Shown in pieces: positions 1-64,000 of a stretch of DNA of 64,000 nt (position 1 is its first letter; the number at the start of each line of letters is the position of its first letter). Below the pieces are notes generated by a model. The model saw only the letters and a program-made list of their open reading frames with translations. It made no database searches and was not told the origin of the DNA. Source of the DNA: Thuidium tamariscinum (Eukaryota > Streptophyta > Bryopsida > Hypnales > Thuidiaceae); the NCBI GenBank assembly GCA_947034885.2, contig OX344749.2, forward strand, positions 17,127,501-17,191,500, read 5' to 3'. A program made the position numbers and the translations under genes.

Positions 1-1355
1 GGCCTCATTGTGCCAAAAAGAAAGGTCAACTATCATTTATGTTTGCTTCATGTATTTAAATTTCATAATATAAGGTGAGTATCTTAGATTTCAATTTTAG
101 AATGAAAAAAATGTGTACATTGTAACATAATAAGGTGAATTCACAATTACATATACTTATCTTAGTTATTTTTAGAAGGATAACAAGAATGGAACCCATT
201 GCAATTAGCAATGCGATTAAAAAGTTTTCATCAAGCTATATAGTTTCATCTCAAGGCATTAGAATTTTGATAAGAATGAATTAATGAAAAATTGTGCAAA
301 TGATAATGTGGCAAAAATTTATGATCGATGGGATCATAACTTAACTTACATTTCATAGATGGAATCCCAATAGCTTCAATGAATTGCCCGATGAATTGTA
401 GTGAGTTGGACAAAGATTTATTCACCCCCTTGGGCAAGTGTAAATTATTCAACAAGTTTGGTTACTATAAGAAACCCCCATTTTAGGTGACAAGCCCCAA
501 TTTTCTTAAACGGATTTTAGGTGATGTTTAGTCAGTGACTTCCAATGCAACAATTCCATGTTTTTATATCAAACTTAATATTACATTGGACATTTTTGTT
601 GACATAAAAACATAGACTTGCTACATTGGACATCACTTGAACATCACCTAAAATCTGTTTAAAAAAATTAAATTCATCATACAAAATGCCAATTTTTAAT
701 AGTAGGTGAAGGATTCCTGATTAGCATCTTCTACATGCATTTCTTCTTTTAGTTGGGAGAATGAGAGCTCACTTGAAACTCCCCCTAGGAAAGGGGATTA
801 TATCAATAGTTCTAAAAAGGGTGTCTGTATAAATTGATTTTCAACTTGGAGGTGTCTTACATTTTGGAATATTTTCTTAATAAATTTTTTTTGAAAGACA
901 AATGGAATGGACATTTAACCCGAGTCATTTCGTATCGTTCAAGGCTTCAAGGAATTAGTTATGAATCTTGAAATTGAAAACATGTAGGTCACTAAAAGCA
1001 TCCACTACTTGATATGTTCACTTTTGGTACATCGACAAATGCAATTGGTACATTGGAGAAAGCAAAATATACCTCTTTGACTTAACCCTTGAACGCCACC
1101 ACAGACATTTGGTGTCCTTTGAATGACAAAGAATCCTTCCTTCTAAGGCAGAAGTGTAACTTGTCATCCTCACTATTAGGGGTGGAAAGGAAAGATCTTC
1201 TATAGTACTTTGACTTCAAATGAGTATATATGGCTTTTTCAAAGAAGATGATGTCACATGGTATCAAAATGCATGATTTCCATGGCCACCGGTCCATCCT
1301 TCAAGGGTTAATTTAGGTTTTAGAGCCCAATTGCTTTAAGGAACTCCTACCTCCC
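1..1355. other. Intergenic DNA with repeat remnants
   Basis: No gene is seen here. The stretch holds a small foldback at 499-670, listed separately. At about 830-1310 it holds a degenerate relative of the AGGGAGGAGG MITE family: it shares the internal phrase TAGTTATGAAT and the succession of blocks seen in the 11.9-kb copy, but its ends are no longer recognisable. Confidence 0.4.
499..670. repeat. Foldback (inverted-repeat) element, about 170 bp
   Basis: About 30 bases at 499-528, containing GATTTTAGGTGATGTT, recur inverted at 641-670 with only a few mismatches. The interior also pairs: CATGTTTTTAT near 559 faces ATAAAAACAT near 604. The whole would fold into one long hairpin. It is most simply a small non-autonomous MITE. 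I could not fix a target-site duplication. Confidence 0.55.
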
Positions 1356-1364
1356 TATAAATTA
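1356..1364 (+). promoter_or_regulatory. Candidate TATA box of the coiled-coil gene
   Basis: TATAAATTA lies about 310 bases before the chosen ATG at 1665. The DNA after it changes to a C- and T-rich stretch (about 1440-1530), typical of a plant 5' leader. Position and motif fit a core promoter with a start site near 1385-1395. No other evidence supports it. Confidence 0.35.
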
Positions 1365-1551
1365 GAAATTAATCAGTGTTTTCAGATGAATTTGTGGGGT
1401 ACCATTGATAAGTTAGTGCCTTACTAATCCTCCCTCCGCTAACTAACTTAGCTTACTTCGTTTTCAACTGACATCTCTCTCCTCACCTGTCTTTCCCTTT
1501 CGGTGCCAGTCGCCATAGCCAGTTCTGCCCTTGCAGCACATTCACATTCTC

Positions 1552-1626
1552 CATGGCCGCCATCGCCATCGCCTCTCACTTAGCCATCTCCACCTTCGCT
1601 TGCCAACACTTCGTTCCCAAGAATTA
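1552..1626 (+). CDS. Upstream ORF in the leader of the coiled-coil gene (24 aa)
   Basis: An ATG in a strong plant initiation context (CCATGGCC) opens a 24-residue frame that closes at TAA 39 bases before the main ATG. It begins MAAIAIAS. The main start at 1665 has a weaker context, so this frame could reduce or delay initiation there. It might instead be the first exon of an alternative transcript, but I found no convincing donor inside it. Nothing in the sequence shows that the peptide itself has a function. Confidence 0.3.
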
Positions 1627-1664
1627 ATGCTTCTGCTCCCACTTAGAGCTTTGCATATCTTAGC

Positions 1665-4600
1665 ATGCACATTGTCCTACCACCATTCAAATCGATTCTA
1701 TTGGGGCTCATCATCTTGCGCGCATCTTTTTCATCTTTTTCAGAATCCTCGCAGCATTCGGAGGATTCGGAGGATCCATTTGGCTTTGAGGATCCATTGT
1801 GTACCAGGGTGGTCCACATGGGAGACCCATCCATGGTGACCCTGGACGTGGACGTTCCAGGGATGTGTCACGGATTTCTGTGGAAGACAGGGAAGCGGTT
1901 GGTGCATCCTGTGATTTCTTCGCTGCGTGATTGGAGACGACAGTTACAGGTATGGAACGTGGCCATGTGTTTGGGCAGAAAAGGTTCATGCTAGGTTTTT
2001 CAAATTCATGTGAGCTTTGAGTTCGGGTGTAGATCCACAAGCAGATTGGGGCATCGCAGAATGTTGAAACTGACTTTAGATTATTTTTCCTGATTCGTAA
2101 GCCCTAGTTCGCCTTTCGTGAACTGAAACAAACACAAGAGCAAGTAACGAGTGACGAAAACAAGGTTTTCAGAAAATATTTGACTGATTCATGGACTTTT
2201 AGATAAATTCATACAGAGACCTTTCCATGGATTATGGGCAATGTTCTGTTTATGATGTAATCTAAATGTTATGAAACATTCTCATGTTACTGAATACCAA
2301 GATCAGATTTAGATGACACAGAACAGGAGAGGTTCATTGCCTTAAACTGCAGGGCTTGAATCATTGGAAGGCCAGGGAAGTTGGTTTAATCATGCTCTGC
2401 AAATTACAAAGCTTGATTTGCTATTGGTTTGATTTAAAAGCAGGGGCAGTAAAGGGGGGTGTATCTGATATCGGAGCCGAGGTATATTCCTGGAGCCAGA
2501 TCCAGATGCAAGCAGCGCCATGTTTGGTCGGATCTTTTGACGAAAATGAAGATGTTGTGCGTACTGTTGTGAGTTTCTGATCATGCATTTCAAAACTTTA
2601 CTTTCTGTGATGAAACGGGGACCAACTTTTCGTGCAGATTTTACGTATATGTTGTACTTTATGCAAAGTGGAGATTTACTTTTTGGTGGTGATGCGAACG
2701 GACTATGTTGATGTCTGGAGCATTATTAAACTGTTCATTCTTATTATCCTCTTCTCTTGCACTTGTTTCTCGGTGGTGCATGCTTCATTTCAGGACTCTT
2801 TGTCAATCATCTGATGGATTGTAAGGCCATAGTTGAATATATCTGAATATACCTAGACTGGTTTTCCACAGGGTGATAGAAGAACGAAGTAAATGCGATA
2901 AATATGACTGGTAGCTGCAAGGGATACCAGAGGCGAGCGAGGTTTACATGAACATGGGATTGCAGACCAACTCCCCTTACGGTTCCTGCACCAAACGATC
3001 AAGCCCCAATGTAAATTTGTGCTCCGTTTTGTCACCTTGTACACACTGTAGGGCAGTTGAAGTGCGATGAATTCCTACAATTTTGCTCATCGCTAAATCA
3101 AGAAATCTTTTTAGCAAAATTGTATTGTCACCATAAGTTGAGTTGTGGAATCTGGGATTTGGTTTTATTTGAAATTTTTCGTCTGTCCTGCTCATGCACT
3201 TGTGACTGCAGACCGATGTCTATGATAAATCGGAAGCTTTGGATCGGGAGAGATTGGATGTCGCATGTTTGCGCCAAGAGATCATTGATGAGTATGAGAA
3301 GAAAAGTGCAGAGCTTCTGAAGTATCTGGATTCCATGGAATCTGCGTTTGACCATCAACGTTTGGAATATGAGAAGCGAGAAATAAACCTCCGAAGGGAA
3401 AATGAAGAACTCAGGCACGAGTTGGCACATGGCTGCAGGTATTGTGGCTATACAGAGGAGCCCTAGTATATTTATGCTGCTGAGAATTTAGTACATAGTT
3501 ACTCAGAAGTTGATGTCTTAGGTTAAATGCTCAGACAGTGTTCAAAATTCCAAACATCTCTTAGTAGATCGCTCTATGTTGCCCTTTTGGGTACTTCTTT
3601 ACAATATGCACGCGATCTTAGTTTTTAGTCACGAAAGTCTTATACAAGAACGGATCCTTATTAGTCATGCAGGGCACATGTAGCTGAGCTCCTCGTGAAG
3701 GAGCAGGAGCGGGAGGAGAAAGCTGAGCAGGTAGTTCAAGCGGTGCAAGCTCTGAATAGTGAGATGAAAGAGAAGGAAAGGATTGCCCAGAAGGAGCATA
3801 AGAAGGTCAAGGTTAGATGCCTTGCATTTATCTGCAGACCCATTACAGACGTGCATTAATGGTTTATTTAGATCAGGGTGTAAAAGTTCTCATCGGGTTG
3901 AGAATCGCAAGTGAAAACTGAGCATCAAATAACAATGTTAAATATCTTGTTGGCGAGTTTAGAAGAGTGAATATCTTGTATGCTGTGGTGGCCGTTCCAG
4001 TCTAGCTGTTGACCGGAGGGACATACCCTTTTCTGATCTATAATTCTCTTGTTTTCATAACGAGTAGCAGAAAGTAATGTAGGAACTCCCTTAATCGCCA
4101 CGTTTGACGCTGAGCATATCCCCTATTATTAGACTGGTCAAATTTTACATGTTCTTGTTAAGAAATGAAGTGGATTCCAATACACCAAAGAATGCATTAT
4201 TTGAATACTGTATGCCGAAGTTATGAATATTCAAAGTTTTATTGATGGATAACTCAAAACTGACTGTTAAAAAGATGCTTACGTGGTCAACATCCTCTTA
4301 ATCATTAGAGTTATCCTTCAAGTCATTCGAAGTGGGGATGCTAACCCTGTTCAGTGAAAAAGAAGAGGTGAATTTGATGAATAATGATGTGACTTCGTGC
4401 TGGCAAGCCTTTTTTGGTGGTTCAATCTCAAATGTAAGACAGTGTTGAGTTTAAGGATTCTTCACAATAAAATCTTCGTATTGAGAGTGACAGGAGCTGC
4501 AGGATCTGGTAGATGACCTGCAGCTAACGCTAGAGAAAAAGGAAGAAGAGCATGACAGTGCGAAGAGGCGTGAGGAGAGAGCTCGAAAGCATATTGAGGA

Positions 4601-6169
4601 TGAGAATGATGAACTGAGGCGGAAAGCTGCCCTCGGTTGGATGCTCGGTTGCTTATCAGGTTTTTCCATTACAAAACCCTAGAGATGTTCAAGGCGTATT
4701 TTTCAGCGCATTTAGTGCCGAAGCCTGCTAGATACCCTATTATACAATCTAGTTCTCAAACATTAAGCCCTAACGGACTAGGAGCCCGAATTGGGGCCTT
4801 GTAGTTTTTATAGCAGTTTTGAATAGGTCATGTGGGGATTTTTCTTCTTGTAGTATTTTTGTTTTCTGACCAATGCATGAAGTGTTCTTCACTGATTCTG
4901 AAGATCAATTTAAGATTTGGCTTAAAACTGACTTGTATTTTCCACAATATGATCAATCAGATTGGTCATCCTCAAACCATGAATCCTTGGTTAACAAGGA
5001 CGTGCTTTGTTTTGTGGCAGAACTTTATTTGCGGCTAGATCCTGAGGTTGGAACTGGCGGAATAATAAAACTGGTGCGCAAAGTTCAGCGAGAGTTGGAG
5101 TGTGGGAATCATGTTTTCAGCACTGGAAGTAAGATGCCTCCAAAGCTGGAATATGAGCTGATTCAAAGAGAGATCCGGAGGTTGATCAATGCTAGTGACC
5201 CTGCACGACCTGATTTAACTGAGAAGCTACGTACCAGTGCCGCCATGCTGAGGACCACCAAGCCAAAGGAATTCACAGGCGAGCTTCCAGGTGATCGTCG
5301 AAAGAATCTCAGGCTCCATAGATATCTTCGCGAGCAGGAGGCATCCTTGAGAAGCACTACTGCACCTTCACAACTGTAAGTGTTGCAACTCTCATATATG
5401 AACGGAAGTTGATGTACGTGAAAATTAAATGTGCAGGATATGAAGTGTGGAATTCACTTCCTATGTAGTGCTCCTGTCCAAATACCACAGCAATCAAATA
5501 GATGAAAACAAACCACTTGCAATCTGAGGAACTCACGTAACATCATTATCTGTCATAATGATTCTCAAATTCGTTATTTGATGTTTCAGCTCAATATCAT
5601 TAGCACATAATCAAGGTTGAATCTCACAAACCACAGAAAGAAAATAGGGTATCTACACCTTATGGAGACTAACCCAAAAGTTAACCGTATTGATTCTTGT
5701 TTAAAACGTTGAGTCTGAACATGAGCCTCTACGGTTGATGTTTGCATAATCAATACTTTGAAAATTCATGATTTATTCATATGGTGTCCAAAAAGTACAT
5801 GCTAAGAAGTGGTTGACTTGCCTTTCACCTCTTGAGTTATACTTGTATGCTGCTACACAATCGGTAAGATTTTTGTCCATGCATCTATTTTGCAGGCCTC
5901 TGAGACGGGAGTCGACTGCATGCCAAGGATGTATTCTGAGAGACTACCCCAAACAAAAGCATCATGTAGCATGTCACCAGGATGTCCAGAAAAGAGGACC
6001 TGGGACTTGGGCAGAGGTGAGGCTTGTGGAAGCAGATCAGGCGGCAGCCAAGGCCAAGCACACTTCATATCACGAGATCAAGAGAATTTTGCAGGGTTTG
6101 GAGAGTAGCATGACTTACCTTTTAGGCCAAGAAAGGCGGCGCCGTTTGTATAATCAACGTAGGTTATAG
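1665..6169 (+). CDS. Unrecognised coiled-coil protein, 7 exons, 599 aa
   Basis: I do not recognise this family. Coding exons are 1665-1949, 2353-2568, 3212-3438, 3673-3811, 4494-4659, 4883-5375 and 5896-6169. All introns are GT-AG, phases agree at every junction, and the sum is exactly 1,800 nt. Residues 1-30 are hydrophobic (SILLGLIIL) and could be a signal or anchor, followed by an acidic Ser/Glu stretch. Residues 168-344 (exons 3-5) are rich in Glu, Lys, Arg and Leu with few Pro or Gly: a long coiled coil broken by Gly/Cys-containing exon joins. Residues 345-508 are probably globular and basic near the end; 509-599 end in an Arg-rich tail (GQERRRRLYNQRRL). The start is the first ATG after an in-frame TAG. 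Exon 6 could instead start at 4905 without changing frame. Coiled coil suggests self-association or scaffolding; that is inference only. Confidence 0.72.
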
Positions 6170-6803
6170 TCTCACGACTTTAGCATCTAGCTAGCTTCGA
6201 TATTGTACATATTTGGGGTTACATGTAAGCTCCTGAAGATTGTCTGGGGTTGGAGTCGGTATCTGCTTCTGACTGTTTGTGGAGAACAAGCCAACTGCGG
6301 CGTTTCAGGTCTCACCTCACGAAAAGGAGCTGGAGGGATCTTTGGGTTTGAATGGTGGGAACACATAACCGGCTGAGTGATTTAGTAACACTACCATAAT
6401 TCCAAGTCCTATTTTCAAGGCAGATTTTTCACCATCCATTGAAAAGTCAGAAAAGCATTAAAAATCATAATATGGACCCTCTTTTTAAGGGCAGGGAGAA
6501 CTGACCCCCTCGCTCAGCCACTCGGGTAAAATGCTGTAATTTTTTATTTTTCACACAAATTTTTATTTTTCAAATTTTGAATTCATATTTGCGATTAGAG
6601 ACCCCAAATTAGCAAGTGGGTGAAGAAAGTAGGGGTGATCACAGCCCAAACTAGGGGGCTTTTTGTTTTGATTGCACCTCTAGTAAAACATGGTAAGGCC
6701 GAGAAAGGGGGCCAATCCACCTAGATCCTTTTTAACCCCTTTAGATTTGTAAAAAATACATATGAGTGTATGTACATGTGATGAACTATTAGAATTGGCA
6801 TTA
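6170..6803. other. 3' flank of the coiled-coil gene, then repeat-like DNA
   Basis: The first 150-200 bases after the TAG are probably 3' UTR. From about 6470 to 6690 the sequence resembles the foldback at 28.9-29.15 kb: it shares blocks around GAGAACTGACCCCCTCGCTC and a gapped match to its other end near 6630-6660. It is therefore a degraded copy of that element. No gene is seen. Confidence 0.4.
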
Positions 6804-7202
6804 AGGTAGAAGTACCAATAAGTAACCACACCCATTAACCAACTTGTAGGGTGTGCTATTTCCAACCTTAGGGTAGAAATCAAGCATGAAATGGGTATTT
6901 TGGGGTTTTGGGGTTTTTTTCAAGGTTGGGACTAATAATATTTTGATACATGTTTACAAGAAGTGAGTGGGAAAGTAGTTCTAAATTGATTTAGAGTTAG
7001 AAGACTTTAGATATTGGAAGTGGGTTTAAAGTATTTTTAGATCCTAAAATTTGTAGTAATTTCATTTTTGAGAGTAAAATTCTAAAAAATTCTCTATCTC
7101 CATATTTCCTATCTTCTTGCATGGGAAAAATTGCAACCAACTCTTATTCTTTACCATCCACTCCAAATTAACATATTTGATTAGTTACTAGTACTTCTAC
7201 TT
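6804..7202. mobile_element. TA-flanked MITE, AGGTAG family, about 400 bp
   Basis: The left end AGGTAGAAGTACCAATAAG is mirrored by a right end reading TTACTAGTACTTCTACTT. TA lies immediately outside both ends (6802-6803 and 7203-7204). The interior matches, inverted, the elements at 34.09 and 48.31 kb, including the block CAACTTGTAGG and the run around CTATCTCCATATTTCCTATC. No coding capacity. A TA target and short ends fit a Tc1/mariner-type (Stowaway-like) non-autonomous element. Confidence 0.65.
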
Positions 7203-10200
7203 TATATCCTATGATGTCCTCAAGCCTCCTAGCTCTTGAGCATTATCCAGTCTATTTTGCCTTCTGGACAGTTCGATATAAGGTAGAGGAAACTATTTGG
7301 GTCATTTAAATCACTTCAACATGTATGTGGGATAGTGATTTTTTGAATGATCAACTAAGAAGATTGTAGAATTGCCAAGTATACATTTTAATCTCCATAC
7401 ATGATATTCTTATGCAATTTCAATGTAGGAGATTCTAAGCTATTTTTGGAAGGATAGCATACAACCCAATTTCATTTCATTTAAAGCACAATGGCTTATA
7501 GACACTTAACAAAGTCATGCTTACACCCGCTTGTTAAGTCTAAATAAGCCTAAAATTAATGTGTTTGAATAGGTGAGCTCAAGAGAAATAAATCTTTCTG
7601 TTTTGACATAGGATTATATCTTGAGAGTATTGTCATACAAAGAGCATGAAAAGATTATTTTAAATGGATGCAAGAAAATGAATTTATACATCAAAAAATT
7701 GAAATATACCTTGATTGCCACTAAATTTTTTTAAAGAGAGCAAGTTTCTAGTTGGATATATTTGAATTGTTTAATGTCCACATTTTCATTTTTTTCCATT
7801 TATTTTATATAATATATGTTGTATTTTCATTCATGGTACACACAAGTTCTAATTCTTTATTAATTAAGAGTTATAATTTTTTTGCTTGAATTGGATCAAT
7901 GTTGTGAGTATAAGACAATGCATCCAAAAAAGGCATTCACTTCTTGGTTTGCCATTAGTTCCCCCACCCTCTCAAAAATTATAGGTTGTTTATTTTTTTT
8001 CAAGACATTGCTTCCCCTTCAAAATGTCATTAGTTTCTCAAAATATCACAAGCCCTTGATCTTTATGAAATTTAATCTAAGCCATTCAAATATGAATTTA
8101 GAATATGGATACAAATATTATATGAATACAAAATATGATTATGGTAGCAAATATGGATATGGATATTTGATATGGGTATGGGTATGAATATGGAATGGAA
8201 GTGGATATGGATATGGATACGGGAATTTGAATTGTCCCATATCGATTGTCAAATTAACTAGATTCTCGAAATTACAGGTAGGGCGGGGGAAGGGAGGGAG
8301 GGGAGGGAATTAATTTTTTTAATCCCTAGGGCCTGGGAGGTGTATTATTTTTCTTAAAAAAAATTTAAAATTTTGGATGCATTGTGTAACACAAAGTTAT
8401 AATGCTAATGCACCTAAAAGTAGTAGTCATTGCTACAATAGAAGACATGGGTTATCAAAAAGATCAATCATACCATACAATCTTCAATTTGTGTACTTCA
8501 CCAAGAGCAATGGCTTTTGACCCAAATTGCATATAAATAAATAGAACTTCAAAAACATTAGAAAAAATGTAATATAACATGGCATTGTCATTTGAGAGTT
8601 TCACATTGCTAACCCTTCATATCCAAAAGCAATCACTTCAAATATTCAATTTAGGTTATACACAAAGATGTTTGAAACAAAAAAATCTTGCATCAAATGG
8701 TGAATGAATTGCTATGACCCAAGCTATCAAGGGTCTCTAAATATCACAATATTATAAGAATAAAATGATATTATATGACAACACACTAGAACATCTACAA
8801 GGAAATTTGTACATTTTGTTTTTTAGAGATTGTAAACTTGAGGTTGATTTATTACTATAAACTTTTGATTTTGTAACAAGAAATTGAATCAATACTATCT
8901 ACACATGTGTACAAATCTACATTTGGAATTATAAGAGAATTGTGTATTTTAAATTTGGAATTCAATATAAACTAAGAAAAAACTTAAATGTATGCTTGCA
9001 ATGGGTCATTAGAAAGTTACTCCTTAAATGCCCAATCAATCAATTTATAGTAGAAACCCATCTTCAAACAATGTATGGGGTTGGAAAAAAAATATTATTC
9101 AAGAAATTATTTGGTCTAGATTCAGTTGTCTATCTATACTTATCATGAATATCATTAAAATGGCAAGCCATTTTGCTACTTTGGCACTTTGATGGTTCAA
9201 ACTAAGTAGATTGAAATCTATACTTATTTTAGATGTTTTAAATCTTCATATTTTTAGATGTCTAAAATCTACACACGTCCTAGATATTTTAAACATATAG
9301 ACTTAAATCTATACTTCTCGTAAATGTATGAAATCTATACCTATTTGAAATCTTTAAAATTTATGTCCATTTCTAGATGTCACTTTTATAGTTCAAAGTG
9401 CATGGTCTATAAAATGGCACATGGAATACCATCATTTTAATGAATTTTCTATATTTATATTCAAAACTAAGATCTCTATAGTCAAACAATATTATAGGAA
9501 AAATAGTGCAATGTCTTTAGAATTTGCCTAGGTTGAAAAATTTACTATTGAAAAAAACATTGATGTTTCCATCATTATGTTGTATGGTTCTTTTCTTACA
9601 TTAGTTAAAACTACAATCTTGACTAATCACAAACATTTTAAATCTTGAAGATAGAAAAAAATTTGTGAATTTTTTGAAATTAAATTTTGAAATTTGATTT
9701 TGAAATGATTCAATTTAAATGGTTTCATAATATCAATGTGTGCATCCTTATTCCTAGACAAAAATTTCAAAAAATAAATGGTATTCACCTATATACAATT
9801 CAATTGTATGGTGTCATTTTTACAAATATTGTAATGGCATTGTCATATAATCTAATTAGATAACTTGAAAAATTCTACAAATGAATGGTATTATGGACAA
9901 GCATTGAAGGACTTACGAGCATTATGTTGTTTAGTTGATCTAAAAGCCTAAAATGAGGACTTATGAATTATTAGTCTATCATGATTAACTAAGCCTAAAC
10001 AATGAAAAAGTGACATAGTTGCCTTGAAGGTTTGAACTTTAGTTTTGGCATTATGTTTTGGAATTTGTCAGAACAAACTTACAACAATCTAGTATGAGTT
10101 CCATGTCTTTGAAAAAGTGTCAATGTACTAGAGTAACTTATTGCAAAGTCATATTTATATATTTCTTTAATGACTTTTACATATAGTTGCATTACACTCA

Positions 10201-10616
10201 TTTGATCTTGCACTAGTGCAAACTTGGGTTACATAGACCATAGAAATTACTCACAAGAAGGCTCACATGACAAACTTGACTACTAATAAGTTAGAATAGC
10301 CTAATATTGCAAGCCCTCCAATTCCAACATCTACAAGCCCCTCCCATTTGTGCAAGTCTCCCACCCATTTTCATAGAGTATATTAGTCATTTTCTTTGGG
10401 TAAAAAATTTGGTGTTATTTTTAAAGAATGACTTCAAGTTCACATCTATTTATGGATGGTTTAAGGTTGATGAAGACGTGGTGCAATAAATGTTGGTTTA
10501 GGTGAGCTAAGTTGTAAATAATACTTGTCAAAACAAATCATAGCTTCAACCAATAAAAGAGGTACCTCTTGAATATTAAGCTTGTGTTTTTTATACATTC
10601 ATCAAACATAATTTGG
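7203..10616. other. AT-rich intergenic DNA, no gene seen
   Basis: Only short frames without recognisable content are present. At 8090-8230 there is a degenerate array of ATATGGATATGGA-type hexamers. At 9180-9360 the phrases AAATCTATACTT and TTTTAGATGT recur loosely. No RNA gene or clear transposon boundary was found. Confidence 0.5.
8100..8225. repeat. Degenerate GATATG microsatellite
   Basis: Repeated units such as GGATATGGATATGGATAC and TATGGGTATGGGTATG give an imperfect hexamer array. It lies in otherwise featureless AT-rich DNA. Confidence 0.7.
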
Positions 10617-10870
10617 ACTAGTATGCCTTGTGCCGTTGCTATAGCCAAAACTAAAGTAAAAATAATTTCCTAATTTTTTATTCTATTAAAATTTTAAAAT
10701 TCAATAACTTTCTCGCCGTAAATCAGAATGCCATCAAACAAAGCCCATGCACCCTTCCTCACTGAGAGCTTTCTGATGGTACAAAGCATGCAACCAGGGG
10801 ACGCATGATCTAGGAGATCTCAACATAACATACAAAACAAACAAAACAAACTACATGTCTTAAAGTATAG
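10617..10870. repeat. Dispersed repeat, direct copy of the one at 41.0 kb
   Basis: The phrases TGCCTTGTGCCGTTGC, CAGAATGCCATCAAACAA and AAACAAACAAAACAAACTAC occur in the same order and spacing at 41,006-41,245. A poorer copy lies at about 12,560-12,740. There is no inverted terminal repeat and no coding frame, so a SINE or a fragment of a larger retroelement is possible. I could not identify tRNA-type A/B boxes or a tail. Confidence 0.6.
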
Positions 10871-11942
10871 ATGGTCAGTTACTAACTTTGAACCTTTTTA
10901 AATGATCACATACTAATGATTTTATCCTTTTGCACCTAACATGTTTGAAAATTCATATCAATTTCAGTTCTTATCACACTAACATGATTCCACTTGTATT
11001 TCAGTCAACTCACTTATTTGTTCTTTTAAAAACACAAACAACAATGTGCACATACATAGTGCATAAGATGCCCAGATTGCAAATATTGGTGGTCATACAT
11101 TGTTCTACCTGATGTCATCTTCTAATCATTTCCCTTGTATACATGGTTCAAGTTTCCACTAACTTAGTGCTGGAAAGGCATGGAGTTCCTGACTGGTGTG
11201 CCAAGAATTCAGTGCACAGATTGCGCTGTGGTGTTCTTCTTGAAAAAAATGGTAAGATAAGCGGCAGAAAGAGTTGTAAGGAGTACCATTATGCAGGTCA
11301 GTAAGTTCAAAAGGTGATGAAATTTGATCAAGAAATTTGTGCAAAGTACAACTCTGGCATGGTCGGTGGTTCTTGATGCTTGCTCCAGCTTCGAATCATG
11401 TGCCACATCAGTTACCGCCTTATTATGGTGCTGCCAAGAGTTGAAGGCATATGTTTAGTCCATTTGTTTGTAAAATATGATCAAGAAATGGTCACTGTTG
11501 TGAATCATGTACGTGGGGTACTCTTGTTGAGAATTTTGGAACAGGGTTGAGGCATTAGAAAAAACCTGAGGGCATTACAAGGCTGTTTTGGGTCTGTTTC
11601 CAAAACGGCTCCCAATGTCGTTGTCCACTGTCAGACTAGTTTTAATCAAAAAAATAAAAAATAAAAAATTTGAGTCCTGAAATATGAAAATAAGTCTAAA
11701 AAATAATATCTTTAAAAATAAATAAAAAATTACATGGCAAGGTCACAATCACATAGGATTCGAGTTCACAGGGTAGAAACTGGGTTCCCACAATCCTGGA
11801 ACCCGCAGTCTCCTAATGCCCTCAAATTTCCTCTAATGAAGGAAGCTCTACCTTCAGTTGTTGCGTCCCAAATAAGCAATTGCAAATTGCTCCTATTGCT
11901 TCATTCTGGTTGGATCTTGTTGTCACTCAAAAGAGTATTGTA
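10871..11942. other. Intergenic DNA with repeat remnants
   Basis: No gene. From about 11,530 to 11,830 the sequence resembles the inner right part of the longer MITE at 34.8-35.06 kb and a segment at 56.85-57.17 kb; all three include a phrase like ACATGGCAAGGTCAC followed by GCAGTCTCCTAA. It is probably a remnant of the long form of the AGGGAGGAGG family. Confidence 0.4.
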
Positions 11943-12269
11943 AAGGAGGAGGTCCATAAAAGCACCCATCTAAGAGCTGAAACTGAATTTTTTGGGTGGT
12001 GAAACTTCTTGAATTATTTTTTAGTAAATTTGTCTTGGAAGAGAAGAAAAATTGGCATCTAACCTAAGTCGTTTCATATTTTTGGAGCTCTGTAGAGTTA
12101 GTTATGATTTTTTGAAATTGAAATGACATAGGGCTCTAAAACTGTCCACCACCTTGAATGTACATTGTTTGTACATTATTGTAGAGGTGGAAAAGTAGCA
12201 TGTACAAACAATGTACATTTGGGAAGGTGCGCAATTTTATAGTCTAAGTGGTTTTAGAGCCTCTTCCCT
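11943..12269. mobile_element. TA-flanked MITE, AGGGAGGAGG family, 327 bp
   Basis: The ends are AAGGAGGAGGTCCATAAA and its inverted match TTTTAGAGCCTCTTCCCT. TA lies directly outside each end. Inside is a self-complementary pair around TGTACATTGTTTGTACAT. This copy carries the uninterrupted phrase CACCCATCTAAGAGCTGAAA, which is the empty site for the nested insertion at 34.09 kb. No coding capacity. Confidence 0.7.
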
Positions 12270-13109
12270 TAGATTCCATTTGTATGTTTATTTTGGACAT
12301 CATAAGAATCAAGCATGGTTTTTTAAAGTCCTAAAAATAGCTATAGGTACACATAAACAATTCCAAGCTCTCATGACTAGAAACAATAGAATTTAGGCAA
12401 GAATTTGTAGGGATGTATTCTTAGAATGGATCACAAATAGAGACATTTGTTTTATGATCATATTTCTTTAGCCCTTTCATGTACATGTGACTAGTTGACC
12501 AGTGAGTAGGCATTGGGTCATTAGAAATTATTATAGTAACTTGTGAATCTATGAAGAACCAATGTGCCCTCTCGCATTGCCACAACCATTGGGATGTCAA
12601 AAGTAATGAATAACCCCTCCTTGATCACCTTAAAAAAATGTGATGATAGTTTCCTAATTTTTTAATTCATAAACTTCAAAATTTCATAACTTTCACATGG
12701 TTGGTCCAAACACCACAAAACCAAGCCTATGCACCCTTCTTTGCAAAGAGCATTCTGAAAAACAACCTAACTTAAGGTTTGGATTACGTCCATGAAGAAT
12801 TGATTCTGTTTTGAAGGTTGGACTTTGCCTAATAATTCTATGACACAAATTGTACAAAATTGAGATTCTGATTTGGGAGTGTCCACCTTTCAAAAAACAA
12901 CAGTAAGCATTTTGTTTAGTAAACAAACCAAAGAGGGGGTGGGGTGGGGTAGGGTGGGGGTCTGATAATTCAGCTCTTCAAAGACAATGTACTGAAAAGT
13001 GACAACCAGGGTTTTGCCATTAATTAACAGGCCCCCTCTCTTCAAAAAATTGTGAGCCGTTGGATTGGGGGGAAAAAATTGCACCACCCCCTTCAAAGAA
13101 TTTTTTACA
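12270..13109. other. Intergenic DNA
   Basis: No gene. It holds the poor third copy of the 10.6-kb repeat (about 12,560-12,740) and a G-tract array at 12,935, listed separately. Confidence 0.4.
12935..12960 (+). other. G-quadruplex-forming G-tract array
   Basis: Five runs of three to five G separated by single T or TA (GGGGGTGGGGTGGGG, then TAGGGTGGGGG) meet the usual G4 pattern with minimal loops. It lies about 0.9 kb beyond the 3' end of the LINE. No gene is nearby, so any role is unknown. Confidence 0.6.
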
Positions 13110-13114
13110 AGCGT

Positions 13115-13245
13115 TGGATCAAATACAAATACGGCTGAATATATATATGGCAGAATACAAATACGACAGAATACAAATACGAATACGACTGATATGTACA
13201 CTTATGAGTATGAATACGTCTGAATACGAATACGTCTATTGGATG
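13115..13245. repeat. Degenerate ATACGAATACG array
   Basis: Units of the kind GAATACAAATACGAC and GAATACGTCTGAATACG recur with variation over about 130 bases. It is a decayed short-period tandem repeat. Confidence 0.65.
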
Positions 13246-13334
13246 TGTACACATGTGTACACTGGATTTGTCCCATATTGTTTGGAGTCCTCCCCCCCTC
13301 CAAAAATTACAAGAGGGGAGGGAGGGGGGGGGCT

Positions 13335-13480
13335 CTAGATTAAAAAACTTTAATTTAAACTTTTTTGATTCAACACCCCCTTCCCCCCTTCCAAAATTTT
13401 TTTAAATTTAATTAAAAAAATTTGAGAGGGGGAAACGGGGTGCTGAATTAAAAAAATTTAAATTAAATTTTTTTTTCAAA
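13335..13480. repeat. AT-rich foldback with C/G-rich stem
   Basis: TTTAATTTAAACTTTTTTGA followed by CAACACCCCC faces, inverted, GGGGTGCTGAATTAAAAAAA and then TTTAAATTAAATTT. The two arms pair over about 50 bases. It may be a small MITE or a secondary inverted duplication. Confidence 0.5.
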
Positions 13481-13799
13481 TCTGGGTACATTGTTACAAG
13501 GAGCCCATCATCACTTGAAAGTTTGTCACTTCTTGAAAAAAAAAACTATGGGCACTAGGTGAATGTGCATCTGAAGCAGATAGATATAAACTCCGGTCTG
13601 CTTTGTTAAAAGCAGCCCGGCGTGAATAAAGTGTCTGTTCGTCATGACAATGAGCCAATGTCCACAGGATCAAGGGCTATTGATGCAAGACTACTCTTTC
13701 CTTTCGGAAATAGACACTAAAGTAACAAGTAACTAGTTTAAAGTGTCCAACATTTAAATTGTATTGTGCTAGATTTAAGTAGGTTTAATTGGATGGATT
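13481..13799. other. Flank of the LINE 3' end
   Basis: No gene. I looked here for a target-site duplication matching the far end of the LINE near 24.8-25.0 kb and did not find one I trust. Confidence 0.4.
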
Positions 13800-13869
13800 T
13801 GATTTTAATTTAGTTATTTATTTATTAGCATTAGATGAGTATTCAATGTAATGTGCATTGTTGGGTTTC

Positions 13870-16800
13870 TTATTCTATTGGAAGTGGTTGGTTGTTTTCA
13901 ATTCTTCTTTTATGTAAAATAATTGATCCGGCGTACTGTATAGCTATGGTATTGATTGCTTTGAAAGTATGTGTTAGAGCAGTTTCTGTTAATTTAAGTT
14001 TGGTTTCAAGAATTTTGATTGAAGGAGTGTGTGTTGTTCCTCGAGCTCCTGCTGTAATGACAATAAGTGGATCTATTTTCCATCCTTGGGCCGAGATACT
14101 ATTTATTAATGGTTGGTATTTTTGAATTTTATTGTCTATGGTTGTTTGCGCAAATCTATCATTAGTGTATGTAAATTCAATGAATTGTATTGTGAGATTA
14201 TTATCTGGGATATTTGGTGGGTTACTTTGGGAGGAGAGTCCTTTTATCCAAAGGATATCTGGTTTAAATCTAGCGTTATAATGACATCTTTGTCTTTGGC
14301 AAGCGCAAGGTAACAACCATGGGGGGACTGTATTTTCTGGAGGATTGTTATTGAATGTTCCTGCATTCATGAGAGTGTAATATCTACTATTTTTGGTAGA
14401 TAGGATTAGTTTTCTTAATTCCCATACTGCTTTGTTATGTCTTTTGACACGAAGGGCATGAATATGATGTTGTTTGCATTTTAAGAGTACATGGAGCCAT
14501 GTGTCTACGTCATGAGAGTTACAAATGGAGCATGTGATGGATGGAAATCTCTCAATCCCAAAAAATAGTTGTTTTCTAGCATTACCCATATATTGACCTG
14601 TGCGGAATTTTAATAGGCTTGTTTTTTGTGGGTCGGTTATTTCAGGGTTCGACCAAAATTCATTAGAGAGGTCCTTATGTATATCGGGGTTAAGGGTCCA
14701 TTTACTAATGTTAGGAAATCGTTGTGCCATTACTTCAAGATTTTTGTCATGATCATGTTTGATAATGTATGTTCCTAAACATCTAACTGGACCTTTGTCA
14801 GGACGATGGGCCTGACCTAGCCATTCATCTTTTTGGTAATAGAATGGAGTAGTATGTGCAAATTCATAGTTTTTTGAGGCAAATTTATATTCTTTTGTTG
14901 TGCCAGTTTTGGCAAGTTTGTCTGCTTGTTCATTGCCTACAATATTAGTGTGTCCTTTAATTTTGGAAATTATTGTGGGTTGTGTACGGCTTTGAAGCAT
15001 TTCTACTATAGATTCTAATATAGTTTTGTCTGCATGATTTCGATGTAGGGTGGGGTGTTTTAGTTGTGTATTAATGACATATAGACAGTTTAGGTAGTCC
15101 GTGAATATATAGGCAGGTTCGTGTGGATATTGGGTAGTGATTATGCGTAAAGTTTTGTGTATGGCCATGAGCTCAGCTCTAAAAATGGTTTGTAAACCAG
15201 GCAGCCGTTTAGAAATTTGGATTTCTTCTTTGAGAGAGTTGTATATGCCGTATCCAGCTTTTTCGCGTATCCAATGTCCATTTGCGTGTTGCTGCGGTGG
15301 TATAAATGATCCGTCTGTGTAGTAGCTATACTGCGGTGGAAATTTTAATTGAGGGATAGATGTATACGTTGGTAACGAGGGCATATATAAATTTATTGAG
15401 TTATAGTTGATTTTGTAAGTGAGTTTTTTCCAATTTGAATTCTTTTTCACTATTACATTACTAGGTGTTGGTGCAGCAATTTGTATGTGATACTGTGTTA
15501 TTTGCATATCTTCGAGGATCATTGTGAGGGGGTCTAGTTGGTTGGATGGTCCAATATTGTGGTTTTGGTGATGTATGTAGAGAATATGTATTGCAAGAGG
15601 TTCAGTGTGCGTCCGTTTGTTTAGTTCAATTGGAATTGTTGGATTTTCGTATGTAATAGTGTCCGCAGCAAAATGTGCAATAACGTGTGTATCTTCAAAT
15701 GGTCCAATATATGGAGAGAAGTTATGGTACCAATTTATATCCGGTATAACTAATATAGTTATGGTGTTTATATCATGTTTGGCTGCTAGTCTTGCCCAAT
15801 GTAGTGCTTGTTGGGCTGTTTCTTCATTTTGTGGATGTGCAAAACCTCTGCCTTTCCATTTGTATTGAAATGCTTTGCCAAGTGATCCAAATACTTTATC
15901 CCTCTCAAAGAAAGAATAAAATTGTGTGATTAGTGTGGAACAGGTGATTGGTGATGAGAAATATGAATGGGAAATGTCAAATGTTTTTGTTAAGGAGTCT
16001 AAGATATTTTGTGGAAGGGAGTGTTGCGATGTTCTTAGCGTGTTTTTATTAGGTTTCTTATATTTGTAACGTTGATATAGCCATGTGATCTCAGTTTCAA
16101 ATGATTGTGTAGGTGGTGTCAAGCCATGTGTATTGTGAATAGCGGCTTGATATTGTGTCCATAGCCATTGTAATCTAGTGGTTGGTATAGTTATGAGGTA
16201 GTTACCGGTGTCAAGGTATATATGTGTTAGTTCATTTTGTGTTATTATGGTAGGTGTGTTTGTTATTATATCTTTTTCTGGATTGCATTCATTAGTTGAT
16301 ATTTGCATAAGTGGAATTATTGTTGGAGGTGGGATAAATCTAGTATCTCTAGACTGTTCATGGTTAAAATTGATCATGATGAGGTTTTTGTAGTATTTGT
16401 GTTGTTGTTTTGTATAATATTGTGTTAGTAGATTGATGTTGTGTGCAATTACCGTTGGTTGGCTAATCGGAAAAAGATTTCTTTGTGGTAGCCATTTATT
16501 ATAAGTGGTGTCATCTTCAAGTGTCCATTGGCATAGGTATATATTAACTTTTTTACTAATTTTATATTTGTCTTTGGTTTCTTTGATTTGGTGATCTATT
16601 ATATTGTTTATGGGGAAGGTAAGTGGGTTGTCTAGAATATGTAGGGGTGGATTTTGTTGTTGCAGTATTTGTATTGATGGTGGATGTAGAGGGTTATATG
16701 GAGTCCTGGGGATTAAATCTCGGTTATCTGAAATGTATTGTGCTTTTAGAGTTCTTGGTAGTGGGTGTCTTGGACAAGGTTGTAAACATTCAGGTGTACA

Positions 16801-19800
16801 TTGTGGATAACAGAAAATTTGTTCAGCTATATTTAAAGCAGCTTTTTCAATTTTGGTTGGAGTTTTGTAGTATATTTTAAAGTCTTCAGGTGACATTAGA
16901 TTTGTTCCATTTGGAAGCGTAATGTGTTTAATTTTATGTATATTATGTAGAAGAAGTTTATGTAGCATTTTAAGGGAAAGTTTGGGATTTATATGTGGTA
17001 GAGTAAGAGTAGTTTGTGACATCCATTCTTTTTCAAGTTCGGTTGGATGTAGTTGAAAGTTTTCTATTACACTCATGAGGTGGATGTTTGCTTCATGTTT
17101 TAGAAGAAAGAGGGTCCGTATTGTAGGTGATCTGACACAGTCTTGTTGTTTGATTCTTGGAATGTTTTCTGCTCCTCCATACTTGGCCAAGATATGTTGG
17201 ATGAGTCCTCTATATATTATTCCTAGTCTTCCTGGATCATTTAGAGCATTTCTAAGTTGTTCACTAATGCAATGTAAGTATGCATTTTTAAGAGAGAAGG
17301 CTTCAAGTCCAAAAAATTCATGTGGAAGTTGTGCTATTACGTTGGCAGTGCATTTTGGTAATCCACATATAGTTTTCTGAATTCCAATGATCTTCTTATC
17401 AAGTTTTTAAATTGTTGGTAGAGAATATGGCACTGCATAGAAACTATAGGCTATACCTGCTCTAATTACAGTGTCAACCATATTGATTTTTTGATTTATT
17501 GTAGCTGGGCACTTAGTAAGTTGTGCACATTGATCTATTACCTTTTTAGTGGTGATATGAGTTTGTAGTTTCCATTTTAGAGAAGGTACTAGTTGTATTC
17601 CTAAATATGGGTAGGGTTCGTGTTGGTGTAAAACTGGTATTTGTTGGTTTCTGTAGTTAATGTTCATGGCGAGTATTTGAGTTTTAAAGATGTCCGGTTT
17701 TGTTTTTGATTTATTTGGGCATCCAGTGATTGCACATTTTGGTACTCCAAGATCCATTCCTGCCCATTCACAATATTTATCTAGTTTGTTTAGTTGAGAT
17801 TGGAGTGATTGGGGATTATTCGATGTAGCTGCTAAGTCATCTGCATATGCTGAAGAACTTATAGTTATTTGGGATGTACCAAAGTTGTAGCCATTATTAC
17901 CTTTTTGGAGCCATCTGAGTAGCGGTTCTAGAAAAATGAGGAAGAGATATGGACTGAGTGTGTCACCTTGAATGGTTCCTCTTTGTATTTGTATTGGTTT
18001 GGTTTTACCAAAATGTTCTCATGTAAAAATTGTAGTGGAGTTTGAGTAAATATTTCCTATTAGTGCTACTGCGTCTTTTGGGTATCCAAGGTCTAACATT
18101 ATAGCCAAGAGCCTTGCGTGGTCTATGGAACCAAAGGCGTTTTTGAAGTCTATATATAATATGTAGATGTCTTGATTAGTGAAGCGTGCATCTTCTAGAG
18201 CTGCTATAAGAAGTTGTAATTGTCGTGATGTGCTACGTTCTAGTCGAAATCCTTCTTGGCTATCATGAAGGATTTGGTATTTTTCGCCATAGTTTGAGAG
18301 GGTTAAAGTGAGAGTACTAGTGAAAAATTTGTAGATGGTGTTTGCAAGTGCAATTGGTCTATGATTTGATAATTGAGAAGAATCTCCTTTTTTATAAAGT
18401 AATATAGTCAGACTAGTTTTCCAAGATGATGGGATTTGTTTGTGTTTATAACAATGTTTGAAGAATAGAAAAAGGAGGTTTTGAAAACATTGAGGTATAT
18501 TTTTAAGGATTATATTTGCAATTAAATCTGGGCCAGGGGTTTTATTATTGGATAAGTGTTTTAAACATATGTCATATGTTTCTTTGGTGAAGTAAGAATG
18601 TAAGGGGGTATCCGGGGTTCCACGTTTGTCTATAGCAAAACCATTTAGGTCATGCCATGGATATTGTCTCACTGCGCATGTACAATGTGGTGGGTGTTCT
18701 GGTAGATAATAGCATGTTGGAACTGTAGGGCTATTATTAATTGATTGTTGAGTGTGTATTTCATTGGCAATGTCTACCGGGTTGGTTAATAAATTGTTTT
18801 GTCTATCCAAGATGCAATCTAGTGAGGGGGTATTTTGGTTTTTGAATATTTATTTATTTATTTTTTTGGGACTTTTTTCATATAGTTGTCTATATTTTGA
18901 GATTGCCTTTCTGATGCATTTTTGCGTATATTGTGTGGTTATTTTACGAGCTTGTATGTTTGCAGTTTTGGCTAGTTTTGCTATGGTGTTAATCCATTCT
19001 TGTTGGTTTGTACCATTTAATTCAGGTGTTGGAATGTGGGCATTGTTGTGGTTACGTATTTCGTCTATTATTGGATGGGTTGTCCAATTTGTTGTGTGTT
19101 TGGATATGTAGATTGCTTTCCTAATCAGGTGGTAAGTAGAGAGTTGAGCTTTCCATTGTTTTTGTATTTTTCTTGGTAAGAAACCACCTTGTTGGGCTGT
19201 ACGATTTGTTAGGTGGGGTAATGGTGGTGCGCTGCAGTTTTCAAGTATTTTATTGGATATACTTTGTATGAGGTGGTCTAAGGTATTGCATGCTTCATGC
19301 CATTGGTGGTTTGTTATATTTTCATTTATAAGAATAGTGGTCAGTTCTGTTATTTGAATTGCATGTTCCTCAAAAAAATTTGTTTTGAATCTTTCTATAT
19401 TCTCCTGGGGAATAGGGTTTAGGATTCGTGGTAGTTTATTTATTATTGGTGTTGTAGGTCTTGCTAGTAATGTATTTGGTGGTATATGTAATGTTACTGG
19501 TGAGTGGTCTGAATTGAGGTTGTGGTTATGATTTGTAGTTGCTGTGTATAAGGCCAAGTTCGGTGTATTTATATAGTAACCATCTATTAGACTAGTTTGA
19601 GTATAGTTGTGACCACCTTGTCTAGAAAAAGGGCTATTAGTAGATATATATGTGAGTTGTTGGCTGTCTGTAAATCTACGCCATTCTATGTCTTCGGTTT
19701 GTAGCAAAGTTATGTTAAATTCATTTTGTCTACCAATGAGGGCAATGTCTCTGTTGAAGTCTCCACATAGAATATAAGTGTGTTGTGAATGTAAGGAAAT

Positions 19801-21129
19801 TTGTTGCCTTATACATTGTTGAATTTTGGGTATCAGTTGTAAATCATCTGTGTGTGATGGCATGTGCATGTGGAGTAGTAGCCATGGTTGTAAAGGGTGA
19901 TTGTTGATTTTTATAATTTGTAAATAGGGTGAAAATTCGGCTGGGGACGGAATTTTGGTAATGTTTCCTGGATATGCATATTTTTTATTTATGAGTGTAA
20001 GGAGTCCACCCCGTCCTGGTGTATATGGTCGTCTCTGTTGTATACATCTAGTTAATGCATGCGTATTATTGAATATTAATTTATATTGTGGAAATAAGTT
20101 TTCGATATATTTTGTGGATTTTGTTGCAGTTATTTTGGTTTCTTGTATTGTTATTATTGCAGGGGTAGTTGGTGTGTGTGATGTTAGTTGTTGGAGGCTT
20201 GGTAAGGCTGTGTTGATCGATGCGGCGTTCCATGTGGTCATGTATGTATTAGAATTAGTAGTTTGTGTGTTTGTAGTGTCTATGTTTGGTAAATTGGGTA
20301 GAGGGATGGGGTGGGAGTATTCTATTAAGGTGTCTTTGCATTTTAATGCTTCTAGAAGTAGTTTCTCAGGTAGATATGGAAATTCATTAAGCATAAGTTG
20401 TAAGGTTGGTGGTGCAGGTGTTTGTTTAATAAAATTGTATAATTCTTTATGAATGGAATTGGAAGGTGAAATGATGTCTTGGTGTAGGTTCTGAAATTGA
20501 GTGTATGGGTGTGGTGTTGTGATATGCCTTTCTGGTAGGTTTTGTAAGAGGGCCATTTTTTCTAGTAATAGTGTGGTCCAGTCTGGGATTGATATTTGTC
20601 TTAGTAGATGGTTACATGTCTCTAATTGTGGGCTAATTGTGGTAATAAGTGCAAATAAAAGTCTTGGTGGTGGGTGGTGTTGGTTTTGATGAATGTATTG
20701 TGATATGTATGGGTAGTTTATAGTAGTGTCGTTGTGTTGAGGGTGTGTAATGTTTATTATAGGTGAAAATAGTTTTGCTAAATGTTGGTATTCGGGTTGT
20801 AGTTTTATTGTGCATGTTATAAAATACATTTTATATCTTTTTTTATGTGGAGTTGGGTGGGTGGTAAGAATGTCGGGCATGGGTCCCGGGTTAGTTTCTA
20901 TATCACCACCTAAAAGAATTGTAATGTACAAAGGGAATTTTTGGTGTTTTGGAATAAGATGTGTGGTTTTCAGTTTTACTTGGATGTGTTGGTAAATTTT
21001 ACTAAATATTTGAATATGGTTGCAAACAAATATAATGTGTTTATGTGTATATAAGTGTGATTTATAAGTGTTTAATTTTTGTGTAAGAGATCTAATGTCA
21101 AAAAAGAGGTGGGAATTTGATGATGGCAT
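13870..21129 (-). CDS. LINE ORF2 polyprotein (2A, APE, RT, RNase H, CCHC, RLE), 3 internal stops
   Basis: One reading frame runs 2,420 codons from ATG 21,129 to TAA 13,870. It is interrupted only by TAA at 18,850-18,852, TGA at 18,019-18,021 and TAA at 17,407-17,409; the frame is the same on both sides of each. Approximate residues: 2A motif 76-83; APE endonuclease 297-549; RT 858-1184 with YADD at 1095-1098; methyltransferase-like segment 1709-1860; RNase H 1934-2080; CCHC 2200-2218; restriction-like endonuclease 2275-2395. The protein would nick the target, prime reverse transcription there, remove the RNA strand and insert the copy. TGA from CGA and TAA from CAA would fit C-to-T decay of methylated cytosine, but I infer this without a second copy. 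Residues 84-296 and 1185-1700 have no family I can name. Confidence 0.85.
13950..14310 (-). other. Restriction-like (PD-(D/E)xK) endonuclease domain of ORF2
   Basis: After a Cys-rich turn (PCACQRQRCHYN) come FKPDILW (Asp2291), FIEFTYTND (Glu2318) and NKIQKYQPL (Lys2334, Lys2337, Tyr2338). This order, R/K-PD, then D/E-x-T, then K-x2-K-Y, is the active-site signature of the endonuclease in R2, NeSL and Dualen LINEs. The region between Asp and Glu is about 27 residues, longer than in R2, so a profile alignment would be needed to exclude chance. Confidence 0.75.
14476..14532 (-). other. CCHC zinc knuckle of ORF2
   Basis: CSICNSHDVDTWLHVLLKC has the spacing C-x2-C-x9-H-x4-C (residues 2200-2218). 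This is the C-terminal knuckle found in many LINE proteins; in R2-type proteins it lies just before the restriction-like endonuclease, as it does here. Confidence 0.85.
14890..15330 (-). other. RNase H domain of ORF2
   Basis: YYTDGSFI (Asp1939), IFRAELMAI (Glu), IFTDYLNCL (Asp) and VGNEQADKLAK (Asp) give all four carboxylates of an RNase HI active site, plus the GHTNIVGNEQAD loop with its His. It lies after RT, as in Dualen and I-group LINEs. The domain is uninterrupted. Confidence 0.92.
15550..16005 (-). other. PCIF1-like methyltransferase-fold segment of ORF2
   Basis: The order of short blocks recalls the methyltransferase core of PCIF1/CAPAM, the cap-adjacent adenosine N6-methyltransferase. 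SSPITC and a Phe/Tyr-rich stretch stand where PCIF1 has a SPLNC-like block. Next come VFGSLGKAF (compare YFGSRG) and FAHP where the catalytic NPPF would be. Then follow ITILVIPDINWYH (compare SFIVFIPEW) and a late hydrophobic strand IHILYIHHQ. Because NPPF is replaced by AHPQ, methylation activity is doubtful. The match is from memory of the family and needs a profile search. It may be a decoy fold kept for RNA binding. Confidence 0.45.
17578..18558 (-). other. Reverse transcriptase domain of ORF2
   Basis: Non-LTR RT blocks run in order: NKTPGPD, HRPIALANTIYKF, QEGFRLERST, LYIDFKNAFGSID (first catalytic Asp), RGTIQGDTLSPYLFLIF, AYADDLAA (catalytic pair, 17,836-17,847) and YLGIQL. The TGA at 18,019-18,021 falls between the LYIDFKNAF and GDTLSP blocks, so this copy cannot make full RT without read-through. 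Confidence 0.92.
19483..20241 (-). other. APE-type endonuclease domain of ORF2
   Basis: The conserved blocks appear in order: TWNAASI (Asn301), IQETKI (Glu330), CGDFNRD (Asp457), SLIDGYYI (Asp516) and NSDHSPV (Asp541, His542). These are the metal-binding and catalytic residues of the exonuclease-endonuclease-phosphatase fold in LINE APE domains. All are present, and no stop lies inside this domain. Confidence 0.9.
20881..20934 (-). other. 2A-like ribosome-skipping motif in ORF2
   Basis: The residues LYITILLGGDIETNPGP followed by Pro-preceding Met match the 2A signature: a hydrophobic run and then D-[VI]-E-x-N-P-G-P. In 2A peptides the ribosome skips the Gly-Pro bond. That would release an 82-residue leader from the rest of ORF2, which would start at Pro83. 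2A motifs at the N-terminus of LINE proteins are known from trypanosome L1Tc and from several animal LINEs. Confidence 0.88.
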
Positions 21130-21272
21130 GAAGGGAAGCAAGAGCAAAATATATATATTATATTGCCACCAAGTGGCAGTGTACAGTAGTGTAATGTAAA
21201 TAATGGATGATATAATACTAAAGTATATGTCTATGGCACTCTGTTTTTAGGTGATGATGTTGTAGAACTGGA

Positions 21273-22952
21273 CTAGTTTGGCGGTGAGGAGGATTCGGGG
21301 GCTTTAATGGTTGGGCGAGTCAAACCTTTAATCATCTGCATGCTCTGAGCTAAGAGGGATTCTAGGTTTGTCAGGTTACCTCTAAGCTCCTGATCTACCT
21401 TGTCTGCATAACTTTGTGCCTCTATTGTCAGTTCATCTTTCATTTGACTCATGTCGGACTTGAATTCCATACGCAGCTTCAAGTTTTCTTTGGAAATCGC
21501 CTCTCCTATCAGCGCTGATAGTTCTTCTCTCTGTAAAGATTGTTTGGGGGCAGAGGATGATGCTGTGTTCTGCATTGCTTCAACTGTACCAGCTAGAGCA
21601 GTGTTGATGTCCAAAAAAACCCATTTCTGAAGGGTTTCATCATTGGGTTTGGCTGTGCCGTCTAGAGAGTTAGGATGGGGCTGAAATTCCACCCATTTGT
21701 ACTGGAGGCGTGTTGATTTCTTCACATGTTGCTTATAGACTGCGGCATTGAGACATTCAATGTTGGCTACACCACTGTGAGCATCTCCTTTATGCCGTGG
21801 GAAGAAGATGGAATTGACATTTTTGACTCCAAAGTAACCATAAAATCCCTGGGTTACTTCAGCAATGGATTTGGTGAGGTTGATGCCTTTGACAATGAGT
21901 ACTAAGCAATTTCTCTTGTTCACATCCTCGCGAGTCAGTTGATTCAAGTCTCGATTAACTGGTTGTAGAAGTTCTCCCAATACTGCAATTCGTTGCTGCT
22001 TGATTTTTGCCAGTTGCTCTGGTGATGTTGTTGTTAACCAGCCATAAGGTTCAGCGGTAGGTTTTTGAACCTGTGTTAGTTCAAATTCGAAGCCCCTATG
22101 AAAACTCTCTTCGAGTGTCTGTTTGAAGAGGTGGTGGGGTTCCATGTTCCGGATGGTCTCACTATTAATCTTGATAGAGAGTAGGGTACCAGAGGTAATA
22201 GGATCAAATGATTTGCAGACTTTGGCTATAGTGAGTATGTCATCATCTAGAGGGATGGCAAATACTCTAGTACCACGGAGTAGAGCTTTACCATCAATTT
22301 TTGGGTTTTGAAGGTGAATTCTGGCCATGCCTGACCAGACTTTGGAGTTTTTGGCTCCATGACATAGGATTGCTATGGGGTCAGCAATGCTATCACCTAA
22401 CTGTATGTTCATCTCTTGAAAACGCCCCAGGATCTTTCCCATGGCTTGTTTTTGGGTCAATGGGAACTGAGGTTTTTCAAAATGTAAGAGAATGTGGTAA
22501 TCGAGAGCGAGTTGGGTGTGCATGTTTACCTCAACATCAAAGGGAATTTGAGTCAGGTTGAAGTGTTGGCCTGCAATGTTGTCAAGTCTTGATGTAGGCC
22601 ACAGCTTTTATTGCACGTGCGGAAATGACATACGAGCTTTTGTAAGGTCATCTGCTTCTTGTGGATTGTATCCCTGAGAAATGAGTTCTGCTGCTGATGC
22701 TTTGTTGATGAATGGCGGCATGCTGGCCTCGTAGGCAAGGGTTTCCATAGTAGGAAACCCATACCAGAATTCATACAATATTGGTGCACTGGGGAGGGCC
22801 AGAGTTGTGACGGTGCCTTTCGATTTCTTTTGAGTAGATTCTACAGCTTCTGGTGTAGTACGCTTCTGTGATCCAGATGCATCTTCCATCTCAATTTCGT
22901 TTGAGTAAGCCATATGTCTTTGAACTTTGTTGCTTTGTGGAGGGTCTGACAT
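21273..22952 (-). CDS. LINE ORF1 protein (RNA-binding-like plus coiled coil), 1 internal stop
   Basis: From ATG 22,952 (MSDPPQSNK) the frame runs 560 codons to 21,273. A single TAA interrupts it at 22,608-22,610 (codon 115), with the same frame continuing on both sides. Residues 1-60 are polar with a basic KKSK patch. About 200-240 (WSGMARIHLQNP...) and about 348-433 (CLVLIVKGI...GVANIECL) look like two RRM-type alpha-beta folds. About 473-548 is a clear coiled coil ending QMIKGL. RRM plus coiled coil is the usual make-up of LINE ORF1 proteins, which form trimers on the element's RNA. Only 143 bases separate it from ORF2. Confidence 0.75.
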
Positions 22953-23624
22953 TGTACCTGCGTAGAATTGAATTTGATTTTTAGGCCAAATGTGCAAAAC
23001 TAGTATGATTTGAGGAATGTTAAGGCATGTATGTATGCGCCTTTTTTTTAGAAAAAATATAATATTTTGAGACTTTTTAGGGTAGAGAGGATCCATGTTT
23101 TGGAGAAGGATTGAAGTTTTAAGAGTTTGGTCTATGTTTGAACAAGTATGTTGTAAAGTGTATGTATTACAAGGGAAGTTTCTATGTATTGCAATGGGTT
23201 TGATATGGATTGCGATTTGTTTGAAGTATAATGTAAAAACCCTCCCGGTAGCAGTAGGCTCCTGGGCGTGAGTGGGATTACAATATACATATAAAGAAGA
23301 GGTGTCCAAATAGATATTTTTATACAAAAAAATACAATAGAAGAAGTGGGGGTATAGAAGCATACCTCTGGTCTTGGGTTGTATCGTATGTGAGTCTGGA
23401 GGTGGAGGTGTAGACGTGGTATGGCGCCTTTGGATTCGAAATTCTTCTTCTCCAGATGTACTTGGGCGGATGGCGTGTTGAGTTTTACTTGAAGAGCCTG
23501 TGGTCTTCGTGCTACGGGATGACTGTCGGTTTGAAGTAGCTGGGGCCTTGGGCGTCGGGCGCAACCTGGTGTCTTTCACACTACGTCTTGAATCTACCAA
23601 CTTGTCTTGAGGCTTGGTCTTCAT
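22953..23624 (-). other. LINE leader frame with a candidate in-frame intron
   Basis: An ATG at 23,624 opens a Ser/Thr/Lys-rich frame (MKTKPQDKLVDSRR...) in the same frame as ORF1. At about 23,366 it meets a donor-like AGAG|GTATGC. From there to a pyrimidine-rich acceptor (CTACGCAG at about 22,963) the DNA is T-rich and encodes hydrophobic strings unlike either side. Removing it keeps the frame and joins KTRG to TMSDPP. It is either an intron of frame-neutral length or an AT-rich coding insert. The frame start overlaps the stop of the preceding frame as ATGA. Confidence 0.4.
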
Positions 23625-23704
23625 GCAGGTTCATTTGAGTTGGGCAGGTTCCGGTGGAATATGACTGAGTCTTGATGGCGCTGCGGCGTGCTGGTTGGAA
23701 GGAG

Positions 23705-23992
23705 ATGCGGCGTAGGAGCTGGGGTGTGTTGGCAGGATGGAGATGTAGTGCGTTGGGGTGGTGCAGCGCGGGGTCCGGTTGAGGATGAAGGTGCGGCCGG
23801 CCTGGACGGAGGAAATTCGGCGTAGGAAGTGGATGCGGTGCGGGGCCCGACTGGAGATGAAGCTGCGGCGTGCTTGGGTGGAGGAGATTCGGCGCGGTGG
23901 GTGGATGCGACGCGGGGTCCAGTTGAAGGTGGAGCTGCGGCGTGGCTCGATGAAGAAGAATCGGCGCGGTGGGTGGTTTCGGCGCAGGGTCC
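23705..23992 (-). repeat. Four 72-bp tandem repeats in the LINE leader
   Basis: Read on the minus strand in the frame ending at 23,621, four 24-residue units each begin GP. They carry the pattern THRAES/STSYAEF followed by a Pro/Ala/Ser run. The DNA is strongly GC-rich, unlike the AT-rich ORFs downstream. A partial fifth unit lies just upstream. Confidence 0.7.
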
Positions 23993-24069
23993 GGCTGGAG
24001 GTGCGATGTGGGGTCGAGGGGCAGTTGAATCGGCTCGGTGGGCGGATTCGACCGGGGGGCAGTTGAATC

Positions 24070-24819
24070 TCAAGGGTCCGGGGGCAGCTGAATCGCGGAG
24101 TCCGTTGGCACAGGCGGCGTCGCAGGGTCTGTGTGGAGTCGCGGTGAGGTGGCCGTATGTGCCGGTGCTTGCGCAGGGCTGTGATCGAACGGGCTTGCGC
24201 GGGTCGCAGGGTCTATGTGGAGTCGCGGTGAGGTGGCCGTATGTGCCGGTGCTTGCTCAGGGTTGTGATCGAGCTGGCTTGCGCGGGTAGCCTCCAGCAC
24301 TAGAAAGTTGAGATAATTTTGCTGTAGCGATTCGGTGCAGAGGTTCAGAGAGATGTGTACTTCGAGAATGTATCTGGGTTTAGCTAAGCAGCGGCACGAT
24401 GAGCATCCGTTACAATGCATACTAATGAGGAGGCTCTCTTTTGCATTATGCTGTAACACGGTTTTGTGGAGATGATATTTGTTGTTCTTCGTGACCACTG
24501 TGAGTGGCATTCGGTGCTTGTCGATGTGATAGTTTGCATGTTGAACTACCTGTTTGGATATGGGGCGGTGTGTTTGCACTGCCATTGGTAATGGAATGTT
24601 TGTATCTACGTGGGGTGGATAGGGGTAGCTATAGATCTCAGTAACTGAGAGAACACCACTGTTATCGTTTTCTACTTTGAACACACTATGCTCGATCTGC
24701 ATGCTCGGTTTTGGGCGGTCGGGGTGACTTGGGGATGGCGAGGCGGGATTCACTCCTGTGAGCTCCAGTCTTCGAGGATGGCCGATTCGGGATCTTGTTT
24801 CAAGTATCTCAGTCTCCAT
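24070..24819 (-). CDS. Upstream frame of the LINE leader, 249 aa, unknown
   Basis: From ATG 24,819 an open frame runs to TGA at 24,070, ending in the 84-bp repeats. The first 150 residues are not repetitive and read like real protein. They include a Cys cluster, CNGCSSCRC, followed by a beta-rich PRYILEVHISLNL stretch. This is faintly like the zinc-plus-OB arrangement of replication protein A C-terminal domains, but too weak to name. It could be an extra LINE ORF, part of a longer ORF1 split by a frame change in the GC-rich repeats, or unrelated flanking DNA. Confidence 0.35.
   Translation of the reverse strand: METEILETRSRIGHPRRLELTGVNPASPSPSHPDRPKPSMQIEHSVFKVENDNSGVLSVTEIYSYPYPPHVDTNIPLPMAVQTHRPISKQVVQHANYHIDKHRMPLTVVTKNNKYHLHKTVLQHNAKESLLISMHCNGCSSCRCLAKPRYILEVHISLNLCTESLQQNYLNFLVLEATRASQLDHNPEQAPAHTATSPRLHIDPATRASPFDHSPAQAPAHTATSPRLHTDPATPPVPTDSAIQLPPDP
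24119..24286 (-). repeat. Two 84-bp tandem repeats in the LINE leader
   Basis: Two adjacent copies (24,119-24,202 and 24,203-24,286) differ at only a few positions. They encode 28-residue units of the form ATRAS-DH-PAQAPAHTATSP on the minus strand. The period differs from the 72-bp array next door, so the two arose separately. Confidence 0.8.
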
Positions 24820-24830
24820 GCGCACCCTGT

Positions 24831-25381
24831 CTTCCCCAGCCGCTCAGCACAAGACAGGGATGAAGCACTTCATGTGGAGACAACTGAACCACAAAATTCA
24901 GGGATTGAAAAAACATGGGAAAACTGCTATGGACTCTCAGCATAAAACAGTTAAATGGCATATTTCAGAGCGCCAATATTGAAATGCTCAAGTAACTAGA
25001 GTGTTTTTTTTGGCAGGACATTGAATTGAAAACTATACCAGCAATTTCATTGAAATATACCATTCCAAACTTCCAATGAACATGAGATTCTCTACAGTAG
25101 GTATAGGTTACCTCACTTTTAGAGGGGCACGTGGATGACGATTTTCCTCCATTTTCATGACACTGGCCAACATTCACGATGTTTGTCTGATAACTTCCAT
25201 CTACACCAATCCTTATTTGCAAAGCTTTATGCAAAGAAATGTCACAATTTTGGCACCAAACAAGCAAAATGAACAAGAACGGTGTGCCGTGAGGCTATGT
25301 TTGAGGTGAAAAATAATATTAGTTTTATTGCTAAAAAATATTAATATATTAATTAGAGGGAAAATTGAACAAAATTATTAA
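24831..25381. other. Flank of the LINE 5' end
   Basis: No gene. The exact 5' boundary of the LINE lies somewhere near 24.83 kb and I cannot fix it. From about 25,300 the DNA becomes very AT-rich before the CCCTAAAGG repeat. Confidence 0.35.
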
Positions 25382-26306
25382 CCCCTAAAGGACCAAACTG
25401 TGTTTTTTTGGCAACATAGCGATTTTGGGCAACTTACTACGGATGGAATTTTTATTTTTTTTCTTTGAAATTTTCACACAAGATATGCCCGAGGAGAATC
25501 TTGAAGACCCAACAATTTTCATAATTTTGACTCCATGGTCAAAAAGTTATTGCATGATATGTAGTTTTCATTGGTCGACAGGCAACCCAAATTTTTTTAA
25601 TAATTTTTTTAAGAAAAAATTAATAATTTGAAATTGGTTTTTTAGATGCATATATATGCAGAAATCTTTGAATCATTCCATTTTGATTTATGAGATGAAA
25701 GTTATGAGGAGATTTAGTTTGTGGGTAGTTATGGATTCTCTACTCTAAAATAAACTTTGGAAGCCTTTACTTTACTCAATTTTAAATATTTTTGAAAAAA
25801 AATTAAAATTTTGGACGTTGATTGTGTGTCACAACATTACAACCATTGGGATTGGCCTTTTTTGATTCCTTAAATAAATTTTCTAACAATTTAGTATTTT
25901 GAATCACTCTCTACTTTTTTCTACTCATTAATTTTTTCCTAAATGTTGTATAATTTCAAATGATGTGAAGTTTTTTGAGAATGTAGCCAACTTGCCATGA
26001 AGAATGAATCCAAAGAAGTACCACCATTTTGGGCATTTTTTCATAGAAATGTAACCTTGTGAAGTGCAGCTGATCAGTTTTTTGCAAGGACATAAAAAGG
26101 GTTTTTGTCAATTCAAATGCTAATATCTTGCAATCTACACGGTGGAAAGTTTTGAAATTTTTTCCACATCTTTTGACACCAATGTACTAGAAGATCCTAT
26201 GGTTACATGTGTCAAAAAAATGTTTTTTTTCAAAAATTTGGTGGTTGTAGTAGAAATGGCAGTTTTAGTGTGTTTTTGGTGAAGACATAGTCTCTAACCT
26301 TTAGGG
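25382..26306. mobile_element. Non-autonomous repeat with CCCTAAAGG ends, about 925 bp
   Basis: It starts CCCCTAAAGGACC and ends CCTTTAGGG, a short inverted terminal match. The interior recurs inverted at 35.07-36.41 kb and in both arms of the 39.6-40.2 kb palindrome; shared blocks include ATTTTCACACAA and GATGAAAGTTATGAGGAG. A phrase near its right end, GACATAGTCTCTAACC, is the uninterrupted site that holds a MITE in the 35-kb copy. No protein-coding frame of note. Confidence 0.55.
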
Positions 26307-27506
26307 ATGAAAATGAAATAAAATAAAGAACTCAACAAAGTTTGCCCAGGCAACCCTCCTTGACCAGCCAGGGGTCCGTTTAGGTCCTAGACAGCCTCCC
26401 CCCTTAATCAAACAGAGGTCCACCTAGGCAGTCCCTCCTTGCCACGTGCTCCCTGCAAGCAAATGTTTGTTTATGTCATTGTATTGTAGTGTGAATAGGG
26501 TTATAGATAAAATTTGGAAATAAAGATCCAAAACCCACCATAGTCAATGCCATGGACAGAACCAATAAATTGTGCTAGCACACTTGTGGTGCACTCCAAT
26601 GGACAAGTGAAGGAGAGCAGATTTTGGTTTAGCCTGTAGTAACAGGTCAAACACCCAAATTGCTTGTGTTCTGTGTCACAGACTCAATCATTCCCATAAC
26701 CAGTTAAAAAATTCACCAATCTAGCTACTTGGACCAGGAGTTGGACCCCGAGTTGGACCAACCCAGAAATCAATGTACGGGCTTTAGCAAGTCCTTGACT
26801 TTGGGTATAAAGTGAGAAATGATGATCTGCAATCGTTTTTATATGGGCTGCACCAGCTCTCTTTCTTGTGTTTCAGATGGAGTCAATGCCATGTAATGTG
26901 GAGAGCCCTTCGGTCTGTGTAACTTAACAAAGCAAAAGACTTTGTCACTCATTGTTTGTACGTATTTCTTTCCATTGAGTGAATGGTTTATACTTTATAG
27001 AACTCATTAACCACTCCCAGGAAATCGTCCATTCATTTTCTGGGAAAGTTCTTCAATGCAATCAGCTGTAATGCTCAATTACGTGGGTTTGCATGTGCAA
27101 TCGAGCATTATGGATTCTTCATCCAACTTTGTTTTTCCATCCCAAGTGTTTCATCCACTACTTTGATTTTCTTACTCATGATTTATGTGAGGCAATGTCC
27201 CTCATCGTCAAGCATTTTGTGATATAAAGCACCTCCTGGTCGGGCTTGGCCCTCCTCATTGGCCCTATATATATCATGAAATGCCCTCCTCCTTGGGCAT
27301 TGCCCTATACTTCTTGATTATCCATTTTAATAACATGGTTATTTATTTATCTAAAGGTCTAGACGTGCACATAACACTTCATAGCTATTGAGGTAGTGTG
27401 CATTTTTATTTTTATTTGCAAATGCTAAAACATTCCTTTCACAAAGCAATATTTATTTATTTTGTGATGTTGGACACTTACATTGCGCATGAAATTTAGT
27501 AGACTA
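26307..27506. other. Intergenic DNA, no gene seen
   Basis: The stretch is more mixed in base content than its surroundings, and no frame or splice pattern supports a gene. Loose repeats of GGCCCTCCTC and GCCCTATA occur around 27,240-27,310. Confidence 0.4.
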
Positions 27507-27658
27507 CACTACAAGAAAATGGGGGTTAAATGACTTGTTCACAATGATTACACCAACAACAATGATTGCAAAATGACTACAAAATGACTATTTTGCAGTC
27601 ATTGTTGTTGGTGAAGTCATTGTGGACAAGTCATTTATACCCCCATTTTTTTGTAATG
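27507..27658. mobile_element. CACTA (En/Spm) foldback MITE, 152 bp, with CTA duplication
   Basis: The left end is CACTACAAGAAAATGGGGG, the classic plant CACTA terminus. The right end, inverted, reads CATTACAAAAAAATGGGGG. The two halves pair through CAACAACAATGA and TCATTGTTGTTG over most of the length. The 3-bp duplication CTA flanks both ends (27,504-27,506 and 27,659-27,661), as expected for CACTA transposons. It has no coding capacity and depends on a transposase elsewhere. Confidence 0.85.
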
Positions 27659-27661
27659 CTA

Positions 27662-28439
27662 GTATGCACTACCACTACTTTGGCTCTACAATTGATGGTA
27701 TGGAATATTCCACATTCAACAATACTCCATCAATAGCTAATTAAGTAGAGAGGTGGAGACTCAATGTGATGAGCAAGTGCATGATTGCATGAAGGAAAGG
27801 CAATGGACATGAAGGCTATTGAATGTTATACAATTCATAGATGTTAAAGTTGTATGATTTTATATTTGCAAATAAAAAAAAATACTATACTAGCAAATTA
27901 TTGGTCCTTGTTTTTGTTAATACTCTATATGGACCTTGAGTATATTCACAATTCCAAAACCACATGAATACAACTATAATTCATGCCAACCTACCAAAGA
28001 GCATAGTCATAATTTTTCTCAACCTCTTGCTTGATGCATCTTTGCTAAAAAAGACTAAATAATACTCAAGAGCCAAGGGACTAGAGAGCTTTATGGGACA
28101 TAACACCAAGTCTAATAGCGTGTCCATATTTGCACTTTTTGCAAATCTAAGGGTGTAGAACAAGGGATTGCATTATGAATTATAACACTTTTCTGGCTAT
28201 CAAATAAAATGATGACAAATTTGCCTTGAAATTCGCATTACGAGTGGGTGCATGGAAATCATGGATTCCCAGGATTCACGATACCATGGCCAATTCCCAA
28301 GTGTCCAAGGGCCTTCTCCCCGAAGAAAATGCTTGGGATTCACCTACCTTGAAGTCAATTTACACAAGTTCCTACCACTTTTGCCCCTCGGCAGGCCAGC
28401 AGAAAATAAAGTGGTTGTCTTTCCTGAGCATGTTTTCTC
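27662..28439. other. Intergenic DNA, no gene seen
   Basis: No recognisable gene or repeat boundary. A short run (28,230-28,440) is less AT-rich and has overlapping open frames, but no splice pattern or family match. Confidence 0.4.
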
Positions 28440-28441
28440 TA

Positions 28442-28578
28442 AGGTAGTCTGCTCTAAAAGCGACTACGTTCTAAATGCGACCTCTATCTAGGAACCAATG
28501 ACATGTTATTTGAAATATGTACTTTTGTCCATGATGAGTTAGGTAGGCTTAAGTGGTGGCTTTTAGAGCAGACTACCT
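28442..28578. mobile_element. TA-flanked MITE, AGGTAG family, 137 bp
   Basis: AGGTAGTCTGCTCTAAAAGC at the left is matched inverted by GCTTTTAGAGCAGACTACCT at the right without mismatch over 20 bases, and TA flanks both ends. It is the shortest member of the AGGTAG set here. Confidence 0.75.
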
Positions 28579-28889
28579 TAAGTTAAGTTAGACAATGAGA
28601 AAGGGACATCCATGGAGTCCACCAAGCAGCCTGACATTTTCAAAGCCTGCCTGCGTCCGAGTTGAAGCCGGCATGAGAAATCCAGTCAGTTGAAGTGTGG
28701 GTTCTTCACAACCAAGGAAGAATTTCAAGTCAGGGGGAGGGGGGCTTCAGTCTGTTTTCTGACTTGTGCAGACCTCAACCCAGAAAATCCGCTTCAAAGG
28801 GAACTGAACTTGTCCACTGTTTTCTCTGGGTCCTTGGACACACAAGACAAACAGAAAAATAAATAAATAAAAAGTAAGGCCAAATTCAT

Positions 28890-29155
28890 AACCCTACTTT
28901 GGGTCGAGGTGAACTGGCCCCCTGGCTCAGCCACACCAAGTCATTGCAGGGGTGCAGGTAAAAATAAAAGCCCCCCGGCCTATTTTGTGCTCAATTAATT
29001 TACCTACTATGTGCCTCCTCACTGATTTGGGGCCTGTGATTTCAAATATGAAATCAGAATTTGCAAATCTCTTCATGTGTGAAAAATAAAAAAAATTAGC
29101 GTTTTCTGGAGGGGCCAAGTGAGGGGGCCAGGGTAGTTCACAGCGGCCCTAATTT
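28890..29155. repeat. Foldback element, about 260 bp
   Basis: GGTGAACTGGCCCCCTGGCT at the left faces GGGGGCCAGGGTAGTTCAC at the right, inverted with few differences. The interior AATTTGCAAATCTC and GTGTGAAAAATAAAAA recur in a degraded copy at 6.47-6.69 kb. It is likely a MITE; the target duplication was not resolved. Confidence 0.5.
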
Positions 29156-29238
29156 GGTGCCTTGGATTAATCCTCATGGCTTCCAGTGAAATCCAAACAG
29201 CATTCCATCCAACTAGTATCTGGTTACAGACCAGGTTA

Positions 29239-29647
29239 GGGTAGATGGCTCTAAAAGCGACACTTTAAGGGCTGATCCCCTTTTTCATACGTTTGCATGA
29301 ACAGGAATATTTTTAGCTCATTTTTCAGAGAAAGAAAAATGGATGCTGAATGTAACACAGGTGGTTTCATATTTTTTGAATCATTTTTGAATTAGTTATG
29401 AATTTTCAAAGATTTCTGTAGTAGGTACCTATTTGTGACCATAGGTGTCCCATAATCTGTCCCCCTGCAACTACTAAAACGATTTCTGAACTATGGAGGA
29501 AATGATTGGTTCTCAGAATAAAATAAAATAAATTTTTTTGATTCATTCAACAGCGACAGTGATCCATTTAAAGATTAGCTCCCATCCATTTTACAACCAC
29601 CTATGGGGCGGTTCCTAAAAGCTGGTCGGTTTAAGAGCCTCCTACCA
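29239..29647. mobile_element. Probable diverged MITE, AGGGAGGAGG family, about 409 bp
   Basis: The right end GGTTTAAGAGCCTCCTACCA next to TA matches the family end seen at 31.9 kb, and the interior carries the shared phrase TTTCATATTTTTTGAATCAT. The left end, AGGGTAGATGGCTC after TA, is a poor match, so this boundary is less certain. Confidence 0.4.
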
Positions 29648-29721
29648 TATTTGGAGTGCGGACTCACAGAAAGATGGAGTGGAGTTTGGCTTGCCCCAAG
29701 CCGGGAAAGTTCTCGTGATTA

Positions 29722-30131
29722 AGGTTGAGGCACCAAATGTCGACCACGCCCAGTAGCCAACCTGCAGGAGGCCCTATTTCCAATGAAGTCCAGAACATAT
29801 CTCCAAACACACCTTGAATTGCGTGTTTTGGTCCTTTTTGAGGCCAAGACTAATAAGGTAATGACACATGTCCAAATCAGTGAGCGGAAGAAGTGAACAG
29901 AAAGCAATTAAAGCATTATCAGAATTAGGAGACTCTAGACATTGGCTATTGGTCTGGAGTATTTTTTGCTTCCCAAAATTCATTGTAAATTCAGTTTTAG
30001 AAGTAAAATTCTGAAAAATTTTCTATCTCCATATTTCTTATCTTCCTACATGGGAAAAATTTCCACCACCTCAAACTGTGCAAAATCTGCTCTGAAAATG
30101 CTTAAATGGTCAGCTACTGGTGCCTCAACCT
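29722..30131. mobile_element. TA-flanked MITE, AGGTTGAGGCACC subfamily, 410 bp
   Basis: The ends AGGTTGAGGCACC and GGTGCCTCAACCT are perfect inverted matches with TA on both sides. The copy at 35,094-35,502 is the same length and nearly the same sequence in the same orientation, so both are recent insertions of one source. The interior resembles the 6.8-kb element around CTATCTCCATATTTCTTATC. Confidence 0.75.
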
Positions 30132-31077
30132 TACAACTTCCCCCTTGGTCCTGCGCCTTCTGGCTCTCCTTTCTGTGCCTGTTCGTGCTTCTTGTGACTT
30201 TAGTTTTACTTTTAAAAACAAAAACAAATTGCTTCGCCGGGGTCTTCCCTTGGTTTGATGTACTGTTTCCTTTATCAATGGAAATTGTCCATTTGTTAAA
30301 ATTTAGAAATCCAAAAATCCAAACAGCATTTACTCAAATATTGCAGTCAAATCTATTATTAATTAAATGAGGGATTCAGGGCAGATTACTTTGCTTTAGT
30401 TTGGACTGGAGCTTGGACTGCAGAATGTAACTGTATGAAATATGACACAATAGACTGTATGGAATCTAAAGGAATACCATTTCAGATTAGGCATGTCCTC
30501 AAAATAGTTCCCAGACATGGAGTTGGCTTTTCTTTAGAAAATATCTAAAGGGCCACACTCACCACAAGCAGTGTCTCCCCATTTGGGGGGGACTGGGTCG
30601 AGATTTTTGCAAATTCTAGCTTTGACAAACCCTAGAAACCCTACTGAGGAGAAATCGTCTTGGAACACTGAAGGGGATGATGTTGAAACATGTTTCTAGG
30701 TGTGTCTAGTAGTTGTTGGCAATTTTCTGTTGAATCCTGTGCATATCACAATTGGGGGTATCAGAGAGTGAGACTTCAACGGCAATATTCAGTTCTCCTC
30801 CTTCTATTCTGAGCCCTAAGTGGATCCTGAGCCCACAATTCTCTTCCCAAATAAAACCTAAATATCACCTAGAATTTTCAAAGTCTCCTTTCCCTCTTGT
30901 ACGGAAAACAAGTCTTACACTTTTGGAATCCATTTTTATTCTGGCAAAATCTGGAATAATGTATGAGCAGTTTGTTTTTCCAGGTTTTCCACAAACACTG
31001 CTAAATGGCTGCAATTGTCAATATGGCAGTAAGTTAGTCATGTGCTCATGATTTCACCAACCATGCATATAGACATA
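30132..31077. other. Intergenic DNA, no gene seen
   Basis: A 99-residue plus-strand frame (30,752-31,051) lies here but has no family match, no neighbouring exons I can place, and ordinary intergenic base use. I see no other structure. Confidence 0.4.
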
Positions 31078-31348
31078 AGGTAGGTACACCCAAAAGCGCC
31101 ACTTATTCATACTGAGCCTAGTTCCTGCTATTAATGAGTCCAAATTTTTATGTAGTCTTGTTGGCAAGTGAAAGCATGTTCCAACGCACCAAAGAATGCA
31201 GGATTTGGATACCGTATGCAAAAGTTATTAACAGTCAAAGTCTTTCTGAAAGCGCCATCTACAGTCTGGGTACATGATTGATTTCAAAAATGTATGTGCA
31301 CTGTAGATGGCGCTTTTAGGAACAGGGCGCTTTTGGGTGTACCCACCT
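31078..31348. mobile_element. TA-flanked MITE with nested hairpins, 271 bp
   Basis: AGGTAGGTACACCCAAAAGC at the left faces GCTTTTGGGTGTACCCACCT at the right with one mismatch. The match extends outward through the TA to ACATA/TATGT. A second inverted pair lies inside: AGCGCCATCTACAGT and ACTGTAGATGGCGCT. The element would fold as a stem within a stem. Confidence 0.75.
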
Positions 31349-31907
31349 TATGTGGCAGTGCCCCCAGTGGTCTTTTAACAATTCCAGATTTTCATCATTC
31401 CATGACTCTAAAAAAAAGGTTTACCAATTACAGTGCTCATTGTACTACCAAATTTGTCACCAAGTGAATTTGCCCTTCATTGTGGCTCAAAACTCCTCCA
31501 CTTCAGTCTGTGATTTTGTGCTTTACCTGAATTTCTCCCTGGTCTTGCAGCTTGACTTTGGTCACTCACCAATTCAGGAAGTTCCTGTGCACATCCTCTT
31601 CTGTACTCCCCATCCCTTGTGTGGTCAAATGATTTCAATTTCAATCTGATGAAATATTGCAATTTGGCAGTTTCCATTGCAATGGAGTTTGTGAGTTGTC
31701 ACCCTGCATCCCCAATTGAAGAGGATTTTCCATTCCCAACAAATGATGCACACAAGAGCAAGGGCAATGCAAGCAAGGACATTACTACCCAAGAGTGTGC
31801 GGAGCTTCATCAACCTCCAGCTGAGTACAGTAGCTGACTATTTGGCTTCCGTCCTGCATTACCTTGTTTAACCCTGGACTGCCACCAGCTGCTCATAAGA
31901 AGAGGTA
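31349..31907. other. Intergenic DNA, no gene seen
   Basis: Base content is balanced and short frames exist on both strands (31,350-31,649 on plus). None shows splice signals or a recognisable motif. Confidence 0.35.
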
Positions 31908-32234
31908 TAGGAGGAGGCTCTTGAATGGAGCGGGTTCTAAAATGGTGCCCTATCTTAAATGTACAGTACTTGTACATGTTGCATTTTCATAGCCTTCAGC
32001 AGTGTACTGACAGTGTACATTTTAGCTAGGGCACCATTTTAGAGCCCTATGCCCTTTCAACTTTAGAATTTGATAACTAATTCTAGAGAGCTCCAAAAAA
32101 TATGAAACGACTTGGGTTAGATGCCTATTCAAGATATCTTTCAAGGAAAATTCTCTGAAAAATATTTCAAGATGTTTGACCTGCCCAAAATTCTGTTCCA
32201 GCCCTTAGATGGTCGGTTTCTGGGCCTCCTCCCA
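31908..32234. mobile_element. TA-flanked MITE, AGGGAGGAGG family, inverted, 327 bp
   Basis: The left end TAGGAGGAGGCTC and right end GGGCCTCCTCCCA are inverted matches with TA outside each. The interior is the reverse of the 11.9-kb copy and of identical length, including the GTACATTTTAGCTAGGGC block around the internal GTACA hairpin. Confidence 0.7.
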
Positions 32235-33184
32235 TAAACAACAGTTTTTTCATCCACTTCTTTTTAAATGATCTTTCATGTTGAGTTACAAAGAGTATCT
32301 AACTGAGTTTTTAGTCTTACTAATGTTTGTTTTCATGTAGTTGAGAAAGAATTAGAGAAAACGGATGGCAAAATTTGCCATTTTAGTGTATTTTGAGAAG
32401 TTGAGCAAATCTGAAATTTCTCCTTGAAAATGATATTTTCCAAATTTGAGACCAACTAATGAAATGGAGGTCCTCTACTCTAGTTTCTTCTCCAATTTGA
32501 ATTTTGGAAAAATTTGTAAAATTGAATCTTTTATTGCAGTTTGAACTTTGGCTATATTTTTAATGTCCACTGCATCCTAATTATAGATGTACACGGCAAA
32601 TCAATTTACACCATGATGTTTGTCACTGTAATGTTCACACATGGTGAAATTTTCAGATTTTGTGAGATTATTTCTATTTGATATGATTTTTCCTTCCTTT
32701 TTTCTTAAAAAAATTCCAGAAAATACAATTTTCCTCAAAAAAATCTGAAATTTCTGTGAAGTACAGAGGACATGCAGTTTCATCTCTGAAAAATGAAATT
32801 AAAAATGTTCATACACATCTGATTACAAAATGGCAACAAATTGAGTGACGGATAGTGAGCCCTAAACCAGTGGTTAGCAACCCTTTTTTTCCAGCACCAT
32901 GGGGCTAGATTGCACCATTTCAAAATAAATGTATTTTTTTGGCCAAATAAAAGTAATCTTTTTTTGCCAGAAATTTTCAAGTTTTCTCTAAAATATGGAT
33001 GAAGTTGTCAAATTTGGATGAAAAAGTGCATGAATATGATGGAAAAATGTTTGTAAGTCCAAAAGGTGGATGAATGTAGAAACCCAATGTTTCATTGAAT
33101 TTGAAGTGATTGCCATCTTGGCACTTTCTCAAAAAGTAAAAAAAAAGGGCTGGTGGTTATAGGCCCAGTGTTTCAGGGTTAAGT
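32235..33184. other. AT-rich intergenic DNA, no gene seen
   Basis: Nothing beyond short chance frames and several A or T runs. Confidence 0.4.
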
Positions 33185-33371
33185 TATGTCATGTCATTCC
33201 AGGACACAGGTGCTACGAACTTTATCATTACAGCACTGAAATCCCTCAATCTCAGATGTACACACCACTTCAAATTTCTCTCTTTTTTTCACCCTTTTTG
33301 TTCCCCCTTTTTTTCACCCTTTTCTTTTTCCTTTTTTCCCCTCTTTTTTTTTCCCCACCACCTTTTTCCAG

Positions 33372-33571
33372 GTTTGAACAGAACAAAGGCAAATGACGGA
33401 ATGTGGAAGTACACATTCAAGTTCCGACTTCAGAGTGGTCCGTCAGTTGAGGAGCATTCCCCGCTGTTCCCGGCAGGGGAGTCAAGAGGGCAGCAAAAAC
33501 AGACCAGAGCTGTGGAATCGGCCACCAGGGAGACAGACCAACCCATTGAATCTTCGACCTTCCATTTATGA
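33372..33571 (+). CDS. Candidate orphan 3' exon, unrecognised
   Basis: A very strong pyrimidine tract (33,270-33,370) ends in TTTTTCCAG, and the DNA then changes abruptly to balanced, coding-like sequence. The frame GLNRTKANDGMWKYTFKFRL and onward stays open for about 65 residues to TGA at 33,571. It might be the last exon of a gene or a captured gene fragment. I found no upstream exon and do not recognise the sequence. The pyrimidine tract could equally be simple-sequence DNA beside unrelated low-copy DNA. Confidence 0.2.
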
Positions 33572-34061
33572 GGCATCCATCATACGAAAAATGTGAAGTT
33601 ACACAAGCTCATCTCAGGCTTCAGTTACAAACACTCCAACAAGGGACTGGCAACAACACAAATAATCAGCACCAGGATCGGCCATTGTCGCGGAGGAAAA
33701 ATCTTGTCCGAGAGGGAGGACACTGCTGCCACCTGCCTCTCCTGCGTAACTGCCTGCCCTTGCAAATCTTTTTCTCATTCATCCAGATGGTTTGGCTTCC
33801 ATTCAATTGTTCAGTTCAGTTGCCTTCCGTTTCAGTTCATTTGGAATTGAAGTGAAGTGAAGTGAAGCCACATGGGGGATCTATTTGCTGTCCCAACAGA
33901 TGGCACAAAGAGGTTGGAGAAGTAGGTAAACATTAGAAACTCTTTTATGTCACAGGCTTGGCACTCAAACCATTCCATCACATGGAAAAGGCTGTCCAAT
34001 CGGATGTGGACACCTCTCAAGATGTGTTTTATGAACATCTCTCATCAGAATTGTGATGCTA

Positions 34062-35070
34062 AGGGAGGAGGTCCATGAAGGGCCCATCTAAGGTAGAACC
34101 ACCTATACCGGATCACTTAAGCAATTTTAGAACAGATCATGAGGAGTATAAGACTATGCAAATTTTTTTCATATAGAAAGATAGGAAATATGGGGATTGT
34201 AAATTTTTCGTAATTTTATTCCCAAAACTGAAATTACTATGAGCTTCGGAAGCCAAAAAGTGCATTGAACCCATAGCCCATAGCTAAAATCTTTCAATTC
34301 AGATCATAGCTGAAACTAGTTTCCTACTTGGTACTTTCCACACACTTTAAGACACTAGGGGACATGTATCATGACTTTATTATTCCCAACCTTGAAAATG
34401 AGAAAAAGTACATTCCAAGCTTTGATTGTAAATCTCTTTTAACCTTGGTTGGAAATAGCCACATCCTACAAGTTGGATATGGGTCCTTGACCAAGAATAG
34501 GTAGTTCTACCTTAAGAGCTAAAACTAAATTTTGGGGAGGTGAAATTTCTTGGGTTATTTTTCAATAAACTTTCTTTAAGAGACAAGTGCAATTAGCATC
34601 TAATCCAAGTCATTTCATATTTTTTGGAGCATTTTGGAATTAGTTATGAATTTTTGAAGTCAAAATGGCATAGGGTTCTAAAACTACCCACCTTCCCAAA
34701 TGTACACTATTTGTACATTTCTATAAAGATGGAAAAGAAAAATGTATAAACAATGTACATTTGGGAAGGTTAGCAGTTTTCGAGCTAGAGCATTAAATGT
34801 TTTTTAAGGAATTAGAAGACTATTTCAGGCCCATTTCCAATGCTCTGAACAATCAATAATAATAATAATAAATTTAATTTTTAAAATTTAAAAGTTTTAA
34901 GTTTTTAAAATTTAAAATTAAGTTTTTTTGATATTATTATTTGACATGGCAATCTCTCGACCACTTTAGATTGCATATGTGGCAGTTTCCCACAGAGTTC
35001 TCACAGTTAGGAACTCGCAGTCTTCTAACTAGCAGAAAAAATTTAATGGTGGTTTTCAAGCCTCCTCCTT
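34062..35070. mobile_element. Long-form MITE, AGGGAGGAGG family, with a second MITE inside
   Basis: The left end AGGGAGGAGGTCCATGAAG after TA is matched by TTTTCAAGCCTCCTCCTT before TA at the right. A 422-bp AGGTAG-type element occupies 34,091-34,512; without it the host is about 585 bp. The segment 34,514-34,790 corresponds to the 11.9-kb copy. The extra right-hand part (34,800-35,060), with its ATTATTTGACATGGCA phrase, is missing from the shorter copies, suggesting they are internal deletion derivatives. Confidence 0.65.
34091..34512. mobile_element. Nested TA-flanked MITE, AGGTAGAACC subfamily, 422 bp
   Basis: The ends AGGTAGAACCACCTAT and AATAGGTAGTTCTACCT are inverted matches. The flanks read CCCATC-TA and TA-AGAGCTAAAAC; the uninterrupted host sequence at 11.9 kb reads CCCATCTAAGAGCTGAAAC. 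The insertion therefore duplicated exactly TA. The interior is shared with the 48.3-kb copy and, inverted, with the 6.8-kb copy. Confidence 0.85.
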
Positions 35071-35073
35071 TAA

Positions 35074-36413
35074 CCCCTAAAGGTTTTTGACTAAAATTGA
35101 GGCACCAAATGTCGACCGCGTCCAATAGCCAACCTACAAGGGGCCCTATTTCCAATCAAGTCCAGAACATATTTCCAAACACACTTTGAATTGCGTGTTT
35201 TGGTCCTTTTTGAAACCAAGACTAATAAGGTAATGACACATGTCCAAATTAGTGAGTGGAAGAAGTGAACAGAAGCAGTTAAAGCATTATTGGAATTAGG
35301 AGACTCTAGACATTGGCTATTGGTCTGGAGTACTTTTTGCTTTCCAAAATTCACTGTAAATTTAGTTTTAGAAATAAAATTATGAAAAATTTTCTATCCC
35401 TATATTTCTTATCTTCCTACATGAGAAAAATTCCCACCACCTCATATTGTGCAAAATCTACTTTGAAATTGCTTAAATGGTTGGCTACTAGTGCCTCAAC
35501 CTTATGTTTTCACCAAAAACGCTCTGAAATTGTAATATCTAATGCAAGTGCAAAATTTTAGAGTTTTTTTTTACACATGTAACCATAGGATCTTGTAGTA
35601 ATGTGGTTTGAAAAGATGTCAAATTTTTTTTAGAAATTTCCACCTTGTAGAATGCAAGATATTAGCATTTGAATTGATAAGAATCTTTTTTAAATCCCTG
35701 CAAAAACTTGGGTAATTGGACTTCACAAGGTCACTTTTGTATGAAAAAATGTTCAAAATGGTGGTTATCCTTTGAATTCATTCTTCAAGGCAAGTTGGCT
35801 ACATGCTCAAAAAATTTCAAATCATTTGGAAGTGTACAACATATAGGAAAATAATAGTAAGTAGAAAGAAGTAGAAAATGATTCAAAATACTAAACTATA
35901 AACAATTTCTTTATAGAAATGAAAAATGTCAATTCCAATAGTTGTAATATTTTATAAAAAATCTTCACCTAATACTTAAATTTTTTTTCCAAAAACATTA
36001 AAAATTGAAATAATTAAAGGATCTCAAATTTTTTTGTAGAGTAGAGATTCTACAACTATCCACAAACTACTACAAACTAAAACTCCTCATAACTTTCATT
36101 TCATTAATCAAAATAGAATGATTCAAAGCTTTCTATGTAGATATAAATCTAATAAACCAATTTCAAAACTTTATTTCTTAAAAAAAAAAATTTTTGATGA
36201 AATTTTTTTAGCTACCCGCTATGTAAAGAAAACCACATATCATGCCATAACTTTTAACCATGTAGTCAAAAGTTATGAAAATTGTTGGGCCTTAAAGCTA
36301 TTCCTAGAAAAAATATTTTGTGAAAGTTTCAAATAATTTAAAAAAAAATCCATTTGTAATGAGCTACCCAAATTGTTATGGTGTCAAAAAAAATGCAATT
36401 TAGGGCTATAGGG
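35074..36413. mobile_element. CCCTAAAGG-family repeat, inverted, interrupted by a MITE
   Basis: It begins CCCCTAAAGGTTTTTGAC-TA, is interrupted by the 409-bp MITE at 35,094-35,502, and resumes TA-TGTTTTCACCAAAAAC. The rest runs as the reverse of the 25.4-26.3 kb element to a right end near TATAGGGATTAA. Without the insert it is about 930 bp, like the other copy. Confidence 0.55.
35094..35502. mobile_element. Nested TA-flanked MITE, AGGTTGAGGCACC subfamily, 409 bp
   Basis: The ends AAATTGAGGCACC and GGTGCCTCAACCT are flanked by TA on both sides. It is nearly identical to 29,722-30,131. The host reads TTGAC-TA on one side and TA-TGTTTTCACC on the other; the inverse of the undamaged copy at 26.28 kb reads GACTATGTCTTCACC. 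The insertion site and TA duplication are thus directly visible. Confidence 0.85.
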
Positions 36414-37641
36414 ATTAAAGTATATTTCACAAGTTGGTTTTAGAGCACCACCAACCATTTCCGTTAAAAGCTAACTAGACTAGACTTAGGTGTGGATAGT
36501 CACAAAAATTGCTCCCACTTAGTACTTTGCCAAGTATAGAAAAGGCCTATCCATACCAAATTCAACTCTTCAAACTTTAGAAGAGCTTCCATGCCAAGTA
36601 GGTCGCTCAAGCCAAGGTAAAGGTGTTACTTGTATCTTGTTGTGTTCTAATTGGCTTGCAACACCACTTGACTTTGGTGGTAAAGTCATGTAATGGAAGA
36701 ATAGTAGGTGCACACACTAAGCGAGATTGTAAGAGCCTATGATTGCAACTTTAGTGAGCTTGGTTGGATGTGAATGGCTAGTGATACCTTTAGGCTCCTT
36801 TTGAGGTTGGATCAAACCTACCAAAGAACCACTGATGATTCCACAACCATTTGAATTACTAATTTGAAAGTGTTTGTTGAATGGTGTTCAATGCAAGGTG
36901 TTTTTTTTAATTTTTTTTGAGAAGTGTCAAAGTAGTAGCATACAAGAAAATAATGTAGCCAAATATTTTAGTATTTGTCTATATTTTAGATAGAACTATC
37001 TTCTCATTCACATATTTGAATGAGTTTCATTTAAAATTAGAATAACCATCAGGTACACTAATCTATCATATAAGTTAAGACACAAAAATAGAATGACCTC
37101 CAAAAATGGCATTACTAAAAATTACTATTATTGTTTTGTGGAGATTAATATAATATAGTAATACTTGAACCTACACCACTTTAAAATAACCACTTAAAAA
37201 TAGTGTAACTTGATCAATTTGTCTAGGCTATGTATGAACATAAGTTAGCTTGCAATGGGCTCATGACATAACCTACTCACTACTCCATCAGCCAGGATTG
37301 AAGTGCAATGAACAAAAGGCTTGATATACCTTATGATGGATGCTTGAATATACAAAGCATGTATTTGTGGCAGTGTACAGTCCCACCGGGAGGCCCAAGC
37401 CCTGACTGCCATCTTTGAATTGAGGGTTGCTATTGACAACCGCCACGAGTTCATTCCACAGCAAAATTAAATTGAAGACACATGCTGTGCGGTGTCAGCC
37501 ATGGTTTTCCTACTGTCGTTTCCAACCAATACACAGTGGTGGGAGAATGTAAGTTAAGTTATGGCCGGTCCATCTGTCTACTTGGAGGCCACTTTGCAGG
37601 TTCATGTGTCCCACACCAAGAACCCAAAATACTTTTGTGTA
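36414..37641. other. Intergenic DNA, no gene seen
   Basis: AT-rich and without splice patterns. The last 250 bases (37,380-37,640) are more balanced but hold only short frames. Confidence 0.4.
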
Positions 37642-38007
37642 AGGTGGGAGCACCCAAACCATCATAGTTGGAGGCATTTTTTCCTAAAAATTACATTCTA
37701 GTAGTACTAGCAAGCAAAAATCATGAATATTCAAATAAAATTAGATTTTCAGATGTTATATGTAATTTCCATGATTTTTTCAAAGTATCAGCTTCCTAGA
37801 CCACTGAAACTATTCCATAGGTGCACCCAAATCTAAACTTTGCAAAAATCAGCTAGGAGTAAATCTAAGTTAAGTATGTGTTCTTCATATGTGTTAGCCA
37901 ACCAAAATTAAACATTAGGAGGACACATGCACCAAAATTTAGGGAAACAATTGAATGACTCTAAGGCCTATCATTAGGAATAGGCATGGTAATGGGTGCT
38001 TCCACCT
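37642..38007. mobile_element. TA-flanked MITE, AGGTGGGAGCACC subfamily, 366 bp
   Basis: The ends AGGTGGGAGCACCCA and TGGGTGCTTCCACCT are inverted matches with TA outside. A second copy of its interior lies at 62.78-63.1 kb; both carry CTAGCAAG...AATCATGAAT and CCTAGACCACTGAAA-like blocks in order. Confidence 0.7.
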
Positions 38008-38346
38008 TAGGCCTCTTTTGGCAAGTTCATGCTAAAATATTTTACTTTTCTTCGTTTGACAATTTGGCAAGCAAATAGAATTTTTTTCCATTTTCGACAC
38101 TTTATGAGGACACTCCTAATTTTGAATTGATTCTTTCTATTCATGCATAAGTGTGTTCCTTTTTTCTAATTCTTCTCAAGAACAATTTTTTCAAATTTTC
38201 TTAAATATTTTTAAGTTATTTTTAAAATTTCAACATCTTCCAAATTTCCCCGAGTTACTTACGAAACTGACCTACACGTACAGTAATCCCCTATTTCTTG
38301 TGTGTTTTAATTTTTGTGCACAACTTGGAGAGCAAGACCAGAAGCA

Positions 38347-38532
38347 ATGGCTGTGGCTGAAATTCTTCAAATCCTGACAGGGATGTGGAGTACTGGGTTG
38401 ACAGGGGAGAGTACTAATTGCAAAGAAATACCCCTTTTACACAAGGCCTGGGAAGACTTGAGATTGGAGAGGGTAAAAGACTTCACCCTTTGGACAGGTT
38501 ATGACCCACAGTGGCCTATGATGAGGGTATAA
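38347..38532 (+). CDS. Small ORF, 61 aa, unknown
   Basis: It begins MAVAEILQILTGMW in a fair initiation context (AGCAATGGCT) and ends QWPMMRV. Base use is coding-like compared with its surroundings: balanced GC and no A/T runs. It could be a short gene, an exon of a larger one or a captured fragment. No motif, splice partner or family is recognisable. Confidence 0.2.
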   Translation: MAVAEILQILTGMWSTGLTGESTNCKEIPLLHKAWEDLRLERVKDFTLWTGYDPQWPMMRV

Positions 38533-38682
38533 TTGGATTTTGGTCAAAAGAATGATAGTATTTTGCAAATTCTGGACGGTTGTCTTATTGGCACAATCAT
38601 GAAGGAAATTGAGAAAATTGAGAAATTTTTATGGGACTAATCTGAATCAGCATGACAGTTTTATATCTACGCAAAGGTTGTT

Positions 38683-38768
38683 TTCTTATATTTCTACATG
38701 TACTTTGAACAAAGTGTGTGTCGTATTCTTATATTTCTACATGTACTTTGAACAAAGTGTGTGTCGTA
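38683..38768. repeat. Tandem duplication, 2 x 43 bp
   Basis: Two perfect adjacent copies of a 43-base unit that starts TTCTTATATTTCTACATG. It is a recent local duplication. Confidence 0.9.
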
Positions 38769-39587
38769 ATACTATTTTGTAATGTGGAAACATATACGTC
38801 TTTTGTGGGTTTGTTTCATGTGGTGAGGACAACTTACATGTTGGAGGTCAAGTTTTCTTGCTCCCTTAGATGAAGAAGTTTGCATGCTTTTAGGAAGTTC
38901 ATCTCCCAACTATTTTCAATGTTCATAACACTTTGTACGAATGATTTGCACAAATTAGTCAATTAGTTTGTAAGTTTAATTTGAATAGGTGTAGTACTTA
39001 TAGAAAGAATCATTGAAGATTGATAAACTTCTAAAAATGAATTTGCTAAGCAAGTTATAAGTTTGGTCAGGGTTGAAGTGAAGTTTTCATTCTTTATTGT
39101 TTGCTGACAAAACTTGACTTATTAATGTTAGGATTTAGTAATTCAAAATTGAGATTTATTGTTGGACCTTCGCTTATTGATGTTAGGGTTTAGTAATTTG
39201 AGGTTGAGAACAAGTACAATACATTAATTTAATGAAATTGAAGATATCACTTAGAAATGTTGCATATGCAAACATTCTAATAAATAAAAACTTGAAAAAA
39301 CTCATTTTTGGAATCATCAAAGTTTATGCATTTTGGTTGGATTGGACAGATGTACATTATGTGAGTTAATTCTTTCACATCGTACCAAGCATTGTACTCA
39401 CCATTTTGCATACAACAATATCTCTTGCTAATGGACCGATGTAGCTATATTTCAACCAATTTTTATCAAGATTGTTAGTGAAATTGCAACCTTCAGAATA
39501 GCATCATCTGAATCATACCCTTCTTGCAAAGTTCCCAAAATGTTGCCAATTGCAATTCAAGTTGACAAATTTTCTTAATGCCAGTAG

Positions 39588-40232
39588 CTCACTACTAGTA
39601 GAATTTTCAATTTTTTTCTCTGGAATTTTCACACAACATGAACCCAAGGACTGGTTTTAAGGTGCAACAATTTTTATAACTTTTGACTATACGGTTAAGA
39701 AGCTATTGCATGATATGCCATTTTCATCATTCGGCATGTAGCTTAGGCAATCAATAAAATTTATTTAAAATTCTCTTTTTTAAGATTTGAAAATTTGAAA
39801 TCAATTCTTTAGAAATATATGTACATGGGAAGCTCTGAATCATTTCATTTTGATCAATGAGATGAAAGTTATAAGGAATCTTAGTTTGTAGGTAGGTATG
39901 GTTTTCATAGACTTCATACCTATGCACAAATCAAAACTCCTCATAACTTTCATCTCATTAATCAAAATGAAATAAAATTTCCGACATATCTGTAGTTTAG
40001 AAGAACCAATTCCAAATTTTCAAATCTTAAAAAACAACCTTTTTAGAAGTTTTATTAGTTGTCTAGGTTGCCCGTTGAATGATGAAAATGGCATATCATG
40101 CAATAGTTGTTTAACCGTGTAGTCAAAAATTATGAAAATTGTTGCACCTTAAGGCTACTCCTAGAACACATGTTGTGTGAAAATTTTAAGGAAAAAAATT
40201 TCCATCTACAGTCTATAGTGAGGTGTTCAAAA
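39588..40232. repeat. Large palindrome built from the CCCTAAAGG-family repeat
   Basis: Arms of about 310-320 bases (39,588-39,900 and 39,917-40,232) are inverted copies of each other around a spacer of about 16 bases. Matching pairs include TTGCATGATATGCCATTTTC with GAAAATGGCATATCATGCAA, and CATTTTGATCAATGAGATG with CATCTCATTAATCAAAATG. Each arm resembles the first half of the 25.4-kb element. It is therefore either a head-to-head pair of truncated copies or a foldback variant of the family. Confidence 0.75.
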
Positions 40233-41005
40233 TTGCTATGTTGCCAAAAAATGGTGTTTGGACCTTTATAGGTTATTCAAAAATTTACTTTCCCTTCCCC
40301 TTAACTTTTTATTCTGGCTGTGGCAGGCTAGTACCAATTATATTCTACTCTAATCATGAAAAATTCTTTGCAATTCTTTGAATCTTGAAGCGCCTGCCTG
40401 CCTGTGGCCGGGTCACTGGGACACATGGGGGCCAAACCAAAGAGAAGAAAGATGGGACAAGCAGCGCTTATGATGGGACGATCCTGACACCTTAGTACCG
40501 GAGCTTGTGCTGTGCTGGGATTGCATATGCTCACTGGGTCCTGCCGTCAGTCCCTTGGCATTGAAAATGTCATGATTTCCTTCGTGTCAAAAACACATAA
40601 AATAATGTATTTCTGTGGAATTCTATCTACAGTAGCCAAAACTTATCTGATTGCAAAGCCACCTTATACTGTGAATGGCCATGATTCACTCCGTATTCTT
40701 TTGCAATTGCAAACTGAAATTCAATCCAAACTGGAATTTCATTTGGTGGGTGCACCAGAAGAGTTCAGTCTGCCGTGAGAGAGAGAGAGAGAGAGGGGGG
40801 GGGAAAAAAATTAAAGGCAGATGGGATGACTCATCAGCGTTCCCTGTCATAGGGTGAGCCACCCACCCACCCATTTGCACTTTCCTGGCATCCTTGATGG
40901 CTGCGCCTTTTCTATCTATCCTCCTGTAAAGTGCAGCAATTCTTTCAACTGGCACGTTCCATTCCTTTTTCCTTTTTCTTTTTCATAATTACATTTTAAA
41001 CAAAA
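40233..41005. other. Intergenic DNA with a GA microsatellite
   Basis: At 40,776-40,803 a (GA)10 run passes into nine G and then seven A. The rest holds no gene; frames on either strand are short. Confidence 0.5.
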
Positions 41006-41245
41006 CTAGTGTGCCTTGTGCCGTTGCCACAGTCAAAACTAAAGTATAAGTAATTTTCTAATTTTCTAATTCATTAAAACTTTGAAATTTAATAACTTTC
41101 TCACCATAAGTCAGAATGCCATCAAACAACCCTTCCTCGCCGAGAGCTTTCCGACAATACCAAGCACACAACCGGTGGATGCACGGGCCAGGAAATCTCA
41201 ACGTGAAACAAACAAAACAAACTACTTGTCGTAAGGTATAGATGG
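41006..41245. repeat. Dispersed repeat, second copy of the 10.6-kb one
   Basis: Same orientation and order of blocks as 10,617-10,870 (TGCCTTGTGCCGTTGC, CAGAATGCCATCAAACAA, AAACAAACAAAACAAACTAC), with small gaps. Lengths of 240-254 bases and the absence of inverted ends suggest a SINE-like or retro-fragment origin, unproven. Confidence 0.6.
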
Positions 41246-42600
41246 GAATCCATTACTTTCTGGACTCCAGTTTTTAAGGGAAAAAGGGAAGCTTAAGTGA
41301 AGTCACTCCGCTATGTTAATTACACATCAAGCAGTCTCACAATTGCAGATTTCTGAAAACACCATCATAGCTTCTATACAACAATACTTAAAAGCCTCCG
41401 GAAAAAGCTCTGAGTGGATACAGGTTATTACTAATCCTAGCTTGTGATCATTTGAATCAACTGCAATCAGTAATTTAGTTTTAATGTGCATTTATGAAGC
41501 AACAGTGAGGTAGGGATACCATGGAAAGATCTGACTAGGATAGTCAAATTTATTTAATCAGATTCGTAGATGAATAGGAGCATTCTATTTTTTTTGGTAG
41601 TGTCTCTTGGAAAGTCATCCAGGGGGGTTATTTAGTCCTTGATACCTTTGAACCAAATTAATCTTTACGTAGGACATTTGAGTTTGTTGGGAGAAGTTTG
41701 TCAAAGTTTTGGTTTCAAAATTTCCAGAAATAGGCATTATGTAGCTTGTTCAAAATGATAATCCTTGACGATAGTATTGTGGCAACCAAAACAACAAAAA
41801 TATGATGCAATAATTGTCCAATCTAGATATACCAATCAATTTTCTAAAATCACCCTATTAAAGGAACAAGAAATGAAAGGCCACAAAAGATAATGATCCA
41901 ATGAGTCACATAATATTACATAACCAACCAAAGATTTTGCCCATGTTGGGAAGATTTTATACTTTGCTAAATACCTACCAACTACTTGTCAATTAATTCA
42001 AAGATTGGAGTTGGCAAGATTTTATAATTTGTTGAATACCTACCAAGGACTTGTCAACTCATTCAAAGATTGGAATCGGTTGAAGAAATATAAAACAATT
42101 TTGTTCACTATAAGGATCCCATTTTCAAAGGACTTGACCTAATTCATGAAAAACATCATACAAGGTGTCTTTTCAAAATCATTAACCCTACAAGAAGGGG
42201 TAGTCAAAAATAGCCAATGGATGCTTTTCTACATTGAAATGAGAGATGCATCTTGTCCAAAAATCATATCATTTCTAACAAAATACCTTATTAATAGGTC
42301 TTGTCTTTTCAAGATTAACATTAATAGAAGTTTATAGTTAGAATTATAAAGATTAATGTTAATAGAGGTTTATAGTTAGTGTTATAAGATTAAATGCATA
42401 CAAAGTACTTGCTCACCATCCCTCCAACTTGCCCATCCATCTCTCTTCTTTTTTCTTTACTTTTTCTTTATACATACCAAATTTTCTCTTTAACTGCTGT
42501 TACAGAATTCGGTTATTTTTATCTTGGAAACTAATCAGTTTCTTGAATTTTAAGCTTGTTACTTTTGCAATTTTAAGTCCACTAAAGAGATTGATTGCTT
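41246..42600. other. Intergenic DNA with two local duplications
   Basis: No gene. At about 41,925-42,085 an imperfect duplication of roughly 80 bases carries AATACCTACCAA-ACTTGTCAA twice. At about 42,312-42,388 a unit of about 39 bases with GTTTATAGTTAG-TTATAA occurs twice. Confidence 0.5.
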
Positions 42601-43508
42601 TTGGTCCTCTAGGGTGAGTATCTCCGGCTCCGTGATATGCAATGCCGTTTGTCACAGATGTTAAGTATTCTGTTACTAACGAATAATTAATTTAAAAGGT
42701 ATGGACGATTTAACTCCCGAAAGGTAGTTCAAATAAAAAGAACAGTATTCGGCTTTCCGGTAGATACTCGATTGTTGCCCGGCCCGAACAGTCCTCCAGA
42801 TCCAGGGGACAAAGCACTGGAGCAAATAATTGCACCGCTAACACCGTGTCGAGTTACATTCTAAATTTTCAAAAAGCTCACTGGGGTAAGGTGTTCAACA
42901 CAAGCCACTCTCGTCACGCAGGACGTGTCCAGTTATCAAGGTTGACAGCCCCAGTTTCGGCCTCCTCGAAATTAGTTAGCGGTACATACGTTAGTGCAAT
43001 AGAACCTCGAAGTATACATGGTAGCAGTACCCTACTACAAACTAACGATATGAACACGGATAACATAATCGCAGCAAACCGTAAGAGATGGCAAATTCAA
43101 TTTAAAAATCAGCACGTCGAAACCCAACAGAATCAGCATTCACACCAGAGTATACCGAAATAGATTAGGAGGCATGTCCTCCGTTCAGATTATAACCTGC
43201 GAAGGACCAAAGTCCAGTATATACAAAGGGGATAGTCTTTGTTGCGCAAACCCCTTTTCCAGGGGCCACGACTCAAATGAATATGTACACCTACACCTTA
43301 GGAGGAATCCCCCATCTTCTCCATACTTTCCCTACGTCTTCTGTACAGAAGCTCAATGAGCTTCAAGAATGGGAGACGCTTTGTAAGCTGGTACTGGAAA
43401 ACGAATGGCAGTATGTCCCGCTTGCGACGGCGAGGACGCATACGCATTTCTTCAAAGAGTCAGGCTATTGATCATGGTGATCAGTGAACTGATGTTGTCG
43501 ACAATGTC
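42601..43508 (-). other. Probable 3' UTR and downstream DNA of the ACR gene
   Basis: This stretch directly follows the ACR stop codon on the minus strand. Its base content is balanced, unlike the AT-rich repeats beyond 42.6 kb, and it has no sustained coding frame. An unusually long 3' UTR or a further downstream non-coding exon is possible; I cannot place the polyadenylation site. Confidence 0.35.
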
Positions 43509-45345
43509 TCAGGCAACTGCACTCGAACGTCCATACATGTTCGTGAGCCCATAGATGAAACGCTCGGAAGTTCGGAAGAGGCCACCAAGGGACAGTTTCG
43601 ACGTTGGAAGTTCAGGCTCTTGTCGGGGGAGTCCCTTCACTTTCAAGGAATGGCCGATGGACTTCCGCATCTCATCTACAATTTTCATATTAACAGGACA
43701 GCCTGAGGCGTCGATAACGTAGAACACGTTAAAAGCCTTATCATCTCGTGTAGTCACATCTGCACGGGCAACGGAGAGGCCATTCTCTCGAAATATTCTG
43801 GTCACGTCTGACAAAAGACCTACCCGATCGTTCATGCAGAGCTCCAACCTCAAACCCTGCGTAAGCACAGAAATGGTAAGTTCCCGTTCATACCTGTATA
43901 TCAAAAGCACCGGACCACTGAGTACCAAGTGACGAGAACACTTTTCCACCAGCACTTCTACATGATCTCAGGAGTGCACAATTCATACCTCACTGGTTCT
44001 CCGATCGATGGCGGCTTGAAGGCACCCCTTCAGGTGGTGTTCGGCAGCAGTGTCGAGGGTACAACCGTTTACATGACGAATGTAAAACTCCTGCATCGTG
44101 TCAGGGCCTGGAGAGTTGATCAATGCGTGATATATCACGTATTGCATATCTGTCAGTGTACAGACGATATCAAACAAAAGCTTGGGACGATCCTTGCACT
44201 GGATGCTGACCATGGAGTATCCTCGTTCATTCCTCTTAATTTGAATCGTCGGCCAGCTCTCAGCATTTCGAGAGCACTCTGGCTCCTCGTAACCTCTATC
44301 GTCGTACATCAACTGGTGAAGTCGTCTCTCGACATGAGTAATTTCAGTAGCATATTCTATCTTACACCTCGCTGTATCGTCATCGTAATCCCCTTTCATG
44401 ATCCTCGACAACTGCTCCTTAATATTGTCAAGCTTCCCCTGACTCTCAATAGGACGGCACGTGGTCATATCGGTGAAGTAAATAACAGAGGCAACCCGTT
44501 GATTGTGCGTCCAAACCTCAGCAGCATTCACATTACAGGCCATACTCGTCAGAACTGCCGAAAGTTCAGACAGGAGCCCCGGTCTATCCGGTCCTGTAAG
44601 CTCGATCACAGTATACTCAGAGAAAATCAACCCCGTCGAGCGACGCAGCAAATCAGCGGACGACTTCTCTCTCTTGGTTCTGTATCCCAATGACTGCAAT
44701 CCAGCATCACCAACCAGACAGTTAGATCATTGGTTACATTGCCGATTTCTAAAGTTTCTAAAATGAAAGAGCAAGTGACGAAACACATAAGAGAAAACAT
44801 GTCGAGCAACCTCAATAACAGTGAATGTCAGATTACCTTCTGGATGTATTCGATGGTATCCTGGTCGCTAATTTTGCGCCCCTCTTGATCCACAACATGA
44901 AATACTGCAAAAGTACAAACTGCAGAACGTCAGTGTAAAATCACTCTGTACATCACAGAAACACGTCCAGAACAGTTACACGATGCTGAGTTCCAGGCAA
45001 AATCTTACCATCCATAAACCAGCCCCCGTCAGAGAAGATGTCGGACTTCGTAATCGTCAGATCGAGGTCAGTGAGAACTTGAACGACATTCAAAAGAATA
45101 CCATGCCTGTTCGCACTGTGCACCTTCACAACGGTGGCGTTGCTGTACGTATCATTCTCAATCGTCACCCTGACATGTCAGAATGCACTAATCAGATGAA
45201 GTTTCGGTTACAGAAGAGAGAGAAGAAAATAGACTTCCGTGGGAAAAGGCTTCGATACGAAGAGTTCGACATACCTCGGAGGGTTGAAGGTGGAGCACGC
45301 AGTCTCATAATCAGGGTCAAAGTATGGCCACCTGGGGTTGTCCAT
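43509..45345 (-). CDS. ACR: ACR-type protein with four ACT domains, 5 coding exons, 450 aa
   Basis: Coding exons on the minus strand are 45,345-45,275, 45,169-45,009, 44,904-44,837, 44,693-43,989 and 43,856-43,509. All introns are GT-AG and the sum is 1,353 nt. The protein starts MDNPRWPYFDPDYET, the short acidic N-terminus usual for ACR proteins. ACT domains lie at about 37-107 (VKVHSANRHGILL), 127-200 (IELTGPDRPGLLSELSAVL), 259-332 (SIQCKDRPKLLFDIVCTL) and 337-410 (LELCMNDRVGLLSDVTR). The tail LGGLFRTSERF is typical. ACR proteins are plant uridylyltransferase-like amino-acid sensors without a catalytic domain, thought to bind amino acids and signal carbon/nitrogen or stress status. Length is normal and every junction is phase-correct, so the gene looks intact. 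Which ACR subgroup it belongs to cannot be told by eye. Confidence 0.95.
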
Positions 45346-46600
45346 AGCCAAAAGTGTCTGCGTTCTCAGAGCACCTGGAGGAAGGAACTGGAACGACACA
45401 AACGGGAATAGTCGACACGGGGGTACTACGAAGAATGGAACCAACTCCTGAAGACCTTCAGTTTGGTGATATCAAGTCCCGAAAATAAAACTGCGATACA
45501 AATCCACAGTAAGCGTATAGATCGAGGAACGTCCAAGAACTGAAGCAGAGAACTTCAATCTCAAAGTCTGATAGACACACTTCCAATCACATAACTCTGC
45601 GACAAAGCTGTACCGAACACAGAAATGACATAAAGCTCTTGGAGAGTCAAAACAACAAGGATAACTACCTGTTCCTCTGATAACCACCGACTTTCAAGGT
45701 TCACACAGCAGCCTTCTTCAAACCAATCTGTCACTCTACCTTTCAGTAAAGGTCCTAGAAATGTCTCCAGAAGCGAGTGAGTTTAAATGCCTTGACAGGT
45801 AGAGCTTGCGACAACAATATGAAGCTTCTTCACATACACACAAAAGCTCAAGGACTTTCTATTCGAAACACAGGCTTCCGTGGCCAAACCGGCGCTCTGA
45901 CTCCCCATTTATGAAAGTTTGAATCGAGAAATTAGCACTGACTACAACGGCAGCGCTCTCTGGGCCCCCTTCCAATACCTCTTCAACAGATAGGATCCAG
46001 ATCTCGAAAGATCAACACCACTTCCGACTTCGCGAGACTCCAACACTGCTCGCAACTTTTAAGTTTCCGAAATTCCAAGAGCTCACCACACCCGTTTTCT
46101 TATCTCCTAGCCACCACAATCGATCTTCTCGTGTCTTGAAAAGAAACAGAGTGAACTATTGAGCAGTGAACCGCAACGGCACTTCCCGAACTACCTGATT
46201 TCCCGCCACGCGCTTCCACAGCAATAGAGCAATAGCTCACCACAATCAATCTAATAAAGCTGCGAAAGAACTTCAGACCTCATCTGGAAGTGAGCCTAGT
46301 CTTGATTTCTCGCCCAGCGCTTCCAGAACGACCACTCAACCTCGACACACTCTCACCTCTTGCCCAAATAAGAAGATACAACACCACTCCGATCGGCTTC
46401 TCTCACTTAAGATCACAGTACATCCACAAGCAGCGCAGACAAATCGGCGTGTGCTCGCTCTTTTCTCTCGTTCTGCGTCCGTCTGTCTCGATGCTGGAGG
46501 TGAGTGAGGGCTGCCAGCGAGTGGGCGCGCAATGATTTAACGGTGCCCGAAAATGTGGTAACACGCAGTAAGAGCTGGCAGGTTCGCCGAAGCCCGAGAG
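45346..46600 (-). promoter_or_regulatory. 5' leader, probable leader intron and promoter of ACR
   Basis: The DNA upstream of the ACR ATG has no AT-rich repeats. Just before the ATG are acceptor-like CCTCCAG and GAACGCAG sites. About 1 kb upstream, an AAGAG|GTGAGA donor (exon end 46,357) follows purine-rich leader-like DNA. This fits a first non-coding exon at about 46,357-46,540 and a leader intron of about 1 kb, common in plant signalling genes. No clear TATA box was found. The assignment rests on position and splice motifs only. Confidence 0.4.
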
Positions 46601-48309
46601 ATCACTGCACTCGAGAAGAGTGGCGCTCACGACATGGGCGAGGAGGATGGTTTGACTGGTCCGCTAACATGTAAGGAAACCCTATCAGACCACGACTCGG
46701 TGGGCGCAACCCGAAGCTTTCTTGCAGCAATAGCAGAGCAGCAGGCGGGGACTTAGTGGGCTACGAGGGCAGGCAAGCAGGCTCACGAAGGCTTGGGACA
46801 CTGATTCCCATACAAGACTTTTGAACAAGACGACCCACGGCCTTGGGGGCAGGTACTCACCCGGGCTTCTTTCCCGCGGTCCCTCGCGGTCTCGGGTGAC
46901 CGTCACTCTGCACAGCGCGCTCTTCTTGGTGGCCCTGGCTGGTGGAAGGGAGCTCTGGCACATGACGCACCACGGCTGGTTTTAATAGGTGTACCTGTCT
47001 TTTATTTGGGGTAGGGCCTACTGCAGATATTATTTTCCTTGGGCAATTAACCCAGGAAGAACTTTTTTTTTTCTTTTTAAACCTGCCCAGGAAGAACTTT
47101 GGAGCTGGAAAGTAAGTGGGAGGGTATTATTTTCCCCATGTGCAATTTCATGAGAAGTTAGAAAGTATGGACTCTAAACTTGGTAAACATTTGCATGGGG
47201 TGCAATGATGTACATGTGTATGTGGGGCATCATGTATTTTTCCTTTGGAACTTCAATTGTATTGAATATCACGTAGGAAAGTATTAAGGCTATGTCTGTT
47301 AGGCAAAACGTAATTTCAGACTTGCTTATTCCAAAACACACTTTTGATTGGAAGATAGCTATGATACCAATCCAAAGTTCCAATCAAAACACTCCATTTC
47401 CTAGGGCTCCAATCCAAAGTTTTTTTAGTGTAGACAGGCCCTTGTGGTGTGGGACTTCAACGTGGTACAAGACTGCAAGGAAATGGCTTGAGTCGTGCAT
47501 CATGTCCTCATGTGATAACTAAGTTAGCTGATGCTTTGGGTCATGACATAACTTATGGTTTATGTCTTGTGCAAGTTAGTGGGGTCTGTCCTAGGCATTG
47601 ATGAACATTGGGTTTTCCAGTTTGGTGATCCCAAGAGATAAATAAGCAATTACTGCTGTCAATAGCTGGCCCTTGAAAATGTGTCTTCCACATACAAACC
47701 AGAATCTTCACGGATCTTCTGATTCAATGTTGTACCATGTTTTCATTAATTTGTACAGCTCCCAGGGAGGATGGTGTTTAAAGCCCGCAAAATCAAATAA
47801 TAAAACTTAAATCATAAACAACTAACTTGGGCCTACAATGAGCAGATCAGTTACAGGTACAAGTACAGAAGAACTAGTTTACAAGTTAAGCCGTATTTTA
47901 TTGCAATGGAAGTTATGAACCAAGATCTTGGAGTCTCTGACTTGAGAATCATCTGAATTGGAAATGGTGGAACCCCTTGCATGTTTGGCACCAATTGGTG
48001 CGCAACCAACTCAGTCAGGGCACCGCGCAATTCAACTCAGGACCAGATCCTTCAAGCATGTGGACAACAGATATGCAAGTATGTCCACGACTATGCAGCT
48101 CTGGGATTGATTTAAGGACACCATGGCCTAAGTTGTAGTATCAGATCTTTCCTGTACCCCATTGTTAACTTGCATTTCCTTGCAGAAGGAGGCTTGCAGT
48201 TTTATTCACAGTACAGTCTAATTTTGGTGTGTGTTTTTTCCAAAAGTAGGTCACTTTTCCCCAATTTCACCGTCTAACTTTGAACTAACATGAGCAAGCT
48301 TGCAAACTA
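46601..48309. other. Intergenic DNA upstream of ACR
   Basis: GC-richer to about 46,980, then ordinary AT-rich DNA. Short frames on both strands carry no recognisable content. At 47,290-47,430 the phrase CCAATCCAAAGTT recurs, a weak local repeat. Confidence 0.4.
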
Positions 48310-48725
48310 AGGTAGAACCATCAATAACCAAAGAGTTAAGGCATTTTAGATGTGATTTGCTATAGTGCAAGGCAAAGCAAATATTTTTGGGGTGCAATGA
48401 TAGGAATGACGGGGATTGCAAACTTTGGTAATTTTTATCACATGAACTAAAATTAATATGAATTTTGAAAGGCAAAAAGTGTTATAGACCTCTAGCCAAT
48501 GTCTAAATTCTTTCAATTACGATCATTGAAGAAGTTTTTTCATGTTCATCAATTCCTACTTTCTTGCTCACAAGTTTGGGACATGTGTTATGAATTTATT
48601 AGTCCCAATCCTTTACAAAAAATGCATCCCAAGCTCTGGTTGAAAATCTATTCTAACCTTACTGAAAATAAATGTAGTCTACACGTTGCTGCTGGAGTGC
48701 TGATCCATGATGGGTGGTTCTACCT
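48310..48725. mobile_element. TA-flanked MITE, AGGTAGAACC subfamily, 416 bp
   Basis: The ends AGGTAGAACCATCA and TGATGGGTGGTTCTACCT are inverted matches with TA on both sides. It is the same subfamily and orientation as the nested element at 34,091; shared interior blocks include CTTTCAATTACGATCATTG and GGACATGTGTTATGA. Confidence 0.8.
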
Positions 48726-48849
48726 TACCCCATGTTTTCAAGTCCATCAAATAAGTCATCCATTTTACAAGACGGGGATGCTCTAATAACTTTGACCCAA
48801 GCCCTATTTTTTTTCCTGAACAGTGCAAAAAACTGCCTGGAAACCTTTT

Positions 48850-49760
48850 ACCGTAAGAAGCACATAAGGCAACTAGTGCACCTGTGCGCAAACTGAATGG
48901 ACTGAAAGCAAACAAAAGCTCCCCGACACACGCACATACGCACACCCTTGCTGAGATGGAATAGTAAAGGAAGCCCGCCGTGACTAGGATTGCGCTCCCG
49001 CACCAATGGCCTCCCACCCCATTTGCTTTTCCGCTTCGCTTTAGTTCCAAAAGTACTATTTTTTGCCCTACTAAAACCGTCCGGGGATATCCAGGATGCA
49101 AGGGGCGGTGACTGAGGGTGAACGTAGCCTCGCCAGGGGTCCTTCGTCCAACAATTGAAGGCGGAACATGTGATTGAGCAGCCAGAGCGGAGGCGCGGGG
49201 GGGTCCGGGGGGGATTCCGTGTGAAATGTGCGTGGAGGTGCAAAAGCGCAGGCAGTGATGCACGGGCAACCCAGTGCGCGCCCGGTGATTGGGAGGAAGT
49301 TCAGTTCCTGCTGACCGCCGAGGCCTCTTCGCCATCAATACGCTCCCGGTCTTGAATGTCCCATAATGATATCCCAGTGGCCTACTGTACTGACTGTACA
49401 GTAGTCTTCTTCCTCACCCTTCGCATAGTTGTAACCCTAGCTCCACTGTCGCAACCCGAGCTTGCGCTCGCCAGCCAGGAGAGCAGCAGCAGGAATGATT
49501 TCTGGACCCCTCCGTCGCAGACACGATCAAATTCCGTCAGGGATGGAATACTATAGAATAACGAAGAATGCTTGTTTAATAAGATGGGTGCTTACTGAAT
49601 TACGAGCTACAGTAGGAACTTTTACTCTCGTCCCTGATCGAACTGTAGAAATCGCACTGTAGAGATGGTTTTCCGTCGCGACGTGAAAGCGTGAACAATG
49701 AAGCCGGCTATCGTGTCGTTGTTTATTCGTTGACAATCATTGCCGGTGGATGTTCGGTCA
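48850..49760. other. GC-richer low-copy island, no recognised gene
   Basis: Base content rises sharply and CpG is frequent. Overlapping frames occur on both strands, the longest on minus (48,679-49,338), but this one runs into the neighbouring MITE and so is chance. The stretch looks like a promoter or leader whose gene body I cannot find. At 49,191-49,213 there are G runs (GGGGGGGTCCGGGGGGGA). Confidence 0.4.
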
Positions 49761-50228
49761 GTTGGCCTCGCTCTGGCTGTTTCGGAAAACAGTTTCAGTT
49801 AACTTATTGCTTCGGAAATCAAAAGGTTTCCACTTGGGGGTATGCCTGAAGCGGAAAGAGAGGCTGGCTAGCATTGGGAAGTTCGGCTTGGGCGATGACA
49901 ACTGAGACGTTCCGCACGGCTAGTGAAACTCCCCAATTGTCATTGAAAATGATCTCCCACACTGCATAGCATTGTTTACAAACGAAAGCAGGGGTCCGTT
50001 TTGTGTCTTTGAAAAGGGGACCTGTACGACGAACAACATTTGTCTTCGGTGGCTCCTCTGAGCCAAGCCCAATCCTTGACTTAGCTCAAAAGTCCCTGCA
50101 ACTCATAAGTCACTCTCCAGTATCTCACAAAGCATAATACCTTCAGAGCATGAAGAGGACTATTGGTTGGTTACGCAATGTTCTGTGACCTCCCAAAAGC
50201 ACCACTTGCAATTTTGTAATGCAATATA
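49761..50228. other. Intergenic DNA, no gene seen
   Basis: Transitional base content, with no frame, repeat boundary or RNA gene recognised. Confidence 0.35.
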
Positions 50229-50540
50229 AGGGAGGAGGTCCATAAAGCACCCATCAAAGAACTAGATTTATAGGAAGTGAAACTCTTAGAATTATTTTTC
50301 AATCAATTTTCTTTGAAAGACAAGTGAAATTGGAATCTAATCCAAGTTGTTTCATATTTTTCTGGAACTTTGTGGAATTAGTTATGAATTTTGGAATGGT
50401 AGAGGGCTCTAAAATCGCCCACCCCCTCAGTTGTACATTGTTTGTATATTGTTGTAAAGATGAAAAAGAAGCATGTACAAAAAATGTGCATTTCGGAAAG
50501 TGGACAGTTTTAAAGCATGAGCAGTTTTTGAGCTTCCTTC
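50229..50540. mobile_element. TA-flanked MITE, AGGGAGGAGG family, 312 bp
   Basis: The left end AGGGAGGAGGTCCATAAAGC follows TA. The right end GAGCTTCCTTC precedes TATA and is a decayed match. The interior aligns block by block with 11,943-12,269, including CACCCATCAAAGAACT and the TTGTACATTGTTTGT hairpin region. Confidence 0.65.
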
Positions 50541-53090
50541 TATAGGGAAGAATTCTACAATAGAATGCAAGGTTCCAAAATGTGAGTTTTTTCTTATAAC
50601 TGGGCATTGCGGAATTACCTTTCATTCACCAAGAATATTGATGTTGTTGCTTCACGTTAACAAAGGCCTTCCCACTACAGAAATTCTCCTTTTTATTAAA
50701 GTTTTGCCTTCTTCTTTGGATGTTTTGGGAGGGGGATTTCTTGTTCAAATTGCATTCCCCTATACAATGTCAATCTTTGGTTGGTGTAATGTTGCTAGTA
50801 GCTTCAATATTTATGTTTTACCTTCTTACTCCATATTCCTCGAGGAATTTTTTGCTTGACACATGTCTCTCTAATCTTTTTTAAGTTAATAACCCCTATT
50901 TAGTATTCAATTGATATTTTTGTTTTATAAAGGCAATCAATTATCCAAACTAAAAGGAAATTTGTTTTTTTCCAAAATATGAATACAAATTTGCCATTAA
51001 ATATTGGACAATTTAATTATTCATAACTTTTTTTAAACAATATTTTTTCAAATTAATAAACCATACTTAAATTCTTTTATATCACAATCTTAGGACTCAA
51101 AACATTCTTATCACTCATCATTGATATATCATTTGCTATTTATAGACATGTCAATAATTGCCCAAACTTTAGTTTTAGCGACATTTTTAGAAAAGTGGAT
51201 AGCAACATTTTGTAAATTGACTTACTTTAATTATATTCATGACATGAAAAGTCTTTGAGGTATAAGTTGTTAGTTTGAAACAATATTTGAATTTGAATTT
51301 AATGTTGTGACCTTTATTTGAACAAAAGGATATATTGATTTGTAACCAATCAAAGTGATCCTTGGGGGGAATAAGGTTAAACAAATTGTAAACAAAACAA
51401 TTTTTTTTAGTTAGTAAATTAAACCTTCAAGATTGGATCTCATGCCACTTGTAAAAATTGCATATGTGGATGCTCTATAGTTGGATCTTTCTTATGATTA
51501 GGATAGCCCTTAATAAACATTTTTATCACATCTATTAAAACTACTTTATACAATTTTGAATTCTTTTAGCTTAGAATTTTTGCACTACAAATTTTGAATT
51601 GAAAAAATTGAATGTAAAGAATTAAGTTTGGAATCTAGGAAGGAAAATCCAAAAATAAATATAGGTCTTTTATTCTAAATCATTAATAGCTCTTACAAAT
51701 GAATTTAACAATGGAAAATTTTCTATCGAAAAAATGTAAAAATTGAGCTCAAAACAAATCAAATACATTGATTTTTGTAGAAAAGTTTGTGATTGTTGTA
51801 AAATATAAAGTTCTACAATTTTCTTGTCACTCCTCTCTATAGAATGAGCCAAGGATTTCCATATAGACAAAAAGTGTCTTCACATAGTCTGGCAATCTAA
51901 TTCAAAGTCTTGTAACTTTTACATCCAATGTCTAAATTTAATAGAACTTGTTTGAAAAATTATGCATATTAGTCTATATTGTGTAGTAAAATTTCCAATG
52001 GAATTCACGATGTATGAATGCTTGGGAGCCATCAAAGTTCTTAGGTTCAATTTGACTTCACCATATTGCACTTGATGGTTGCAATTTTAGAATCTTGTAT
52101 CTCCTTCATCCAATTTTTGTTTTCATTCAAATTTATTAAAAGTCTTATTTCAATCAAATTTATTAAGTTCTTCTAAGAGTCTAATTATTTTCGTCATATT
52201 TTCATAGCAATCCAAGTTTTTTTTGAATGTTTGGGAGCATTTCAAAGTTTAAGACCAAACATTTATGGATTACAATGAACTTTAACATCTTGTTTCTTCT
52301 TAATATAGTGTGTGTTTTCAATTTTTTTTGAGCATTCTAGTCTAGTTTGTATGGCTAAAATTTCATATCATTCAAAGAAGTTATGAGTGACTAGGAAGCA
52401 TTTTAGTAGAAGGAGGTTCAGTCATGGATGTGTTATTTGCACCTTTTTTGCTATGTTTTTGACATTTCAAAGTCATTTTGCAAATATAATGAGTCAATTG
52501 AATGACATTTTTTTACCAATGTGTCTATATGTTGATTATGAAGCACTTTTTAGTTTTAAAGTTTTTCACTTGAATAGGTTTGGAAACCAAATTTGACCTC
52601 CTAATATGTTTTTAGGAAAATTTGAGCATCTTTTTTTCAACACAAAAAATTTATCATCTTGCAATCTATGAGGCCAAATGACTCCAAATTTGATTCACAT
52701 CATCTACAACATGGACACTACAAGATTGTATAGTTGAGATTTTCTTACCTTAGTGACATGTAGACTTATAAAGCTTAAAAAGAAAAGATGGTTTTATGCA
52801 TGTTTGGACTTTTGGTGATGAGGGGTTAAGGCCTCCACACATGGGAGAATTGAACCTTAATATAATCTTATTCTAATGTGTACTTGCGTAGTCCTGGGTG
52901 GCCTTGAAGTCCCAAAGGGACTGAAATTTTGTGCAATTGGCTTGTAGGGTAAAGCGCCCCTCAGGAGGAGGTGGTACAAGGTAGGAGACTTGATCATGTA
53001 TCGCAACAGAGGGACACACTTCTTCACTGCAGAGTAATGATGGACTGGCGCATTTCATTTTTCACGTTATATGCAAACGACATCCAGGCC
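50541..53090. other. AT-rich intergenic DNA, no gene seen
   Basis: Long A and T runs with short chance frames. The 52,600-52,830 part faintly resembles the CCCTAAAGG family (AGGGGTTAAGG near its end) but not enough to call. Confidence 0.45.
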
Positions 53091-54370
53091 CGTCCATTCC
53101 CAGACGAACGGAAGTCGGTTGGGGCAGTTGCAGTAACTTAAAACTGGGCCATGGCGTGCCTTGTGCCGGAAGCAAATAGGTACACACTGCTAGGTGTCTC
53201 CTCACGACAACCGAATCCGCCACTTCCACACCTTGCTTGTTGCTTACACGGAATTTTTATGCGAATCTGGTCTCCGAATATTGCTCTCCATTTGCCTTAA
53301 CACGAAACCGGGCACCGCACAACACCATAGCTGTAGTAAGAAGATCACAACTTTCCAGTACTGCATACTTCCCCAGAGAATGACGGATGAAGTTACGTGC
53401 CCGCCGAATCTGATACCGGTAGCGAGATGATTCTGTTACCGGTAACCCCGAGCGCCGGAGACTGAAGACGAGCCACAGAAGCAAGGAACTGAAAGACAGC
53501 CAAGGCCAAGTGTTGCAGATGGCAAATCCCATCTCCTCATCGTTACGCAAATTGCGCAACCCATCGCCATTCGAAGGGGCAGCGGCTCACAGTCAGGAGG
53601 ACCTTTATTATTATTCCTCCTGCGATGGAGTGACCCCCGCCACTGCAATGAAGGCTTCCACGACCTCGTTTATTAGTTGTCAAGAGTTCATGGAAAAACG
53701 GGGACTTCCAGTGGCCCCCTCCCTCCCCGAGTCCCCGACTTATTAAAAAACTCTTTTTTCAGCTGTCGATCTAATTGCGTCACTGGCAACCAGGCCTGAC
53801 TTTGGCAGTCGGCCCCTGCCCACCACCCAGGATGTTCCAGGTGCGAACAGCCCCCCGGATTCATTTCCAGTTGCAGGCTTGCACTCCTTGCAGCAGCTGA
53901 GCAGCAGCCCCATTTTAGCAGAGCCGCAGTTGCCAGTTATTGGATTTTAGCTGTCCAGAGGCTATTAATGTCCGCCTAACGGAACCCGCGCTTGTCTTTT
54001 TGCCCTGCAACAGTGCGCGGCCGGCGTTGCCGGTGCCGTTCTATCCAACGCCCAGCCATGTGGAGCTGTGGACTTTCGGAAGGGCGCAGGGCAGGGGCCA
54101 GGCAGGCCAGGGGGGGAGATATTTGGGCCTGGCGGGGCGACTCGGCGGTCGTGGCATCGTGGACGTTCAACGACAAAGCGCGCTGCCATGATCGACGACC
54201 GAGATGGGCGACCTGATCCGTCGTGGCCTCCCGTGCACGGGGATGGGTGGCATCGTGGCCGTTGGTGGCCGTTTGCGCCAGGCCACAGGCTCGGAATGAC
54301 TGAACTCACTGAACTCCTGCAGCAGCTGCGGCCTGCGCGACGCTAAACTTGGACTCGACATCAACATTCT
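53091..54370. other. GC-rich low-copy island
   Basis: This is the most GC-rich stretch of the window apart from the LINE leader. Several overlapping frames occur on both strands (for example minus 53,965-54,309 and plus 54,068-54,346), as expected of GC-rich DNA, so none can be trusted alone. It probably contains a promoter or leader. One plausible small frame is listed next. Confidence 0.4.
53519..53746 (+). CDS. Small ORF, 75 aa, possible transit-peptide-like N-terminus
   Basis: It starts MANPISSSLRKLRNPSPF, rich in Ser and Arg and poor in acids, as in organelle transit peptides. It runs to TAA at 53,746 just before a T-run. It might be a first exon or a stand-alone short frame. No downstream exon could be joined with confidence and no family is recognised. 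Confidence 0.2.
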   Translation: MANPISSSLRKLRNPSPFEGAAAHSQEDLYYYSSCDGVTPATAMKASTTSFISCQEFMEKRGLPVAPSLPESPTY

Positions 54371-57300
54371 CGAGTATCTGCGCTGCTAGGATATTCTACC
54401 ATAACTTATTAGTATTTCGGTTCAAACTTCCCCTTCCGTAGCTCCCATTCCATGCTTTCATTCTATTAATCTATTGGAACTTGATGCATTACAAGCTTTC
54501 ATTTTATTAATCTTTAGTAACTTCTTGGATTACAAGCTTCATTCATTCTCTGGTGACGGGGTTTTGATTCGGTCCGTCGATCAAATTTCAACACATGGCA
54601 GGGGGCTGATTTAGGGGCAGTCCCACAGTCCCACTTGGATCCAGTCGTGCAGCGGTCCGGTGATTTTTTGGGTCTTCTCAAAAATAGAATTAAGTTAAGT
54701 TACGCAAAACTGAATGGACGGTTTCAGTTTCAGTCCTCTGAAATCAGTTTGAATCTCCATCGCCATTTGTAGAAAGGATATTCTAGATTCCTTCGTGATG
54801 ATGGTGTCGCAACTTACCATGTTTGGTATGTTTCTGACCCTCAAAGCCTCGTTGGCACGATGCGCAGAAACAATTCAAAATTCGGGTCCTTGCAAATATC
54901 AGAGCAGACATGCACTACTTTTTTTCATTTTGTAAAATAAAATCAACTGTAGTGAGAGGATCAACGTATAAGTTTCTCGGCCGTACTCCCCGCCCATGCC
55001 CATGGAGCCGGATTGGGTTGGATTCCTTCATTGTTTTTTTAAAATGCCACACCATCACTTTTCAAAGGATTAAATATAGATATATACATAGGGCTACCTA
55101 CACCTAGACGCAAGTACAATTCCCCTCCAAGTCAATTGCACACAATTTGAGCCCCTTTTAGAGTGAAGGTTGTCTTCAACTACTCATTAGAATAAGAATG
55201 TAATGGGGATCAATTCTCCCATACCTAAAGGTCTTAAAAGGCGAAGAAGTTAGTCTAATTCAATAAATCCTACAAAAGAAACAGAGAGGGGTAGAATTTC
55301 TGAAGGCCACTTTATCCCTAGAAGGCAAGCCAATTTTCCTTTAGGTCAATTGCACAAAATCCATATGGATCACATTGGTTGAAAAAATACATAAATTATA
55401 AAAATAATAATCAATATTTGACATTGGCTTCAAGGTCAAGAATAAGCCATTTAGTTTCAATGTACTAAATTGAGTAATCTCAAGCCATACTAGATCATGT
55501 CTTTTCTTAATTAAAAAAATCATTCTATTAAACTAGTCTATTTTTCTAGGTGTAAAGATGTTGAGACCAATTTTAGCATTTCGTTCAATCTCAAGTGAAG
55601 ATTTTTGGCCATGACACAACAAATTGGCTTAGTCTCTAGATATAAAGAAGCCTTTAAAATTTAGTATGGGTTTGAGGGCATCTATAATGTACAAGGCAAA
55701 TTGACTCTCTTAATACAATACCAACTTTTGATCAGTGAAAGATTAGAAATTTGGGACTACTATAATTTGAAGATTACAAAAAAAATTGTTTTTGTAAACA
55801 CAAAAATATCTAGATTTAGACTATTGACATCTAAAATTAGCCATGCTAGAAGCTACATGAAAGACAAGATGTACAACACCCTAATAAATCATGCACAAGA
55901 AGGAATTCTATGTTGATAGCACACTACATTTTCATTTTTTTTGCATCGCTAGTATGGATTCCCTTCCTACCATACAAGGGACCTTGAACTCTTAATTCTT
56001 AAAGTCTTCATATCTCTATAAGGGGCAAATAAATCTTGGGTAGGCCAACAATCTTAGTTTTTGTTATGATTGCTTCAAATTTTTTTAGATAGAAAAATAC
56101 ATTAGCTTGTTAGAAAATATAATTCATATTTCAATTGGTACCTAGTAACAAAGGTATGCTATCCTTGACCTAAAATAGAACTTATCTGGAAGCGAAAAAA
56201 ATTTGAAAGATTTAAAATAATAATTTCAATGACTTGTTTTTAATAGATTATGTTGTTGTTTCTTATAAATTATATGGAAGGTTATTATTTATTCTATTTG
56301 GATAAATGAAGCAAAAATCATGAACCTTCATGTTTTATAGGCAATCATAGCATCTTGAGAAGATAATGTATAAGGTTGGTTTATGAATTCTATTTTCACA
56401 ATTGAAAAAAAAATCCTACATCAAGTAGTTTGCTAGGACAATCTAATTGTTGGAATTAATGTATCTCAATTCTAGTTTAAAGCTACTGATGATTTAGTTT
56501 TGCCTTCAATCTTGTATAAGTCTTCTTAACAATTTCTGAAAGTATGAAATCAAGGTTAATTTGTTGAATTTGTTTTCTTCGATTTTCAACTCAATTAACT
56601 CTTCAACACATAAATTTCTTAATTAAATATTGGTTGGCGAAAAATTTGAAGTTAAGAAGATTCAAAGTCTTATAGCCTAGTCATACAAAGTGCAAAAGAA
56701 AATTATCTTTTACTTTAAATGCACCTATATTGCAATCGACGAAGTCAATTTTTTAGCATTCCTTCCACACATCTAATTCTAGTCTAGTTTAAGAATTTAT
56801 GGATGGATATTAACAATTAGAAATATATTAGAAGAGTTTTTGGCCTCCAAGAGACTACTTCACAACCATTCCCTAAAATTGTTCCCAATGTTGCATATCA
56901 ACTATTGTTGGTCTAATTTGTTTATTTAAAAAAAATTAAAATGATTTTTTTTCAAAAACTTCAAAATGTATGAAAATTTAAAAATGATTCAAAAAATATT
57001 TTTGAAATATTTTTGAAATATTTAATAATTAATCATAATAACTAATTAAGTAATATTATTTGACATGGTAGTTGTCCAACCATGTTAGATTGTTGATGTG
57101 GCATCATTCCCTACATTCCCATAACTTTTTCAACAATTGGGAAGTCACGGTCTTTAAAAACCTCAAATCTGCCGTAATGAAAGTATTTATTATATGTAGA
57201 AATGGTAGAAATACTCTTTATTATTGAAATGGTAGATTGAAGTATTTTTAATGAAAAAGAGGTCTTAGGAGTTTGGAGAATAAGCATTAAGTTGTCAAAG

Positions 57301-58344
57301 CTTTCTACATTTTGTTGTCTTCTTGGTTTGCTTCTAGCAAAGACTATTTTAATTTTCTACAATCTAAATTTAGATATTTTATGTCTATTGAATTTCTTTT
57401 TTTTTACATGCTTCCATTGATAGTAGTTTCACATTTTAACTATATACCAATCAATAGTTAGTAATGTATTTCAATTACCAAATTGTTTTGTGCATTATAA
57501 ATGCCTCCAAGGATAGAACACTACAAGACTCACAATTTGGAAGTTAAGTCTTCTATATCATTTGCCACCTTATATCATTCAATGGTCTTAAGATCATGCT
57601 TTGAATAAAAAAACATTTGATACAAAATTCCAAAAATAGAATCTTCAAAGAAGAAGCTATCTTGTATTGTTATGAAATTGAAATATACCACCAAATTTAG
57701 CAATTTAAGAATGAAGCAATTTAGAGCAATTTAGAGCAATTTATAGCTTCATTATCTTTGAAAAAAACATTTTTAAAATTTCATTTGCTTTTTAATGTGT
57801 TCAAGATTGTTTCTTGTGAATTCAATTACTATTGTATTGAAGACAATTGGAAGTTTGGGAAGGTTTCTAAGTATGAAGTCATCTTTCAATTGATATTTTT
57901 GAAATTGACATGAAGTGAGTGCATACAAATATAAGTTTTTAATTCCAATCAAGTGCCCAATTTTAAAATTTATGCTATCCAAAGTTTTCTTTGTCAATAT
58001 AGACAAAATTCTTTCATTTTCTATTTTTGTAAATTGGCAAGTTTGTAACTAAGATAGCATAAAATATATCTATCCCTCCAAAAATTCCCATGTATTGCAA
58101 AATATCACTTTAGAAGGAATTAAAGTTTGTTGATATTGTTGAAGAAGGTTGAAAAAAACCTTCCAAGTTAGTCAAAGACTATAATCTTTCAAGCTATATA
58201 ATTAAAGTTAAAGAACTTTTTTTCACATTCCAATAGTAGTATTAGATATTTTATAGTTGATTTTTTATTTTATTACAAATAGAATTGTTTTCCTACTCTA
58301 AAAGTGGGAATTTAATCATTTTTGCTTGAAGTGTACCATGTTCC
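54371..58344. other. AT-rich intergenic DNA, no gene seen
   Basis: No gene. About 56,850-57,175 carries a remnant of the long-form AGGGAGGAGG MITE, sharing TATTATTTGACATGG followed by CCA-CC-TTAGATTG. At 57,718-57,745 AATTTAGAGC is repeated three times. Confidence 0.45.
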
Positions 58345-59250
58345 TTTAATCCCAAAGGAGGAAGGCCTTTATTCTTAAAACTGCTATTTTCATAGCAAAG
58401 ATAAAAAGATTTTTAAATATATATTTTTGCACATCTAACCATAGGATCTTACACCTAACTTGATTAAAAATGTGTGGAAAAAGTTACAAAAATTTGACCA
58501 CACAAATTGCAAGATATTTATGTTTAAAGTGGGGAAAAAAATTCAGCACATTACAAGACTAGAATATCTAGATTTGAACCTTCTTAACTTTAATTTTTTG
58601 CACTACAAAGTTTTGAGCTTTATATGCTTATGATGGAGAATTGAGTAGAGGGTCTAGGAAAAGAAAAGAAAACCTAAAATATTTAATTTTTATTCTTTAA
58701 CAAATTATTAGGTAGAAGTAAGTACAAGATAGAAGAAAAATCTAAATTATTAATATCTCTAAGATGGAATTAAAATGCACTAATTCCAATGGTGACATTG
58801 TTCTATCAAGAAAAGAAACCCATATGAAACTTTTTTTTTCTTAAAAAGTTGTACAAATTGCATTTAGAAATGAATTTTATAAGTTATTTTTCAAAAAGAT
58901 GAAAAGATTGCCTAAAAAACAAAATTGTCCATAACTTTCTCATAACAAATCCAAATGAAATGAATCAAATCATTTCACATGGGCAAAAATGTAATCAATG
59001 AGATTTATTTTTTAATTTTTTAAGACTAAAGTTGGAAAAAAAATTGGGCTGCCTCGTCTCCCTCTTTTGAACTTATTTGGGCATTACTTTTGTTCCTAGG
59101 CAACAATTGGAAAAAAAATTATATTTCTACAAAGCTAGTCAATTTTTCTATCTTCAAATTAAAAAGAAAATTTAGGACAAAAATTGAGCTTGTAGGTACC
59201 TATCCGAAATCCCATTTGTGCCCTAAAGGGACAATGGTCCTTTAGGAGTT
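58345..59250. mobile_element. Diverged copy of the CCCTAAAGG-family repeat
   Basis: It shares, in order, the phrases ACCATAGGATCTTA, a TGTGGAAAAAGTTACAAAAA-like run and AATTGCAAGATATT with the copies at 35.6 and 26.1 kb. It ends near a CCCTAAAGGGACAATGGTCC hairpin. The interior is heavily diverged, so the boundaries are approximate. Confidence 0.4.
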
Positions 59251-60880
59251 AAGGAGTAAAATGTTAACCTAAACATGTTTCTTGAGATTTTACACTATTA
59301 GTTCTTCTACTTAGAGAGTTTTCTATCTTTGATTTTTACAAGTTTTAACATTATTAAGGTCAAAACATTAGCCATAGACTTCTTTTTATTCATTGTTAGA
59401 TGATTGCCTAATTTTAAAGTGTACTTAAAAATTTCTAAATTTGACAGATAAAATAAAAACAATTTTTTGAAATTGTCCAAATATGCATAAATAAGTATTA
59501 TTGAAATGGTAGATTCACCCACGTGGATTCACATACTTTTTTTTTTAGAAGTTAAAGTAATCTAAAAACTCATTCACAACCTTTTTTTTCTTTGTCCTTT
59601 TTTTGATTTTGGAGTGCATCAAGGCAATATAACAAATATTCTAGTCCTTTAGTAAAGTATTCATTTAAACTATTAAATTGATTTTTCAAAATTTCTAAGA
59701 GATTCAAGAAATTAATAAGATGGTTTTTGCAAAATTGTAAGTCACAATATAATGTATGATGTTTAGAAATTTTGAAAATCCTAAAAAACAAGAAAAGATA
59801 GTACATAGAATTCATATACAAACCAATGCACCATACCATCCAAATGCCCTAAATTTATAGAGATATTCCAAAATTGGTATAGAGGCCCAAATGAAGAATA
59901 CTATATGTAATAGCCAATATTTTCCCCCATGAGCTCTTTATCCCAATTTGTGATGGATAAATTTTATGTGGTTTTGTCTTTGTACCATTTTACCATTAAA
60001 TATTTGACAATGGCATCTTTGGGATTCCACGAGCACTTTACTATTGGTGTTAACACATGGATGCAATCATATAGACAAAAATATGAGGTCAAAATTGCAA
60101 GTATTTAATCTCCATGTATCTATTGTTTAGTATCGCTAGATGGATTACTTTGTCCTTTTTGATTGCCTTCATTCTCCTAAAGTCTTTTATAAAACTCTGT
60201 ATTGATTAATTCATTTAGTGATTTGACAACTAATACAAATATACAAGAATGATGTGATAACTTATACACACAAATGTAAGCACAATGAAAATTTCATGTT
60301 CTAATCAATCAATATAGTATTTAGATATTAGATAATGGAAACAATTGGAAAAAATATACAATTTCACCACTAGTATGTTTTTTCAAAAATTTATAATCTC
60401 CTAATAGTAGAGAAAAATTGAAAATCTCATTTTATAATTGCATTTATATAGAAGTAAGTGGTTTATATAGTAGGTTCACTTAAATTTATTCTTTGGGTAA
60501 TAAAAACTTAGGTCACTGAACTTCCTTCATGGGAACTCTCAATAAGTCTTTGTAGGAGAACCAAAAGCCTCTAGTGCATTGTGATAAGAAGAAAATAAGG
60601 GATTGGTATAGCATTGCTTTGCACTTACCTTATGAGAGAAGATTGTGCACAATGCAAATATACAAAAAAATGGCATGAAATTCTACTAGTTTCCAAATTG
60701 ATAAGCTTTCAAAGTCATTCAAATCTTGCTTAAACTAAATCTCTTAAATTTGTCCTTCCATATTTTGTAAGTGACCCTTAAAAAACTAATTGTCATCCTA
60801 ATGAAGCTAATTAATTTTTTTATGGTATTTTAAACTATTGTCCATTATTGGACATGTTACTTTGTTGAAAATACAGTTTA
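59251..60880. other. AT-rich intergenic DNA, no gene seen
   Basis: Nothing beyond short frames and A/T runs. Confidence 0.45.
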
Positions 60881-61099
60881 AGGTAGAAGCACCCAATGGC
60901 GTTAGTGTACCTAATGTTGTCACTATGTAGGCAAGACAGTGATTTCAGAGTTGAAATGTCGGCACAGTGTAGAGAGCTTATTATTTTGGTCAACGTCAGT
61001 AAGTTATCTATTGTCTACATTCATTTTAGTTCTGAAATAACTGTCATACGTAGAGAATGGCGGCATTAGGTACACTGACGCTATTAGATGCTCCTACCT
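60881..61099. mobile_element. TA-flanked MITE, AGGTAG family, 219 bp
   Basis: AGGTAGAAGCACCCAATGGC and the following GTTAGTGTACCTAATG are matched inverted by CATTAGGTACACTGACGC and TATTAGATGCTCCTACCT. TA flanks both ends. The inverted match is about 37 bases with a few differences, the longest in this set. Confidence 0.8.
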
Positions 61100-61949
61100 T
61101 ATATTGTTAAAATTCAAATTTTTTATATATAATTATTCTATAGTAAAATATTTGAAACTTAATTGCAAATTTTTATTTTTATTTCAAAATGTCAAAGTCT
61201 TAGGGTAGTAGTCAACTAGCTACAATATTTAATATATTTAAATTGTTGATTTCATTTTTGAAACACGTTCAAATAATATTGTAGTCATTTGCATAGTCCT
61301 TTTCTACATTTTACCATCAAAGATGACAAGAGCTTTAAAATGAGTTTTGAATTTCTATTAATTAATATCAAGGTTCTTCTTCCTACTCTTCAATTTCAAT
61401 TCTGATTGATGTAATTCTTAATAAAGAAAATTTCCATATTGTATAGGAATTTTTTTAAAATCCTATTGAATTTTGAGTTTCCTAGGATTAAAATTGCCTT
61501 TGCTAAATTTCATGATAATTTTACTTCCATTCAAAAGAAATAAATTATATTTCAGAAGTAGCTTTGTTTTATCATCAAACCAAAAGCAACCAAAAAGTTC
61601 GAGTCCAATATTAAAACAATGTTTTCATAAAAGTGAAAAAGTTATCCCCCCATGCTTTTCACAATTCTCTCTTTGAACTTCCATTGGCCAACTATTCCAC
61701 TTCTCTTTTTGCAAATATCGCACACTTTCATATAAAATTCTGAAATTTCTTGCAAACTTTCGTCTAGATACTTACCCGCATGTCCATTTTGAGAGGTGAG
61801 AAGATAGAAGAGAGAAGGGAAGAGGATAAAAAGGAAAAAGTGAAAAAGAGAGAGAATATGAGTGAAAAGAAAGAGTAAATTATCGAATCTATTTTTAAAA
61901 TTTTTTCTTTCTTATACGGAGTAATACATTATTATAAAATTCAGTGTCC
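61100..61949. other. AT-rich intergenic DNA with a purine tract
   Basis: No gene. At about 61,797-61,880 nearly every base is A or G (GAAGATAGAAGAGAGAAGGG and onward), a polypurine strand. Confidence 0.5.
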
Positions 61950-62640
61950 CCCCTTCTTTGGTCTAAGTTCACTGTACACCATTGGCTCTTGATGAAGGTC
62001 CAATACCAAGACCAAGGTCAGCCCTTGTGTAAAGTCCCGATTCCCATCCATCGTGAAACCCCGTTCACACTCACGAACTTAGTTTTGGATAGAGCCCGCC
62101 CTGTCGTGTCCGTCGTTGCTTTTCCGTCCTGTCTGTTCAGTTTCCGTCGGCCGAACTGAAGTCCTGACCAAGCCAATGGAGTCGGTCGTGCAGTTCTTCC
62201 GTCCGTCCCTTCCGAGCAGCTTCACGAAGTTCGACAGTGTGAATGTCACCCCATTCCCAGACACCCAGTCAACCCCGATCAATCTTCCAGTTCGTGCTTT
62301 CCAGTCCTTCTTTCCGGCTGCCTTCCTTCATCCCGACCTTGAAGTTGCAATGCAATGCAAGAATCGAAGATGCTCGCGCCGAACTGAAAGGATCCTTCGA
62401 ACTCAACTGATTCTGCCCGTGGTTTATCAAACACTTTACTTCTTCGAACTCGTTTCTTTTGTGTCAAAAAACCCCAAAAAACCACACTTTACTTCGCCTC
62501 CACAGCTCAATCAACAAAAAACTTCCAAACTGTCATGTATAAATTTCATGTGCAGAATTAGACAACGGAGAGTAAGGTAAAGTAGTTCCATTTGAGGAGA
62601 TCGAACAAACCAAGCGGAAGAAATCTCCCAAGTCTCAAAA
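61950..62640. other. GC-richer island with a candidate frame
   Basis: The base content is balanced. A plus-strand frame from ATG 62,176 (MESVVQFFRPSLPSSF) stays open for 134 residues to TAA at 62,580. Its second half becomes Lys/Gln-rich and coincides with AT-rich DNA, so only the first part could be an exon. No domain or splice partner is recognisable. Confidence 0.25.
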
Positions 62641-62776
62641 CGAAATTGGCGTGCCTCCATGAATGATGCATCAAGTTTCTGTATAAGTTAGGACAGGACA
62701 GGACAGTGCCCTACCAGAAATTTTGGCGTTGGTGGTGCAAGGTAGGTGAGAGACTAGCTGCAGAAATTTCTGGTTA

Positions 62777-63100
62777 CGGTGGAAACACCCAAAGTCGTCT
62801 GAGGCAATTTGTTCTAAACACAATATTTTTCTAGTCCTAGCAAGTAATAATCATGAATTAAAAATTTTAAAAATAAAATTTTCCGATTTTGTATATAATT
62901 TCTATGATTTTCCAAAGTGTTGGCTCCCTAGACCACTAAAATTGTTCAATAGATGCCCCCAAATCTCAATGCTGCTAAAATCAGCAGTGAGTCAATCAGA
63001 TTTTGGTATGTGTTCTTTAATTGCATCAGCTAATTACAGTCGAACATTTGGCAAACACATTTAGTGCAATTTAGGGACGGTTTTGGATGAGTCTAGGGTC
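62777..63100. mobile_element. Truncated copy of the AGGTGGGAGCACC MITE
   Basis: It begins CGGTGGAAACACCCAAAG after TA and follows the interior of 37,642-38,007 block by block (CCTAGCAAGTAATAATCATG, CCCTAGACCACTAAAATTG). It loses the match near 63,100, so the right end is missing or diverged. Confidence 0.6.
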
Positions 63101-64000
63101 CATTGCAAGGTACATGTGATATTGGATGTTTCTCCTTTCAACACTGCGCAGTCGATGATTTGAATTATATGCGGACTGATGTGGAGACATTTTTGCTTGG
63201 GCTAGGGAGAGTGAGAGAAAAAGAGGAGATTTTGGAGAATAACAAAGATGGACTTTCATACATACACATGGAGGTTCATGAATTTTAACTACACCGATAA
63301 CAAATTCAAAAGTAATGCATTCTTGTAAAGTAATAATAATTATTTGCATAGTGCAGAATAGAATCAGTGAGAGGCAACCTAAGTTCACTATTTGGTGTAG
63401 TCCCTATAGCCTATTTATATGAATATTTGTTTAACTTTCATGGCTTGTAGAGTAACTTCTTTGGGATAAGACAGTCTAATTTCACTATTTATTGTACATG
63501 ACTCACTCTCCAAGGAACACGTGTTTTTTTGTTTTTTTGAGGGGAGGGTGCATTTTTTCTTCGACCAGGTGGGAGTCATTAGGTTTTGTGTATGAGGGAA
63601 GAGGTGTTTCAAAATTATTGAGGGGTGCAAGCTGGCTTTGGAATCAGTCTGTGGACCTCTGTGCTGTCCTCTTGAGTGGGTGACAGGTGAATGAATGATA
63701 AATTAGAGAGAGACAGAGATTGGATGTGCAGAAGAGTCGGTGCAGTACTGCAGTGAGGTGCACTGCAAGCCAACTGAAACTCCGTCAATGGCCGGTGGAC
63801 TATTGTCATCCATCCATCCATCCATCATGCCAGATGGACGGGGGAGGAGGGTGCGTAAGCTTACTCACCAAGCAACTGTCCAAGTCCAAGTAGAAAGACT
63901 CAGGACGCATCAAGGCGGTCGGTGGATTGGCCGGGGTTTAAGTTAACCCTGGGATACTATTGTAGACACTAAGTGTCCAATGGATGATAGAGAATTCTTG
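63101..64000. other. Intergenic DNA, no gene seen
   Basis: Short frames only. A (CATC)n run lies at about 63,810-63,828. The last 150 bases are GC-richer and could border a gene outside the window. Confidence 0.4.

Follow-up and report, generated by a model that had tools for sequence, protein, structure and literature searches.

A degenerate, probable dual-endonuclease LINE carrying a PCIF1-like domain in an apparently plant genome

We analysed a 64,000-nucleotide stretch of DNA (the window) and found a LINE on its minus strand, to which all coordinates below refer. The whole element was placed tentatively at 13737–24988 (about 11.25 kb), based on a strand-asymmetric composition that spans about 13.7 to 24.9 kb of the window and on a candidate flanking repeat. 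This repeat, a candidate target-site duplication, is an 11 bp exact match between a 5′ copy at 24989–24999 (CTAGTTACTTG on the minus strand) and a 3′ copy at 13726–13736, both close to the two composition borders. Its length alone is not significant, as the longest match in 100 shuffles had a mean of 9.95 and a maximum of 13, and a 12 bp A/T match elsewhere exceeds it. The 5′ leader contains tandem repeats at 23756–24288, with units of 72 bp (3.5 copies) and 84 bp (2.1 copies). An ORF1-like frame (21273–22952) has a plausible ATG at 22952 and ends in TAG; it carries an in-frame TAA at 22610–22608, stays open upstream of the ATG, and gave no Pfam match at E ≤ 1 across 21276–22523. ORF2 occupies a single frame from ATG to TAA at 13870–21129. 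A preliminary description had given these limits for the element; they delimit the ORF2 frame, and the element appears to extend further, taking in the ORF1-like frame and the 5′ leader. Three in-frame stops, two TAA and one TGA (18852–18850, 18021–18019 and 17409–17407), interrupt the about 2,425 codons of ORF2, and therefore protein cannot be made from this copy. The copy is thus nearly full-length, as had been claimed, but broken. Readthrough of the stops by an unusual genetic code was thought unlikely given how few there are. No Rfam family or tRNA was detected in the window.

The ORF2 frame encodes a succession of domains. Near the N-terminus lies a 2A-like motif, DIETNPGP (20881–20904), matching the form D[V/I]ExNPGP given in the available text of PMC4981915. 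It is followed by an APE-type endonuclease (19495–20238), with the motifs TTWN, QETK, GDFN, LIDG and SDH in order and Pfam matches to Exo_endo_phos_2 (PF14529, 6e-6) and Exo_endo_phos (PF03372, 7e-5), both just under the cut-off; as in Dualen/RandI, the APE is N-terminal to the reverse transcriptase (RT). The RT (17590–18540; GPD, DFKNAFG, QGDTLSP and YADD) is interrupted by the TGA, and its two halves matched Pfam RVT_1 at 5e-10 and 4e-14. Further along are an RNase H (14902–15330; PF00075, 4.6e-13) with the D/E/D/D motifs YTDGS, RAEL, FTDY and NEQAD, again a Dualen/RandI feature, and a CCHC zinc finger (CSIC...H...C) followed by an RHN motif (14428–14532). The preliminary description had listed APE residues, YADD, RNase H, CCHC and KPD...EFT...KxxKY in one frame; each was found on the minus strand, and every motif it named occurs once in the ORF2 frame. 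A PCIF1_WW domain between RT and RNase H was absent from that description. Pfam scans of the ORF2 pieces detected no peptidase at E ≤ 1. The original Dualen reportedly contains a cysteine-protease domain.

The C-terminal part of the same frame, beyond the RT as in Dualen/RandI, appears to encode a PD-(D/E)xK-like restriction-like endonuclease (RLE) at 14005–14268, with KPD (14265–14257), IEFT (14181–14170), KIQKY (14130–14116) and GARG (14049–14038). Direct PDB search of the ORF2 C-terminus found no nuclease, and Pfam yielded chance-level matches only. A profile built from the window and a related element, L015, was compared by hhalign with a profile of three RLE-type elements, which itself recovers R2 from the PDB (E 4e-21). 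With the CCHC region included the probability was 92–93% (E 3e-7 to 5e-7). In a full-length scan that also contained the CCHC, five L1-like proteins scored 23.4–27.5 versus 27.5 for the window, giving no discrimination, and the RLE call relies on core tests only, from which the CCHC was left out. The two-sequence core scored 29.3 (probability 37%), while 200 column shuffles reached at most 22.7. The window core alone scored 23.9, where the best of 300 shuffles reached 20.6, and was the highest of nine proteins scanned, with the match at the right place, although this single-sequence match spans K..KY to GARG alone (42 columns). The L015 core alone scored 16.0, inside the control range, and the two-sequence score fell to 25.8 (probability 22%, E 0.001) once R2Tg was included in the RLE profile. 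Alignment with R2Tg showed agreement at the P, D, K, K and G positions, so that KPD, K..KY and GARG line up with R2; the acidic E is displaced, lying two residues past the catalytic D of R2. The acid is off the R2 position by two residues in L015 as well, where neither K..KY position holds a K and E-x-K (ELK) is found instead. An AlphaFold2 model of the RLE from four sequences had a pLDDT of 38. The RLE claimed in the preliminary description was therefore borne out by the core score, but its acid is out of register with R2 and it has no direct Pfam or PDB match. The R2-like K..KY of the window versus the ELK of L015, with the acid shifted in both, may inform how RLE active sites move.

L015 lies on a contig in a bacterial metagenome-assembled genome (MAG) and contains a stop-free frame of 3038 residues with the same domain order as the window. 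The two proteins matched by blastp at 7.6e-83 (residues 376–1322) and 2.8e-30 (1909–2417), and at 1.2e-7 over the PCIF1-like domain (1666–1802). When 295 genomes of the phylum of genome G001 were searched with the RT, matches at E ≤ 1e-15 occurred in G001 alone, and G001 yielded no chlorophyll-binding protein. RT matches in five of the seven other loci genomes led to additional LINE contigs; we retrieved four and entered three of these in the RT tree. Among viral contigs we found no relatives of the element.

In the RT tree the window grouped with L015 and a further sequence, L001, at 100/100. L015 has both nucleases and is a sister at this support, and the two-nuclease state is therefore a trait of the lineage and not of this copy. 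We asked how this clade stands to L1, because its APE, RT, RNase H and CCHC would also be expected of a common plant LINE of the L1 (APE) type that has RNase H and a tail resembling an RLE by chance. L1 elements with RNase H are known in plants (cited in PMC4640811), CCHC fingers are common to L1-like proteins, and the tail is unmatched by any curated model. The L1 side of the tree held one PDB L1 and three L1-like sequences from MAG contigs, with no plant L1; these four are set apart by a branch with 100/100 support. Placing the three-member clade as sister to all four was not rejected (p 0.245), whereas nesting it within L1 beside the PDB L1 was rejected (p-AU 4e-4), contrary to the outcome that the preliminary description had named as damaging to its proposal, an RT inside L1. 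Moving the window alone to the L1 sequences was rejected at 8e-7, a constraint that separates it from L001 and L015 as well. In PDB searches the best matches of the RT were R2 (57.8 and 41 bits versus 33.3 and 25.7 for L1). Plant L1 elements lack an RLE. Given the rejected nesting, an RT closer to R2 and an RLE core match above all 200 and 300 shuffles, we regard a plant L1 with a fortuitous tail as most improbable.

The likeness to R2 raised another explanation, that the lineage arose from within R2/NeSL/HERO-type (RLE) elements and gained its APE separately, being no kin of Dualen. The element shares with R2 (R2Tg; 9nl3, 9nl2 and 8gh6) the closest RT among PDB chains and the CCHC-RH-KPD-acid-K..KY-GARG layout, including R2-like K..KY and GARG, and joining the RT clade to the R2 pair was not rejected (p 0.111). 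It differs from R2 in the shifted acid, in an RT that forms its own clade and in the APE, which means that the RLE is not its only endonuclease; to our knowledge R2 has neither APE nor RNase H. Grouping the window alone with five of the six RLE-type sequences (L008 left out) was rejected (p 1e-4), under a constraint that likewise breaks the L001/L015 link. A separate element, L015, has APE plus RLE and is the sister at 100/100, and we consider a separate gain of the APE highly unlikely, although a two-nuclease lineage of that origin and Dualen would look alike in the present data.

Collectively, these data make it very probable that the locus holds a degenerate, nearly full-length dual-endonuclease (Dualen/RandI) non-LTR retrotransposon, apparently in a plant genome, with an ORF2 composed of APE, RT, a CAPAM/PCIF1-derived domain, RNase H, CCHC and RLE. 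The two-endonuclease architecture proposed earlier is supported by the Pfam APE matches, the RLE profile comparison and the L015 domain order. The Dualen/RandI assignment, with the putative kinship to RandI, is one by architecture, the tree having no authentic Dualen/RandI or I-clade sequences. A single Dualen/RandI element carries both APE and RLE, together with RNase H (PMC4640811 and PMC3636483, in the parts available). They have been recorded from green algae, Chlamydomonas and its kin (PMC4438587, 2015; PMC8226300, 2021), and from cryptophytes (PMC12747079, 2025), whereas the present host is apparently a plant. Compared by description and not by sequence, the window element is further set apart by its ORF1-like frame, and the available text of the Dualen/RandI descriptions mentions neither a PCIF1-like domain nor a 2A-like motif.

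The PCIF1/CAPAM-like domain (PCIF1_WW, PF12237) lies at 15742–16119. It matched PF12237 above the cut-off (E 2.5e-13 and 3.1e-14), which indicates homology, and phmmer aligned it with zebrafish (0.0066) and human (0.0097) PCIF1. The sliced-out L015 region matched PF12237 at E 0.0017, below the cut-off, and this family was not recovered at E ≤ 1 in a search across the genome of L015. A profile of the two regions matched PCIF1 in the PDB at E 0.51 and 1.5, weaker than the window alone (0.0066); the AlphaFold2 model from a single sequence had a pLDDT of 35. The domain is collinear with PCIF1/CAPAM (6irv, 6irx) around SLP...F..SP..C...Q..S.F...D..FGS. It differs in being embedded in a retrotransposon frame and at the catalytic NPPF loop (15837–15826), where the window reads HPQN and L015 reads HPIY. 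Neither the N-terminal WW domain of PCIF1 nor its cap-binding helical domain was among the parts identified in the element.

An active adenine methyltransferase marking element RNA or cDNA would fit the family match of 3.1e-14, the description of PF12237 as CAPAM-like methyltransferase (excerpt of PMC7641849) and the ability of PCIF1 to act on RNA and RNA/DNA hybrids (excerpt of PMC10544176). However, the NPPF loop is replaced in both elements, so the domain probably does not methylate, and N553 and F556 mutants serve as inactive PCIF1 (PMC10544176, same excerpt); we consider methylation of element nucleic acid quite unlikely. RNA binding instead of methylation is its most likely role by analogy with the family. 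It is conceivable, if rather unlikely, that this dual-endonuclease lineage, spanning a plant and the organism behind a MAG contig, repurposed its NPPF-less domain to read the 5′ end of element RNA, perhaps the cap. The cap-reading idea is weakened because PCIF1 recognizes the cap through its helical domain (PMC10544176, as excerpted). If 5′-end reading were true, the reverse transcription complex could select full-length templates or handle 5′-end completion, a device without description for LINEs in the literature searched.

By analogy with the family, RNA of intact relatives would direct synthesis of the ORF1 and ORF2 proteins, with the 2A-like motif perhaps freeing a short leader peptide. 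A nick placed in the target by one endonuclease would serve the RT as priming site (target-primed reverse transcription), RNase H would then degrade the RNA template, and second-strand cleavage may fall to the other endonuclease; RNA binding would most likely be the contribution of the PCIF1-like domain. Dual-endonuclease LINEs have been used to argue that the APE type arose by RLE replacement (PMC4640811, available text). The literature searched, as far as its text was available, contained no PCIF1-like domain in a LINE and no Dualen in a land plant. A near-complete plant copy, together with its stop-free relative, would extend the range of dual-endonuclease LINEs and give sequences for placing the clade, and the PCIF1-like domain, present in both elements with its catalytic loop altered, is a new component that calls for explanation. 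ACR-type reading frames lie near the element, and the window also contains a CACTA-like foldback; these two features suggest a plant host.

The element was found to carry all of its domains in a single minus-strand ORF2 frame of about 2,420 codons, running from an ATG at 21129 to a TAA at 13870. The preliminary description had placed APE, YADD, RNase H, CCHC and KPD...EFT...KxxKY motifs in one frame; each was recovered once as searched, in the order described. Its claim of a nearly whole copy held for the set of domains, but the frame is broken by three stops (18852-18850, 18021-18019 and 17409-17407). With a further in-frame stop in the ORF1-like frame lying upstream on the same strand, the window copy is dead. 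When the ORF2 pieces separated by these stops were searched against Pfam, RVT_1 was matched in both RT halves (E 5e-10 and 4e-14) and RNase H at 4.6e-13, and two APE matches (6e-6 and 7e-5) fell slightly under the cut-offs.

A domain that had been overlooked was revealed between RT and RNase H by a match to PF12237, PCIF1_WW (E 2.5e-13; 3.1e-14 as a slice). Zebrafish PCIF1 (0.0066) and human PCIF1 (0.0097) were the sole PDB matches of this slice at E <= 10. PF12237 is described as a CAPAM-like methyltransferase, not a WW domain (PMC7641849), and the PCIF1 catalytic loop as NPPF (PMC10544176). In the alignment this loop was altered to HPQN in the window and to CHPIY in a relative, L015.

Relatives were then sought in other contigs. 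Scanning viral contigs gave none and genome contigs gave 12 loci, the best of which, L001 (APE-like motifs and RT), is on a contig in a Mollicutes MAG. L015, a 9,489-bp contig of the same MAG, contains a 3,038-aa frame without stops, open at the contig 5' end, with Pfam matches to APE (2.5e-11), RT (5.9e-24) and RNase H (1.4e-15). Three significant collinear blastp blocks joined it to the window protein, at window residues 376-1322 (7.6e-83), 1666-1802 in the PCIF1-like domain (1.2e-7) and 1909-2417 from RNase H to RLE (2.8e-30). Its PCIF1-like region matched the window query at 4.2e-5 and PF12237 at 0.0017 as a slice, under the curated cut-off; a PF12237 family search of the MAG gave no match. 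Between RT and this region, L015:5862-6050 holds a cysteine-rich PHD/RING-like stretch (best E 0.0044, under cut-off), and the corresponding window piece had no such Pfam match. We take both contigs to be eukaryotic sequence that contaminates the MAG, in which a search for a chlorophyll-binding gene found none.

The proposed RLE was examined at the C-terminus, where L015 reads RPD...VELKYC and the window KPD...IEFT...KIQKY. The window C-terminus alone matched no nuclease in PDB, and Pfam gave only chance-level DUF4177 (0.17, window) and Ku (0.038, L015). Three other loci (L002, L008 and L010) end in an R2-like RLE, and their profile matched five R2 sequences in PDB (E 4e-21 to 9e-16). Profile-profile comparison of window plus L015 with these loci, CCHC included, gave a probability of 92-93% (E 3e-7 to 5e-7); a CCHC-including scan was non-discriminating, because five L1-like proteins reached 23.4-27.5 vs 27.5 for the window. 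With CCHC removed, the score was 29.3 (probability 37%) over 81 columns from KPD to beyond GARG, above 200 column shuffles (<= 22.7) and the reversed profile (14.7). Adding the R2 reference R2Tg gave 25.8 for the two-row core (probability 22%, E 0.001, without shuffle control). Against this enlarged profile the window core alone scored 23.9 over 42 columns, K..KY to GARG (300 shuffles <= 20.6). Over nine full proteins the core profile ranked the window top (23.9; next 19.3) at the correct location, and L015 alone scored 16.0, inside the control range. In the R2Tg alignment the window matched P and D of KPD, both K..KY lysines, the next Y and the G of GARG, and L015 matched P, D, Y and G, with A and Q at the lysine positions. 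The R2 DVT aspartate stood opposite F, the window and L015 glutamates lying two residues further on. The predicted RLE with aligned catalytic residues is supported by the profile core and, in the window, by the P, D and lysine positions, but not by the acid or by direct PDB or Pfam matches.

RT placement was assessed next. The best PDB matches of the two RT halves were R2 (57.8 and 41.0 bits vs 33.3 and 25.7 for L1), and trees of 15 and 16 rows, assembled without Dualen, plant L1 or I-clade rows, placed L001, L015 and the window in one group at 100/100. Constraints that joined only the window to four L1 rows (p-AU 8e-7), or to RLE-type rows (five of the six, L008 omitted; 1e-4), were rejected, each of them also cutting the link to L001 and L015. 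A position of RT firmly inside L1 was contradicted insofar as nesting the three dual-endonuclease rows beside the PDB L1 row was rejected (p 4e-4); joining them with all four L1 rows was not (p 0.245), nor with the R2 pair (p 0.111). The clade of these three rows is therefore well supported and falls outside the sampled L1 rows, and sister placements to L1 and to R2 are both compatible. LINE-like proteins were also seen in a Cyanobium MAG (L006, L028 and L029; L028 with APE-like motifs), L006 and L028 pairing at 100/99, separate from L1 and R2 rows.

By its architecture the element is of Dualen/RandI type, which has been reported from green algae (PMC4438587; PMC8226300) and cryptophytes (PMC12747079). 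Neither a Dualen element from a plant nor a LINE with a PCIF1-like domain turned up in the literature searched, which extended neither to the original Dualen description nor to Repbase/Dfam. The PCIF1-like domain is the newest part of an element otherwise of known type. In such an element, target-primed reverse transcription would begin with a first nick by one endonuclease, the other possibly cutting the second strand, and RNase H would remove the template. The PCIF1-like domain may bind RNA; cap binding is only a further guess, because PCIF1 recognizes the cap through a helical domain (PMC10544176), which is not among the parts identified in the window. Close to the ORF2 start, DIETNPGP fits the 2A motif D[V/I]ExNPGP, which requires upstream context as well (PMC4981915), and could optionally release the first 82 or so residues, counted from the ATG at 21129, as an N-terminal peptide.

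Strong strand asymmetry extended from about 13.7 to 24.9 kb, taking in a GC-rich leader with tandem repeats of 72 bp and 84 bp. An exact repeat of 11 bp, which reads CTAGTTACTTG on the minus strand, lies near both borders (24989-24999 and 13726-13736); an element bounded by its two copies would measure about 11.25 kb. A target-site duplication is plausible but unproven, because a match of 11 bp does not reach significance over the region compared: the longest chance match in 100 shuffles averaged 9.95 (maximum 13), and a 12-bp A/T-rich match elsewhere exceeds it. In the leader, an intron-like GT...AG stretch at 22960-23370 separates an open frame further upstream from the ORF1-like ATG and may be either a spliced intron or a chance occurrence. 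Shortly beyond the 3' border, 13342-13474 forms a MITE-like foldback with 61-nt arms (85% complementary) and an 11-nt loop.

The GC content of the window (37.6%) and two features elsewhere in it are compatible with a plant host genome. A gene of ACR type (ACT-domain repeats) is represented by two open minus-strand stretches at 43512-43967 and 43986-44726 (ACT 4.9e-10 and 2.9e-16); the plant model ACR10_N exceeded its cut-off in the former (8.5e-7), and ACR9 models fell slightly under theirs in the latter. A 152-bp foldback at 27507-27658, with termini CACTACAAGAAAATGGGGG and CCCCCATTTTTTTGTAATG and 3-bp flanks CTA/CTA, resembles a plant CACTA-type MITE.
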